Below are positions 1 through 41,957 of a DNA stretch of 41,957 nt, piece by piece. The position numbers and the translations under genes were made by a program. The number at the start of each line of letters is the position of its first letter. Positions within the stretch are counted from its first letter, which is position 1. Origin of the DNA: a virus; the IMG/VR virus record IMGVR_UViG_3300018432_000023, positions 1 through 41,957 of that record, one strand, 5' to 3'. The notes under the pieces were generated by a model. The model was not told where the DNA came from and ran no database searches. It saw only the letters and a list, made by a program, of their open reading frames with translations.

Positions 1-906
1 CGGCAATCGGATCTTTGCCTTCGATCGGGCGGCCGCATCTGCGATCTTCTGCACGGTGGCACGGACGTCAGGGTGATCCTTCAGCGCGGCGAGCGCGTCG
101 TCGTAGTTCTCGATCACCGCGAACCACCGCGTCGTGAGGCTCACACGCGCGCCCTTAGACCCGGCGTTGGTCACCAGCTTCGTGGTGCCATCGCGCATCG
201 ACACGGCCCCTGGTGCCGCTCCTGTGGCCGCTAGAGCCGCCTTCGCGGCCTCACGGACCCTGATCAGGAACGGTGCGATGTAGCCGCGCTTCAGCTTGTC
301 GATCGTCATGCTGGCCGCGTTCGCCGCCTCCATGAACGGCTGCGTGGCGTCGTTCAACTGGCGGATGATGGGAAGGCGCCGTTGGTCGAGTTCGCGGATC
401 TGAGCCTCAAACGGAGCAGCCGCGATCTTCCTGTTCTCGTCGACGTCGTCGATCAGATCCTGCAGCCGCTTCACCAGATTGGCAGCGAGGTCAGCCTCGG
501 CCTGCGTCTGGGCCTCGCCCTTGTTGATGATCTGCTGCGCCTCCATGCGCAGGTCGTCGAGCTGCAGCATCGCATCGCTCAGCCCTTCAGGTGGCTTGTT
601 GTGCTGGCGCGTGACGACGTGGTCCGGCCAGATACCGCTGCGCTCAGCCTGTCGATAGGCGCTCTCGCTAACCGGCTGGCAGTAGGCGAACACGCGCTCG
701 CACCAACCCCCATCGATGATCGCCTCCTGGCCGATACCATTCCGGCCGACGAGCTTATCGGTGCGGGGATCGCGCCAAACAGCGACAGGATTGTGTGTCG
801 TGCGGTGCCGGTAGAATCCTGGCACAGCCACGCCGGGCGGCACGTCGAGCAGGGAGGGTGCGTCGTTCGCGACGGCCTCACGCCACGGTGCATATTCGTC
901 GGTCAA
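1..906 (-). CDS. Hypothetical coiled-coil phage protein (C-terminus beyond window)
   Basis: An open frame of 302 codons runs off the left edge of the window, so the C-terminus is missing. I place the start at the TTG at 906-904: it overlaps the upstream stop (TTGA) and has a GGGGAGG ribosome site seven bases before it. No in-frame ATG explains the conserved-looking N-terminus as well. Residues about 1-110 look globular and rich in Trp, His and Cys. Residues about 125-215 are charged and heptad-like, probably coiled coil. I do not recognise the family. It is the last visible gene of a tightly overlapped minus-strand operon. Confidence 0.8.
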   Translation of the reverse strand, partial: MTDEYAPWREAVANDAPSLLDVPPGVAVPGFYRHRTTHNPVAVWRDPRTDKLVGRNGIGQEAIIDGGWCERVFAYCQPVSESAYRQAERSGIWPDHVVTRQHNKPPEGLSDAMLQLDDLRMEAQQIINKGEAQTQAEADLAANLVKRLQDLIDDVDENRKIAAAPFEAQIRELDQRRLPIIRQLNDATQPFMEAANAASMTIDKLKRGYIAPFLIRVREAAKAALAATGAAPGAVSMRDGTTKLVTNAGSKGARVSLTTRWFAVIENYDDALAALKDHPDVRATVQKIADAAARSKAKIRLP

Positions 907-1316
907 TGACGCCTCCCCTTCTTCGGCTTCGGCTGAGGCCGCTTGATGCGCTGCGTGGCCTTGCTGATGTCAGCCTCGGGCATGTCGGCCAAGCGCAGGG
1001 CGCGCTCGGCAATCCGTGTGGCGAAGGCCTCGACCGTCTCGGACAGCGGCCACTTCTCTTTGCTCGAGATCGTGCGCGCCACTGACGTGATAGAGTTGCC
1101 GATCGCCGCCTCCAAACTGGCGAGAACAGAAGGCGAGGGCTCCTCCATGTCCATCTCGTCGGCCATGGCCAGCATGATCTCAGGGAGGATGCGCTTCACC
1201 ATGCGCGCATCGCTCTGCTTGCTGCCGCTGAGCACAAGCAGATCGCACCGCTCATGGATCTCAGGGATCATGCGCATGACCGCGTCGCGCACGGGCGTGA
1301 GAGTGGGCTTATCCAT
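903..1316 (-). CDS. Hypothetical protein, 137 aa, basic C-terminus
   Basis: The frame starts at ATG 1316 behind an AAGGAAGG ribosome site and overlaps both neighbours by a few bases. The N-terminal part is Met-rich and helical (motif MIPEIHERCDLL near residue 16). The last 20 residues are a Lys/Arg/Pro tail that could contact nucleic acid. No family is recognised. Overlap with the neighbouring genes implies coupled translation in one operon. Confidence 0.75.
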   Translation of the reverse strand: MDKPTLTPVRDAVMRMIPEIHERCDLLVLSGSKQSDARMVKRILPEIMLAMADEMDMEEPSPSVLASLEAAIGNSITSVARTISSKEKWPLSETVEAFATRIAERALRLADMPEADISKATQRIKRPQPKPKKGRRH

Positions 1317-1518
1317 GGGGTTCCTTCCTTCTCAGCCTGCGCTCGGCGCGGGCCAGCTTGCCTTTGACACGCATGACCCGGACACCGACGATCTTGGCTT
1401 CGTCGTCGTCGACAGTGCCAGCGTAGATGGAGCCGTTCTCGATCGCGACCTCAAGCGCGCCCCTCAGAAGGGCCACGTCGTTGAGCGTGAGCAGGACGCT
1501 TGTGAGCGGCGCTCTCAT
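1309..1518 (-). CDS. Small hypothetical protein, 69 aa
   Basis: The ATG at 1518 overlaps the preceding stop codon (ATGA), and the end overlaps the next gene by eight bases. The N-terminal half is hydrophobic and helical (LTLNDVALLRGALEVAIENG) and the C-terminus is a basic Arg/Lys stretch. There is no signal peptide, and no family is recognised. Confidence 0.7.
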   Translation of the reverse strand: MRAPLTSVLLTLNDVALLRGALEVAIENGSIYAGTVDDDEAKIVGVRVMRVKGKLARAERRLRRKEPHG

Positions 1519-1712
1519 AGCAGCCGCTCATGCAACTCGTCGGCCTTGGCCTTCTCCTCATACTCGGCCGCGATCTCCGACATGAGGGCGATCTGCTCGG
1601 CCGCGAAGGCCTCGGTCATGTTGCCGTCTTCGACCCGACGTCCGTAGACACGGACGCGCTGCTTGACCTCGCGCTTGGCGCACTCAGCCTTCTCGCGATT
1701 GGTGTAGGGCAT
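1515..1712 (-). CDS. Small charged helical protein, 65 aa
   Basis: A highly charged, all-helical-looking protein with an Arg/Lys-rich N-terminal half and an acidic, Glu/Ala-rich C-terminal half. It begins at ATG 1712 inside the 3' end of the previous gene and ends in an ATGA overlap with the next. Function unknown. Confidence 0.7.
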   Translation of the reverse strand: MPYTNREKAECAKREVKQRVRVYGRRVEDGNMTEAFAAEQIALMSEIAAEYEEKAKADELHERLL

Positions 1713-1863
1713 GGCGGTTCCTCGCTGCTTGATGCAGGTATTTCAGTTGGCGAGCCGGATCGACTGTGCCGCCGACGCAGTCCTTCATGGCCAGTCGGAT
1801 GGTGGCAACCTTGCCGTGGATCCGTTTCTTGCGGGTGCCGCACCGTGCCATCGTGTTCTTCAT
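1684..1863 (-). CDS. Small basic protein, 59 aa
   Basis: The ATG at 1863 has a strong GGGGAAGGAGC ribosome site and overlaps the upstream stop (ATGA). The product starts MKNTMARCGTRKKRIHG and is basic with two cysteines, so it may bind nucleic acid. Its end overlaps the next gene by 29 bases. The ribosome site is the main support. Confidence 0.65.
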   Translation of the reverse strand: MKNTMARCGTRKKRIHGKVATIRLAMKDCVGGTVDPARQLKYLHQAARNRHALHQSREG

Positions 1864-2072
1864 GGCTGCTCCTTCCCCTTCAGGCCGAGCTCGTTGATGG
1901 CGTCGAGGTAGGCGCGCGTCAGGCTGTCGTAGGCCCCGGCGTCCTTGCGGAACACCGCCTCGCCGCGCTCCTTGACCTCGCGCTTCCAGTCGAACAGGCG
2001 CAGCTTGTACACGGCGACGCTGACGTCGCGTACATATTCCGGATCATATTTCGGCCGGGGTCCTGTCGTCAT
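1860..2072 (-). CDS. Hypothetical protein, 70 aa
   Basis: I chose the internal ATG at 2072, which overlaps the stop of the upstream gene (ATGA), rather than any longer form. The product is charged (MTTGPRPKYDPEYVRDVSV at the start) and helical, with conserved-looking Tyr and Trp residues. No family is recognised. Confidence 0.7.
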   Translation of the reverse strand: MTTGPRPKYDPEYVRDVSVAVYKLRLFDWKREVKERGEAVFRKDAGAYDSLTRAYLDAINELGLKGKEQP

Positions 2073-2332
2073 GGCACATGCTTCCCGTCTGAAAATGCGA
2101 CCCGATACGAGCCCCGTGGAACCTCGCCGCGAGCGGCCGCCTCGTAGGCTACGGCCAGTGCGTCCCCGCTGATGTGCTGCGGGTAGGCGATCAACTCGAC
2201 CTCGTTGAATTTGCACTGAACGATCAGGTTCAGCTGGCGCGCCAGCATCACCATCTGGTGTGCGCAGGCGTGGATGCTCATGCCTGCAGAGCCTGTAACC
2301 TCTAGGTTGAGCTTGGGTGGATAAACCGTCAT
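2069..2332 (-). CDS. Hypothetical protein, 87 aa
   Basis: It starts at ATG 2332 in an ATGA overlap with the short membrane-protein gene upstream. Residues 1-15 look like a beta strand pair. Residues 20-40 form a helix with His and Cys (HACAHQMVMLARQLN), followed by a second strand and helix. The arrangement resembles a compact alpha/beta fold, but no family is recognised. Confidence 0.7.
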   Translation of the reverse strand: MTVYPPKLNLEVTGSAGMSIHACAHQMVMLARQLNLIVQCKFNEVELIAYPQHISGDALAVAYEAAARGEVPRGSYRVAFSDGKHVP

Positions 2333-2421
2333 GTGGCTAACCCCGCTAGTGCCAGCATCACGGCAATCATGAGCGCGGTGCTGAACAGGAAAAGGATGAA
2401 ACGCTCTACCAACACGAACAC
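2329..2421 (-). CDS. Micro membrane protein, 30 aa, GTG start
   Basis: A GTG at 2421-2419 preceded by TAGGAGGCAGTT opens a 30-residue frame that is almost entirely one hydrophobic helix (FILFLFSTALMIAVMLALAG). Its stop overlaps the next ATG. The ribosome site, overlap and clean transmembrane segment support it as a real gene despite its size. Confidence 0.65.
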   Translation of the reverse strand: MFVLVERFILFLFSTALMIAVMLALAGLAT

Positions 2422-2430
2422 AACTGCCTC

Positions 2431-2535
2431 CTACTTGAACACCAGCATGGCTGTGAGCACGATCGCGATCCACGTCAGCGTGATGTCGATGGCGCGGAGC
2501 TTGTCGAGGAATTCGACGAACTGCTCGGGGCTCAT
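2431..2535 (-). CDS. Micro membrane protein, 34 aa
   Basis: It starts MSPEQFVEFLDKLRAID at ATG 2535, which overlaps the upstream stop (ATGA). An amphipathic N-terminal helix is followed by one transmembrane helix (TLTWIAIVLTAMLVFK). Together with the adjacent 30-residue membrane protein it forms a pair of tiny membrane genes; what they do is not visible. Confidence 0.7.
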   Translation of the reverse strand: MSPEQFVEFLDKLRAIDITLTWIAIVLTAMLVFK

Positions 2536-2765
2536 GAGAGCGCCTCGTCCTTGAGCCGTTCCATGGCGGCTGCAGCCAACTCGACCGTCGCGAAGCAGCC
2601 GATGTAGCCCGGCCAGCCCGTCCGCGAGATAACGTTGCCTTGGCTGTCGAAGCCATAGCGCCGTGCGATCTCGTCGCCCGTGATCTGGTACAGAGCCCAG
2701 CCGCCGTTGGGCCAAGGCTCGGTCGGGCCGAAGTAGCTGATGTGAAATTCGGGGCGCCTGCTCAT
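2532..2765 (-). CDS. Hypothetical protein, 77 aa
   Basis: I take the ATG at 2765, which overlaps the upstream stop. The protein begins MSRRPEFHISYFGPTEPWP and contains several aromatic residues in a beta-rich first half, then a helix (VELAAAAMERLKDEALS). It reads like a small soluble accessory protein. No family is recognised. Confidence 0.7.
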   Translation of the reverse strand: MSRRPEFHISYFGPTEPWPNGGWALYQITGDEIARRYGFDSQGNVISRTGWPGYIGCFATVELAAAAMERLKDEALS

Positions 2766-2983
2766 AGGACACCGAGCAGGGTGTAGACGAGCAGCCACCC
2801 GGCGAGCCCGCCGCAGACGAGGGCGGCGTAGAGCGCCACTGCTGGTCGACGAAATCGGCCGACAGCGTAGTCAAAGGCGCAGTGAGTGCACTTGCCGTCG
2901 GGGTGCATGTGCCAGCCGCAAGCTGGGCACAGACAGTCGTGATACATGCGCCGCACGGGGCGCAGAGGCGTTGAATGTGTCAT
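2762..2983 (-). CDS. Zinc-ribbon plus one-helix membrane protein, 73 aa
   Basis: Residues about 15-36 contain CLCPACGWHMHPDGKCTHC, a four-cysteine zinc-ribbon pattern with extra histidines. Residues 48-72 form one or two hydrophobic helices. The start at ATG 2983 has only a weak ribosome site (GGGAAAAC); ATG at codon 13 is an alternative. It is the first gene of the left minus-strand operon. Confidence 0.65.
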   Translation of the reverse strand: MTHSTPLRPVRRMYHDCLCPACGWHMHPDGKCTHCAFDYAVGRFRRPAVALYAALVCGGLAGWLLVYTLLGVL

Positions 2984-3304
2984 GCAGTTTTCCCAAGCGA
3001 ACCGCCGTGATTCGCTATCCCGAACGCATCGAACCACGCTTCGGTTATTACCGCAAGTCACCGGCCGAGATTTATTTTCGGTTGTGATCAGCGGGGACTG
3101 GGAGCATAAACGGACAGGGCCCCAGGAACCTCTCGGTTCGACTGGGGCCCCTCTGGCCGTGACTGCTTGGAGAGCGAGTGGAGCAGAGACGCTGTTGAGA
3201 GACGCCAACCCCTGACCAGGCCCACAAGATATAGCCCGTCTCAGAGGGAGGCGCAACAGCATCTGCTCCGGTGGTGAGGTTTTCTCAACCGGAGACTGGA
3301 AAAA
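2984..3304 (+). promoter_or_regulatory. Divergent control region between minus and plus operons
   Basis: This 320-base gap separates the first gene of the left minus-strand operon from the first plus-strand gene and must hold promoters for both. It contains an inverted repeat AGCGAA/TTCGCT at 2996-3016 that covers a GATTC (GANTC) site. There is also a TA-rich patch near 3070-3080 and the long hairpin at 3117-3150. I cannot assign -35/-10 boxes with confidence. Confidence 0.5.
3117..3150. other. Long near-perfect hairpin in divergent control region
   Basis: GGGCCCCAG pairs with CTGGGGCCC. Inside it GAACC pairs with GGTTC around a TCTC tetraloop, with only a two-base GA bulge, giving a 14-bp stem. 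No strong T-run follows on either strand (minus side reads TGTCCGTTT). It could be a bidirectional insulator or terminator, an operator cruciform or part of a small RNA. Confidence 0.6.
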
Positions 3305-3760
3305 ATGACTGTTATCCCCTTCAAGAAACCGAAGATCACACCTGAGAAAGCCGCCGATCTACGAGAGTTACAAAAACAAAGGCGGCAAGCCGAAAAAGTC
3401 GCCGCTCCAATACCTCGGGCGAGATACACTTGGCCGCGTGGCCGGAAGCATCTCGTGATCCAGAACTGGATGTCGAGGATTGCATACGACGACGCCCTCC
3501 CTTCCATCGCCTACCGCGTAGCAATGCTGATGGCCGACAGGTTTCACTCTGTCGACGGTCGGTGTTGGGCGTCCGTGCTCACGTTGGCGAAAGGCGACGG
3601 AATCACTGGCCGGATGGACGCGAGACGCATCAAGGAAGGACGCAAGGCGCTCTTCATGCGCGGCTATCTGGACCGAGTGTGGGCGGTGCCTGAATCGGGC
3701 TATCCCGAGACGATGATCTACTACCCGGCGTTCCCCCTAACCAGTGCGCAATGTACGTAA
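3305..3760 (+). CDS. Candidate HTH/replication-type protein, apparent -1 frameshift to 3861
   Basis: This is the first gene of the plus-strand left arm. The 151-residue frame starts at ATG 3305 and has a basic N-terminus (KKPKITPEKAADLRELQKQR). A helical core follows (SIAYRVAMLMADRFHSVDG), then a region resembling the winged-helix proteins phages place at this position. The frame stops at 3760, but the -1 frame continues open to a TAG at 3861. That extension encodes three 8-residue repeats beginning CA and then a tail rich in Pro and Ile. A run of five C at 3733-3737 is where the shift would occur. I infer a longer natural protein; the specific function is not established. Confidence 0.6.
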   Translation: MTVIPFKKPKITPEKAADLRELQKQRRQAEKVAAPIPRARYTWPRGRKHLVIQNWMSRIAYDDALPSIAYRVAMLMADRFHSVDGRCWASVLTLAKGDGITGRMDARRIKEGRKALFMRGYLDRVWAVPESGYPETMIYYPAFPLTSAQCT

Positions 3761-3815
3761 GGGGGGGGTGCGCACATTACGTACGTTGGGGGTGCGCAAT
3801 GTGCGCCCCCAATCC
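3744..3815 (+). repeat. Three direct repeats, 24-base period, in the -1 frame extension
   Basis: GTGCGCA occurs at 3744, 3768 and 3792, exactly 24 bases apart, with matching ACGTA and poly-G segments in between. The period is eight codons, and the -1 frame reads CAMYVRGG, CAHYVRWG, CAMCAPNP. Coding repeat expansion is the simplest reading. Iteron-like binding sites for the upstream protein remain possible. Confidence 0.7.
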
Positions 3816-3854
3816 TAGACTCATCCCTGACTCTATCCTTTACACTGGTATAAG

Positions 3855-3907
3855 GGTGTAGCTCTGTACCCTCTGCCTATCGGCAGAAGATTCATTGGAG
3901 CTACACC
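3855..3907. repeat. 10-bp perfect inverted repeat enclosing an inner hairpin
   Basis: GGTGTAGCTC at 3855-3864 is matched by GAGCTACACC at 3898-3907. Within the loop TCTGCC/GGCAGA forms a second stem around TATC. It lies just after the -1 frame stop and before the next gene. The GGTGTAG core also recurs in the minus-strand intercistronic elements near 20-22 kb. Confidence 0.65.
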
Positions 3908-3968
3908 TAGCAAGTGCTGCGTAACGGAAACGGAAACAGACTATCGCGCGGGCGCGCGGGAGACGATC

Positions 3969-4349
3969 ATGATCATCTGGCTGGACCATCTCATTTTCGG
4001 CAACGGCCATGGGCTGAAGACGCCCTACTTCGACGACAAGTTCTACTGGCTGAAGGATGCAAAGACTGGCAAGAGTGAGTTCTACCAGTTCAGCGGCGGC
4101 TATGGCGCGCAGCTCACGAGCTTTCAGTGGCGGCACCCCAGACCTGGCGAGCGTCGGCGGCTGCGCGGCGTGGACTTTACGGCGTTTCAGAGTTCTCGTC
4201 AGTGGTGCCGGGTGCGCGTGTCGTGGGCGTTGCATCTGTCGGACAACATCAACGTCGCCAATCGCCAGATCCGCGTCCTGCAGGATCACCTCAACGGCTC
4301 CATGATCTTCGACAATGATTTGACTGAAAAACTGAGGGAAGCAGCATGA
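3969..4349 (+). CDS. Hypothetical protein, 126 aa
   Basis: The frame opens with MIIWLDHLIFGNGHGLKTP behind a GGGAGACGATC ribosome site and overlaps the next gene (ATGA). It is rich in Trp, Tyr and Phe and looks beta-rich in the first 60 residues, with a helical C-terminus. No family is recognised. Confidence 0.65.
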   Translation: MIIWLDHLIFGNGHGLKTPYFDDKFYWLKDAKTGKSEFYQFSGGYGAQLTSFQWRHPRPGERRRLRGVDFTAFQSSRQWCRVRVSWALHLSDNINVANRQIRVLQDHLNGSMIFDNDLTEKLREAA

Positions 4350-4585
4350 ACAAGTCCGAAGGCAAGTTTTTCGCGTATGTCACCGGCCTGCGCGGCCCGG
4401 TGCCGGTCATCTTCCACGACGGAATCCGACAATCCGAAGAGAAGACCGTGCTCGTGAAGTGGCCGCTGACCGAGGCTGAGGCGGCGACGCGACCGAGCTT
4501 GGCTCGCCTGAAATCTGCATTCCCATTTCCTGTTCAGCAGATGGGAAAACCGGCTGGACAGGTGGAAAATTCCGCGGCATCCTAG
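4346..4585 (+). CDS. Hypothetical protein, 79 aa
   Basis: It starts at ATG 4346 in an ATGA overlap with the previous gene. A short beta-rich segment (FFAYVTGLRGPVPVIFHDG) is followed by a charged helix and a Pro/Gln-rich tail. It is the last gene before the structured non-coding stretch and its terminators. Function unknown. Confidence 0.65.
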   Translation: MNKSEGKFFAYVTGLRGPVPVIFHDGIRQSEEKTVLVKWPLTEAEAATRPSLARLKSAFPFPVQQMGKPAGQVENSAAS

Positions 4586-4797
4586 CGTGGATTGCTCCCC
4601 CCGATTCGCACGGAGGCAACTATGATCTCGGCCGGGGAAAGCCCGGCACAAGGACGCACCAGGGCCTTCTAGCGCCAAGCCATGCCGAGCAGGGACGTTC
4701 CGCAAGACGCCTGCTCTCCTGATTAGATCGGTTGCTTGCGGGGTCGCAGGCCCATTCAGAGAGAGGAGAGGCACGTAAGGCTAAACTCCTCGGCGAG

Positions 4798-4830
4798 CCC
4801 GTCACCTCACAAGGGTGGCGGGTTTCGTTA
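4798..4830 (+). terminator. Rho-independent terminator for the 3969-4585 genes
   Basis: CCCGTCACC pairs with GGTGGCGGG (nine pairs, one G-T wobble) around a 7-base loop, followed by TTTCGTTAT. The form is typical of alphaproteobacterial terminators and the orientation fits the plus-strand genes upstream. Confidence 0.7.
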
Positions 4831-4870
4831 TCCAGAGCTGCGGGCGGGGTCCCTGGCTCCTAACCCGACG

Positions 4871-4913
4871 AGAAGGGGTCTGGCTCCAGGGGCTGGGCCC
4901 CTTCTTCGTTTGC
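4871..4913 (+). terminator. Second, tandem terminator-like hairpin
   Basis: AGAAGGGG pairs with CCCCTTCT (eight pairs) around an insert that itself contains CTGG/CCAG, and TCGTTTGC follows. It lies only about 45 bases past the first terminator, so it is either a back-up or ends a short transcript made between them. Confidence 0.6.
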
Positions 4914-4942
4914 AAAGTCGGCCGAGATTATGCAAAATCTAT

Positions 4943-5003
4943 GCGGTGGCGGTTCGACTCCGTAGGCGACGTTGCGGTGGGCAGGTTCCAATCCTGTCAG
5001 GCG
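4943..5003 (+). repeat. Two tandem tRNA T-arm-like units
   Basis: Two related units of about 30 bases both begin GCGGTGG and end AGGCGA. The loops are TTCGACT (4953-4959) and TTCCAAT (4986-4992), each closed by a 4-5 bp stem, as in tRNA T-arms. No D-arm, anticodon arm or matching 5' acceptor strand could be folded upstream, so I do not call a complete tRNA. Confidence 0.5.
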
Positions 5004-5157
5004 AGAGGGGTGTGGTGCCCAGCCGAAATTCCCTTGAAGAGCGTTCGTCTCGATGGGGAGCGTGGTTCAGCCGTGACGTCGCCAACTTCTGGGGAGCACA
5101 ATGCCCGATAGACCCCCGCTAGGTTGCAAGGGGATCGGCAATATCTCGGAGAGCAGA

Positions 5158-5418
5158 ATGGCACTGACCAAAACCGCACCGAAAGAACCGTTCAACCTCG
5201 GGCCGATTTACAAGGAGGACCGCGGCATGGGCCGTTGGGCATTGGTCGCACTGATCGGGTTCACGCTCGGTGCCTTCGGCTACCTCTGGTTCTACGTCGG
5301 GCCGCAACAAGACGAACTCGTCGACGCGAAGCGCGTCTTCATGGGCCAGTGCGTCGTCGTCAAAGGCGAGACGGAGAGGCGGTGCGCAGAATTGTGGCGC
5401 TGGCGGCTCGAAAAATGA
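5158..5418 (+). CDS. One-helix membrane protein, paralogue of 30355-30600
   Basis: It starts at ATG 5158 after CGGAGAGCAGA. A charged N-terminus (about 25 residues) is followed by a transmembrane helix (WALVALIGFTLGAFGYLWFY) and an outside-facing tail with two cysteines. The tail motif, FM..CVV......RRC.EL.RWR, is shared with the protein at 30355-30600. This points to a duplicated phage family whose cysteines may form a disulphide. Role unknown. Confidence 0.75.
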   Translation: MALTKTAPKEPFNLGPIYKEDRGMGRWALVALIGFTLGAFGYLWFYVGPQQDELVDAKRVFMGQCVVVKGETERRCAELWRWRLEK

Positions 5419-5516
5419 TCGACGCCGAGGTCGGCATCGGGTTCATCCTCGGCTTCTCCGTCGCGATGACCCTCGTCCTACTGGTAATCTGGCACAGCCC
5501 ACCCTGGCCGAAATAA
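5415..5516 (+). CDS. Micro membrane protein, 33 aa
   Basis: ATG 5415 overlaps the preceding stop (ATGA). One transmembrane helix (GFILGFSVAMTLVLLVIW) occupies most of the protein. Translational coupling to the previous one-helix membrane protein suggests the two may act together. Confidence 0.7.
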   Translation: MIDAEVGIGFILGFSVAMTLVLLVIWHSPPWPK

Positions 5517-5635
5517 TTCCCGCGGGACTCTTGCTAAAAAATGCGAACGGGTGTGTGATCGCTGCCGCTTGGAGAGCGCGAAACCGGTGCATACAGCTAC
5601 GAACCCCTGTCGGCCACGCTTAGCCATCGCTACGA

Positions 5636-5650
5636 TTGTGTGCCACACAA
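5636..5650. promoter_or_regulatory. Operator-like palindrome
   Basis: TTGTGTG-C-CACACAA is a perfect inverted repeat with a one-base centre. It sits directly before the ribosome site (AAGGGGAGG) of the gene at 5663. The 145-base gap it sits in follows a CCCGCGGG palindrome near 5519 and contains no other clear signal. It could be a repressor site or a leader hairpin. Confidence 0.45.
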
Positions 5651-5662
5651 GGGGAGGCCGCT

Positions 5663-5890
5663 GTGATCAGCGTAGCCCAACAGCACATGGAAGCCGAGTA
5701 CTACGCCAAGAGAGCCGAGGCTCCGCCTTGGATCATCGAAGCGTGTGCGGAGCATCTCGCCGATCTCCTCCGCTACCATGATCACGGGCACGGGGAGATA
5801 ACCCTGCGCCCGCTCTGGGCGCGTAAAGGAGCACAACATGGCACGACCCAAGAAGACCGCGCTCACGCCCGAGAAAAAGGCGCAGCGTAA
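5663..5890 (+). CDS. Hypothetical protein, 75 aa, GTG start
   Basis: I chose GTG 5663 because AAGGGGAGG lies at the right distance; a longer form from 5636 would run through the palindrome. The protein starts MISVAQQHMEAEYYAKRAE and is helical with a His-rich middle (RYHDHGHGE). It overlaps the next gene by 53 bases. Function unknown. Confidence 0.6.
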   Translation: MISVAQQHMEAEYYAKRAEAPPWIIEACAEHLADLLRYHDHGHGEITLRPLWARKGAQHGTTQEDRAHAREKGAA

Positions 5891-6494
5891 GCAAGTCAAG
5901 ACTGCGGCGAAGGCGGAGTTCACCGCCTCGTCCGCCCTCTCGAAACTCCCGGCCGAGAAGGAAAAACGAGACGAACTCTTCCGCGAAGCCGAGGCGCTCA
6001 AGACCCAGCAGCAGGCGCTGTCGGGCAAGATGAGTCAGCACCGCAAGCGGATGGTCGAGGTCTTCGGCCTCCACCCTCAAACCATCGCGATCCGCAAGAT
6101 CATCCTCGACTGCCCTGACGGCACCTACGAGGCTGTGTGCAAGCAGCTCGCGCTCTTGCTGCGCGACTTCGGCCGACCGTTCCAACTCGACATGTTCGAG
6201 AACCTTGAGCCGGGCAAGGGCCCGACCGAGATGGACGAGCCGGTGTTCGATGGCACCGACGCCGGGCGCGAGCAGCGCGCCGACGATCCTGGCCGGGCCC
6301 GTAAGGCGAAGACGAACGGCGGGCCACCGCCTGCCCCGACCGAGGGGATCCCGCTCGGCGAAGCCGAGGAGAAGTTCACCGACGCCCTCAAGCGCCAGAA
6401 CAAGCAGGTCGAGGACGAGATCAAGGCTCGAGCCAAGGGCGAGAACCCGCTGCCCGGTGCCGAAGGGCAAGGAAGCTACCGCATCACTCACTGA
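5838..6494 (+). CDS. Charged helical phage protein, 218 aa
   Basis: ATG 5838 follows AAAGGAGCACAAC. The N-terminal 20 residues are basic. Residues about 45-110 form a long helix pair (EALKTQQQALSGKMSQHRKR) and a compact segment ending QLDMFENLEPG. The C-terminal half is low-complexity and charged. The order helix, short loop, KIIL segment faintly recalls GapR/DUF2312 nucleoid proteins, but the match is too weak to call. It lies just ahead of the ParB-like gene. Confidence 0.75.
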   Translation: MARPKKTALTPEKKAQRKQVKTAAKAEFTASSALSKLPAEKEKRDELFREAEALKTQQQALSGKMSQHRKRMVEVFGLHPQTIAIRKIILDCPDGTYEAVCKQLALLLRDFGRPFQLDMFENLEPGKGPTEMDEPVFDGTDAGREQRADDPGRARKAKTNGGPPPAPTEGIPLGEAEEKFTDALKRQNKQVEDEIKARAKGENPLPGAEGQGSYRITH

Positions 6495-6499
6495 TGCGG
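6479..6499 (+). other. Hairpin over the stop codon of 5838-6494
   Basis: CCGCATCA pairs with TGATGCGG around CTCAC, and the TGA stop is inside the 3' arm. No T-run follows. It may protect the message 3' end or slow transcription before the next gene. Confidence 0.5.
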
Positions 6500-6520
6500 A
6501 GACGGCTGTCCGCCAGCCCA

Positions 6521-6555
6521 TAAAAATAGCGCCGCTGGGCGGACCATGCGGCGCT
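6521..6555 (-). terminator. Terminator-shaped hairpin pointing against the genes
   Basis: AGCGCCGC (6528-6535) pairs with GCGGCGCT (6548-6555), and on the minus strand the stem is followed by ATTTTTATG. All genes here run on the plus strand, so it would stop antisense transcripts, or end a minus-strand RNA not otherwise seen. Confidence 0.55.
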
Positions 6556-6574
6556 CAAGTTGAGAGCTACGAAA

Positions 6575-7561
6575 ATGGAACACGATATCTATGATCGCGT
6601 GCGCGTAACGTCAAATAACAAACCATCACCCAAGCCAACGGCATTCATCCCGACGAGGCACACGCCAGTGCCTGTGCTCGGACCCGATGAAGACTATCGC
6701 GACCTGCCGGGCGTCAGAAGGATGTCGATCCCTGAATGGGCCGGGATCCCTGACAATCCGATCCAGCGTGATACTCAGAAGCGCCTGCTCAGGGCGACGC
6801 ACCTGACCCCGTTCAAGCCGGTCCATCGCAGCGTCGTCATGGCTGTGCTGTCCGATGGCAGCATTTACAAAGTCGACGGTCACACGCGGCTGGCCCTGTG
6901 GCTGGACCCGACGTTCCCCAACGCGCCGGATTACGTCGAGGTCAAGACCTATCTCTGCCGAGACATCGAAACGCTCTGCGCTTTGCATAAGTGCCACGAC
7001 AACATCAAGGCAGCCGACAACGCCAACGATAAGATGTTCGGCGCCATGCGGCTCAACAGGATCGAGTTCAACTCGATGTTCATGAAGAGCCTCAAATATC
7101 ACTCGGGGCTGGTCGAGTTGGACGAGATCACCTTCGGCCACCAGAATACGCCGCTGGAAGAAGTCGTGCGCCGCTACAAGGGCGCGCTGCTTTTGCTCGA
7201 CACCATCACACCGACGCACAAGAAGTTCCCGACCGGCATCCTCATGGCGGCGCTCGGTAGCCTGCGTGTCGACGGCGAACGTGCGCTCGTCTTCTGGAAG
7301 AAATATCAGATCAGGGACGGCACGATCACCCGCGGTCGCATGGATGCGGTGCAGATGCTGCTCGAATACAACGACAAGGAATCGAGCAGCAAGATCAAAA
7401 GCAATTACGGTGTGACCTATCGCAAGGCGCTCTCGTTCTACCTTAGCTGGCGAGCGGGCACGACCTATTCGACCAAGAGCAAGAACACGGCACCCAAGGC
7501 GGACGGGACGCTGAAGGGATATCTCAAGTCCGGCATCGTGCAGGACGAGGCCCAGTGCTGA
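6575..7561 (+). CDS. ParB/sulfiredoxin-fold-like protein, about 328 aa
   Basis: I start at ATG 6575 behind GAGAGCTACGAAA rather than the TTG 15 bases earlier. Residues about 85-110 read VVMAVLSDGSIYKVDGHTRL. This is the strand-turn and (D)GHTR motif of the ParB/Srx-like fold, in which the GHxR residues bind nucleotide or phosphate. The remainder is helical and not recognised. Such proteins in phages act in DNA binding, nicking or partitioning; which applies is unknown. The stop overlaps the GTG of the resolvase gene. Confidence 0.65.
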   Translation: MEHDIYDRVRVTSNNKPSPKPTAFIPTRHTPVPVLGPDEDYRDLPGVRRMSIPEWAGIPDNPIQRDTQKRLLRATHLTPFKPVHRSVVMAVLSDGSIYKVDGHTRLALWLDPTFPNAPDYVEVKTYLCRDIETLCALHKCHDNIKAADNANDKMFGAMRLNRIEFNSMFMKSLKYHSGLVELDEITFGHQNTPLEEVVRRYKGALLLLDTITPTHKKFPTGILMAALGSLRVDGERALVFWKKYQIRDGTITRGRMDAVQMLLEYNDKESSSKIKSNYGVTYRKALSFYLSWRAGTTYSTKSKNTAPKADGTLKGYLKSGIVQDEAQC

Positions 7562-8094
7562 TACTTGGCCTTGATGCGGCAACCCGAACCGGCTTCTGTC
7601 TCGGCCGGTTCGGGGAGAAGGTCCGCACCGGAGCAGTCCGGCTGAAACAGCCTGACGAATCCGTCGACGTTGCATGGTGCAACGCTGGCTTCTTTCTGCG
7701 CGACATGTTCGTTCTGGAGAGGCCGGACCTGATTGCATTGGAGGCACCGATGCCGCCCGGTGCAATCAAATCTGGAGATGCGGTGATGCTGCAGTGGGGT
7801 GTGGTGGCGGTCATCACCTACATGGCCAACCTCTACGAGATCCGCATCGAGTATCTCAACGCGCAGAAGGTGTCGCGTCACTTCACCGGCAAGTCACGCT
7901 GGTCGAAAGAGGAGGGAGGGCGCGCCGCCAAGAAAGCGGCCGCCATCCAACGTGCACGACTGCTCGGCTACATGGAGCCAGACGCCAAAGCGGACGACGA
8001 TATCGCCGACGCCTGCGCCTGCTTCGACTATGCCGCGGCCATGTGGGACCGCGCCAGGCCTAAGGAAATCAGAATGTTCGGAGAGCAAGCATGA
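7555..8094 (+). CDS. RuvC-like Holliday junction resolvase
   Basis: The 179-residue frame begins at GTG 7555, overlapping the previous stop. The RNase-H-fold acidic residues fit RuvC: Asp7 in LILGLDAATRTG, Glu63 in LIALEAPMPPG, and the cluster at Asp147-Asp152 in KADDDIADACACFDY. The length matches RuvC (about 170). It should cut four-way junctions made during phage replication and recombination so that branched DNA can be packaged. DnaB lies in the same operon. Confidence 0.85.
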   Translation: MLILGLDAATRTGFCLGRFGEKVRTGAVRLKQPDESVDVAWCNAGFFLRDMFVLERPDLIALEAPMPPGAIKSGDAVMLQWGVVAVITYMANLYEIRIEYLNAQKVSRHFTGKSRWSKEEGGRAAKKAAAIQRARLLGYMEPDAKADDDIADACACFDYAAAMWDRARPKEIRMFGEQA

Positions 8095-8594
8095 CACCTA
8101 CCATCCAACTGACCACGCAAGAACTGATGCAGGCTGGCCTCGTCGGCGTGATGCGCCGGGTTGCCTCGATCAAAGCGAAGCTCAACAAGAACGTCCACGC
8201 GAAGAAGAGCAATTGGGCGACCGACATCGACGGCGCCGCGGCCGAGATGGCCTTCGCCAAATACAAGGACACCTATTGGTCCGGCCATGTGAACTCGTGG
8301 AAGGCCGCGGACGTCGGCGTGTACCATGTGCGCTCCACGAACTACAGCAACGGCCACCTGATCATCCGGCCGAACGATCCGGACGGCGTGATCTTCGTGC
8401 TCGTTATCGCCGACGCTCCGTATTTCCGCATCGTCGGGACCATTCCTTCAGACAAGGCGAAGCTGCATGCGTATCGACGAGACGGAACGGACGGCGAGTC
8501 CGACGCTTGGTGGATTCCGCAGCACCACCTGACCCCTATTGATCAACCGCTCGTGCCGCAATTGGCAGCGAACGACACCGATGGCCTGCTGTGA
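8091..8594 (+). CDS. Hypothetical protein, 167 aa, possible nuclease fold
   Basis: ATG 8091 overlaps the resolvase stop. Residues about 45-60 (DIDGAAAEMAFAKY) form a helix with Glu, followed by Asp and VYHVRSTNYSNGHLII as a strand pair. The pattern resembles, without proving, a PD-(D/E)xK nuclease core. Its position between the resolvase and an HNH nuclease would fit DNA processing. Confidence 0.7.
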   Translation: MTPTIQLTTQELMQAGLVGVMRRVASIKAKLNKNVHAKKSNWATDIDGAAAEMAFAKYKDTYWSGHVNSWKAADVGVYHVRSTNYSNGHLIIRPNDPDGVIFVLVIADAPYFRIVGTIPSDKAKLHAYRRDGTDGESDAWWIPQHHLTPIDQPLVPQLAANDTDGLL

Positions 8595-8631
8595 AACATG
8601 TGGCTCTATGTGCCTACCTTGGAGAGCAATC

Positions 8632-9075
8632 TTGAATACCTACGCAAAAAGCAAGGCCGCGTATGCGCGGTGGGAAGCGCATCCATGGACCCCGGTGGCG
8701 AGCAAGGAAGTGCTCGTCGAGATGTATGTGACAAAGGGAATGACGCAGAAAGAAATCGCGCAGGCACTCGGCTGCTCGCCGAAGCCGGTCGAGACGGCCA
8801 TGAAGAAGTTCAACATTCCCAGACGGAGCACTGCGAAGCGCGACCAGCGCGGTCAGAAAAACCACGCATGGAAGGGCGCCGACGCCGGTTATCAGGCTCT
8901 TCATCTGAGGATCTACAGCGTGAAGGGCCGTCCCGGCCGTTGCGTGGAATGCGGGACGACCGAGAAGTGCGAGTGGGCCAACAAGACCGGCAATTACCAC
9001 GACGTGGAAGACTTTCAGAGCATGTGCCGCAGTTGCCATCGGATCTACGACAATGCTCGCAGCAAAGCAGCTTAA
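8632..9075 (+). CDS. HTH-HNH homing-type endonuclease
   Basis: I place the start at TTG 8632 after GGAGAGCAATC, the ribosome site typical of this genome. Residues about 30-60 hold a helix-turn-helix (MTQKEIAQALGCSPKPVET). The C-terminal half has a zinc-supported HNH-type core with CVECG, CEW and CRSCHRIYDN. The combination is typical of free-standing phage HNH nucleases that nick DNA. It overlaps the methylase start by 23 bases. Confidence 0.75.
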   Translation: MNTYAKSKAAYARWEAHPWTPVASKEVLVEMYVTKGMTQKEIAQALGCSPKPVETAMKKFNIPRRSTAKRDQRGQKNHAWKGADAGYQALHLRIYSVKGRPGRCVECGTTEKCEWANKTGNYHDVEDFQSMCRSCHRIYDNARSKAA

Positions 9076-10340
9076 AGTCCTCAGCCTATGTGTTGGGGGA
9101 GGGGGCTTGGATCTCGGAGTCGAGTTGGCAATTCCAGACGCTCGCCCTTGCGTGTACTTGGAGAGGGAAGCATTCGCCGCCGCGCGATTGGTTCAGGCGA
9201 TACAAAAAGGCCTCATGGCTCCAGCACCTGTGTGGAGCGATGTCGGATCCTTCGACGGTCGACCGTGGTGTGGAGCGGTGGATCTCATCATTGGGGGGAT
9301 ACCGTGTCAGCCCCACAGTGTTGCAGGTGCTCGACGAGGCATGTCTGACGACCGAGATCTATGGGCAGACACACGACGCATCCTCGTCCAGTGCCGCGCG
9401 CCAGCGATCTTCGTTGAGAACGTCAGCGGTATGCTCTCCTCGGGAGGTGCGGGTCGCGTGTACGATGACCTTCACCGACTGGGTTACCACGTTGAGGGCG
9501 GACTGTTCACAGCGGCGGAAGTCGGCGCGCCGCACGGCCGGGAACGGCTCTTCTTCCTCGGCTTGGCCGACACCGGACGCCGCAGTGTTCAACGACGGCC
9601 AGAAGCCGGAGGTCTGGTTGGACCGGAAGCAACGCGAGCTCGCCAAGGGTTACAATGGCAATGGGGGCGGTACGCCACTGGCGATGGCAGCAACGTTGTG
9701 GGCGACGCCGAACGTGCCGAACGGGGGACGCGGGGTGCGCGAGGGTGCGTCGCCGACAGGCATGATGCCGGACGGGACGAAGCGGCAGATCGATCTCGGC
9801 AACCAAGCGACGGTTTGGCAGACGCCGCAGACGGATTCCTTCAGGAGCAGGGGCGGCGCCAGGAAGGACGAGCAGGGCCTCGACCAGCAGGCTCGAGTGT
9901 GGCCGACGCCAGCGGCCAGAGACTATCGCTCGCCGAACGCCAAGCCTTACTCGGAGAGAGGCGGGCAGACGAAGGGCGAGCAGCTCCCGAACTTCATCGC
10001 GCACTCCTGGCCGACGCCGACGAGCACGGACTGCAAGGCATCGAGGCGACACGGGTACATGATCGAGGGCAATCAGGGCACGACGCTGCACGATGCCATG
10101 GATCAATTCCACTCTTCCCACCCAGCCCCGGCGACCGAGAAGGATGGGAGCGAGTCATCGAGCGAACGCCGGACCTTGAACCCGCAGTTCGTAGAATGGC
10201 TAATGAATCTCCCAATCGGTTGGACCGCCTCAGAATGCTCGGCAACGGCTGTCTACCTCTTCAAGGAGCGTATGCGCTCAGAACTCTTGTCCTTAGGGCA
10301 GCCCGACGAAGCGCCAGCGCAGCTTTCCTTGCTGATCTGA
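9053..10340 (+). CDS. Cytosine-5 DNA methyltransferase with apparent +1 frameshift
   Basis: The N-terminal part (ATG 9053 to about 9563) carries motif I (LSLCVGGGGLDLG), motif IV with the catalytic Cys (GGIPCQPHSVAG), motif VI (FVENVSGM) and motif VIII (GAPHGRERLFFLG). Past that point this frame turns Arg/Gly/Ala-rich. The +1 frame instead gives the repeated WPTP segments and LNPQFVEWLMNLPIGWT end seen in phage methylases, stopping at 10340 just before the next gene. The shift would fall near 9563 (GGCTTGGCC). The first frame continues open to 10396 and ends with its own motif-X-like segment (RLRMLGNGCLP). Likely role: 5-methylcytosine protection of phage DNA. Whether an intact enzyme is made is uncertain. 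Confidence 0.75.
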
Positions 10341-10346
10341 TGCGCG

Positions 10347-10562
10347 ATGTCGACCAAGATCAACATTCTCTACGATCAGACACCCGAATCGGTTAAGGTG
10401 CCTGACCCACCACCCGGTCTGCCTGAATGCTGCGAATGTGGTCAGCCGTCTCCTTACTTCGACGGCGAGGAGCACTTTTGTTCGAAGCATGCGCCTGACG
10501 AAATGAAGCGGCCCTACCTTTACGTGAGAGATCCCGATGGAAAATATCGACGAAAGACGTGA
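10347..10562 (+). CDS. Small zinc-binding protein, 71 aa
   Basis: ATG 10347 lies six bases after the methylase stop. Residues 28-50 read ECCECGQPSPYFDGEEHFCS, a Cys/His cluster suggesting one zinc site. The C-terminus is charged. It overlaps the next gene by 26 bases. Function unknown. Confidence 0.65.
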   Translation: MSTKINILYDQTPESVKVPDPPPGLPECCECGQPSPYFDGEEHFCSKHAPDEMKRPYLYVRDPDGKYRRKT

Positions 10563-11508
10563 GCGCGAAGAACTTGTCGGCCAAGTCGTCGACATCATCC
10601 AACTCGCTGCAGATTTGCAGAAGAAGGCCGCCACAGTGCTGGAAACGCTCATGCTGTGGAACCCGCCTGAGCATGGCGAGGAGGCATCTCCGGAGCCGGA
10701 GCAACCAAAGCCGAATTTCGTGCCGCTTTGTCCACCGCCTCCGGTCACCGATCCAATGCGCGGGGTGAGTGTCGCCGTTCCTGCTGCAGGACCGGTGGCT
10801 ATCACGAACACGCCTACGCCCGCCGAGCCGAAGCGCCTGACCAAGCGCAACCGCATCCTCGATCTCTACGAGCAGGACTGCCGCGTCACCGAGCAGGACC
10901 TCGCGCGCGTCATGCACATGTCGATCGCCGAGGTTGCACAGATTCTTTTGCGCGCCAGAGAAACGCGCGACCCTCGCGTAATTGAGGGCGACAAAATCCG
11001 CGCTAGAAGAAATGAAATTTCCGAGCCCGTCAAAGAGGATTACGATTCCGAGAAGATCCGCGAGACGGGCGAGCGGCTACTTGAAGCCACTCTTGCCAAG
11101 CCGAAGCCTGCCCCGGCCGAGACGGGCCCGGTGAAGGCGCGCAACGGCGTGTCGCTGCCGCGCTTGAACCTGCCGCCGCTACCGGAGGAGAAGCGTAAGA
11201 CGCCGGGCTGGCAAGCACCGAAGGTCGAGATCCCGGCCGACAAGATGCTGATCGAGGATAGTTTTGAGCGCGCCGTGCACTGCCCGAAGGGCTTCTTCCG
11301 CGCCAGCGAAGGGGTGCGCGACGTCATGATCCGTCTCAGCGACAGCCAGATGTATTCGATCGACTCGCTGATCAAGATCGGCAAGTGGAAGACGATGAGC
11401 GAGGCAGAGGCTGCAATCCGTGGGCTGAAGCCGCTCCTCGCCGACTGCGGCCTCGACCTGAAGATCACAGGTGGCTTGGTGAAACTCAACCGTCAGGAGA
11501 ACGCATGA
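10537..11508 (+). CDS. HTH-containing phage protein, 323 aa
   Basis: Residues 1-40 form an acidic helix. Residues about 105-145 contain a probable helix-turn-helix (RNRILDLYEQDCRVTEQDLA followed by VMHMSIAEVAQILL). A Pro-rich linker and a C-terminal alpha/beta domain follow (residues 230-323, ending TGGLVKLNRQENA). The C-terminal part looks winged-helix. It probably binds DNA in replication or transcription control. Its stop overlaps the GcrA-like start (ATGA). Confidence 0.7.
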   Translation: MENIDERREREELVGQVVDIIQLAADLQKKAATVLETLMLWNPPEHGEEASPEPEQPKPNFVPLCPPPPVTDPMRGVSVAVPAAGPVAITNTPTPAEPKRLTKRNRILDLYEQDCRVTEQDLARVMHMSIAEVAQILLRARETRDPRVIEGDKIRARRNEISEPVKEDYDSEKIRETGERLLEATLAKPKPAPAETGPVKARNGVSLPRLNLPPLPEEKRKTPGWQAPKVEIPADKMLIEDSFERAVHCPKGFFRASEGVRDVMIRLSDSQMYSIDSLIKIGKWKTMSEAEAAIRGLKPLLADCGLDLKITGGLVKLNRQENA

Positions 11509-11798
11509 CCGTCGTGGACAGAGGATTCAGGGTCGGCAAGAGCATGGACGTCGCAACCGCCAACATCCCGAACGGCGTGGTCGAGAAGCCGAAGGCGACA
11601 ACCGTCAACGGCAATGGCTACGATCCGAAGAAGGCAGTCCCTTTCATGAAGCTGACGAGTCGGAACTGCCATTGGCCGGTGCGCGACAACGCAAGGGGCG
11701 TGGCCGACCTGTTCTGCGGCGCGCCAGCCGCGTATGAAGGCTGCCCGTATTGCGCAGCGCACCACCAGCGTAGCCGTCAGGCTGGCACAGCCCGATGA
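11505..11798 (+). CDS. GcrA C-terminal-domain-like protein, 97 aa
   Basis: Residues 50-88 carry the signature of the GcrA C-terminal domain: C55-x-W57-P58, then L-F-C71-G, then P-Y-C83-x-x-H86. In GcrA this part binds sigma-70 region 2, while the separate N-terminal helix-turn-helix reads methylated GANTC sites. Here that N-terminal half is replaced by about 45 unstructured-looking residues. The protein therefore looks like a sigma-interaction module alone. It starts at ATG 11505 after AGGAGAACGC, overlaps the gene before (ATGA) and is followed by the MT-A70 methylase with a 4-base overlap. It could titrate sigma-70 from host GcrA or bring the polymerase to phage promoters; both are inference. 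An unrelated zinc knuckle is the alternative. Confidence 0.7.
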   Translation: MTVVDRGFRVGKSMDVATANIPNGVVEKPKATTVNGNGYDPKKAVPFMKLTSRNCHWPVRDNARGVADLFCGAPAAYEGCPYCAAHHQRSRQAGTAR

Positions 11799-12448
11799 CA
11801 GACTGGCCGTTCACGCCGCTGCGGCAGATGGCATACGGCTGCATCCTCGCGGATCCGCCGTGGACCTATGAGACGCGCAGCGTGAACGGCCAGAGCAAGT
11901 CGCCGTCACAGCACTACAAGGTCATGGGCCTCGACGAGATCCAGTCCTTGCCCGTACACCTGCTCGCCGCTGACGACTGCATGCTCATCATGTGGACGAC
12001 GGCGCCACACCTAGAGCAGGGCATCGAGACAATGCGCGCATGGGGATTCGATTACGTCACGGCTGGCGCATGGGCGAAGCAGACTTCGACCGGCACGAAG
12101 CTGGCGTTCGGCACGGGTTACATCTACCGCTCAGCGGCCGAGTTCTACCTCGTTGGGAAGATCGGAAATCCGCGCTCAGCAGCGAAAAATATTCGCAATC
12201 TTATTCTTGCCCCAGTGCGTGAACACAGCCGCAAGCCCGACGAGATGCACGAGCAACTCGAGCGGATGTTCCCGAACGTGCGGCGGTGCGAGCTATTCGG
12301 ACGACAGTCTCGGCCGGGATGGGCCGTGTGGGGAAACGAAACGGAGAAATTCAATGATCATACCGGAGTGGGTGTTCCTCGGCGGTTGGCTGTTGCCAGC
12401 CCTCAGCATGACCGCAGTGGTGATCGGCGGCATACTCATGGTGACTGA
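11795..12448 (+). CDS. MT-A70 family DNA adenine methyltransferase
   Basis: Residues 20-23 are DPPW, the catalytic motif of MT-A70 N6-adenine methylases, preceded by the strand CILAD. A later segment (RSAAEFYLVGKIG) and the WGNE end fit the family. Homologues of this size in phages methylate DNA adenine. The core seems to end near residue 185; the last 30 residues share DNA with the membrane micro-gene at 12354 and may be a read-through tail. Target sequence unknown. Confidence 0.85.
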   Translation: MTDWPFTPLRQMAYGCILADPPWTYETRSVNGQSKSPSQHYKVMGLDEIQSLPVHLLAADDCMLIMWTTAPHLEQGIETMRAWGFDYVTAGAWAKQTSTGTKLAFGTGYIYRSAAEFYLVGKIGNPRSAAKNIRNLILAPVREHSRKPDEMHEQLERMFPNVRRCELFGRQSRPGWAVWGNETEKFNDHTGVGVPRRLAVASPQHDRSGDRRHTHGD

Positions 12449-12455
12449 CGAGTGA
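12354..12455 (+). CDS. Micro membrane protein, 33 aa, nested in methylase 3' end
   Basis: ATG 12354 follows GGAGAAATTCA. The product (MIIPEWVFLGGWLLPALSMT and a short tail) is one transmembrane helix. It lies in a different frame inside the last 95 bases of the methylase gene and ends in a GTGA overlap with the next gene, which supports it as coding. Confidence 0.6.
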   Translation: MIIPEWVFLGGWLLPALSMTAVVIGGILMVTDE

Positions 12456-13210
12456 GCATCGTGTTCTATCCCGGTCTGCACCAGCCTGCAGACGCTCGCC
12501 ACTTCCCGCGCGCCTGCATCAGCATCAACCGGCTGCGCGGCCGGAAGAAGCGCGTCGACTGCTACGACCTGCTCATCGACAGCGGTGCCTTCACCGAACT
12601 GTCCACGCATGGCCACTACAGGCACGATGTGCGCGAGTATGCGTCCGAGCTCGACCGGTTGTGCAGCGAGGGGGTTATCCGCGCGTCCGCTGCCGTAGCG
12701 CAGGACTACATGTGCGAGCCGTTCATCCTTGAGAAGACAGGCCTCACCGTCGACGAGCACCAAAAGCGCACCGTCGACCGCTACACGTCTCTGGTCGCCT
12801 ACCATCACGGGTATGTCCCCATTATGCCCGTTCTTCAGGGCTACTCACCCCTCGACTATGTCCGGCATCTTGAGTTCTATGACGGCTTGCTGACCGAGGG
12901 AATGTGGACTGGCGTCGGCTCTGTCTGTAAACGGAATGGATCACCGGTCGACATCGTGAACGTCCTGTCCGCTATCCGTGCAGCTCGCCCCGATCTGAAG
13001 CTCCACGGCTTCGGCCTGAAGAAGACCGCGCTCATGAATCCGAGCGTGAGGGCGATGCTCCACTCGGCGGACAGCATGGCGTGGTCGTATCACGCGCGCA
13101 TCAACGGGCGCAGCGGCAACGACTGGCGTGAGGCGAAGGCGTTCACCGACCAAGTGCAGAACGTAACGGCCGCCGCCGAGACGCAGTGGCAATCAACCTT
13201 CGATTTCTAG
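12452..13210 (+). CDS. DpdA/tRNA-guanine-transglycosylase-like DNA modification protein
   Basis: GTG 12452 overlaps the micro-gene stop. Residues 38-48 read YDLLIDSGAFT, matching the nucleophile strand DSG(G/A)F of the TGT superfamily (Asp43). Barrel-like strands follow: AAVAQDYMCEP, VPIMPVLQGY, TGVGSVCKRNG and KLHGFGLKK, in the TGT order. The zinc site of tRNA enzymes is not apparent. Phage DpdA relatives exchange guanine in DNA for 7-deazaguanines. No preQ0 synthesis genes (queC, queD, queE, folE) are in this window, so precursor would come from the host or from genes outside. Confidence 0.7.
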   Translation: MSIVFYPGLHQPADARHFPRACISINRLRGRKKRVDCYDLLIDSGAFTELSTHGHYRHDVREYASELDRLCSEGVIRASAAVAQDYMCEPFILEKTGLTVDEHQKRTVDRYTSLVAYHHGYVPIMPVLQGYSPLDYVRHLEFYDGLLTEGMWTGVGSVCKRNGSPVDIVNVLSAIRAARPDLKLHGFGLKKTALMNPSVRAMLHSADSMAWSYHARINGRSGNDWREAKAFTDQVQNVTAAAETQWQSTFDF

Positions 13211-13220
13211 GAGAGCAAGG

Positions 13221-15026
13221 ATGACAACAATGCGCGCGCTGAAAGACGTGCAATTCCGCGATGTTCCGCAATCGATCGAGTGTGAACAAGGCCTCCTCGG
13301 TTGTGTGCTTCTGAACAACGATACCTACCGTGCGATCAGCGCCATCACGAAGCCTGAGCACTTCCGTGAGGACCTGCACCGCCGCATCTGGACGACGATC
13401 GACACGATGGTCGGCGGCTCCGGCAAGGTGGCCAACCCGATCACGGTGAAGACGGTCCTCGGCGATATCGATCTCGGCGATGGCACGACGACGATGCAGT
13501 ATCTGGCGCGTCTCGCGAGTGAGGCGACGTCGACAGTAAATGCGAAAGACTATGCCGAAATTCTGCGCGATCTCTCGTTGCGTCGGAAGCTGATCTCGGT
13601 CGCGCAGGACACGATCGACGTCGCCTATGACCTGCCGCTCGACTCCAAGGTAGCGACCGTGCTCGACGGATTCGAGGACAGTGTCATGGCCCTGCGCAGC
13701 CACGTCGGTGATGCCAGCGAGTTCGAGGGCTTCGACACCGTGTCGGAGCGCGCCATGCAGGAGGCCAACGACGCCTACACACGGGGCCCCGGCCTTGTCG
13801 GCCTGTCGTCAGGCTTCCAGCGCATCGACGACGCCCTGGGCGGGCTCATGAAGACCAACCTGATCATCCTCGGCGGCCGACCTGGCGCGGGCAAGACGGC
13901 ACTCTCCACCAACATCGGTCTGTCGGTTGCGCGCGAACTGCAGCGACGGAAGAAGGACGGCGAGAAGGTCGGCCGAGTTGGGTTCTTCAGTCTTGAGATG
14001 AAGAAAGAGCAGCTGGTGCGCCGCATCTTTGCCGATGTCAGCGGCGTCCCTGACTGGAAGGTGAGGCGTGGCTTTGCGACCGAGCCTGAGATGACGCGCT
14101 GGATCGATGCGCAGCGTGAGCTACGCACGATCCCCTTCGACATCGACGACAGTTCGGGCCTGACGATCGGCCAGCTTCGGATCCGAGCCCGCAACCTGAA
14201 GAAGCGCCGCGGCCTCGAGCTTCTGATCGTAGACTATCTTCAGTTGCTCGCGGGCAGCAAGGACAGCGGTCGACGAGAGACAAATCGGGTGCAAGAGATC
14301 ACCGAGATCACGACTGGCCTGAAGGAGTTGGCGAAGGAACTCGACATCCCGATCATTGCACTCTCGCAGCTTTCGCGCCGCGTTGAGGAACGCGACGATA
14401 AGAGGCCGATGCTCTCCGATCTCCGCGAGTCCGGTTCGATCGAACAGGACGCCGACCAAGTGCTCTTTGTCTACCGTGACGAGTACTACCTGTCCAAGCA
14501 GAAGCCCCCGGTAGAGGGAACGGAAGCACGAGCGCACTACGACCGGCGCATGCGAGCCATCAAAGGCATCGCGGAAATCATAATAGGCAAGAATCGTCAT
14601 GGTCCGGAAGCCACCATCGAGTTGGGGTTCGACGGTTCTCTCACAAAATTCCTGAACTCGCCAGATCCGCGAGAGCCTGAGCCGGAAAACGAAGCGCAGC
14701 CCAGACAGAAGGGGCCCAAGCTTTCGAAGGATGCAGTGCTGCTCTACGGCCTGCTCAAGAGCATGAGCCTCACGCAATACCCTGTCCGCATTCCCTCGGC
14801 CGACGAGATGCGTGAGGATCGCAACCTCAAGAAGACTGCGCGGTTGATCTCCGCTATCAAGGCGCGCGAGATGTTCGCACAGCAGGTCCTCGGCGCTGAC
14901 ACCGACGTGAAGATGGTCGAGAAGCGGTTCCGCGAGACGATGAAGGACCTGCGCCATGCTGGCGTAGCCATGTGGAGCGGAACGAAGGACGAGCCCCTGG
15001 TATGGCTTCCTGAACTGGCTGAATAG
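13221..15026 (+). CDS. dnaB: Replicative DNA helicase, DnaB family
   Basis: ATG 13221 follows TAGGAGAGCAAGG. Residues 10-105 match the DnaB N-terminal collar (VPQSIECEQGLLGCVLL). The RecA-like motor has Walker A GRPGAGKT (219-226), a FFSLEM motif near 255, Walker B LIVDYLQLL (335-343) and the ALSQLSRRVE segment near 395. At 601 residues it is over 100 longer than bacterial DnaB. The extra C-terminal domain (from about 500) is unique-looking and might contact a phage primase or loader. It should unwind DNA at the phage fork. Confidence 0.95.
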   Translation: MTTMRALKDVQFRDVPQSIECEQGLLGCVLLNNDTYRAISAITKPEHFREDLHRRIWTTIDTMVGGSGKVANPITVKTVLGDIDLGDGTTTMQYLARLASEATSTVNAKDYAEILRDLSLRRKLISVAQDTIDVAYDLPLDSKVATVLDGFEDSVMALRSHVGDASEFEGFDTVSERAMQEANDAYTRGPGLVGLSSGFQRIDDALGGLMKTNLIILGGRPGAGKTALSTNIGLSVARELQRRKKDGEKVGRVGFFSLEMKKEQLVRRIFADVSGVPDWKVRRGFATEPEMTRWIDAQRELRTIPFDIDDSSGLTIGQLRIRARNLKKRRGLELLIVDYLQLLAGSKDSGRRETNRVQEITEITTGLKELAKELDIPIIALSQLSRRVEERDDKRPMLSDLRESGSIEQDADQVLFVYRDEYYLSKQKPPVEGTEARAHYDRRMRAIKGIAEIIIGKNRHGPEATIELGFDGSLTKFLNSPDPREPEPENEAQPRQKGPKLSKDAVLLYGLLKSMSLTQYPVRIPSADEMREDRNLKKTARLISAIKAREMFAQQVLGADTDVKMVEKRFRETMKDLRHAGVAMWSGTKDEPLVWLPELAE

Positions 15027-15040
15027 CAATCGAGCGAGAG

Positions 15041-15931
15041 ATGGCGGCGGGAAAAAAATTGAGACGCGATGTGCGCCTGCGCCTGAAGCAGGCTCTCGAT
15101 CGAGAACAAAAGTGGCAGGAGGCCTACGAAAAGGCGCAGGAGCGGGTCCGGCGCTCGCGCACGGAGGCCACGCTCAACCGCTACCTCGACGCAGCGGCAC
15201 GGGCTGAGAAGCTCAGGCGCAAGGCTGCAGCCGATATCGCCGCACTCCGGCCCCATGTAGCCAGGACCGAGGCCGCTGGCCGCATAGCCTCACGGATGGC
15301 CATCACAGCCCATGCCCGGCAGAATGCCACTACACCACTTAGTGTAACAGCGGCCAAGAAAGAGGCGCGGGTCGCGGACGAGCGGCGCCGTCGTCTCGCT
15401 CAGGCGAACGTCGACGCCGACCCCCGCACGGCCATGGGGCAACGCGAGATGGACGTCATCGGCCTCGGCTCAAGCCTGAGGGCGAGCATCAACCATTTCA
15501 ATTCATGCTTCCGCAAGCGCCTCGACCGAAACAACCACCGCATCATGGCGTGGGCCAAGTTCGACGAGCTGCAGGACATGGTGCACCGAGGCGATCTCAA
15601 ATCACCGGGGCTTGAGCCCTCGATCGACAGCAGCCGCACACCGGATATCGCCAACGCGAAACTTGAGGCCAAGCGCCTGGACGCCGAGCTCAGGAATTAC
15701 CTCGGCCTGTTCGCGCATGGTGTGATGGTCGACGTGATCTTCTGGCAGCGCACCTACACCGACCTGGTGCCCCTACACGGGGATGCCGACGGCGTGGCCT
15801 TCACGTTCAAGAAGGCGCTGGACATGACGGCAGCGTGGTTCGGGATAGCACCCGACGACGAGCGCGGACACCGGCCCCGCGTCGTCGTCGAGCGTCACAT
15901 GCGTCAGGAATCAGGCTCCCACTCGGCATAG
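15041..15931 (+). CDS. Hypothetical coiled-coil protein, 296 aa
   Basis: The first 120 residues are Arg/Lys/Ala/Glu-rich and heptad-like (RLRLKQALDREQKWQEAYEK). The second half is globular with several Trp. The start at ATG 15041 has a weak site (GAGCGAGAG). It is the last gene of the left plus-strand arm, and its 3' end overlaps the convergent minus-strand gene by 28 bases with no terminator between. Confidence 0.75.
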   Translation: MAAGKKLRRDVRLRLKQALDREQKWQEAYEKAQERVRRSRTEATLNRYLDAAARAEKLRRKAAADIAALRPHVARTEAAGRIASRMAITAHARQNATTPLSVTAAKKEARVADERRRRLAQANVDADPRTAMGQREMDVIGLGSSLRASINHFNSCFRKRLDRNNHRIMAWAKFDELQDMVHRGDLKSPGLEPSIDSSRTPDIANAKLEAKRLDAELRNYLGLFAHGVMVDVIFWQRTYTDLVPLHGDADGVAFTFKKALDMTAAWFGIAPDDERGHRPRVVVERHMRQESGSHSA

Positions 15932-16179
15932 TGGTCGGCCGTCTTCATCAAAAGCGCCAGCACACCGGGCACCGTGCAGGCCACGCATAAGGCCAGAGCA
16001 CTGTGGGGGATGTCCTCTTCGCCGCGTTTCCAGCGCTCAACCCGATCCTCCCTGGCCCCTGAGATGTAGGCGAACGCATCCACCTTCATCTCCAGATGGT
16101 CGAGCGCGGCCGAGAACTCGATCGCGGTCATCTTGCGATAACGGAATCGGCGCTGGTGCTGTTTCCAACTGCGCCCCAC
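15904..16179 (-). CDS. Small HTH-type regulator, 91 aa, GTG start
   Basis: I use GTG 16179 because AAGGAGG lies eight bases upstream and it overlaps the previous stop (TAGTG); ATG 16131 is a shorter option. A basic N-terminus (SWKQHQRRFRYRK) precedes helices resembling a Cro/CI-type helix-turn-helix (ALDHLEMKVDAFAYISGARE), with a hydrophobic C-terminus. It could be a DNA-binding regulator and is the last gene of the minus-strand operon. Confidence 0.6.
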   Translation of the reverse strand: MGRSWKQHQRRFRYRKMTAIEFSAALDHLEMKVDAFAYISGAREDRVERWKRGEEDIPHSALALCVACTVPGVLALLMKTADHYAEWEPDS

Positions 16180-16481
16180 TACACCGCCTCCTTCACTGTC
16201 AGGTCGACACTGTCCACGATGCTGATCGTGTCGGCCGCGTTGAGATGGTCGACGAGAGCCTTGACCATGAGCTTCGTCCGCTCTGTCGGTGCCTTCAGGT
16301 TGACGTAGCGCCAATGCGACGTGACCAGATGCTCTGTGGCGGAGATGAAGTCACCCCTGACACGGCGGCAGCTTTCCACGTTGGCTTCAAGCGTGAGACA
16401 CGCCCAGCCCCAGCCCTGGTTGATCATCTTGGCGCGGTAGACGTTCTCGCCGTGGATGAACGTGATCTTGTGCGTCCGCAT
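16179..16481 (-). CDS. Hypothetical protein, 100 aa
   Basis: ATG 16481 overlaps the upstream stop (TAATG) and sits behind GGAGGGGGTGTA. The N-terminal half looks like beta strands (KITFIHGENVYRAKMINQGW); the C-terminal half is a helix and strand. No family is recognised. Confidence 0.7.
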   Translation of the reverse strand: MRTHKITFIHGENVYRAKMINQGWGWACLTLEANVESCRRVRGDFISATEHLVTSHWRYVNLKAPTERTKLMVKALVDHLNAADTISIVDSVDLTVKEAV

Positions 16482-16762
16482 TACACCCCCTCCTGCCGTT
16501 CGATGGCCTGATAGATGGCCGTGAGATCATCGATGATCGTCTCGACCTTGAGGACGCGCACCTTCTGCTGCATGCGCGCCCGTATACTCAGCCCCTCCCC
16601 TTGCACGTAGAAGTCGCGGTCGTGCGGCATCGACTCCTGCAGGAACTCCTTCAGGGCGGTGGCGCAGATGATGCCCCGGCGCAGCTGGCCGAGCAGATCG
16701 TCCTTGGACGTGCCGTTGAGATGCACGGTCGGGACGCAAAGCGCGTGGAAGTTGTCGGTCAT
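16481..16762 (-). CDS. Hypothetical protein, 93 aa
   Basis: It starts MTDNFHALCVPTVHLNGTSK at ATG 16762, overlapping the upstream stop (ATGA). Segments KDDLLGQLRRGIICATALKE and LKVETIIDDLTAIYQAIERQ look like helices flanking a short beta region. I do not recognise the family. Confidence 0.7.
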   Translation of the reverse strand: MTDNFHALCVPTVHLNGTSKDDLLGQLRRGIICATALKEFLQESMPHDRDFYVQGEGLSIRARMQQKVRVLKVETIIDDLTAIYQAIERQEGV

Positions 16763-17040
16763 GGCTTGTCCTTCCTCGGCCCTGGCGTGACCACAGGGAC
16801 GATTCCCAGCTGCTCCGCGTAGGTGGGAGCCTCCGGACCATCTTGCCCGTCCTGAGCCTCCCCTGTGTCTTCTACGACCACATAGATGGGCTTCGGCCGG
16901 TGCTTGCCGTGCATCTTAAGAACGTAGGCGTTCTCGTCCGCCTCCTCACGGGTGGCGAAGTAGGCGATGCCCCCGAACATGTCCTGCAGGGCTGCAGGTG
17001 GTGCGTCAGGGTAGGCGCACATGATGTAATACCGTGGCAT
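16759..17040 (-). CDS. Hypothetical protein, 93 aa
   Basis: I take ATG 17040, behind TAGGAGAGCACCA. The first 55 residues (MPRYYIMCAYPDAPPAALQD and on) look like a small alpha/beta fold and the last 35 are Pro/Gly/Asp-rich. Function unknown. Confidence 0.7.
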   Translation of the reverse strand: MPRYYIMCAYPDAPPAALQDMFGGIAYFATREEADENAYVLKMHGKHRPKPIYVVVEDTGEAQDGQDGPEAPTYAEQLGIVPVVTPGPRKDKP

Positions 17041-17050
17041 TGGTGCTCTC

Positions 17051-17215
17051 CTAGATGCGCTCGATGATGATGCGGTGAATGTTCTCGGCATGGAGGCTGT
17101 GCAGGTAGTGCAGCAGGTCCGCCATGTTGTCGTATTCGACCTCCTTGTATTCACGGAAGCCGTTGAAATCGTCGTCTTGGGGATAGATCAGGATCAGGCG
17201 GAATCGCATGGGCAT
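17051..17215 (-). CDS. Small hypothetical protein, 54 aa
   Basis: ATG 17215 follows GGAGAGCGCAGC. The protein starts MPMRFRLILIYPQDDDFNGF and is a compact alternation of strand, acidic loop and helix (ADLLHYLHSLHAENIHRIII). The ribosome site and protein-like composition support it. Confidence 0.7.
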   Translation of the reverse strand: MPMRFRLILIYPQDDDFNGFREYKEVEYDNMADLLHYLHSLHAENIHRIIIERI

Positions 17216-17245
17216 GCTGCGCTCTCCATTACAGCGGGGTGGTGA

Positions 17246-17827
17246 TCAGACGCTCCAGTGAAGCGGCTCGTTCATCTCGATGGAACGCTTCAGCAACTCG
17301 ATGAAGCGGTCCAGTTTGGTGCGAAACATCTTGCGCCAGTCCTCTACAGAGCCCCCCTCCGTGTCGAACTTCCATGGCTTCTCGTCGTAGAGCGCGCCGT
17401 CGACGCCCTCCTTCTTGCCCTTGCGCTTCTTCTCCACCCATGCAGCGAAGGTTTCATCGAACGTCTCGCGCTCCGTCTCCATGAAGGCGAGTAGCTCCTT
17501 CGCATGCTCGATGGGCAGGTTGCGCTCCTCGTCGAGCATCTTGTCGGCGATCTCCCACCATGAGATGCCGAGCACCCAGAACAGCGACGTGTCGTTGTAG
17601 CTGTCGCGGAAATAGCCCGGCGACTCCGTCAGGATTTCATACGCCTCGCCGACATACTGCTGCAGCTTGTCGACCTGTTTCGACAGCCTCGGGTCGCGCA
17701 TGACCTTGTCGCGCCCGCCGAGTTTGGTGATCAGGTGATCGCGGTTCAGCACCATCTGGTCGAACAGCGACCTGTGCTCGCGCTCATGTCTCTCGTTCAC
17801 GCTGGGAAGATAGATATCGGCACCCAT
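17246..17827 (-). CDS. Hypothetical protein, 193 aa, helical
   Basis: I choose ATG 17827 with TTGGAGAGCAAAACC before it over the ATG five codons upstream. The product starts MGADIYLPSVNERHEREHRS and is mostly charged helices, with an aromatic middle (SLFWVLGISWWEIADKML). The MGADIYL start recurs in phage proteins of unknown function. Confidence 0.75.
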   Translation of the reverse strand: MGADIYLPSVNERHEREHRSLFDQMVLNRDHLITKLGGRDKVMRDPRLSKQVDKLQQYVGEAYEILTESPGYFRDSYNDTSLFWVLGISWWEIADKMLDEERNLPIEHAKELLAFMETERETFDETFAAWVEKKRKGKKEGVDGALYDEKPWKFDTEGGSVEDWRKMFRTKLDRFIELLKRSIEMNEPLHWSV

Positions 17828-17862
17828 GGTTTTGCTCTCCAAGTCAGGGGTTGAGGGGACGC

Positions 17863-17886
17863 CGCTACAGCGCCCCCATAGAGGGG
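17863..17886 (-). repeat. Intercistronic hairpin pair with CGCTGTAGCG
   Basis: Just after the stop of 17887-18183, CCCC/GGGG closes a TCTAT loop (minus sense) and the adjoining CGCTGTAGCG is self-complementary. It is the first member, in map order, of the TGTAG element family. Confidence 0.5.
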
Positions 17887-18183
17887 TTACACGCGGACGA
17901 AGCGCTTACCGTTCCAGCGGAAGGTTCTGCCGCCCATCTTCAGCGACACGAGGTTGTCGAGCGAGATCATCCGATAAGCGTTCTTCTGGATGTCCCACAC
18001 CGTGAGCAGAGCCTTGCTCAGCGGATCGTAATTCATGCCTCGGCCGGTGATGCCCTTCCGGACACCCCTACGGCACACCATCGTGCGGAACTCGCCGTTC
18101 GTGCGCTTGATGAATTCCACGGTGAAGATGCGGCCGTTGCGAGCGGCGTCGACCATGTTCTGGCCAGTGATGAATTCTTGCAT
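17887..18183 (-). CDS. DUF2693-like small phage protein, 98 aa
   Basis: ATG 18183 follows TTGGAGAGCATC. The beta-rich order is FTVEFIKRTNGEFRTMVCRR, then GVRKGITGRGMNYDP, then LLTVWDIQKNAYRMISLDNL. It matches a widespread small phage family that I know as DUF2693, whose role is not established. Confidence 0.7.
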   Translation of the reverse strand: MQEFITGQNMVDAARNGRIFTVEFIKRTNGEFRTMVCRRGVRKGITGRGMNYDPLSKALLTVWDIQKNAYRMISLDNLVSLKMGGRTFRWNGKRFVRV

Positions 18184-18217
18184 GATGCTCTCCAATGATG
18201 CGCTTAACCGCACCCTG

Positions 18218-18246
18218 ATGGTGGCCACCACTACAGCGGCCACCAT
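18218..18246 (-). repeat. Intercistronic hairpin, 9-bp stem, TGTAG in loop
   Basis: ATGGTGGCC (18218-18226) pairs with GGCCACCAT (18238-18246). In the RNA (minus) sense the loop is GCTGTAGTGGT. It lies between a stop codon and the next ribosome site. Confidence 0.65.
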
Positions 18247-18256
18247 GGGGACGAGG

Positions 18257-18682
18257 TTAGCTGACGGCGACGAGACGAGGGCCAGTGTTGCGCCCCTTGA
18301 GGGCGACGAGCGACATCTCGGTAAGCAGCAACTCGCGACCGTCGTCTACACTCCGCACGCGATAGGGGAACTTGCTACGGCGAGGCGCAAAGCCGACGAG
18401 GAGGTGCGTCCGTCCCTTGTGGATGATCTTCGCACCGTAGTGCTCAGCCTTCAGGCCGAACATGGGTGCATACAGCCCGAACTCATGGCGCTCGTGCGCT
18501 TCCTTCGCGGCCGGGTCCGCGACCTTGAACCGGAATTTTAACGTGGCCTGACCGTTGTCGAGGCTCCCGCCTGCGGCCGACACAGTCAGTCCGTAAGCCT
18601 TCGCAAGCTCCTGCAAGGCCACTACAGCGGCGTCCTGCACGGCGCGGGTGTTCTTCTTGTCGAAGCTGGTGATGGTCGTCAT
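18257..18682 (-). CDS. Hypothetical protein, 141 aa
   Basis: I take ATG 18682 behind ATGGAGAGCACA. It starts MTTITSFDKKNTRAVQDAAV. An N-terminal helix is followed by several strands (FRFKVADPA, KAEHYGAKIIHKGRTHLLVG) and a basic patch. It resembles small phage proteins of unknown role. Confidence 0.75.
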   Translation of the reverse strand: MTTITSFDKKNTRAVQDAAVVALQELAKAYGLTVSAAGGSLDNGQATLKFRFKVADPAAKEAHERHEFGLYAPMFGLKAEHYGAKIIHKGRTHLLVGFAPRRSKFPYRVRSVDDGRELLLTEMSLVALKGRNTGPRLVAVS

Positions 18683-18715
18683 TGTGCTCTCCATGGTGGC
18701 TCAAGCGCACCGTGA

Positions 18716-18737
18716 GGAGCCCCTACAACGGGGCTCC
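18716..18737 (-). repeat. Intercistronic hairpin, 8-bp stem, TGTA in loop
   Basis: GGAGCCCC pairs perfectly with GGGGCTCC. The loop in the minus-sense RNA is GTTGTA. It lies between the stop of 18750-19094 and the ribosome site of the next gene, and no T-run follows. Confidence 0.65.
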
Positions 18738-18749
18738 CTGGCGCTACGC

Positions 18750-19094
18750 TCAGACCTTCTTGTCGACGAAGTGATGCACCTTCCGGCGCGGCATCAGGCT
18801 CGTATAGAGGCCAGTCACCCGCTCGAACATGTCGCGCAGCGTGTCGCAGTAGATGTCGTCGTGCGTGTCGACGAGGGCGAGGCCCGCATAGAACTCGACC
18901 CGATACACGTCCGCAGGGGTGAGCGTGATGCGCACCTTGCTGATCTTGCGATGCGTCAGGTCCGATGGGAGATCGAACTGCACGAAGTCATCGCCTCCCC
19001 TGAAATGCGTCGCCCCGGTCAGCATTCTGAAATTGTAGCCACCGAGTTGCTCGAAGATGGTCCGCGCCACTGGGAGGTTGCGAATGTCGCTCAT
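18750..19094 (-). CDS. Hypothetical protein, 114 aa
   Basis: ATG 19094 has ATGGAGAGCAGACAC before it. It begins MSDIRNLPVARTIFEQLGGY and is alpha/beta with a strand-rich middle (KVRITLTPADVYRVEFYAGL) and a basic C-terminus. No family is recognised. Confidence 0.7.
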   Translation of the reverse strand: MSDIRNLPVARTIFEQLGGYNFRMLTGATHFRGGDDFVQFDLPSDLTHRKISKVRITLTPADVYRVEFYAGLALVDTHDDIYCDTLRDMFERVTGLYTSLMPRRKVHHFVDKKV

Positions 19095-19108
19095 GTGTCT
19101 GCTCTCCA

Positions 19109-19810
19109 TCAGCCGAAAATGGCCTCGTCCATGATCTGGGTCAGGTTCTGGTTCTCGTCCGCGCCGCAGCCGCGCTGCATGAGGATGGCCTGCAGCGTCG
19201 CTACAACGGCCAGGAGGCGGTCGCCTTCCTTCGTGCCCGCTGCCCTCGTCGCCTTGCCAGCAACGGCGTGGATGGCCTCCGCAATGGCCACAGCGCAGGA
19301 GGGGGCGTCGGCCGACAACCCTACACGGGCGACCGGGTCGAGCGGGGCGAGCGGGACCTCAACGTCATCCCACAGCCAAATCTCAAGGCTGTTCGTCCAC
19401 TCGTTTAGCTCAGGGAAATGCCGATCCATGCGCACCATGATGCGCTCGTCGGTGATCTCCTCGACCGTGCCCGTCTCGCCTGCGTTGCAGAGGACAGTCG
19501 GGAAATTGTCGACGAAGTCGGTCGTGATGACGCGCTGACCGACCGTGAAGGGAAGCGCCTTGCGCACGATCTGCGTTGCCCAGCCACCCGCCAACGACAC
19601 CACACCCTCTTCCCTCACAGGGAGGTCGCGCAGGCTCGCAATCGTATCAGAATCGCAGCCGTCCAACTCGAAATAGGCCACGATCTTGTCGCGCACCTGA
19701 GGCAGGACGCACACGTTGTCGAAACCGTTCCACGTTGTGCCGTAGCTGAAGCCGTCGAATTCAGGGGAGCCGTCGAAGGTAAAGCGGCAGGGGGTGAGAT
19801 TGAAGGTCAT
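19109..19810 (-). CDS. Hypothetical protein, 233 aa
   Basis: I choose ATG 19810 behind ATGGAGAATTCCC. The middle (residues about 80-140) has the spacing of a small beta-barrel (VGQRVITTDFVDN, GETGTVEEITDERIMVRMD), like KOW/SH3-type domains that bind RNA or protein. The C-terminal 60 residues are helical. Assignment beyond an SH3-like barrel is not possible. Confidence 0.75.
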   Translation of the reverse strand: MTFNLTPCRFTFDGSPEFDGFSYGTTWNGFDNVCVLPQVRDKIVAYFELDGCDSDTIASLRDLPVREEGVVSLAGGWATQIVRKALPFTVGQRVITTDFVDNFPTVLCNAGETGTVEEITDERIMVRMDRHFPELNEWTNSLEIWLWDDVEVPLAPLDPVARVGLSADAPSCAVAIAEAIHAVAGKATRAAGTKEGDRLLAVVATLQAILMQRGCGADENQNLTQIMDEAIFG

Positions 19811-19848
19811 TGGGAATTCTCCATTGCTCATAAGCGAGCCGGGTGACA

Positions 19849-19873
19849 GGAGCGACCCTGGACGAGTCGCTCC
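19849..19873 (-). other. Intercistronic hairpin, 8-bp stem
   Basis: GGAGCGAC and GTCGCTCC pair around a 9-base loop, between the stop of 19887-20225 and the next start. A shorter hairpin (GCTC/GAGC) follows nearer the ribosome site. The loop lacks TGTAG, so this is a related position but a different element. Confidence 0.55.
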
Positions 19874-19886
19874 CGTGTGTCAATGC

Positions 19887-20225
19887 TTAGTAAGTGCCGT
19901 TGTTCCCGTTCGACGACGAAGAGCTGCTAGTGCCGTTCGACGAGGACGAGTGCCCGCCGTCCGAGTTGCCCGACTCGTGAAGGTTCGGGGCATAGTTGCT
20001 CAGGCCCGTATAGGGGTCGCGGGCATCCCAGTGAGGATAGGCCACGTCGACCCGGCCATGGTCATGCACTGCAACCGTGCGCGCCACCACAGCCCTACCC
20101 AAGGGTGCCTTTTGCACGACGCGGCTGGACACCACCACACCGGACACCGCGGTCTGGTAGGACTGCGAATGGCCGCAAGCGGCAACAGTGGAAGCGAGAA
20201 GGGAAGCGAGAATGATATTGCGCAT
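19887..20225 (-). CDS. Phage lipoprotein, 112 aa
   Basis: ATG 20225 follows TTGGAGAGCACAC. A signal peptide (MRNIILASLLASTVAAC) ends in a lipobox with Cys17, so the protein should be lipidated and face the periplasm. The C-terminus is a low-complexity Ser/Asn/Gly tail. Roles open to such proteins include superinfection exclusion and lysis; nothing in the sequence decides. Confidence 0.75.
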   Translation of the reverse strand: MRNIILASLLASTVAACGHSQSYQTAVSGVVVSSRVVQKAPLGRAVVARTVAVHDHGRVDVAYPHWDARDPYTGLSNYAPNLHESGNSDGGHSSSSNGTSSSSSSNGNNGTY

Positions 20226-20263
20226 GTGTGCTCTCCAAGGTGGTCAGTCAGGTTGCCACCATA

Positions 20264-20285
20264 GGGCCCGCCGCTACACGGGCCC
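20264..20285 (-). repeat. Intercistronic hairpin, 7-bp stem, TGTAG in loop
   Basis: GGGCCCG pairs with CGGGCCC. The minus-sense loop is TGTAGCGG. It lies between the stop of the 25-residue membrane gene and the ribosome site of the lipoprotein gene. Confidence 0.65.
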
Positions 20286-20297
20286 CGTGCTGTCGAC

Positions 20298-20375
20298 CTA
20301 TCGCCGCCGTCCAAGCGGCAGGATTGTGCAAGCTATGACGAGCGCGACGAGCGCCCAGCCGAACAGGATTGCCAC
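20298..20375 (-). CDS. Micro membrane protein, 25 aa, GTG start
   Basis: GTG 20375 overlaps the upstream stop (TAGTG). The product (MAILFGWALVALVIACTILP and a basic end) is one transmembrane helix followed by Arg residues. Stop-start overlap and the clean helix support it; no direct expression signal is visible beyond GGGGCGG upstream. Confidence 0.55.
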   Translation of the reverse strand: MAILFGWALVALVIACTILPLGRRR

Positions 20376-20683
20376 TACACCGCCCCTACAGGGGCCAGCG
20401 CGTCGCGCTCCGCCTTCGTCAGCTTCACGCCTGCGATCTGCTTTAGCTCCGCCTTGATCCGCTTTGCCGTCGCGCCGCGCCAGGATGTGGCATTGCTGAG
20501 GAAATAGAGGATCACGGATTTACCCGAGTCGTGATGATAACCGTCCACAACCTGATTCATCTCTCCGAGCGCGCGCAGATAGGGGACCGCGCCGAAGTAG
20601 ACGTTGTGCCAGTCGCGTCGGATCTCGGCCGCGATCACACACAGCGGACGATGCCCAAATGGATTCTCGGTTCTCTCGATCAT
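20375..20683 (-). CDS. Hypothetical protein, 102 aa
   Basis: I take ATG 20683 behind TTGGAGAGCACAACA. It begins MIERTENPFGHRPLCVIAAE and is helical. The segment PYLRALGEMNQVVDGYHHDS resembles small phage proteins of unknown function. Its stop lies in a GGTGTAG context. Confidence 0.75.
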   Translation of the reverse strand: MIERTENPFGHRPLCVIAAEIRRDWHNVYFGAVPYLRALGEMNQVVDGYHHDSGKSVILYFLSNATSWRGATAKRIKAELKQIAGVKLTKAERDALAPVGAV

Positions 20684-20701
20684 TGTTGTGCTCTCCAAGA
20701 T

Positions 20702-20715
20702 GCCCCCACAGGGGC
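20702..20715 (-). repeat. Short intercistronic hairpin GCCCC/GGGGC
   Basis: A 5-bp stem with loop TGTG in the minus sense, directly before the ribosome site of 20375-20683. It is a variant of the TGTA-loop element. Confidence 0.5.
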
Positions 20716-20718
20716 GGG

Positions 20719-20976
20719 TTAGTAGTGATGCCGCGACCCGACGTAGTTAAAATCTTCCATCGGGTCGTTCTCCTCCTCCTCGACCTCGCCAGTCTGCTCG
20801 ACCGAGTCGATGGTGTATTCGTCGTCCATCACTCGCCAGCGGCGCGGGCTCTCGTCTTTGGCAATTTCGATTGCCAACCATTCCGCGTCGTCTGCGTTCT
20901 CGGCCTCGACGTCCTCGACCGTGATCGTCTCGCAAACGACTCGCGTCACAGTCACAGAATAGAATGCTTTCGCCAT
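20719..20976 (-). CDS. Acidic hypothetical protein, 85 aa
   Basis: ATG 20976 follows GGGGAGGGTGTAGCGAC. A beta-rich N-terminus (AFYSVTVTRVVCETITVEDV), a helix and a very acidic C-terminus (EVEEEENDPMEDF) are seen. The acidity would suit a DNA mimic, but this is speculation. Confidence 0.7.
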   Translation of the reverse strand: MAKAFYSVTVTRVVCETITVEDVEAENADDAEWLAIEIAKDESPRRWRVMDDEYTIDSVEQTGEVEEEENDPMEDFNYVGSRHHY

Positions 20977-20992
20977 GTCGCTACACCCTCCC

Positions 20993-21298
20993 CTAGCGCG
21001 CCACTATACGGGCGCGGCACGGCACCAGATAAAGCTTGCGGATGCTCTGGAACGGCGCGCCATATACGGCACCGCCGCCGCTGGACGTCCGCTTCTGCAA
21101 TTCGATATGGCACGGCACCCAGCCGGACGAACGCGACACGATGAATCGCCGCTTGTCGCCATACTTGTCGACCACCTCGACCCGCCAGCCTTCCAGCCCG
21201 ATAAGCTGAGGCGTCAAACCGGCATCGCTGCGCAGTCGGTCGCGTTCGGCCGATGAAAGCGAATTCCAGCGCTGTTGCGTCATACCTTGAAGGCTCAT
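20993..21298 (-). CDS. Hypothetical protein, 101 aa
   Basis: ATG 21298 follows TAGGAGAGCGGGACA. An N-terminal helix (LSSAERDRLRSDAGLTPQL) precedes strands (GWRVEVVDKYGDKRRFIVSR). A hairpin CGCGCC/GGCGCG overlaps its last codons. No family is recognised. Confidence 0.7.
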   Translation of the reverse strand: MSLQGMTQQRWNSLSSAERDRLRSDAGLTPQLIGLEGWRVEVVDKYGDKRRFIVSRSSGWVPCHIELQKRTSSGGGAVYGAPFQSIRKLYLVPCRARIVAR

Positions 21299-21328
21299 TG
21301 TCCCGCTCTCCTATGCTGCCGCTACACC

Positions 21329-21342
21329 GCCCCTACAGGGGC
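21329..21342 (-). repeat. TGTA-loop hairpin overlapping a stop codon
   Basis: GCCCC/GGGGC with loop TGTA. The TAG stop of 21333-21584 lies inside it. The next 10 bases read GGTGTAGCGGC, a second copy of the core, before the TAGGAGAGCGGG ribosome site. Confidence 0.6.
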
Positions 21343-21584
21343 ACGATTGTATTCGCGAGGCGCACCCCTACAGGCTCCTGCCAAACGCCCTCCAGCCTCG
21401 TATGATGGCCGATAAACTGGTCAGCCTCGCGCAGGGTCAAATCGCCGAGCGTTTCCCATTTCACCGAAAACACATCATCACCGATGCGCACGACACGCCG
21501 CACCGAATGACGCCCGTGGCCATGCCGCACAACGGCATAAACCTCAAACGGCTCTGGCACGTTTCCATCCACGATGAATCTCAT
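21333..21584 (-). CDS. Hypothetical protein, 83 aa
   Basis: ATG 21584 follows TAGGAGAGCGGGACA. The beta-rich segment EVYAVVRHGHGRHSVRRVVR and the helix LREADQFIGHHTRLEGV are the main features. Function unknown. Confidence 0.7.
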   Translation of the reverse strand: MRFIVDGNVPEPFEVYAVVRHGHGRHSVRRVVRIGDDVFSVKWETLGDLTLREADQFIGHHTRLEGVWQEPVGVRLANTIVPL

Positions 21585-21603
21585 TGTCCCGCTCTCCTAT
21601 GTT

Positions 21604-21637
21604 GCCCCTATACGGGGCTGCGATGCCCCTACAGGGC
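21604..21637 (-). repeat. Two adjacent TGTAG-family hairpins
   Basis: GCCCC/GGGGC with a 5-base loop (21604-21618) and GCCC/GGGC with loop TGTAG in the minus sense (21625-21637). Both lie between the stop of 21639-21851 and the next ribosome site. Confidence 0.6.
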
Positions 21638-21638
21638 G

Positions 21639-21851
21639 TTACGCGATGGCGACGTGATGCCCCTCGAAAACTGCGACCATCTCAAAGAAGCTGGCCAATT
21701 CCGCGTCCGTCAGGGCCGGTTCATCGTCCAGCCCCTGAGGCTCCATCTCCCGCCGCGCGGCTGCGATGGCAGCGTCAACGCTATCGGCCGAGACATGGCA
21801 GACGGGAAAAAGATGATCGCAGTCAGCTAAAACGACGGTATAGGCTTTCAT
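21639..21851 (-). CDS. Hypothetical protein, 70 aa
   Basis: ATG 21851 follows TAGGAGAGCGGAATC. It begins MKAYTVVLADCDHLFPVCHV, then a helix (SVDAAIAAARREME) and an acidic middle. The strand-helix-strand layout recalls small DUF-type phage proteins. Function unknown. Confidence 0.7.
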   Translation of the reverse strand: MKAYTVVLADCDHLFPVCHVSADSVDAAIAAARREMEPQGLDDEPALTDAELASFFEMVAVFEGHHVAIA

Positions 21852-22143
21852 GATTCCGCTCTCCTATGTTGCCACTACACGGCACCCCTACACGGCACCC
21901 CTACACCGCCCCTACACCGGGGCAGCCAAAACCTGGCGCGCGCCTGAGCTGTTAGAGCCCACCGCGTTTTTTTCACTCAAAAAACACCGATTTTTGAGCC
22001 GGGGCGACACCCAAGGCGGCACGGAACGCGACGAAAGCGCGGCCGAAACCTGTCAGGATGCCCCTAGAACGCCCATAAATCGCTTCTGAGGGCGGTCCCG
22101 GCGGATTAGCTAGCTAACCGGCCGAAACCATTCTTTGCCTGTC
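21852..22143 (-). promoter_or_regulatory. 292-base gap: repeats, AT-rich hairpin, palindrome
   Basis: This gap divides the minus-strand cluster. From right to left it holds the palindrome TTAGCTAGCTAA (22106-22117), a low-GC hairpin CTCAAAAA/TTTTTGAG (21976-21998) next to a run of seven T, and the tandem CTACAC repeats. No gene is seen. It is a plausible site for termination of the upstream set and a new promoter for 21851 leftward. Confidence 0.5.
21869..21923 (-). repeat. Tandem CTACAC units ending in a hairpin
   Basis: The core CTACAC (GTGTAG in the minus sense) occurs four times in about 50 bases, two of them in GGCACCCCTACAC units. The last is closed as GCCCC TACACC GGGGC. It lies immediately upstream of the ribosome site of 21639-21851. 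Confidence 0.65.
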
Positions 22144-22359
22144 CTAGGCCGTTTCTGGCGATCCTAGGCCATAGTGCTCAGGCCGCGCCTTGCTAGCCTT
22201 GCCCCTGTTCACGACAACGGACCCGCGCCATCCTGCCAGCATCCGCGCAATCGCAACGGCCTCTTTTCGCTCGCGCACCACACCGATACGGCAGGGCATA
22301 TCCAAGCGGCGCACTTGCCAAAGCTTTCCGCTTTTCTCCACTAGGTAATGGCCTGACAT
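22144..22359 (-). CDS. Small hypothetical protein, 71 aa
   Basis: ATG 22359 follows AAAGGGGATTCAC. The protein (MSGHYLVEKSGKLWQVRRLD at the start) has strands, a helix (RKEAVAIARMLAGW) and a basic C-terminus. The layout resembles small DUF2188-like proteins, but I cannot confirm it. Confidence 0.65.
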   Translation of the reverse strand: MSGHYLVEKSGKLWQVRRLDMPCRIGVVRERKEAVAIARMLAGWRGSVVVNRGKASKARPEHYGLGSPETA

Positions 22360-22408
22360 GTGAATCCCCTTTCAGATTGCATTAGAAGGCCGTTAGTGGC
22401 GTTCCGTG

Positions 22409-22434
22409 CTGCCCCGCATGGATAGACGGGGCAG
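22409..22434 (-). other. Intercistronic hairpin, 8-bp stem
   Basis: CTGCCCCG pairs with CGGGGCAG around a 10-base loop in the 100-base gap between 22460-22651 and 22144-22359. No T-run is present. Confidence 0.6.
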
Positions 22435-22459
22435 AGTCGCAAAGCCGCTGGCGCGCGTC

Positions 22460-22651
22460 CTAGGGCCGTTTGTAGCGTATGGCCGAAAAGTGCTTTTCGA
22501 TTGCAAGGCGCGCGTTCCGTTCCGCGTCCGTTTCCGGCTCTGGCGAATTGTCCAGCGTCGCGACCCGCGCGGCCTCGCGTTTCAATCGTGCTTCCTTTCG
22601 CAGGGCATGCATGCGAGCGGAAAACATCCCGGCCGATAAGTGTCTGCCCAT
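22460..22651 (-). CDS. Small basic protein, 63 aa
   Basis: ATG 22651 lies three bases past the previous stop. The product (MGRHLSAGMFSARMHALRKE and on) is a charged helix with Lys/Arg-rich and Asp/Glu-rich segments. A TTG-start frame at 22658 is an alternative, but its composition is poorer. Confidence 0.6.
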   Translation of the reverse strand: MGRHLSAGMFSARMHALRKEARLKREAARVATLDNSPEPETDAERNARLAIEKHFSAIRYKRP

Positions 22652-22654
22652 TGG

Positions 22655-22945
22655 TCAAGCCCCCTCGGTTAGACGGACGTTGAACGCCTCGCCGTCCAGA
22701 TACGATTCAACGTTGGCAATCGTCTCGCGAATAGCGCGCAAGGCGTTGCTGTCGTCGAACGCGAGCCGCATCGGAAAGGAAGCGGATTCCGTCACTGTCG
22801 CAAGCCAAGCCTGCGCCGCGTCAATATCTAAGGCGTTGGCGCATCCGCTCATGTCGTCGTCGCGGTAGCATTCCCAACGTCCGTCTAAATCCGTCCAAAG
22901 CGTTTGCAACGACTCTTCGTCGTCAATTTCTAGAACGATGCCCAT
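22655..22945 (-). CDS. Acidic hypothetical protein, 96 aa
   Basis: ATG 22945 follows ATAGGAGAGTCAGGCT. It begins MGIVLEIDDEESLQTLWTDL and is acidic and helical, with a Cys pair near residues 32 and 41. Function unknown. Confidence 0.7.
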   Translation of the reverse strand: MGIVLEIDDEESLQTLWTDLDGRWECYRDDDMSGCANALDIDAAQAWLATVTESASFPMRLAFDDSNALRAIRETIANVESYLDGEAFNVRLTEGA

Positions 22946-22985
22946 AGCCTGACTCTCCTATCTTGAAGCATCGAGTCGCTTCCTT

Positions 22986-23014
22986 ATGGCGCGCCACACT
23001 GGACGGCGCGCCAT
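22986..23014 (-). other. Intercistronic hairpin, perfect 10-bp stem
   Basis: ATGGCGCGCC pairs with GGCGCGCCAT around ACACTGGAC, between the stop of 23035-23757 and the next ribosome site. It is among the longest perfect stems in the minus-strand cluster. Confidence 0.65.
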
Positions 23015-23034
23015 GGTGGAAACGTCCAGAGCGC

Positions 23035-23757
23035 TTAGGCTTTCATATGCGCGGCATCGGCCTTTTTCTTGCCAGTGCCGTGCGCAGGAAACCCAACGAT
23101 CACTTTACGGTCGCGCACTGCGCAAAGGCCGCAAGTGGCGCACGAAACATCGTCTTTGTAAGTGGCAGGGCAAACCACAACCTTTCGGCCTTTGGGCGTT
23201 GCAATATCGGCCTTGCCCTGGACGCTGGACGGCAGGACGACAACAACGGGTCCAGCGTTCAAATCGGCCAATGCGTCGGCGTGGGGCAGATTGTTTCCGC
23301 TTAGGTTGATCGTGAAACCGGCCGAATTAGCATCCGACACGACGGCGCGATTCTCGGCCGATTGTGTCACGTTGTGGTGCGTATAGGTAAAGCCGCGCTT
23401 TCCGTCGTTTGCGTCGACAAGCTGGCCAATCATGCCAGCGTCCAGCTTGCCCCCGTTGTGGGGCAAATCGCCAGCTTGATTGTGACGCCACAACGTATCG
23501 GCCGGGAGCGCCGCGACAGAGCCGCAAAGGCCGTTCCAATCCGTTGTGCGCATAGTGGCGCGGCCGTTTTTAAATTCCGCGTTCGGTCCAGCTTTCGACA
23601 TGCTGGACCAAAGGAAGGCAAGCGGGCCGGATTCCGCATAGCACCCATTTCCCGCAAAGGGGCAGGACGGTGCGCAGGTTTCTTTTGCCGTCGTCGACAC
23701 TGGCATTGGACCCGTCTTTACGTTGCTGGATTTGGGATTCCACAAAATAGCTGTCAC
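23035..23757 (-). CDS. Cysteine-motif phage protein, GP88/DUF7227-like, 240 aa
   Basis: GTG 23757 follows ATAGGAGAGTCTGCC. The protein has CAPSCPFAGNGCYAESG near residues 27-43 and CATCGLCAVRDRK near 205. With DTLWRHNQAGDLP and FTYTHHN segments it resembles the phage GP88/DUF7227-type proteins, which have such Cys clusters and are thought to bind metal. Its role is not known to me. Its leader carries the GANTC/GTTAAC block and the TGCGCACAATCGCGCC repeat. Confidence 0.75.
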   Translation of the reverse strand: MTAILWNPKSSNVKTGPMPVSTTAKETCAPSCPFAGNGCYAESGPLAFLWSSMSKAGPNAEFKNGRATMRTTDWNGLCGSVAALPADTLWRHNQAGDLPHNGGKLDAGMIGQLVDANDGKRGFTYTHHNVTQSAENRAVVSDANSAGFTINLSGNNLPHADALADLNAGPVVVVLPSSVQGKADIATPKGRKVVVCPATYKDDVSCATCGLCAVRDRKVIVGFPAHGTGKKKADAAHMKA

Positions 23758-23773
23758 GGCAGACTCTCCTATT

Positions 23774-23836
23774 TGCGCACAATCGCGCCGCGTTGGTCGT
23801 TTGGTTTTAAGGCTGATTCCCTAGCGAAACGTTAAT
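23774..23836 (-). promoter_or_regulatory. Leader 1: GANTC/TTAAC block plus TGCGCA repeat
   Basis: In the minus sense ATTAACGTTTCGCTAGGG is followed by AATC (giving GGGAATC, a GANTC site), then a TTAAAACC -10-like patch, then GGCGCGATTGTGCGCA and the ribosome site of 23035-23757. The stop codon of the upstream gene lies inside the block. The sequence is shared with the leaders at 24020 and 24660. Confidence 0.55.
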
Positions 23837-24003
23837 GGCGACTGCCAATAGGCAAGTTGCCCCTGCCAGTGTGAAAGCTTGCGTTCCCAGAAAGCCGCCT
23901 CGGCCGCATCTAGGTCGCGATGCGTCAGCTGATTAGCAGCGCGCGCAATGCCACGGTGCGCCCGTGCAATCGCCTTCAAGTGGAGAACGTCAAGCTTGGT
24001 CAT
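23821..24003 (-). CDS. Small helical protein, 60 aa
   Basis: ATG 24003 follows a leader with GGGGGCC as the only ribosome-site-like stretch. The product is a Trp-, His- and Arg-rich helix (MTKLDVLHLKAIARAHRGIA at the start). Function unknown; the gene's position behind a conserved leader supports it. Confidence 0.6.
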   Translation of the reverse strand: MTKLDVLHLKAIARAHRGIARAANQLTHRDLDAAEAAFWERKLSHWQGQLAYWQSPLTFR

Positions 24004-24019
24004 TTTGGCCCCCGTCTAG

Positions 24020-24080
24020 TGCGCACCAATCGCGCCCGACACAAACCGTTATAGCAGCGATTCCCTAACAAAACGTTAAC
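24020..24080 (-). promoter_or_regulatory. Leader 2: GANTC/TTAAC block plus TGCGCA repeat
   Basis: In the minus sense GTTAACGTTTTGTTAGGG is followed by AATCGCTG, a good -10-like CTATAACG, and then GGCGCGATTGGTGCGCA before gene 23821-24003. This copy lies wholly in an intergenic gap (24004-24125), so it is not constrained by coding. That gap also holds a terminator-like hairpin (AGGGCGGG/CCTGCCCT) further upstream. Confidence 0.6.
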
Positions 24081-24125
24081 GCCACTTTCCTTAGGGCAGG
24101 TCGAAACCCGCCCTGCGGAAAAAGG

Positions 24126-24290
24126 CTAACGGCGCTTGACGATGAAATCCGCCACAACGCGCGGCACCCAATGCCCCCACGCTATAGCCTGCCGAATCTC
24201 GCCAAAATCGGCCTCGCGATGCCCAGCCGCGACTAGGAGGGCGTTAACATCGCGCCAAAATGCGAGTCGCGCGGTTTCAATCGTTGTCAT
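24126..24290 (-). CDS. Small hypothetical protein, 54 aa
   Basis: I use ATG 24290 because AAGGAGAACG lies just upstream. It starts MTTIETARLAFWRDVNALLV and is helical with several Trp. It overlaps the gene before by 14 bases. The TGCGCACAATCGCGCC repeat (24308-24323) is upstream, inside that gene. Confidence 0.65.
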   Translation of the reverse strand: MTTIETARLAFWRDVNALLVAAGHREADFGEIRQAIAWGHWVPRVVADFIVKRR

Positions 24291-24420
24291 GGGATTCGTT
24301 CTCCTTTTGCGCACAATCGCGCCCGGTTTCTGATTCCGTATGGCGAGTCGTTTCGCCAGTCAAGGCTTGAATTTCCGCAATCATTGCCGCGACTGCGGAA
24401 GCTAATTCACTGTTACTCAT
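24277..24420 (-). CDS. Small hypothetical protein, 47 aa
   Basis: ATG 24420 overlaps the preceding stop (TAATG), so translation is probably coupled. An N-terminal helix (MSNSELASAVAAMIAEIQAL) is followed by a polar Glu/Thr/Asp tail. Function unknown. Confidence 0.6.
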   Translation of the reverse strand: MSNSELASAVAAMIAEIQALTGETTRHTESETGRDCAQKENESHDND

Positions 24421-24620
24421 TAGCGACAGGTCCTGACCAGAGCGCGCGTTAGGACGTTGGCGCGACGCAAGCGGCAATGGAACGCGCGTCGACGCTTTGC
24501 CGCCCTCGCCGATTCCAGCGTTTCGCGCACTGCCCAAACGCCAAAGGCGAGGGCACAAGCGATGCAAAGGAATCCCGCGTAAATGGTCAGGAAAGAGAGA
24601 ATTTCGGGAGAGAGAGTCAT
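24420..24620 (-). CDS. One-helix membrane protein next to the transglycosylase
   Basis: I use ATG 24620 behind AAGGGGCACCACA. Residues 8-30 are hydrophobic (LSFLTIYAGFLCIACALAFG) and the C-terminus is strongly basic. Following a lytic transglycosylase, it could be a lysis accessory such as a holin-like protein, but one helix and a basic tail are not diagnostic. Its start codon is sequestered in a 12-bp stem. Confidence 0.65.
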   Translation of the reverse strand: MTLSPEILSFLTIYAGFLCIACALAFGVWAVRETLESARAAKRRRAFHCRLRRANVLTRALVRTCR

Positions 24621-24654
24621 TGTGGTGCCCCTTGTTTTCAGTGGCACCACAATG
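24618..24654 (-). promoter_or_regulatory. 12-bp hairpin that includes the start codon
   Basis: In the minus sense CATTGTGGTGCC pairs perfectly with GGCACCACAATG, and the final ATG is the start of 24420-24620. The 13-base loop contains AACAAGG, so part of the ribosome site is exposed while the start is paired. It looks like a translational switch. Confidence 0.7.
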
Positions 24655-24659
24655 CCAGC

Positions 24660-24681
24660 GATTCCTTGCGAAACGGTTAAC
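24660..24681 (-). promoter_or_regulatory. Leader 3: GANTC/TTAAC block
   Basis: In the minus sense GTTAACCGTTTCGCAAGG is followed by AATCGCTG, matching leaders 1 and 2. It overlaps the stop codon of the transglycosylase gene and lies just upstream of the start-codon hairpin. A candidate promoter for 24420-24620 and the genes after it. Confidence 0.55.
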
Positions 24682-25294
24682 GCGCGCCAGGTTTCGTCAT
24701 TTCCGCTTCTAACTTTGCGATATGGCCCCCGAACGCCTTCGGCGGATTCTTGCCTAGGAACGATTCAATCGGATGGCCCGTAATGGCCAGCACATAAGCG
24801 CGCGTCTCGGCCGGAATGCTGGACGTCTTTGCCCCCTTCGTCGCCAGCCACTTGGACAAGTTGCCCTGCCCCCAATTATAGGCCGCAAGTGCAAGGCCTA
24901 GATTGCCAAAGCGTGACTCTAGCTGACCAAGGTATTTCGCTGCGCCACGAGTCGAAGATTCCGCGCTTGTCCTGTCGACAGCATACGCAACGGCCGTTCC
25001 CGGCATAAACTGGAAAAGGCCGCATGCTCCCGCCTTAGAACAGACGTCCAGCTTAAACCCGCTTTCCTGCCGTGCCACGGCAGCTAGAACGGCCGGGCGC
25101 ATCGTTCCGGCATTATCTGCCAGGATGCAACGCAAGGCCGCTGGCACCATGCCAGAGCGCTCGCAATAGGTGCGCCGTGCTTCCGCCCTTGCATAGGCTT
25201 CCGCATTGGTCACGACGTGATTTGCAGTGATTACAGTGCATCCGCCCATAAGCAGCAGATTCAGGCCGATAGTAAGCTTTGTTGTGGTGCGCAT
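24677..25294 (-). CDS. Lytic murein transglycosylase (SLT), probable lipoprotein
   Basis: ATG 25294 follows AGGGGGCAACA. A signal peptide ends in LLMGGC (Cys19), a loose lipobox. Residues 65-180 match the SLT goose-lysozyme-like fold: catalytic Glu77 in AAVARQESGF, then AGACGLFQFMPGTA, LAAYNWGQGN and a YVLAI segment. Such enzymes cleave the glycan between MurNAc and GlcNAc with 1,6-anhydro product. Because it is predicted to be exported and lipidated, lysis or cell-wall remodelling fits better than a virion tail role. It opens the minus-strand operon. Confidence 0.85.
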   Translation of the reverse strand: MRTTTKLTIGLNLLLMGGCTVITANHVVTNAEAYARAEARRTYCERSGMVPAALRCILADNAGTMRPAVLAAVARQESGFKLDVCSKAGACGLFQFMPGTAVAYAVDRTSAESSTRGAAKYLGQLESRFGNLGLALAAYNWGQGNLSKWLATKGAKTSSIPAETRAYVLAITGHPIESFLGKNPPKAFGGHIAKLEAEMTKPGAR

Positions 25295-25689
25295 TGTTGC
25301 CCCCTGTTGTGTGTCGTTTGACAGGGGCGAATCTGCGCCATGGGTTTGAACAATTCCTTACCTGTTGCCCCTTGCCTATTGACAGGGTTAGCACTGCCCT
25401 AAGGCAAACCACACAATGCGCAGCACATAGCGCAAAGCCTTATGCTGTAAGGCTTCTAGCAGCTCTTCACCATTCATTAGGATATGAGGCAAGGCCTCGA
25501 GTGCATGCTATGCAATCAAGCGCAAAGCCTTATGCCACAAGGCTTTCGTCGTCGTCGAGGGCGGCCGGGTGCCCCCGTCGGGTTAAGCGAATCGCCCCTG
25601 GGGGCCAGGACCGCGCGGGGGGTCAGCATTCGCGCGCAAAGACGAAAAATTCCGGCTATGGTATTCGGGTGATTCGTGGAGAGCGCGAA
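25295..25689 (+). promoter_or_regulatory. Divergent control region with paired hairpin repeats
   Basis: The gap lies between the diverging transglycosylase gene and the plus-strand right arm. TTGACAGGG occurs twice on the plus strand (about 25317 and 25379), so at least one may be a -35 box; no good -10 box follows. AGCGCAAAGCCTTATGC occurs at 25429 and 25519, each beginning a hairpin. The stretch 25560-25640 is very GC-rich with runs of G and C. Confidence 0.55.
25429..25546. repeat. Two hairpin repeats exactly 90 bases apart
   Basis: A 17-base direct repeat (AGCGCAAAGCCTTATGC) starts each unit. The first folds as AAGCCTTA/TAAGGCTT (25435-25455) and the second as AAAGCCTT/AAGGCTTT (25524-25546). 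The loops differ while the stems are kept. They could be operators, an origin element or attachment-type sites. Confidence 0.65.
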
Positions 25690-25965
25690 ATGCAATACAT
25701 TCTGAGCGAAAACGAGATGGAGGATGTCCGCATCGACCGGTTGCGGCTTGAGAAGATGCCGAGCAGCGAAGGGCTGGTGAATGTGGTGCGGCATGTGGCG
25801 ACGACGATGATCCAGACGGTGAATGTTAACGGGCGTGGTGCGAGCAATTTCCCGCACGGCTGCATTCACGTTAAGGATCCTCGTGGGCCCACTTGGCAGA
25901 CCGAATATTGTGACGGCTGTCAGGTGGCCGGGATCTGCCCGCAGCCGAAGGAATGGAGCAAGTGA
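25690..25965 (+). CDS. Cysteine-containing small protein, 91 aa
   Basis: I start at ATG 25690 behind GTGGAGAGCGCGAA. A helical N-terminus (MQYILSENEMEDVRIDRLRL) is followed by a C-terminal segment with His and CDGCQVAGICPQP, a likely metal site. It is the first gene of the right plus-strand arm. Family unknown. Confidence 0.7.
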   Translation: MQYILSENEMEDVRIDRLRLEKMPSSEGLVNVVRHVATTMIQTVNVNGRGASNFPHGCIHVKDPRGPTWQTEYCDGCQVAGICPQPKEWSK

Positions 25966-26093
25966 TGTTTCGAGATTTTGCCGAGGCGGTTGTTGAGACG
26001 CTGACGGCTTTGCTCATCATCGTGACGTCGATGCTGATCTTCTTCGGCATGACCGCGATGCTGGGTTATACGGTGTGGTGGCTGGTATCATGA
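25965..26093 (+). CDS. Micro membrane protein, 42 aa
   Basis: ATG 25965 overlaps the preceding stop (TGATG). Most of the protein is a hydrophobic helix (ALLIIVTSMLIFFGMTAMLG) with a second short aromatic stretch. It ends in an ATGA overlap with the next gene. Confidence 0.7.
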   Translation: MFRDFAEAVVETLTALLIIVTSMLIFFGMTAMLGYTVWWLVS

Positions 26094-26242
26094 TCAGGGA
26101 TCTGAAGCGGTTCTGGATCGTCTACCGCAGCATGCGGGCGCTGGGCCTACCGACGCGAGCGGCTTTTGGCGCGGCTTGGTTCAACGTGGTGACTTGGCGG
26201 AAGGCCAAGGCCCGAGCTGCGGCGCGCAGGACGAGGCGATAA
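26090..26242 (+). CDS. Small basic protein, 50 aa
   Basis: ATG 26090 overlaps the previous stop. It starts MIRDLKRFWIVYRSMRALGL and ends in a run of Lys/Arg/Ala. The hydrophobic-aromatic first half and basic end suggest membrane-surface or nucleic-acid contact. Function unknown. Confidence 0.65.
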   Translation: MIRDLKRFWIVYRSMRALGLPTRAAFGAAWFNVVTWRKAKARAAARRTRR

Positions 26243-26293
26243 GAAAAGGCTTGTATCTCGGTCGAATTCTGGCAGGCTGCTCGCGACGGTCAG

Positions 26294-26340
26294 GCCCAAT
26301 GGTGCAGCCCAGACAATGCACCGGCAATCTAGGATTGGGC
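26294..26340 (+). promoter_or_regulatory. Structured leader of the SciP-like gene
   Basis: GCCCAAT pairs with ATTGGGC at the ends, and inside GGTGCA pairs with TGCACC, giving a two-storey stem with an 11-base bulge. It occupies most of the 150-base gap before 26392 and could be a protein- or RNA-binding leader. No riboswitch class is recognised. Confidence 0.5.
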
Positions 26341-26391
26341 TTGGGTAACTCACGGGGAAGAGCCGTCACCCCTCACTGGAGAGCACCAACC

Positions 26392-26667
26392 ATGTCCAAT
26401 GTGTTTAAGCCTTTGCCGACCTTCCGCTGCCCGCTGACGGGCGAAATCAAGACGGCGCACGATCTGCCGGATCCGACCAAGACCTGGCGCTGGACGGCCA
26501 CCCGCAAGGCAATGCTGATCCGCGCGATCGAGGCCGGTGTGATCACCGAGGGTCTGGTCTACACGCGCTACCACGTAAGTCCTGAAGAACTGGCCGAATG
26601 GCGGCGAAAGTATGCGACAGGCGACCTGTCTGCGCTTAAGCAGAAGAACATGCGACGGGCAGCCTGA
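26392..26667 (+). CDS. SciP-like (DUF1153) cell-cycle regulator, 91 aa
   Basis: ATG 26392 follows CTGGAGAGCACC. Residues 31-81 have the DUF1153 pattern: W(R)WTATRKAMLIRAIEAGVI, then YTRYHVSPEELAEW, then a conserved L near the end, and the length is close to Caulobacter SciP (about 93). In Caulobacter SciP binds CtrA and DNA and blocks CtrA-activated promoters. A phage copy could lock CtrA output or act on phage promoters; this is inference. It carries an unusual N-terminal 30 residues (PTFRCPLTGEIKTAHD). The next gene overlaps by one base (TGATG). Confidence 0.8.
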   Translation: MSNVFKPLPTFRCPLTGEIKTAHDLPDPTKTWRWTATRKAMLIRAIEAGVITEGLVYTRYHVSPEELAEWRRKYATGDLSALKQKNMRRAA

Positions 26668-26897
26668 TGAACTGGCTCTGGCTGTGGTGGGAGAAGATGA
26701 TGACGAACGAAGCGCCGAGCTACCATGCACGGAAGCTGAGGGCGACGAGGAAGGCTCGCCTTGACGCCGTCGTCTCTCAGCCGACGCAGCAGTCTGACGT
26801 GAAGGCGAAGGTGGATCCCACCTCGCCGAGCGGCATCAGCGAGGACAAGTCCGACAAGATGGACGAGTCTAACGGGCCCGACATCAGGAGCACGTAA
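26667..26897 (+). CDS. Hypothetical protein, 76 aa
   Basis: ATG 26667 overlaps the SciP-like stop. A short Trp-rich start (MNWLWLWWEKMM) could lie at the membrane. The rest is polar and looks disordered (Lys/Ser/Asp/Pro). Function unknown. Confidence 0.6.
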   Translation: MNWLWLWWEKMMTNEAPSYHARKLRATRKARLDAVVSQPTQQSDVKAKVDPTSPSGISEDKSDKMDESNGPDIRST

Positions 26898-26900
26898 GCC

Positions 26901-27050
26901 ATGACTTGGCGCTGTAAGCTGCTCGGCCACCGATGGCACCCTTGGGCGGTTCGATATGACGAGGCCCCGAACGGGTGGTGGTACGAGTGGACAGCGTGCA
27001 GCCGATGCGGCGCGCTCAGGCGCGAGCTTGTCGCGAGCCAAGAAGGGTAG
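26901..27050 (+). CDS. DUF1660-like zinc-ribbon protein, 49 aa
   Basis: ATG 26901 follows AGGAGCACGTAAGCC. The layout MTWRCKLLGHRWHPW, a Trp/Tyr middle, then TACSRCGALRRE has one Cys-His pair and one Cys pair. This is the pattern of small phage zinc-ribbon proteins of the DUF1660 type; role unknown. Confidence 0.65.
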   Translation: MTWRCKLLGHRWHPWAVRYDEAPNGWWYEWTACSRCGALRRELVASQEG

Positions 27051-27053
27051 GCC

Positions 27054-27590
27054 ATGATCATCGAGGCAGTCATTATTGCGGCCTCTGGTGCCGTAAATCG
27101 CTTTCGCGGCTCTGGCCTCGTCGAGGGCTTCGGGAAGGGCGGCGCCGCGATCATGTTCGGCGGGCTCGCGCTGTGGCTGTTCTGGCCGAACTGGCCGTGG
27201 GCGGTCGCGGCCGGGATCTGCTACCTGTTCTGGGCGATCTGGGGCTGGGGGCGATGGTTCGACCTTGAGCGGTTGCCTGAGGACTGGAACCGCACGGACG
27301 GCGATATCAGCACCTTCGACATGATCATCAATACGCTTGGCCTCGGCAATGACTACCTTGCGCTGTTCATCCGCCATGCGTGGGGCATGGTGCCTGCAGG
27401 GCTGCTCTTGGGCTGGTTCTGCGGTCCCGCATGGCTGCAGGTCATTCCTGCCTTCGCGGTCGCCGCGGTAGGCTGTTACGAGATCGGCTGGCGGATCACG
27501 GACAAGCGGCCGATCGAGGTGGCCGAGGTCCTCGTCGGCCTTGTGTGGGGCATCCTGCTCGTTTCCGTGTTCCATCTCTGCGAGGTCTGA
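27054..27590 (+). CDS. Polytopic membrane protein, 178 aa
   Basis: Four or five hydrophobic helices are visible: AAIMFGGLALWLF; WAVAAGICYLFWAIWGW; the stretch around ALFIRHAWGMVPAGLLLGWF; and AEVLVGLVWGILLVSVFHL. A cytosolic-looking acidic loop (RLPEDWNRTDGDISTFDM) separates two halves. No family is recognised. It sits among several other small membrane genes. Confidence 0.75.
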   Translation: MIIEAVIIAASGAVNRFRGSGLVEGFGKGGAAIMFGGLALWLFWPNWPWAVAAGICYLFWAIWGWGRWFDLERLPEDWNRTDGDISTFDMIINTLGLGNDYLALFIRHAWGMVPAGLLLGWFCGPAWLQVIPAFAVAAVGCYEIGWRITDKRPIEVAEVLVGLVWGILLVSVFHLCEV

Positions 27591-27958
27591 TGATGCGGTT
27601 TTTCGCTTGGATCATTCTGGGGGTTCTCCCCATGCTGCTTGCCCTGCTCGTGTTCTCAGTCTCAGCCTCCTCTTCCGAATACGCCGAATTCTTCAAGTCC
27701 TTCGCGCCTGAGCATTGCTGCTGGACGAACCAGTGCTGCTTTGAGGTGCCGCGCTCAAGCGTGATCGGCCAGGGACGTCGCGCGGCCGACAACAAGCCTG
27801 TGTGGCGCGTGGAGCCGACCGGCGAGGTTATCCCGCGCAATGGTCCGTCGCCGAACGATCGCTATTATCGCTGCGCTTGCGATCAGGTCGGTTCTGGCTA
27901 CAAGTTCACCCCGACGTCGCGGACGCGCTGTCTGTTCACACCCGACGAGGCCATGTGA
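27590..27958 (+). CDS. Exported Cys-rich protein, 122 aa
   Basis: ATG 27590 (or 27593) overlaps the previous stop. A signal peptide or anchor (FFAWIILGVLPMLLALLVFS) precedes a periplasmic domain with HCCWTNQCC and later YYRCACDQVG and TRCLF, so several disulphides are likely. It resembles short exported proteins of Rhizobiales and their phages, with no known function. Confidence 0.75.
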   Translation: MMRFFAWIILGVLPMLLALLVFSVSASSSEYAEFFKSFAPEHCCWTNQCCFEVPRSSVIGQGRRAADNKPVWRVEPTGEVIPRNGPSPNDRYYRCACDQVGSGYKFTPTSRTRCLFTPDEAM

Positions 27959-28122
27959 TGGATATCATTCGATGGCTGGCCACTGAGCCAGGATGGACCG
28001 GCCGGGTGGCGATCCTCAGCGTCTCGTTCGCGATCCTTGAGGTCCCGTTCCAAGTCGGTGGACCGGCCATGCTATTGCTTGGCTTCATCGACGCCACGCT
28101 CTTCCCTAAGGCACGTCGGTGA
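27958..28122 (+). CDS. Small membrane protein, 54 aa
   Basis: ATG 27958 overlaps the preceding stop (TGATG). An amphipathic start (MDIIRWLATEPGWTGR) is followed by one or two hydrophobic stretches ending in Lys/Arg. It is coupled to both neighbours by overlaps. Function unknown. Confidence 0.7.
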   Translation: MDIIRWLATEPGWTGRVAILSVSFAILEVPFQVGGPAMLLLGFIDATLFPKARR

Positions 28123-28280
28123 CCAACCGTGAGGTCTGGATGCGCAGGTTCGTGATCATGATCATCTGCGTGGCTGTGATCTTCGGTGCCCTGGCGCTCC
28201 GCTTCGTGCAGCTCGCGAACCAATGGGAGCGATGCGCTCCCTCGCACGACGAGATCGTCGACATGTGGAAGCGATCATGA
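28119..28280 (+). CDS. One-helix membrane protein, 53 aa, GTG start
   Basis: GTG 28119 overlaps the previous stop (GTGA). A basic N-terminus (MTNREVWMRR) precedes a helix (FVIMIICVAVIFGALALRFV) and a soluble tail with one Cys. The topology resembles that of other one-helix proteins in this region. Confidence 0.7.
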   Translation: MTNREVWMRRFVIMIICVAVIFGALALRFVQLANQWERCAPSHDEIVDMWKRS

Positions 28281-28498
28281 CCGGCAAGTTCACTGCGCGC
28301 GTCTTCGGCATGGTGAAAAACAAGGTCAAGCAGATCCACGAGGAAGAATTCGGCGAAGAGTGGGAATTGCGGTTCGCGATCAAGAATTCCTACTCAGGCC
28401 CGCTCCAAGCCGGAAACTACCTCTACGTCGACGTTTTGGAGCATTTCTACCCCTATCGGAAAAGACGGATTTACGGCCCGCAGAGAGTGAAAAAATGA
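28277..28498 (+). CDS. Hypothetical protein, 73 aa
   Basis: ATG 28277 overlaps the previous stop (ATGA). It starts MTGKFTARVFGMVKNKVKQI and is basic, with an aromatic beta-rich second half (GNYLYVDVLEHFYPY). Function unknown. Confidence 0.7.
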   Translation: MTGKFTARVFGMVKNKVKQIHEEEFGEEWELRFAIKNSYSGPLQAGNYLYVDVLEHFYPYRKRRIYGPQRVKK

Positions 28499-28770
28499 CG
28501 ATTTCCGACGTCGAAACGCGAATTAACGTCACAAAAGACGCGATTCGGCGCTTTGAAGCGGCTTTTTCGGCCCACGAAGCCCAAAAACGGCCCGATCACG
28601 TCCCAGAATGGGCTTGGAAGCTCGAAATGGCCGGAATCATGAGCATTTTGACCGATTTACGCGATGAATTGTTCATTCTTGAGCAGGAGGCCTTGAATGC
28701 TGGATTGGTGGTGCTGGAACCCGATCGATCAAAGGATCCGGACCCTGAGCGGGGCAATGGTGAACCTTGA
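28495..28770 (+). CDS. Hypothetical helical protein, 91 aa
   Basis: ATG 28495 overlaps the previous stop. It begins MTISDVETRINVTKDAIRRF and is mostly two charged helices (EMAGIMSILTDLRDELFILE). The last 24 codons overlap the next gene in another frame. No family is recognised. Confidence 0.7.
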   Translation: MTISDVETRINVTKDAIRRFEAAFSAHEAQKRPDHVPEWAWKLEMAGIMSILTDLRDELFILEQEALNAGLVVLEPDRSKDPDPERGNGEP

Positions 28771-28942
28771 GAGAGATATCTGCGATGGGATCCGGCACGA
28801 GGCCAACATGGACGCGCTCGGCATCCGCGCTCTCGATCGAGCCGTGCTGGTTTATGTCGAGCTCGCCGAGCAATATGTGCGAGCATGTGAGGTCCGCAGG
28901 CTCTACACTGCGGCTCGAGCCTCGCAGGGAGACACCGGATGA
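28697..28942 (+). CDS. Hypothetical helical protein, 81 aa
   Basis: ATG 28697 follows AGCAGGAGGCCTTGA, a strong ribosome site, inside the 3' end of the previous gene. It begins MLDWWCWNPIDQRIRTLSGA and is helical (DRAVLVYVELAEQYVRACEV). The overlap of 74 bases is long, but both frames look protein-like. Confidence 0.65.
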   Translation: MLDWWCWNPIDQRIRTLSGAMVNLERDICDGIRHEANMDALGIRALDRAVLVYVELAEQYVRACEVRRLYTAARASQGDTG

Positions 28943-29190
28943 ACCCTCACGTCGCCGTCTCGCTGATCAGCTTCGGCATGTTCTCGATGGCGCTGGTCGT
29001 CGCTTCCTTCATTCTCGGCTATTGGTTCGGCCATGACCCGGCGGAAACGAACCGACAGATCCGTGAATTCAGAGATCACATCGGCAACATCGGACGTCCA
29101 GTTGAGGATGCTGGTAGCGCGGGCCCGGCAGAATGGGAGTCGGTTCGTGATACCGACGAGCATGTACGAGGTCCTGAAAGAAGAGGCTAA
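28939..29190 (+). CDS. One-helix membrane protein, 83 aa
   Basis: ATG 28939 overlaps the previous stop (ATGA). Residues 5-30 form a transmembrane helix (SLISFGMFSMALVVASFILG). The C-terminal 50 residues are polar and share DNA with the next gene over 158 bases, so the true end may be uncertain. Confidence 0.6.
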   Translation: MNPHVAVSLISFGMFSMALVVASFILGYWFGHDPAETNRQIREFRDHIGNIGRPVEDAGSAGPAEWESVRDTDEHVRGPERRG

Positions 29191-29272
29191 AGCCGGTAAC
29201 GAGCTTGCCATCAAGTGCCTTGAGGTCTGCTGCGTCGTGCATCGGATCCCGACGACGAGAAAACCCGCTTGA
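29033..29272 (+). CDS. Hypothetical protein, 79 aa, largely overlapping
   Basis: The frame begins in the 3' half of the previous gene with no good ribosome site. ATG near 29108 (after GTTGAGG) may be the true start. The C-terminal part (VIPTSMYEVLKEEAKAGNEL followed by AIKCLEVCC) is convincingly protein-like. Confidence 0.5.
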   Translation: MTRRKRTDRSVNSEITSATSDVQLRMLVARARQNGSRFVIPTSMYEVLKEEAKAGNELAIKCLEVCCVVHRIPTTRKPA

Positions 29273-29325
29273 CCAATGGGATTTTTCACGGCCTTCTGCG
29301 CATCCCACTCAGGAGACGCAATTCC

Positions 29326-29601
29326 ATGACCATGAATGACCTCATCGCCGCTCTCGCGCAGGAGACAGGCCTCGGCAAGACACAAGTGCGCAGTGTGCTC
29401 GATGCACTCGCTGGCCAAGTCGGTGCATCGCTGAAGGTCGGCGACGACGTCCGCATCGCCGGGTTCGGCGCCTTCCAGCCGAAGCGCAACGAAGCGCGTG
29501 ACGGCCGAAATCCACGCACGGGCGAGAAGATCAAGATCCCGGCCTCGACCGTCGTGCGGTTCAAGCCCTCGACCGAATTGAAGAACGCCGTCAAGGGCTG
29601 A
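29326..29601 (+). CDS. HU-family DNA-binding protein
   Basis: I use ATG 29326 behind AGGAGACGCAATTCC. The 91-residue protein has the HU/IHF layout: N-terminal helices (MNDLIAALAQETGLGKTQV), then GDDVRIAGFGAFQPKRNEAR. The beta-arm sequence NPRTGEKIKIPAS contains the conserved arm-tip Pro, followed by VVRFKPSTELKNAV. It should bind and bend DNA, for phage DNA compaction, replication or packaging. Confidence 0.92.
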   Translation: MTMNDLIAALAQETGLGKTQVRSVLDALAGQVGASLKVGDDVRIAGFGAFQPKRNEARDGRNPRTGEKIKIPASTVVRFKPSTELKNAVKG

Positions 29602-29726
29602 TGCGCCGGAGCGGCTTGGTATTCGCGACGAGGGGGTATTGCTCCCTCGATCGCAACCTGAAGCGGGTGTGGTGGCATAGTGGGCGCTGGGCCAACTGCG
29701 ACCATCACCGGAGGAGACTAAAGCCC
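29602..29726 (+). other. 125-base gap with a hairpin
   Basis: CGAGGG pairs with CCCTCG around GGTATTGCT near 29629-29649, shortly after the HU stop. There is no T-run. Nothing else is recognisable before the GGAGGAG ribosome site of the next gene. Confidence 0.4.
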
Positions 29727-30005
29727 ATGAACGATCACCAGAGAGACGTGAAGAGAGGCGTGGCCATGTTGGAGGCCATGACCGAGGACGAGCGCACCAA
29801 GTATGCGAAGGATCTGATCGTCGAGGCGATCGAGGCCGCTCGTGACGGTAGCGGGACGGCCCAAGAGATCGCAACCGCGATCGTGTCCTGCATCAACATC
29901 CGCATCGGCGACACGCTCAACCACATCACGCGCGACATGGCTGAGGTCCGCGCTGCCATGCTCGGCGAGGACGACGATCTCGAACCGAAGAAGAGTTTCC
30001 AATGA
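29727..30005 (+). CDS. Hypothetical helical protein, 92 aa
   Basis: I use ATG 29727 behind GGAGGAGACTAAAGCCC. It begins MNDHQRDVKRGVAMLEAMTE and is all-helical with an acidic C-terminus. It ends in an overlap with the nuclease gene (ATGA). Function unknown. Confidence 0.7.
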   Translation: MNDHQRDVKRGVAMLEAMTEDERTKYAKDLIVEAIEAARDGSGTAQEIATAIVSCINIRIGDTLNHITRDMAEVRAAMLGEDDDLEPKKSFQ

Positions 30006-30382
30006 TCGAGGTCCTGCTCGCGACTGTGCCGTTCTACGTCTACGACGGCGACACGATCAGCCTGACGAACAACCCGCCGAACTTCCGTCTCGTCGGGCTC
30101 GACACGGCCGAGATCGCCGGTAAGTGCGAAGCGGAGAAGCGCCTGGCGCGCCTCTCTCGCAATCGGCTCCGTGCGTTGATCGCGTCTGATCCGCAGGCGA
30201 AGCTCACCGAGGTCCTGTGCTACGGCTCGAATTTCGGCCGACGGTGTGGTGTCATCAAGGTAAAGGGTGTAGACGTAGCCATCACTCTTGTGAGGGAGCA
30301 GTATGCCGATCCGTTCGCATGCGGATCAAAGGGCTGCCCCAAGAGGAGAGATTGGTGTCAGACAGTCAGAACACCACGGTAG
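30002..30382 (+). CDS. Staphylococcal-nuclease-like (thermonuclease) protein
   Basis: Residues 13-19 read VYDGDTI and residues 28-38 FRLVGLDTAEI, the two acidic strands and conserved Arg of the SNase fold (Asp15, Asp17, Arg29, Asp34, Glu37). A helix with Cys and Glu and a C-terminal Cys pair follow. No clear signal peptide is present, though the first 11 residues are hydrophobic. At 126 residues it is near the size of the bare domain. It may cut DNA or RNA; the second catalytic Arg is not clear, so activity is unproven. Confidence 0.75.
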   Translation: MIEVLLATVPFYVYDGDTISLTNNPPNFRLVGLDTAEIAGKCEAEKRLARLSRNRLRALIASDPQAKLTEVLCYGSNFGRRCGVIKVKGVDVAITLVREQYADPFACGSKGCPKRRDWCQTVRTPR

Positions 30383-30600
30383 GCCAGCGGAGCATTTTCC
30401 TTAGGGCGTGTGACGCTCTTTGGCTTCTACTTGCGGGCGCGACGATGCTGGTCGTCCCGATCCTGATCTTCTTCGGGACGAGGTCCGCCTACTACGAGTG
30501 GAAGCACTCCGATCCTGACCTGCGCGCCTTCATGAAGGTCTGCGTAGTGGAGCAGGACAAGCCAGCACGACGGTGCAAAGAGCTACACCGCTGGCGATAG
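30355..30600 (+). CDS. One-helix membrane protein, paralogue of 5158-5418
   Basis: GTG 30355 follows AAGAGGAGAGATTG. After a polar start and a hydrophobic segment (LWLLLAGATMLVVPILIFFG), the tail reads FMKVCVVEQDKPARRCKELH and then RWR. This matches the tail of the left-arm protein in order and spacing of Cys, Arg-Arg-Cys and Trp. It overlaps the nuclease gene by 28 bases. Confidence 0.75.
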   Translation: MSDSQNTTVGQRSIFLRACDALWLLLAGATMLVVPILIFFGTRSAYYEWKHSDPDLRAFMKVCVVEQDKPARRCKELHRWR

Positions 30601-30658
30601 CCGCTTGACGCGAATACGGCTTAGCCTGACAAGATACATCGCCACCCAGGAGGTCGCG

Positions 30659-31096
30659 ATGAGGTTTGTTCTTGCTCTGCTCGCCGTTCTGTTCGCTTAC
30701 CCGGCTCTCGCCGATCACACGTCCTTCGCTCTCGTCAATCGCTCGCCTGTCGCCATCCTGCAGGTCTACGCGACGTCGGTCGTCAACCGCAGCTTCGGCT
30801 TCGACCTGCTCGGCAAGGGCACGATCCCGTCAGGCTCTACGAAGTGGGTGAATCCGGTCGACAACCGCGGCTGCATGTTCGACGTGTTGATCACCTTCTA
30901 TGGCGGGCACTCCGTCAACCGGCGCAATCTCAACCTGTGCACGATCACCGAGTTGTCGACGACGGGCCAGGGCATCGGCGTTCCCAATCGACACGAGCGC
31001 CCGCGCACGTATCAGGACTTCAATGCGTTGCGTCTGCCGCCGCAAGAGCCGATCCTGCGCGAGGTCCCGCGCTTCACCAGAGGTCACGCCATATGA
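30659..31096 (+). CDS. Exported protein with signal peptide, 145 aa
   Basis: I use ATG 30659 behind CCAGGAGGTCGCG. A classic signal peptide (MRFVLALLAVLFAYPALA) would be cut before Asp19. The mature part is beta-rich with DLLGKGTIPSG and GCMFDVLITFYGG, a layout seen in small secreted proteins of Rhizobiales. A possible -35 (TTGACG) lies at about 30605. Function unknown. Confidence 0.75.
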   Translation: MRFVLALLAVLFAYPALADHTSFALVNRSPVAILQVYATSVVNRSFGFDLLGKGTIPSGSTKWVNPVDNRGCMFDVLITFYGGHSVNRRNLNLCTITELSTTGQGIGVPNRHERPRTYQDFNALRLPPQEPILREVPRFTRGHAI

Positions 31097-31404
31097 TGCG
31101 AACCACACTCCTCGCACTGTCCGTTCTGCTCGTTGCGGTCGCCAATGCGCAGCCGCATGACGCTGAGAAGCCGCACCAGCATGAGCAGCAGCCGCCTCGG
31201 CCGCCGCAGGTCGAGCAGCCGTCTGGCCCGCCAAGATGGTCGATCACGATCGTCAGCCCTCAGCGATCTGACCGCTACGCTTTCACGAGCCTTGAGGCGA
31301 TGTTGCGGGACGCGCACCAGTTTGTCGACGACAAGACGCTCTTCATCATGATCCATCGGAACGAGCGTCTTCTCGATCGGTGGGCCCGCCCCGGCACGGA
31401 GTGA
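31093..31404 (+). CDS. Exported protein with Pro/His/Gln linker, 103 aa
   Basis: ATG 31093 (or 31096) overlaps the previous stop. A signal peptide (TLLALSVLLVAVANA) is followed by a Pro/His/Gln-rich linker and a small C-terminal alpha/beta segment (DKTLFIMIHRNERLLDRW). It is coupled to the previous exported protein, so the two may work together in the periplasm. Confidence 0.7.
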   Translation: MMRTTLLALSVLLVAVANAQPHDAEKPHQHEQQPPRPPQVEQPSGPPRWSITIVSPQRSDRYAFTSLEAMLRDAHQFVDDKTLFIMIHRNERLLDRWARPGTE

Positions 31405-31408
31405 CGCC

Positions 31409-31675
31409 ATGAAGTGGATGCGTCGGCCGGGGCCGAACCTGTGTGATTGGCATCGGCACTTTGCATGGAAGCCGGTCCAGATCGCGGATACGGACATCAT
31501 GGTCTGGCTCGAGTGGGTGGAGCGAATGAATTACAACGGGCCCGATGGACGCCTTCCGTTCTGGGTCTACCGGTTCCCGCGGCCCCGAAAGCCTCCTCTC
31601 CACCATACTGAGCGCGCTCTGCGACAATCTGTCGTGCGCATGGGAGATACGACAGTAAGGTTGCCGCAAAAATGA
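31409..31675 (+). CDS. Hypothetical protein, 88 aa
   Basis: ATG 31409 lies a few bases after the previous stop. It begins MKWMRRPGPNLCDWHRHFAW and is rich in Trp, Arg and His. The middle (IMVWLEWVERMNYNGPDG) resembles short phage proteins of unknown role. Last gene before the tRNA. Confidence 0.65.
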   Translation: MKWMRRPGPNLCDWHRHFAWKPVQIADTDIMVWLEWVERMNYNGPDGRLPFWVYRFPRPRKPPLHHTERALRQSVVRMGDTTVRLPQK

Positions 31676-31686
31676 CCAGTCATACC

Positions 31687-31735
31687 CTGTGCGCACACAG
31701 TTAGCGCACAGAGTTATGCCCATGCTGTGTTGACA
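31687..31735 (+). promoter_or_regulatory. Inverted repeat and -35-like TTGACA upstream of the tRNA
   Basis: CTGTGCGC (31687-31694) is matched by GCGCACAG (31704-31711), and TTGACA follows at 31730-31735. A good -10 box is not apparent 16-18 bases later, so promoter activity is only likely. The inverted repeat may end the upstream operon or bind a regulator. Confidence 0.45.
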
Positions 31736-31786
31736 TAGCCCGTCATCATTGGTCGTGGTGTGCTAACTGGCGAGACATGCTTCTGA

Positions 31787-31863
31787 CGCGGGTGGGAGGT
31801 GGTAGTCATCTCATCTGGCTCATAACCAGAACCAAACCGGCGCAACTCCGGTACCCGCTACCA
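31787..31863 (+). tRNA. tRNA with CAU anticodon, initiator-like first pair
   Basis: The 77-nt cloverleaf folds as follows: acceptor CGCGGGT/ACCCGCT with positions 2-7 paired and a C1-U72 mismatch; D-arm GAG/CTC with TGGTAG in its loop; anticodon arm TCTGG/CCAGA with loop CTCATAA (anticodon at 31821-31823); variable ACCAA; T-arm ACCGG/CCGGT; discriminator A and an encoded CCA. The unpaired first position is a mark of bacterial initiator tRNA, whose E. coli version also begins CGCGGG. Against this, the anticodon stem has only two of the three G-C pairs, and the T-loop CGCAACT lacks T54 and T55. Met initiator, Met elongator or Ile2 (modified CAU) are all open. Confidence 0.85.
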
Positions 31864-31867
31864 AGTC

Positions 31868-32230
31868 ATGCCTCAGGTCCGCCGCCTCACTTCACCTCGG
31901 CCGAGATTAGCTGTTCCACCGCGTGAATCGCCACGTCTGCGGGGCTACAACGCCCGCTGGGACGCCTTCTCGCGCAAGTATCGGAAGAAGTACCCCTTCT
32001 GCGCCATGTGCCACCAGAGCGGACGCATGACGTTCGCAGACCTCGTCGACCACAAGTATCCGGTCCAAGACGGTGGCGACATGTTCCCCGGCCACCGCGG
32101 TCTGTGGAGCTTGTGTGTTCCGTGCCACGGCGTGAAGAGCGCGCTCGAGCAGCTGGCGAGGTCCACCGGACAGATGGAACAACTTGTGCGCTGGTGCGAT
32201 GAGCCCCAAGTGAGGCCGAGGGTATTCTGA
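31868..32230 (+). CDS. HNH endonuclease next to terminase
   Basis: Residues 25-110 contain an HNH core: YNARWDAFSRKYRKKYPFCA, then MCHQSG, DLVDHKYPVQDGGD and SLCVPCHGVKS. Two Cys pairs would hold zinc, and the DH segment provides the general base. HNH proteins beside terminase genes assist DNA cutting during packaging in HK97-like phages. The start lies four bases after the tRNA CCA and has no ribosome site. Confidence 0.85.
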   Translation: MPQVRRLTSPRPRLAVPPRESPRLRGYNARWDAFSRKYRKKYPFCAMCHQSGRMTFADLVDHKYPVQDGGDMFPGHRGLWSLCVPCHGVKSALEQLARSTGQMEQLVRWCDEPQVRPRVF

Positions 32231-32505
32231 TGGCAGACGATCCGAATGCGCGCGGCGCCGCCGACAGACAGCGCATCAACATCAACCAGCCGTACGAGAT
32301 CCGACACTGGGCTCGCAAATTCAACGTCACCCGGCGCGAGCTGCGCGAGGCGGTCGAGAAGGTGGGACCCAGCGTTGCGAAAGTGCAGGCAGAACTAGCG
32401 AGTCGAGCACATGGCGCGCATCAAGCTGACGAAGCTGCCTCAGGGACAAGTGAGGATCTCAACAATCGACTCCCTGGCGGGGACCGAAATCGAAAGCCTG
32501 CTTGA
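32230..32505 (+). CDS. DUF3606-like small protein, 91 aa
   Basis: ATG 32230 overlaps the HNH stop (TGATG). Residues 17-58 (ININQPYEIRHWARKFNVTR, then RELREAVEKVGPSVAKVQ) match the DUF3606 pattern of small proteins common in bacteria and phages. The last 30 codons overlap the next gene and may be a read-through tail. Role unknown. Confidence 0.7.
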   Translation: MADDPNARGAADRQRININQPYEIRHWARKFNVTRRELREAVEKVGPSVAKVQAELASRAHGAHQADEAASGTSEDLNNRLPGGDRNRKPA

Positions 32506-32650
32506 GGGCTGCGTCCAGATCGTTTGGAACGCCTCTCCTGCTGGCTCGAGCTTCCAGCTTCTGTTCGCGCCGGATGCGGTGATCGTCGCCGAGGAAAACC
32601 AGCCGGTAGAGCAGGAAAATGCCAGCGACAGCCAAGCGCAAGCCAACTGA
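32411..32650 (+). CDS. Hypothetical protein, 79 aa
   Basis: ATG 32411 lies inside the previous gene in another frame. The protein begins MARIKLTKLPQGQVRISTID and is beta-rich with an acidic C-terminus. It overlaps the small terminase start by 32 bases. Unrecognised. Confidence 0.6.
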   Translation: MARIKLTKLPQGQVRISTIDSLAGTEIESLLEGCVQIVWNASPAGSSFQLLFAPDAVIVAEENQPVEQENASDSQAQAN

Positions 32651-33029
32651 GGCGGTCGGTGGAAACCCCGGTGTCGTGGCTCACCCGGCATTTCGGCGGG
32701 TGCCGGAGTGTCTATTCCCCTTGGTCCACGAGAAGGCGCGGACGGAATACGCTTCCATCTCGCGTCTGCTATTCAACGCAGGTCGACTTACGCTCGCGAC
32801 CCATCGCGATCTCTGCAGCTACGCGATGCAGTTCGACGTCATCACGCGCAACAGCGAGGCTGGGAAGCCGATCCGAGCGCATTCCTTTGTCCAGATGGAC
32901 AGATCCCGAGTCCGGTTGAAACTCGATGACCTCGACACGCCAATCGCGGCGCCGGAAGACGCGCCGGTCAACAAATTCTCGGGTGCTGGTTTCTCGGCTC
33001 GCCGCCGACAAGCTATTCGACGAGATTGA
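32619..33029 (+). CDS. Terminase small subunit, P27-like
   Basis: ATG 32619 follows AGCAGGAAA. A basic N-terminus is followed by helices (RTEYASISRLLFNAGRLTLA, THRDLCSYAMQFDVITRN) in the order found in P27-type small terminases, and the next gene is the large terminase. It should recognise phage DNA and load it on the large subunit. The last 34 codons overlap the large-subunit frame. Confidence 0.75.
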   Translation: MPATAKRKPTEAVGGNPGVVAHPAFRRVPECLFPLVHEKARTEYASISRLLFNAGRLTLATHRDLCSYAMQFDVITRNSEAGKPIRAHSFVQMDRSRVRLKLDDLDTPIAAPEDAPVNKFSGAGFSARRRQAIRRD

Positions 33030-34791
33030 GTTCGACCCGGCCGAATTCCCCGAGCTCGCCGGAGAGACGTTCCCTGACTACCCGAGGATGGCCTCGTGGT
33101 ATTGCGAGCAGATCACGGCCGGGAAGGTTCTAGCCTGCAAGGAGGAGGTTGCCGCGTGTCGGCGCTTCCTCGACATGCGCAAGGAGGCGAACAGCGCTAA
33201 GTCGCCGTTCTACTTCTCCGACGCGCACGTCGTCGACTTCTGCTCGTTCTTTGAGGGCCTGCCGCACACGAAGGGCTTTGAGGGCTCGTTCACGATCGAG
33301 CCGGTGCAGTGCTTCTGGGCGGCCGCGGTGTTCGGCTTCAGGGAGCGCGAGACGCACCTGCGCTGGACGCGCAAGGCGTCAATCTGGGCTCCGAGGAAGA
33401 ACGGGAAGACGGCGTTTGGCGCGGCGGTTATCCTGTTCTGCGCAAATTGCGAGGGGGAGGTCGGCGCCGAGTGTGTGATCTCCGCTGGCTCTGAGAGCCA
33501 AGCTCACATTCCATACGACACCATCCGCGCGATGCTTGAGGCTGAGCCCGATCTCAAGAAACAGTTCGGGGCTTACGACACGAATGATTTTACGGATTTC
33601 CTGAAGACAGGCGGATCGATCAAACTCGCCACCGCGCGAGCAAAAAACCTCGACGGCTTGAACCCCCATCTTGTCTTTGAGGAAGAGCTTCATGCGCAGT
33701 CCATCGAGGTTATCAATGTTCTTGAGACGGCACAGGCCGCTCGCAGGAATCCGCTTGTATTCAGCATCTCGACCGCAGGTCGTGATGTCAATGCGCCAGC
33801 GTATGATGATTGGAAGACGTGTCTCGCGGTTCTCGATGGCCGTCTCAAGGCTCCTCGCCTCTTCACCGCAATGTACGCCGCGGACAAGGAAGATGACGAG
33901 AACCGCTTTAGCCCGAGCGTCATTGAGAAGCTAAACCCGCTCTACGGGATCTCGCTCAACCCAGAAGCACTGGACGAGGAGATCCACAAGGCGCGGCAGA
34001 GCGAGGAACGCCTCAATGAGTATCGCAGGACTAGGATCAACGTCTGGTCCCGTGCGGCTGGCAACCTCATCAACGTCGAGGAATGGCGCGCATGTGGAGA
34101 TCGGCTCCTCACGCTCGACGCTTTCCGCGGATACCCGATGTACGTCGGGATGGATCTCGCGAGCCACAGCGACCTTAATGCGGTGTGCTTCTTGGTTCGT
34201 GTGGGGACGACGCTCTACGCGGTGATCAAGTACTGGCTCCCGCAGGAGAGCCCGCGGTTCCGAGATGATCGCTACGCCGACCAGTTCGGCGAGTGGGCGC
34301 GCAACGGAAACCTAGTGTTGACGCCAGGAAACTACGCGGACCAAGAGAAGATCTTGGAGGCTGTGAAGCTGGAGATGAAGGGGCACCACGTCACGGCGAT
34401 CGGCTCTGACACCTACCAGCATGTGTTCCTCAGCGGTGCACTCTCGACCGAGGGCTACCAGTGCTTCGCCATCCCGAAGACGGCGAAGTACATCACCAGG
34501 CCGACCGACGACGTGGTGGCTCGCACGAAGAACGCCGAACTGCTACAGCATGACGCCAATCCGGTGTCTGAGTGGTGCGCTGGCAATGTCGTCGGTCACC
34601 GAGATGCGAACGACAACGTGCTGCCGAAGAAAGAGAAGCGCATGACCGGCGCCTCGATCGACGGCATGGACGCATTGATCAACGCGAACGCCGTGCGCAT
34701 GCACTTTGAGGCTGGGCTGCTCCTCGACGATAAGGGCGCGCTGCCTCCGAACCCCTACCTCAACCGTGGTCTGGCAGGATACGCAGCATGA
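32926..34791 (+). CDS. Terminase large subunit
   Basis: The 621-residue protein has an ATPase with Walker A APRKNGKT (155-162), an adenine-contact region near 150 (RWTRKASIW) and Walker B LVFEEE (249-254) in NPHLVFEEELH. The C-terminal nuclease domain shows MDLASHSDLNA near 415 and SIDGMDALINANA near the end, the usual acidic sites. It packages DNA into proheads and cuts the concatemer. The first 20 residues are a low-complexity shadow of the small-subunit frame, so the true start may be GTG 32983. Confidence 0.92.
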   Translation: MTSTRQSRRRKTRRSTNSRVLVSRLAADKLFDEIEFDPAEFPELAGETFPDYPRMASWYCEQITAGKVLACKEEVAACRRFLDMRKEANSAKSPFYFSDAHVVDFCSFFEGLPHTKGFEGSFTIEPVQCFWAAAVFGFRERETHLRWTRKASIWAPRKNGKTAFGAAVILFCANCEGEVGAECVISAGSESQAHIPYDTIRAMLEAEPDLKKQFGAYDTNDFTDFLKTGGSIKLATARAKNLDGLNPHLVFEEELHAQSIEVINVLETAQAARRNPLVFSISTAGRDVNAPAYDDWKTCLAVLDGRLKAPRLFTAMYAADKEDDENRFSPSVIEKLNPLYGISLNPEALDEEIHKARQSEERLNEYRRTRINVWSRAAGNLINVEEWRACGDRLLTLDAFRGYPMYVGMDLASHSDLNAVCFLVRVGTTLYAVIKYWLPQESPRFRDDRYADQFGEWARNGNLVLTPGNYADQEKILEAVKLEMKGHHVTAIGSDTYQHVFLSGALSTEGYQCFAIPKTAKYITRPTDDVVARTKNAELLQHDANPVSEWCAGNVVGHRDANDNVLPKKEKRMTGASIDGMDALINANAVRMHFEAGLLLDDKGALPPNPYLNRGLAGYAA

Positions 34792-36164
34792 CGGATCCAA
34801 CGACCAAAGATGCAGATCTGCCCCCTGTTTATGCAGGGAGCACCATGGATTATTCACTGCCCGCCAACTTGTATGGACAGGAGTATCAGTGGGAGGAAAT
34901 GTCACTCGGCCTGGATGGCTACGTCCGCTCGCTTACCGCAGACAGCCGCGCAGGCCTCGCCATCGCGATTCAGTGCGCCGGAGTGAAGGCTCGGGACATC
35001 GCCAAATGCGACATGATGCTGTGGCGGAAGAAGTCGAAGAAGTGGGAGGAGGTCAGCCCTGGTCGCCACTGGCTGGCGAAGCTCCTCTCGCGTCGGCCGA
35101 ATGAGTATCATTCGTGGATCGAGTTCTGGCGGATGGTCATCACCCATCTGGAACTCGCCCAGAACGCCTACATCGTGAAGGTCACCGACCGCAAAGGTGA
35201 CGTGCTTGAGTTGATCCCGTGGATGCCTGCCCGTGTGAGGGCTAGGGTGGCCCAGAACGGCGAACTCTTCTACGAGATCGCCAGTGTCACGGAATTCGAG
35301 CAAGCCCGTATGGGCCGCTCTAATGTCATCCTACCGGCCGACAACGTGATCCATCTCCGCGGCCGGATGTGGGATGGCCTCAACGGCCTCTCCAACGCGG
35401 TGCTCGGCAGCCCGGTGTTCGACATCGTGGCAGCGATCTCCCGCTACCAGACGAACCTGTTCGGGTCGGACGGCCGCCAGCCGATGGTGTTCGAGACGGA
35501 TTCGGTGTTCCAAGGCGACCACGCCGAGAATGCATTCCGTCGGTTGAAGCAGCAGCTCGCCGAGGCCTCGCGGAAGATGCGCGCCACGGGTGAGCCGATC
35601 CTGCTCGAGGCCGGGCTGAAGGCGAAGCCGGTCGCGATCAACTCCAAGGACGCCGAGATCTCGGCCGCCTACAATCAGCAGGTGCTCGCCATCTGCCGGT
35701 TGATGGAGGTCCCCCCGCACAAGATCTACCACTACGAGTCGATCAAGTACGACAATCAGGCGGCGGCCGACAACCAATACGCGAACGACTGCCTCGTCCC
35801 GATCGCCAAGAACATCGAGGAGAAGTTCCGCAACGAGCTTCTCGCCGACAACGAGCAGGACGACCTGTGGCCCGAGTTCGATCGTCAGGCGATGGTCGCT
35901 GGCGATCCCAAGACGCTGTCGGAGGTGCTCGACAAGGCCATCAAGAACGGCGCGATCGAGATCAACGAATATCGCGCGCTGCTGCCGCTCGGCCTCAACC
36001 CGATCGAGGGCGGAGACGTCCGATACGTGCCGGTGAACATGGCCATCGTCGATCGCAGCGGAGAGATCATCCAGCAGGCCGCGACCGGCCAGCCGAACAA
36101 CGACGGCACGACTGAAGTGAAGCCGGAGCCTGCGCGCTCCTTACGTCTTGTCTCCGAGAACTGA
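34788..36164 (+). CDS. Portal protein, HK97 family
   Basis: ATG 34788 overlaps the terminase stop (ATGA). The 458-residue length fits HK97-type portals. Recognisable parts are the wing region (LLSRRPNEYHSWIEFWRMVI), LIPWMPARVR, IHLRGRMWDGLNGLS, the long stem helix with SAAYNQQVLAICRLMEVPPH, and FDRQAMVAGD near the C-terminus. It forms the dodecameric ring for DNA entry and binds the terminase. Confidence 0.92.
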   Translation: MTDPTTKDADLPPVYAGSTMDYSLPANLYGQEYQWEEMSLGLDGYVRSLTADSRAGLAIAIQCAGVKARDIAKCDMMLWRKKSKKWEEVSPGRHWLAKLLSRRPNEYHSWIEFWRMVITHLELAQNAYIVKVTDRKGDVLELIPWMPARVRARVAQNGELFYEIASVTEFEQARMGRSNVILPADNVIHLRGRMWDGLNGLSNAVLGSPVFDIVAAISRYQTNLFGSDGRQPMVFETDSVFQGDHAENAFRRLKQQLAEASRKMRATGEPILLEAGLKAKPVAINSKDAEISAAYNQQVLAICRLMEVPPHKIYHYESIKYDNQAAADNQYANDCLVPIAKNIEEKFRNELLADNEQDDLWPEFDRQAMVAGDPKTLSEVLDKAIKNGAIEINEYRALLPLGLNPIEGGDVRYVPVNMAIVDRSGEIIQQAATGQPNNDGTTEVKPEPARSLRLVSEN

Positions 36165-36175
36165 CGAGGACCGCC

Positions 36176-36460
36176 ATGCCCACGATGGTAAACCGTTCCA
36201 GCACGATTGCTGCCGGTGGCACAGCGCAATCGCTGATGGCCGCCAAGGACTATCCGGCGAACCGCAATGGTTTCTGGATCCAGAACCTATCTGCCGGTGA
36301 TCTATGGATCTACGAGCTCGGGACGGCCACCGCCGACTCGCCGAGCATCAAGATCGCTGCCGGTGGGTTTTTCACGATGGTCGGCGTCGATTGTCCTGAC
36401 AGCGCGATAAGTATCATCGGCGCTACGACTGGTCAGAAGTTCGCGGCTCGCGAGTGGTAA
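36176..36460 (+). CDS. Probable small virion protein, 94 aa
   Basis: ATG 36176 lies shortly after the portal stop. The protein is beta-rich (NRNGFWIQNLSAGDLWIYEL, then SIKIAAGGFFTMVGVDC) and resembles small phage structural proteins of jelly-roll type. It lies between the portal and the prohead protease together with the giant modular gene, so a head decoration role is plausible. Confidence 0.65.
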   Translation: MPTMVNRSSTIAAGGTAQSLMAAKDYPANRNGFWIQNLSAGDLWIYELGTATADSPSIKIAAGGFFTMVGVDCPDSAISIIGATTGQKFAAREW

Positions 36461-36463
36461 AGC

Positions 36464-39400
36464 ATGTCTCCTCCTGTCGCCCTCGAATATAGCCAGCCAC
36501 TCGGTCGTCGCGATCGTCGCGGCGGCGGGCCCATACGCCTGCTGTCGTCGACGTTCATGAGCGCACCTTGGTATGAGGCGACGGCGTATGCACATCTCTG
36601 CGCTGGGGCGGATCTGAACAACGACCGGTTTTTCCTGCCAGCGTTCGGCCCCGAGCTAATCACCAACGGCACATTTGACGCCGATATTACAGGCTGGTCG
36701 AACACGCTCGGCGGTACGTGGTCCGCAGGCGCGATGCGCGTCACATCCAATGGAACGCAGGGGCAGGTTAATCAGGCGATTACGACCGTTGTCGGAAAAC
36801 TGTATGCGCTACGTTTCGACGGCGCGGCAGGCGGTGGGGCTACCAGCGTTGTTGCTTTTATCAGCACAACGACCAGTTTTGCCCAAGCCATTACATCAAC
36901 GTCGTCCATAACCCCAGCAACCGGGATCACGATCTATTTCACGGCCACCACCACGACAAGCTATGTGCATTTGCGCACCCCTGCTGTTACGTCTGGCCAC
37001 TATGGAGAATTCGACAACGTCTCCGTCAAAGAGGTCATTCTCACCCCCGAGGGCCGCACTTACGGGGCCGAGCTAATCGTCAACGGCGGCTTCGCGACAG
37101 AACCGACGCTTGGCAGCGAACTGATCGTCAACGGCGACTTCGCGACCGGCGCCACCTACGGTCCTGAACTGATCGACAATGGTGACTTCTCGGGTGCCGG
37201 GGTTTCCGCTCCGAATTACGGAACCGGCTGGGTCCTTCTTACCGGCGGTGCCGCAAGCTCAAGCATCTCTGGCGGCAATCTCAAGCTGACGGGCGACGGT
37301 GCGGCGTATGCCAATGCTGATCAGAGCATCGATACCGAAATCGGAGCAGTCTACGAGTTCACGCTGACGGTTGGCGGTGATCCGATTGGGATCAACGTCG
37401 GGACCTCCTTGGGGTCTACCCAGATCTTTCAGGTAGCGGCCCCCATAGGCACTTGGACGTATCGCTTCGTGGCGACTGCGACCACCACGTTCTTCCGCTT
37501 GCATAACATCACCGCCATCGAGGCGACGGTTGACAACTTCACCGTCAAGAAGCTGACGCAGCCGACAGGCTGGACCCTGAAGACGCAGAACTCTGGTTAT
37601 GAACTCGCCGAGATAGCTAGCGGCGTCCTCAACCTGAAGGGTGACGGCACCAACTTCGCGTATGCCGATCAGTCGTTCGCTACGGTCATCGGCCAACTCT
37701 ACGCGCTGACATACACAACGTCAGGCTCGTTTCCGATCAATCTTGGAACGGCAGCCGGTAGCACGGCCATCAAGCAGGTCTGGAACAATAACGCCGGTAC
37801 GCACACAACCTATTTTGTCGCCATCTCGACCACGACTTGGATACGCCCCAATCGCGCGACCAACACTAACGCCACGCTCGACAACATCAGCATCAAGCCT
37901 GTCAGCAATCAGGCCGCGCTGGGTTGGATGTATAGCTTGGGTAGCGTCAACGCGCCTGCCACGATCTCGGGCGGAGTGCTCAACCTGACTGGCGACGGGA
38001 CGAACAGTGCTTATGCTGACCAGTCGTTCACGACGGTCAATGGGCAGGTTTACGAAGTTGCGTTTACCGTAGGAGCTACGAACGCGGCGGGCCTGTTTTT
38101 TGGCACTACGCAGGGCAACAACAACGTTCTTGCTAGCCCGGCTTCTGGCTACGCTGCTGCAACCACCCATACGTTTAAGTTTGTGGCTGCAGGTGCAACA
38201 ACGTGGGCTCGTTTTAGTCGGACATCAACAGGCACTTGCACGGTTGACAACGTCTCCATCCGCAACCTCACGGCGATCGGCACCTACCCGAAGCGCGAAG
38301 CGACGTTCGACGAGTGGTTCGCCTTCACGGCTGCGAGCGACAAGGAGCGAATCTCGGTCGATTCAGACGGCGTCTATCGTGACATGGCCTATGGCCGCAC
38401 GAACTACGTCCGCAACTCGTCGATGCAGGCTGCCGAGGTCGCGGATCCGACCAAGACGCAGATGGCCATCAACGGCGACTTCGCTATTGATCAGGCCCTC
38501 GGAGCCAATGTCGCGCCTGGAGTTGTCACAAGTGCCACCGCCGGTTGGAGCACGACCGGCACAGGTGCGGCCCTTAGTTCGGACGGCACAAGCTTGCGGC
38601 TTACAGCCAACGCGGCTGGCGTAAAGACCTATGTGGCCGATCAGGGGGTCGGGAGCACTCTCACAATCGGCAAGCTCTATGAGTTCACCGCTACGACGAC
38701 GGCGGGCGGTGGGACGAGTGGAGCAACCCAGCAGGCCAGCATTCGCGTCCGCAACGCTGCCAACAACGGCAACCTCGTCACGGCTCCATTTGCAGTGACC
38801 TCTACCGGCCGCACGTTCACCGTACAGTTCATCGCCGAGGCAACCAACCACGTCATTCGGCTCGAGTGGGTTGCAGACGCTTCGGCCGACACGACCACCT
38901 ATGTCAGCTTCAACACTGTCTCGGTAAAAGAGGTCACGAACTACGCCACGCAGGGCTGGATACTAGGCCCCACGAATGGTGCTCAGGCGCGCTCGATCGC
39001 TAGTGGCGTGTTGAACCTGACGGGCGATGGGACGAACCAGGCTTACGTCGACCAGTTTTTCACAACCGTTGTAGGCCGTCTTTACACCGTCAAATACGAC
39101 ACGACCGCCAACGGCGTTGCGTGTGCGATTGGCGTTACGCAAGGCGCTACTACCCATGCGAACTTGTCGGGGAATGGCGCCGGTATTTCCATCACCTTCC
39201 AGGCCACGACCACGACCACTTGGGTGCGGTTCTACAAGGGAACGGCAGCACTCGTAACCATCGACAACGTCGTCATCTCGGACAGCGGTAAACTTCCGAC
39301 GTATTGGGTTGCAGGCGCGACTTCCACGATTGGTGTGGGCCTGTCGGTCGTCGCGCTCGCCAACGAAGTTATCACGCTGCGCTGGTCGGGCTGGGCTCTT

Positions 39401-40864
39401 AACACCAATCCTCAGACGATCACGCCGGACAATGGCCCGTCCGCGTCTATCGGCGAGACGTGGACTAATTCGGTCAACATCGCTCTCATTTCGGGTTCTG
39501 TGGCGGCCGCTGGCTTAACGCTTCGCGCAGGCGCTGAAGGCGGTGGCACATCGCTGACCGGAATCACCTCTACGCTGACGCGCTACAGCAACACGCGGAC
39601 GCTGACCGCGACCGCTGAAGAGTTGATTATTCGCTCGGCTCACACGGCTGCCACCGCTGTTGATTACACACTCGCCATCTCTGAGCCGCAGACAGAGCTT
39701 GCGACTGCGGCGACGCCTTACACGCGCACCATCGGAGCCGTCATCACAGGCGGTGTCAATCTCCGTCGCCGCGCCTACGCCAACAGCAAGCAGCAGTTGC
39801 GCTTGGAAGATGCGCGGACGAACTCCATACGCAACAGTGCTGGCCGCGGTGGCGGCGCTGGCACTATGCCGACGTATTGGACGACGAATGGATTTGCCGG
39901 AACCGGGCTGAACCAAACCGTCATTGGCACGGGCACCGAGAGAGGAATCGAGTATATCGAAATCCGCTGCTTCGGGACCGTGTCGGGCACAGCCGCGAAC
40001 GTCCTGTATTTCGACGTCGGCCCCGCCAGCAACGGATACAACGTCCTGGCGGCAGTCACTGGAGCCCTTGTCTCTCACAGTGTCTTCATGTCGCTCGTCG
40101 GCGGCAGCTTTGCGAACGTCGGCAGCCTCGACTTGGCGCTTCGAGAGAACGATGCCACCCCTGCCTTCCTGCGCCAGACGCTCGCGTCTGTTATGACTGC
40201 GGGATCAAGCCTCACTCGCTTCAACAGCACCGTCACTCTCGGCGCGAGCACGACTGGCGTTGCCTCAGGCCTGCGTCTGGGCGCTGTCAACGGGTCCGTG
40301 ATTGACTTCACCGTCCGCATCGGCTGGCCGGTTCTGGAGGCAGGAGCCTACACCTCCAATCCCATCCGCACTGCTGGCCTCGTTGCAACTCGCGCGGCCG
40401 AGGCGGCTCGCTTCTCCCCGCTCAACGAGGCGATCCTGGGCCGGACGCAGAGCAGTGTGGTGGTGCGCGCTCAACTAACGGCGACGACCACCAACAACGG
40501 TCGTCGGATCATTGGCTCCGATACATCGCCATCGATCATACACTCGTCGGTCGATACGGCCGCTGGTGCTATCGGCACATACAACGGAACAACCAGCTTT
40601 GGTGCAACATCCCCAACGACAGGTGTTCTGTCTCCATTTGGGGCCGCAATGGGCTTTGACGCCGCCGGGCGCAGCATTGTGATGAACGGCGGCACAGTTG
40701 GCGTCGACGCTCTCGCGATGGGCTCCAAGGCTGCCATCCATCTCGGCCGCGGCAGCAGCATCGGTGCCTCCACTCCGTATGCTGACGGCTACTACGACTT
40801 CGTCGGCATCTCGCCCGAGCGCCTGGCCAACTCCAACCTGCAAGCTCTCGCAGTCGCAGCTTAA
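36464..40864 (+). CDS. Giant modular beta-rich virion protein, 1466 aa
   Basis: After about 60 N-terminal residues the protein has at least six related modules of 110-150 residues. Each opens with GW or NG(D/T)F, has a core such as SGGVLNLTGDGTNSAYADQS, and ends with a TTWxR segment and xDNVSI. They look like carbohydrate-binding or galactose-binding beta-sandwiches. The C-terminal 450 residues hold further repeats and a lectin/LamG-like end (AIHLGRGSSIG, DGYYDFVGIS). A polypeptide of this size and repeat type is usually a fibre or receptor-binding protein. Its place between portal and protease suggests a head fibre or decoration protein. Surface glycan binding is inference. Confidence 0.8.
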   Translation: MSPPVALEYSQPLGRRDRRGGGPIRLLSSTFMSAPWYEATAYAHLCAGADLNNDRFFLPAFGPELITNGTFDADITGWSNTLGGTWSAGAMRVTSNGTQGQVNQAITTVVGKLYALRFDGAAGGGATSVVAFISTTTSFAQAITSTSSITPATGITIYFTATTTTSYVHLRTPAVTSGHYGEFDNVSVKEVILTPEGRTYGAELIVNGGFATEPTLGSELIVNGDFATGATYGPELIDNGDFSGAGVSAPNYGTGWVLLTGGAASSSISGGNLKLTGDGAAYANADQSIDTEIGAVYEFTLTVGGDPIGINVGTSLGSTQIFQVAAPIGTWTYRFVATATTTFFRLHNITAIEATVDNFTVKKLTQPTGWTLKTQNSGYELAEIASGVLNLKGDGTNFAYADQSFATVIGQLYALTYTTSGSFPINLGTAAGSTAIKQVWNNNAGTHTTYFVAISTTTWIRPNRATNTNATLDNISIKPVSNQAALGWMYSLGSVNAPATISGGVLNLTGDGTNSAYADQSFTTVNGQVYEVAFTVGATNAAGLFFGTTQGNNNVLASPASGYAAATTHTFKFVAAGATTWARFSRTSTGTCTVDNVSIRNLTAIGTYPKREATFDEWFAFTAASDKERISVDSDGVYRDMAYGRTNYVRNSSMQAAEVADPTKTQMAINGDFAIDQALGANVAPGVVTSATAGWSTTGTGAALSSDGTSLRLTANAAGVKTYVADQGVGSTLTIGKLYEFTATTTAGGGTSGATQQASIRVRNAANNGNLVTAPFAVTSTGRTFTVQFIAEATNHVIRLEWVADASADTTTYVSFNTVSVKEVTNYATQGWILGPTNGAQARSIASGVLNLTGDGTNQAYVDQFFTTVVGRLYTVKYDTTANGVACAIGVTQGATTHANLSGNGAGISITFQATTTTTWVRFYKGTAALVTIDNVVISDSGKLPTYWVAGATSTIGVGLSVVALANEVITLRWSGWALNTNPQTITPDNGPSASIGETWTNSVNIALISGSVAAAGLTLRAGAEGGGTSLTGITSTLTRYSNTRTLTATAEELIIRSAHTAATAVDYTLAISEPQTELATAATPYTRTIGAVITGGVNLRRRAYANSKQQLRLEDARTNSIRNSAGRGGGAGTMPTYWTTNGFAGTGLNQTVIGTGTERGIEYIEIRCFGTVSGTAANVLYFDVGPASNGYNVLAAVTGALVSHSVFMSLVGGSFANVGSLDLALRENDATPAFLRQTLASVMTAGSSLTRFNSTVTLGASTTGVASGLRLGAVNGSVIDFTVRIGWPVLEAGAYTSNPIRTAGLVATRAAEAARFSPLNEAILGRTQSSVVVRAQLTATTTNNGRRIIGSDTSPSIIHSSVDTAAGAIGTYNGTTSFGATSPTTGVLSPFGAAMGFDAAGRSIVMNGGTVGVDALAMGSKAAIHLGRGSSIGASTPYADGYYDFVGISPERLANSNLQALAVAA

Positions 40865-40874
40865 GGAGACAGCA

Positions 40875-41837
40875 ATGTCTGAGAACGTATCCCTCGACGA
40901 GTATCTGTCGAAGAACAAGGCCTTCACGAAGGAAAGCGACCACGGCACGATGGTGCTCAAGGGCCGCAACGGTTCGCCGTCGTCGTGGAACCCTGAGCAG
41001 CGCACCGTGCGCTTCATCATGTCGGCCGAGGTCGAGGATCGTGACCGCGACATCATCAAGACGGCGGGCATCGACATTCAGGAGTTCCTGAAGAACCCGA
41101 TCGCGCCGTTCGGCCACCGCGCTCGCGAGATGCCTGTAGGCTCGTGGACGGACATCGAGAAGATCCTGACCGGGCGCCCGAAGCGGCTGGAAGGCACCTT
41201 GAAGCTCGTGAAGGAGGGCGGCGACGAGGTCGCTGACCGTCTCGCGTTCCACCTGAGCGAGGGCACCATCAAGGCCTGCTCGATCGGCTTCATCCCGCGC
41301 GCCATCAAGCGCCGCGACGTGCCTGACGACAAGAAGGATGAGCCCTACTTCTGGCCGGGCTACGAGATCGACGAGGCAGAGCTGATGGAATGCTCGCCGG
41401 TCACGATCCCTGCGAACCCTGCCGCACTCGCCAAGGCTGCGTCTGGCGGCGACCGTCTCGCCAAGGAGACGATCGAGTGGGTGCTCGAGACATTCGCGAC
41501 AGATGTTGCGTTCGCTGCTTGCGTCGACAAGGACGCATTCCTGGCTGCGCACAAAGAGGCGACGGGAGAGAAGACGACGGTCGTCGTTGCTCCCCCTGCC
41601 CCCCAGCCGGTGGCGACGTCCGACACGCCAACGCTCTTCCGTCGCGCCCTCAACATCTTCATGGGCGAGGACATGATCAAAGCCCTCGACGATGAAGCCG
41701 CCAAGGATCCTTCTGCAGAGGCCGAGAAGGTCGTTGCAGCCCTCAGGGGCATGAAGGAGCGTAAGGAGCAGCAGCAGGCCGTCCTGGCCCGCGCTGAGGC
41801 TCTTAAAGCACGGACTGCGAAGAACCTCGCAGCATAG
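40875..41837 (+). CDS. Prohead serine protease, S78 family
   Basis: I use ATG 40875 behind AAGGAGACAGCA; the longer frame upstream is a shadow of the previous gene. The 320-residue protein has the S78 layout: VRFIMSAEVEDRDRDII, FLKNPIAPFGHRAREMP, LSEGTIKACSIGFIP and ELMECSPVTIPANP. Candidate triad: His81, Ser136 and Glu172. The Pro/Ala/Lys-rich C-terminal 100 residues may act as the scaffold. It matures the HK97-type head by cutting capsid N-termini. Confidence 0.92.
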   Translation: MSENVSLDEYLSKNKAFTKESDHGTMVLKGRNGSPSSWNPEQRTVRFIMSAEVEDRDRDIIKTAGIDIQEFLKNPIAPFGHRAREMPVGSWTDIEKILTGRPKRLEGTLKLVKEGGDEVADRLAFHLSEGTIKACSIGFIPRAIKRRDVPDDKKDEPYFWPGYEIDEAELMECSPVTIPANPAALAKAASGGDRLAKETIEWVLETFATDVAFAACVDKDAFLAAHKEATGEKTTVVVAPPAPQPVATSDTPTLFRRALNIFMGEDMIKALDDEAAKDPSAEAEKVVAALRGMKERKEQQQAVLARAEALKARTAKNLAA

Positions 41838-41914
41838 CTCGGCGCGTAGCCGAACGGGCGTCATCCCCCGTCTGGATGATATCGAGAGGCGCAAGCCTTA
41901 CTCAGGAGCAACAG
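41838..41914 (+). other. Gap with short hairpins before the capsid gene
   Basis: TCATCC/GGATGA around CCCGTCT (about 41861-41879) and a small CGGC/GCCG stem lie between the protease and capsid genes. No T-run follows. The element may help raise capsid over protease expression, which is inference. Confidence 0.45.
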
Positions 41915-41957
41915 ATGAGCACTCTCATCTCCAAGCTGCGCGCCCGACTGCAAGACA
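41915..41957 (+). CDS. Major capsid protein, N-terminal start only
   Basis: ATG 41915 follows CAGGAGCAACAG. The visible residues, MSTLISKLRARLQD, form a charged helix as expected for the scaffold (delta) part of an HK97-fold capsid protein directly after its protease. The rest lies beyond the window. Confidence 0.7.
   Translation, partial: MSTLISKLRARLQD

Follow-up and report, generated by a model that had tools for sequence, protein, structure and literature searches.

Why does one phage carry, in gap after gap of a single operon, RNA hairpins with differing stems and a nearly constant loop? This question is raised by the virus record IMGVR_UViG_3300018432_000023 of IMG/VR, a stretch of 41,957 bases with a G+C content of 61%, which is called the window in the following. 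An earlier note on this DNA had proposed that hairpins with a TGTAG-type loop lie between consecutive minus-strand genes and form a conserved RNA element.

Hairpins of the leftward operon

The large terminase of the phage is lambda-like; this protein and the portal are only about 26–31% identical to those of known phages. Also encoded are a DnaB-like helicase, methyltransferases and a queuine tRNA-ribosyltransferase-like gene (12452–13210, plus strand), which adjoins the methyltransferase genes and may hint at modified DNA. Between about 25.3 and 16.1 kb the genes are on the minus strand, the majority being small and unknown. Within this block lies the small-gene operon with hairpins in its gaps (17246–21851, minus strand); the hairpin-bearing region was taken as approximately 17.2–23.0 kb. 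Most gene starts of the operon are preceded by GGAGAGC, which is a stereotyped ribosome site on both strands of the window (16 of 23 copies are located 2–9 nt before an ATG).

The hairpins are described here in the sense of the transcript, i.e., all are on the minus strand. At the distal end, GGGGGCGC-UGUAGCG-GCGUCCCC (17855–17877) begins 9 nt past the stop of gene 17887–18186, AUGGUGGCCGC-UGUAGUG-GUGGCCACCAU (18218–18246) 10 nt past the stop of gene 18257–18682, and GGAGCCCC-GUUGUA-GGGGCUCC (18715–18738) 11 nt past the stop of gene 18750–19094. A hairpin with the variant loop UCCAGGG (19846–19876) follows the stop of gene 19887–20225 by 10 nt, and GGGCCCG-UGUAGCGG-CGGGCCC (20263–20286) is found 11 nt past the stop of a 25-aa ORF. 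This ORF (20298–20375, minus strand; VAILFGWALVALVIACTILPLGRRR) is membrane-like, and its GTG start overlaps the TAG stop of gene 20375–20683.

Further upstream the copies are mostly shorter. GCCCC-UGUA-GGGGC (20382–20395) overlaps the end of gene 20375–20683, and a second, unpaired UGUAG copy (20379–20375) provides the TAG stop of that gene. GCCCC-UGUG-GGGGC is located at 20702–20715. A hairpin with the loop UAUAGUG (20997–21021) is embedded in the 3' end of gene 20993–21298; GCCCC-UGUA-GGGGC (21329–21342) has a UGUAG loop which includes the stop codon of gene 21333–21584, and is followed by an unpaired copy at 21326. Two short hairpins occupy 21604–21637, namely GCCC-UGUAG-GGGC (21625–21637) and GCCCC-GUAUA-GGGGC (21604–21618). 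At the promoter-proximal end, GCCCC-GGUGUA-GGGGC (21905–21926) is followed by tandem UGUAGNGG copies to about 21870; in all, about five extra UGUAGNGG copies (e.g., at 21905, 21892, 21326 and 20379) are tandem and mostly unpaired. A near-identical block, GGCARCATAGGAGAGCGG, is common to three leaders. Finally, AUGGCGCGCCG-UCCAGUG-UGGCGCGCCAU (22986–23014), again with a variant loop, starts 20 nt past the stop of gene 23035–23757.

All four stems quoted in the earlier note were found on the transcribed strand, and the family, which had been thought to end at 21,923, extends to 23,014. The loop had been given as TGTA or TGTAG in most copies; this describes the UGUAG copies, but the hairpins at 19846–19876 and 22986–23014, which had not been listed, carry UCCAG. 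A location between a stop codon and the next ribosome site had been claimed as well, from which several copies depart: at 21337 and 20379 the UGUAG copy contains the TAG with which its own gene ends, the copy at 20390 is within the end of gene 20375–20683, and that at 21008 is inside the 3' end of a gene. The absence of T-runs was correctly noted: no U-run stands behind the hairpins and no terminator-like site was detected on the minus strand, so that an identification as intrinsic terminators is not supported.

Repeats of other kinds are found upstream of the operon. On the minus strand, three gaps of the same gene block (23772–23794, 24306–24328 and approximately 24020–24036) contain a short hairpin of another sequence, GCGCGATTGTGCGC (GCGCGATTGGTGCGC in one of them), which in two of the three stands just before GGAGA-type ribosome sites. 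A 28-nt direct repeat of the CAGCGATTCCCTAACAAAACGTTAACGC type between minus-strand genes (23811–23838, 24055–24082, 24656–24683) might represent an early promoter or an operator present in several copies. Two 27-nt direct repeats (25429–25455 and 25519–25545), one with a clear dyad AAGCCTTA/TAAGGCTT, lie between the leftward and the rightward genes and are possibly an operator pair.

Abundance, stem pairing and strand

On the minus strand of the window there are 17 copies of TRTAGNGGC, 13 of them within 17.8–22 kb, and on the plus strand there is one. When the operon gaps were compared with 300 dinucleotide-preserving shuffles, ten hairpins with a pair score of at least 15 were observed (2.5 in shuffles) and six with a score of at least 18 (0.65 in shuffles); neither number was reached in any shuffle. 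Alignment of the copies left U-N-N-A-G-N-G as the loop letters common to the family (UGUAG, UAUAG or UCCAG, followed by NG). Eight strong hairpins on the minus strand are tipped with UNNAGNG, compared with one on the plus strand and with zero to two for permuted control motifs. Since this motif was defined after inspection of the copies, location is the more independent evidence: all eight are in operon gaps or at gene ends. The family is therefore confirmed as real.

Pairing of the stems was examined by an arm swap, in which the 5' flank of each site was kept and the 3' flank was taken from another site. For 24 TRTRGNGG sites in the region the score with their own partners was 326, versus 271 ± 15 after swapping, a value reached by one of 5,000 swaps. 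The 12 hairpin-type sites scored 215 versus 153 ± 12 (none of 20,000 swaps); as these 12 were picked for pairing, whereas the 24 were chosen regardless of it, the larger set is the fair test. The copies which share a single register (17869, 18235 and 23003) are paired in 93.9% of cells, with two-sided changes at six of 11 pairs, and a shift of the register abolishes pairing. Among the copies of 17.8–20.3 kb the stems have diverged almost fully and the loop letters remain. The notion of covarying stems around a constant loop is thus borne out by arm swaps and two-sided changes, with the exception of the GCCCC/GGGGC copies, which add no covariation because their inner stem is identical. Two registers are found among the hairpins, UNNAGNG being either free in the loop or having its GNGG paired in the stem; for this reason RNAalifold, when given 12 copies aligned plainly with MAFFT, returned no consensus pair.

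G-U pairs of the minus strand lengthen the stems and A-C pairs, which correspond to G-U on the opposite strand, do not. The difference between the two scores was 77 at threshold 18, the maximum in 400 shuffles being 59, and 61 at threshold 15, a value reached by seven of 400 shuffles. Such a strand asymmetry would not be shown by DNA palindromes, which are therefore not supported, and the element is taken as RNA of the operon transcript. In this respect the idea of a conserved RNA element gained support, since asymmetry, covariation and swaps all point to an element which acts as RNA, in the orientation of the transcript; its conservation is known within one genome only, because no homologous copies were found in other phages.

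Placement at stop codons, and comparison with other phages

No close relative of the phage was found in IMG/VR, GTDB genomes or INPHARED. For the terminase and for genes 18257 and 18750, no relatives could be confirmed among viral contigs, nor were any found for the terminase in genomes. Distant phages which share single genes, i.e., relatives of gene 17887 or of DUF7227, are devoid of the loop family. Motif scans with loop plus Shine-Dalgarno or tandem patterns gave few matches, which we read as chance, because each contained one copy of the pattern and no series of such hairpins. A blastn search with the leader 21852–21930 returned one match of 20 bases (E 0.7). Rfam gave no match at the gathering score for the window and none at E ≤ 2 for 17200–23100. 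An IRE-like element was considered and rejected: a CAGUGN loop resembles only the copy at 22986, a bulged C was not seen, and Rfam shows no match. No description of a UGUA tetraloop was found in the open-licence literature.

The placement of the hairpins is regular. The six strongest start 9, 10, 11, 10, 11 and 20 nt past the upstream stop, an agreement with p of about 0.001 under uniform placement, and strong hairpins end 14–27 nt ahead of the next Shine-Dalgarno sequence; in the promoter-proximal part, the positions of the short GCCCC copies are less regular. Judging from ribosome footprints, a ribosome which terminates at the stop codon would have its front edge approximately 9–11 nt past it. 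Predicted accessibility of the Shine-Dalgarno sequences did not change consistently in the presence of the hairpins, neither towards sequestration nor towards exposure, and the hairpins are therefore not predicted to affect initiation directly.

Hairpins close to stop codons are also present elsewhere. Other phage loci (relatives of DUF7227 and of gene 17887, plus phages AnnaSerena and Quhwah) provided 344 gaps between genes of the same strand. Of the 72 strong hairpins in these gaps which lack a T tail, 29 begin 4–11 nt past the stop, versus about 0.8 expected from shuffled gaps; this count is indicative, as gene calling was mechanical and some loci are mutually related. The loops of these hairpins vary, the commonest tetraloop being UACG. 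In T4, of which the first 50 kb served as a control, six of nine CUUCGG hairpins start between -4 and +6 nt from the stop codon. A more distant phage contig (L011) contains nine strong intergenic hairpins (e.g., 5772–5843 and 6640–6705), versus 0.8 in shuffled gaps; their loops are unrelated and several lack U-runs. Since stop-proximal hairpins are seen both in the other loci and in T4, this placement is a phage design which is known or at least common, and the special feature of the present family is the constant UNNAGNG loop.

The closest analogue, in our reading, is the series of intercistronic CUUCGG hairpins of T4 (Tuerk et al. 1988, as cited in PMC8948821). Both phages have many intergenic copies with a constant loop and variable, complementary stems, mostly just past stop codons, and a U-run is not needed. 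They differ in the loop (UNNAGNG here, UUCG in T4) and in the spacing (9–11 nt here, -4 to +6 in T4), and two registers as well as tandem copies are found here. By this analogy the operon hairpins would work like those of T4 without being members of that group, because the defining loop CUUCGG is absent; we read them as a variant of that known kind.

Proposed role and alternatives

Our preferred explanation, to which we assign a probability of slightly less than one half, is that the hairpins are cis-acting RNA elements which separate cistrons and stabilise or mark the mRNA, with a loop that is read by one trans-acting factor. Situated just ahead of the terminating ribosome, they would stay folded on translated mRNA, and the folded hairpins could keep cistrons apart in that they shield the ends of mRNA segments which have been processed or are being degraded. 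Protection of mRNA ends has reportedly been proposed for the CUUCGG and gene 32 leader hairpins of T4. The constant loop would probably be recognised in every gap by one and the same factor, which might be an RNA-binding protein or a nuclease, of phage or host. The operon itself encodes a WYL_2-like product with an Sm-like fold (gene 17887–18186); it is only a candidate for this factor, because other phages carrying relatives of the protein lack the hairpin family. Against the preferred explanation, two loop registers are awkward for a single binding mode, and several copies are unpaired tandem repeats. A more specific version appears possible, though doubtful, namely that a phage or host RNA-binding protein or RNase reads UNNAGNG at the leading edge of the terminating ribosome in every gap, so that paralogous hairpins would make up a post-transcriptional regulon.

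A rather unlikely alternative dispenses with a reader of the loop: the hairpins would be purely structural separators, which protect mRNA ends or insulate genes by their stability, and the loop would be constant owing to duplication within the genome. The near-identical block in three leaders and the tandem copies at 21870–21920 are in agreement with duplication, and stop-proximal hairpins whose loops are unrelated are common in other phages. However, the stems in 17.8–20.3 kb have diverged almost wholly while the loop was kept, which drift after duplication would not bring about, and UNNAGNG is, to our knowledge, not among the hyperstable loops.

It is quite unlikely that the hairpins act as attenuators, at which RNA polymerase would pause or be released, possibly aided by Rho or a different factor, so that expression would drop step by step down the operon. 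A position just past stop codons is typical of terminators, and some factor-dependent terminators are devoid of U-runs. On the other hand, the lack of a U-run and of any terminator-like site on the minus strand speaks against this mechanism, a dozen terminators per operon would leave little distal transcript, and the loop would have no explanation.

Oriented repeats acting at the DNA level, such as stoperators, promoters or protein sites similar to SAS/ESAS, are considered very unlikely. In their favour, TRTAGNGGC is asymmetric, is oriented 17:1, lies mainly between genes and resembles in these properties the stoperators of cluster A phages (PMC4351075), which are likewise asymmetric, oriented with transcription and present in many copies; the repeats of the present phage, however, sit in covarying RNA hairpins. 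The SAS/ESAS of cluster K mycobacteriophages (PMC3203893), for which the authors argue against RNA pairing, are likewise repeated ahead of non-structural genes, where a stereotyped ribosome site is combined with an inverted repeat upstream; in ESAS the arms are conserved and the spacer varies, whereas here the pattern is reversed, with variable arms, a constant centre and support for pairing, and an identity with SAS/ESAS is thus not supported. The sequence conserved at the ribosome site comprises 13 bp in SAS; the stereotyped GGAGAGC comprises 7 nt. In Microbacterium phage AnnaSerena (PMC7302621), the ESAS with a GTAGAG centre was rejected as a homologue, as it looked promoter-like and not hairpin-like on direct inspection. 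The 17-bp inverted repeats of cluster O (PMC4351075) and the 18-bp inverted repeats of cluster EG (PMC7302621) are repeated dyads, too, and partly or mostly intergenic, but their arms are invariant or nearly so, as in DNA sites, whereas the arms described here covary. The constant centre between variable complementary arms and the asymmetry of G-U and A-C pairs argue for RNA, and no sigma-70-like site was detected on the minus strand of the region.

Chance formation of hairpins in G+C-rich gaps is strongly disfavoured by shuffles and arm swaps, although the window has 61% G+C and the short GCCCC/GGGGC copies, taken by themselves, would be no surprise.

If the hairpins are cistron-separating elements as preferred here, they would represent a second, independent case of the pattern known from T4, with a constant loop, variable stems and a position next to stop codons. 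As UNNAGNG is not known as a hyperstable loop, which is the usual explanation, the question why phages keep one loop would become testable. The occurrence of intercistronic hairpins without U-runs 4–11 nt past stop codons in phages suggests a general and little-described layer of mRNA design.
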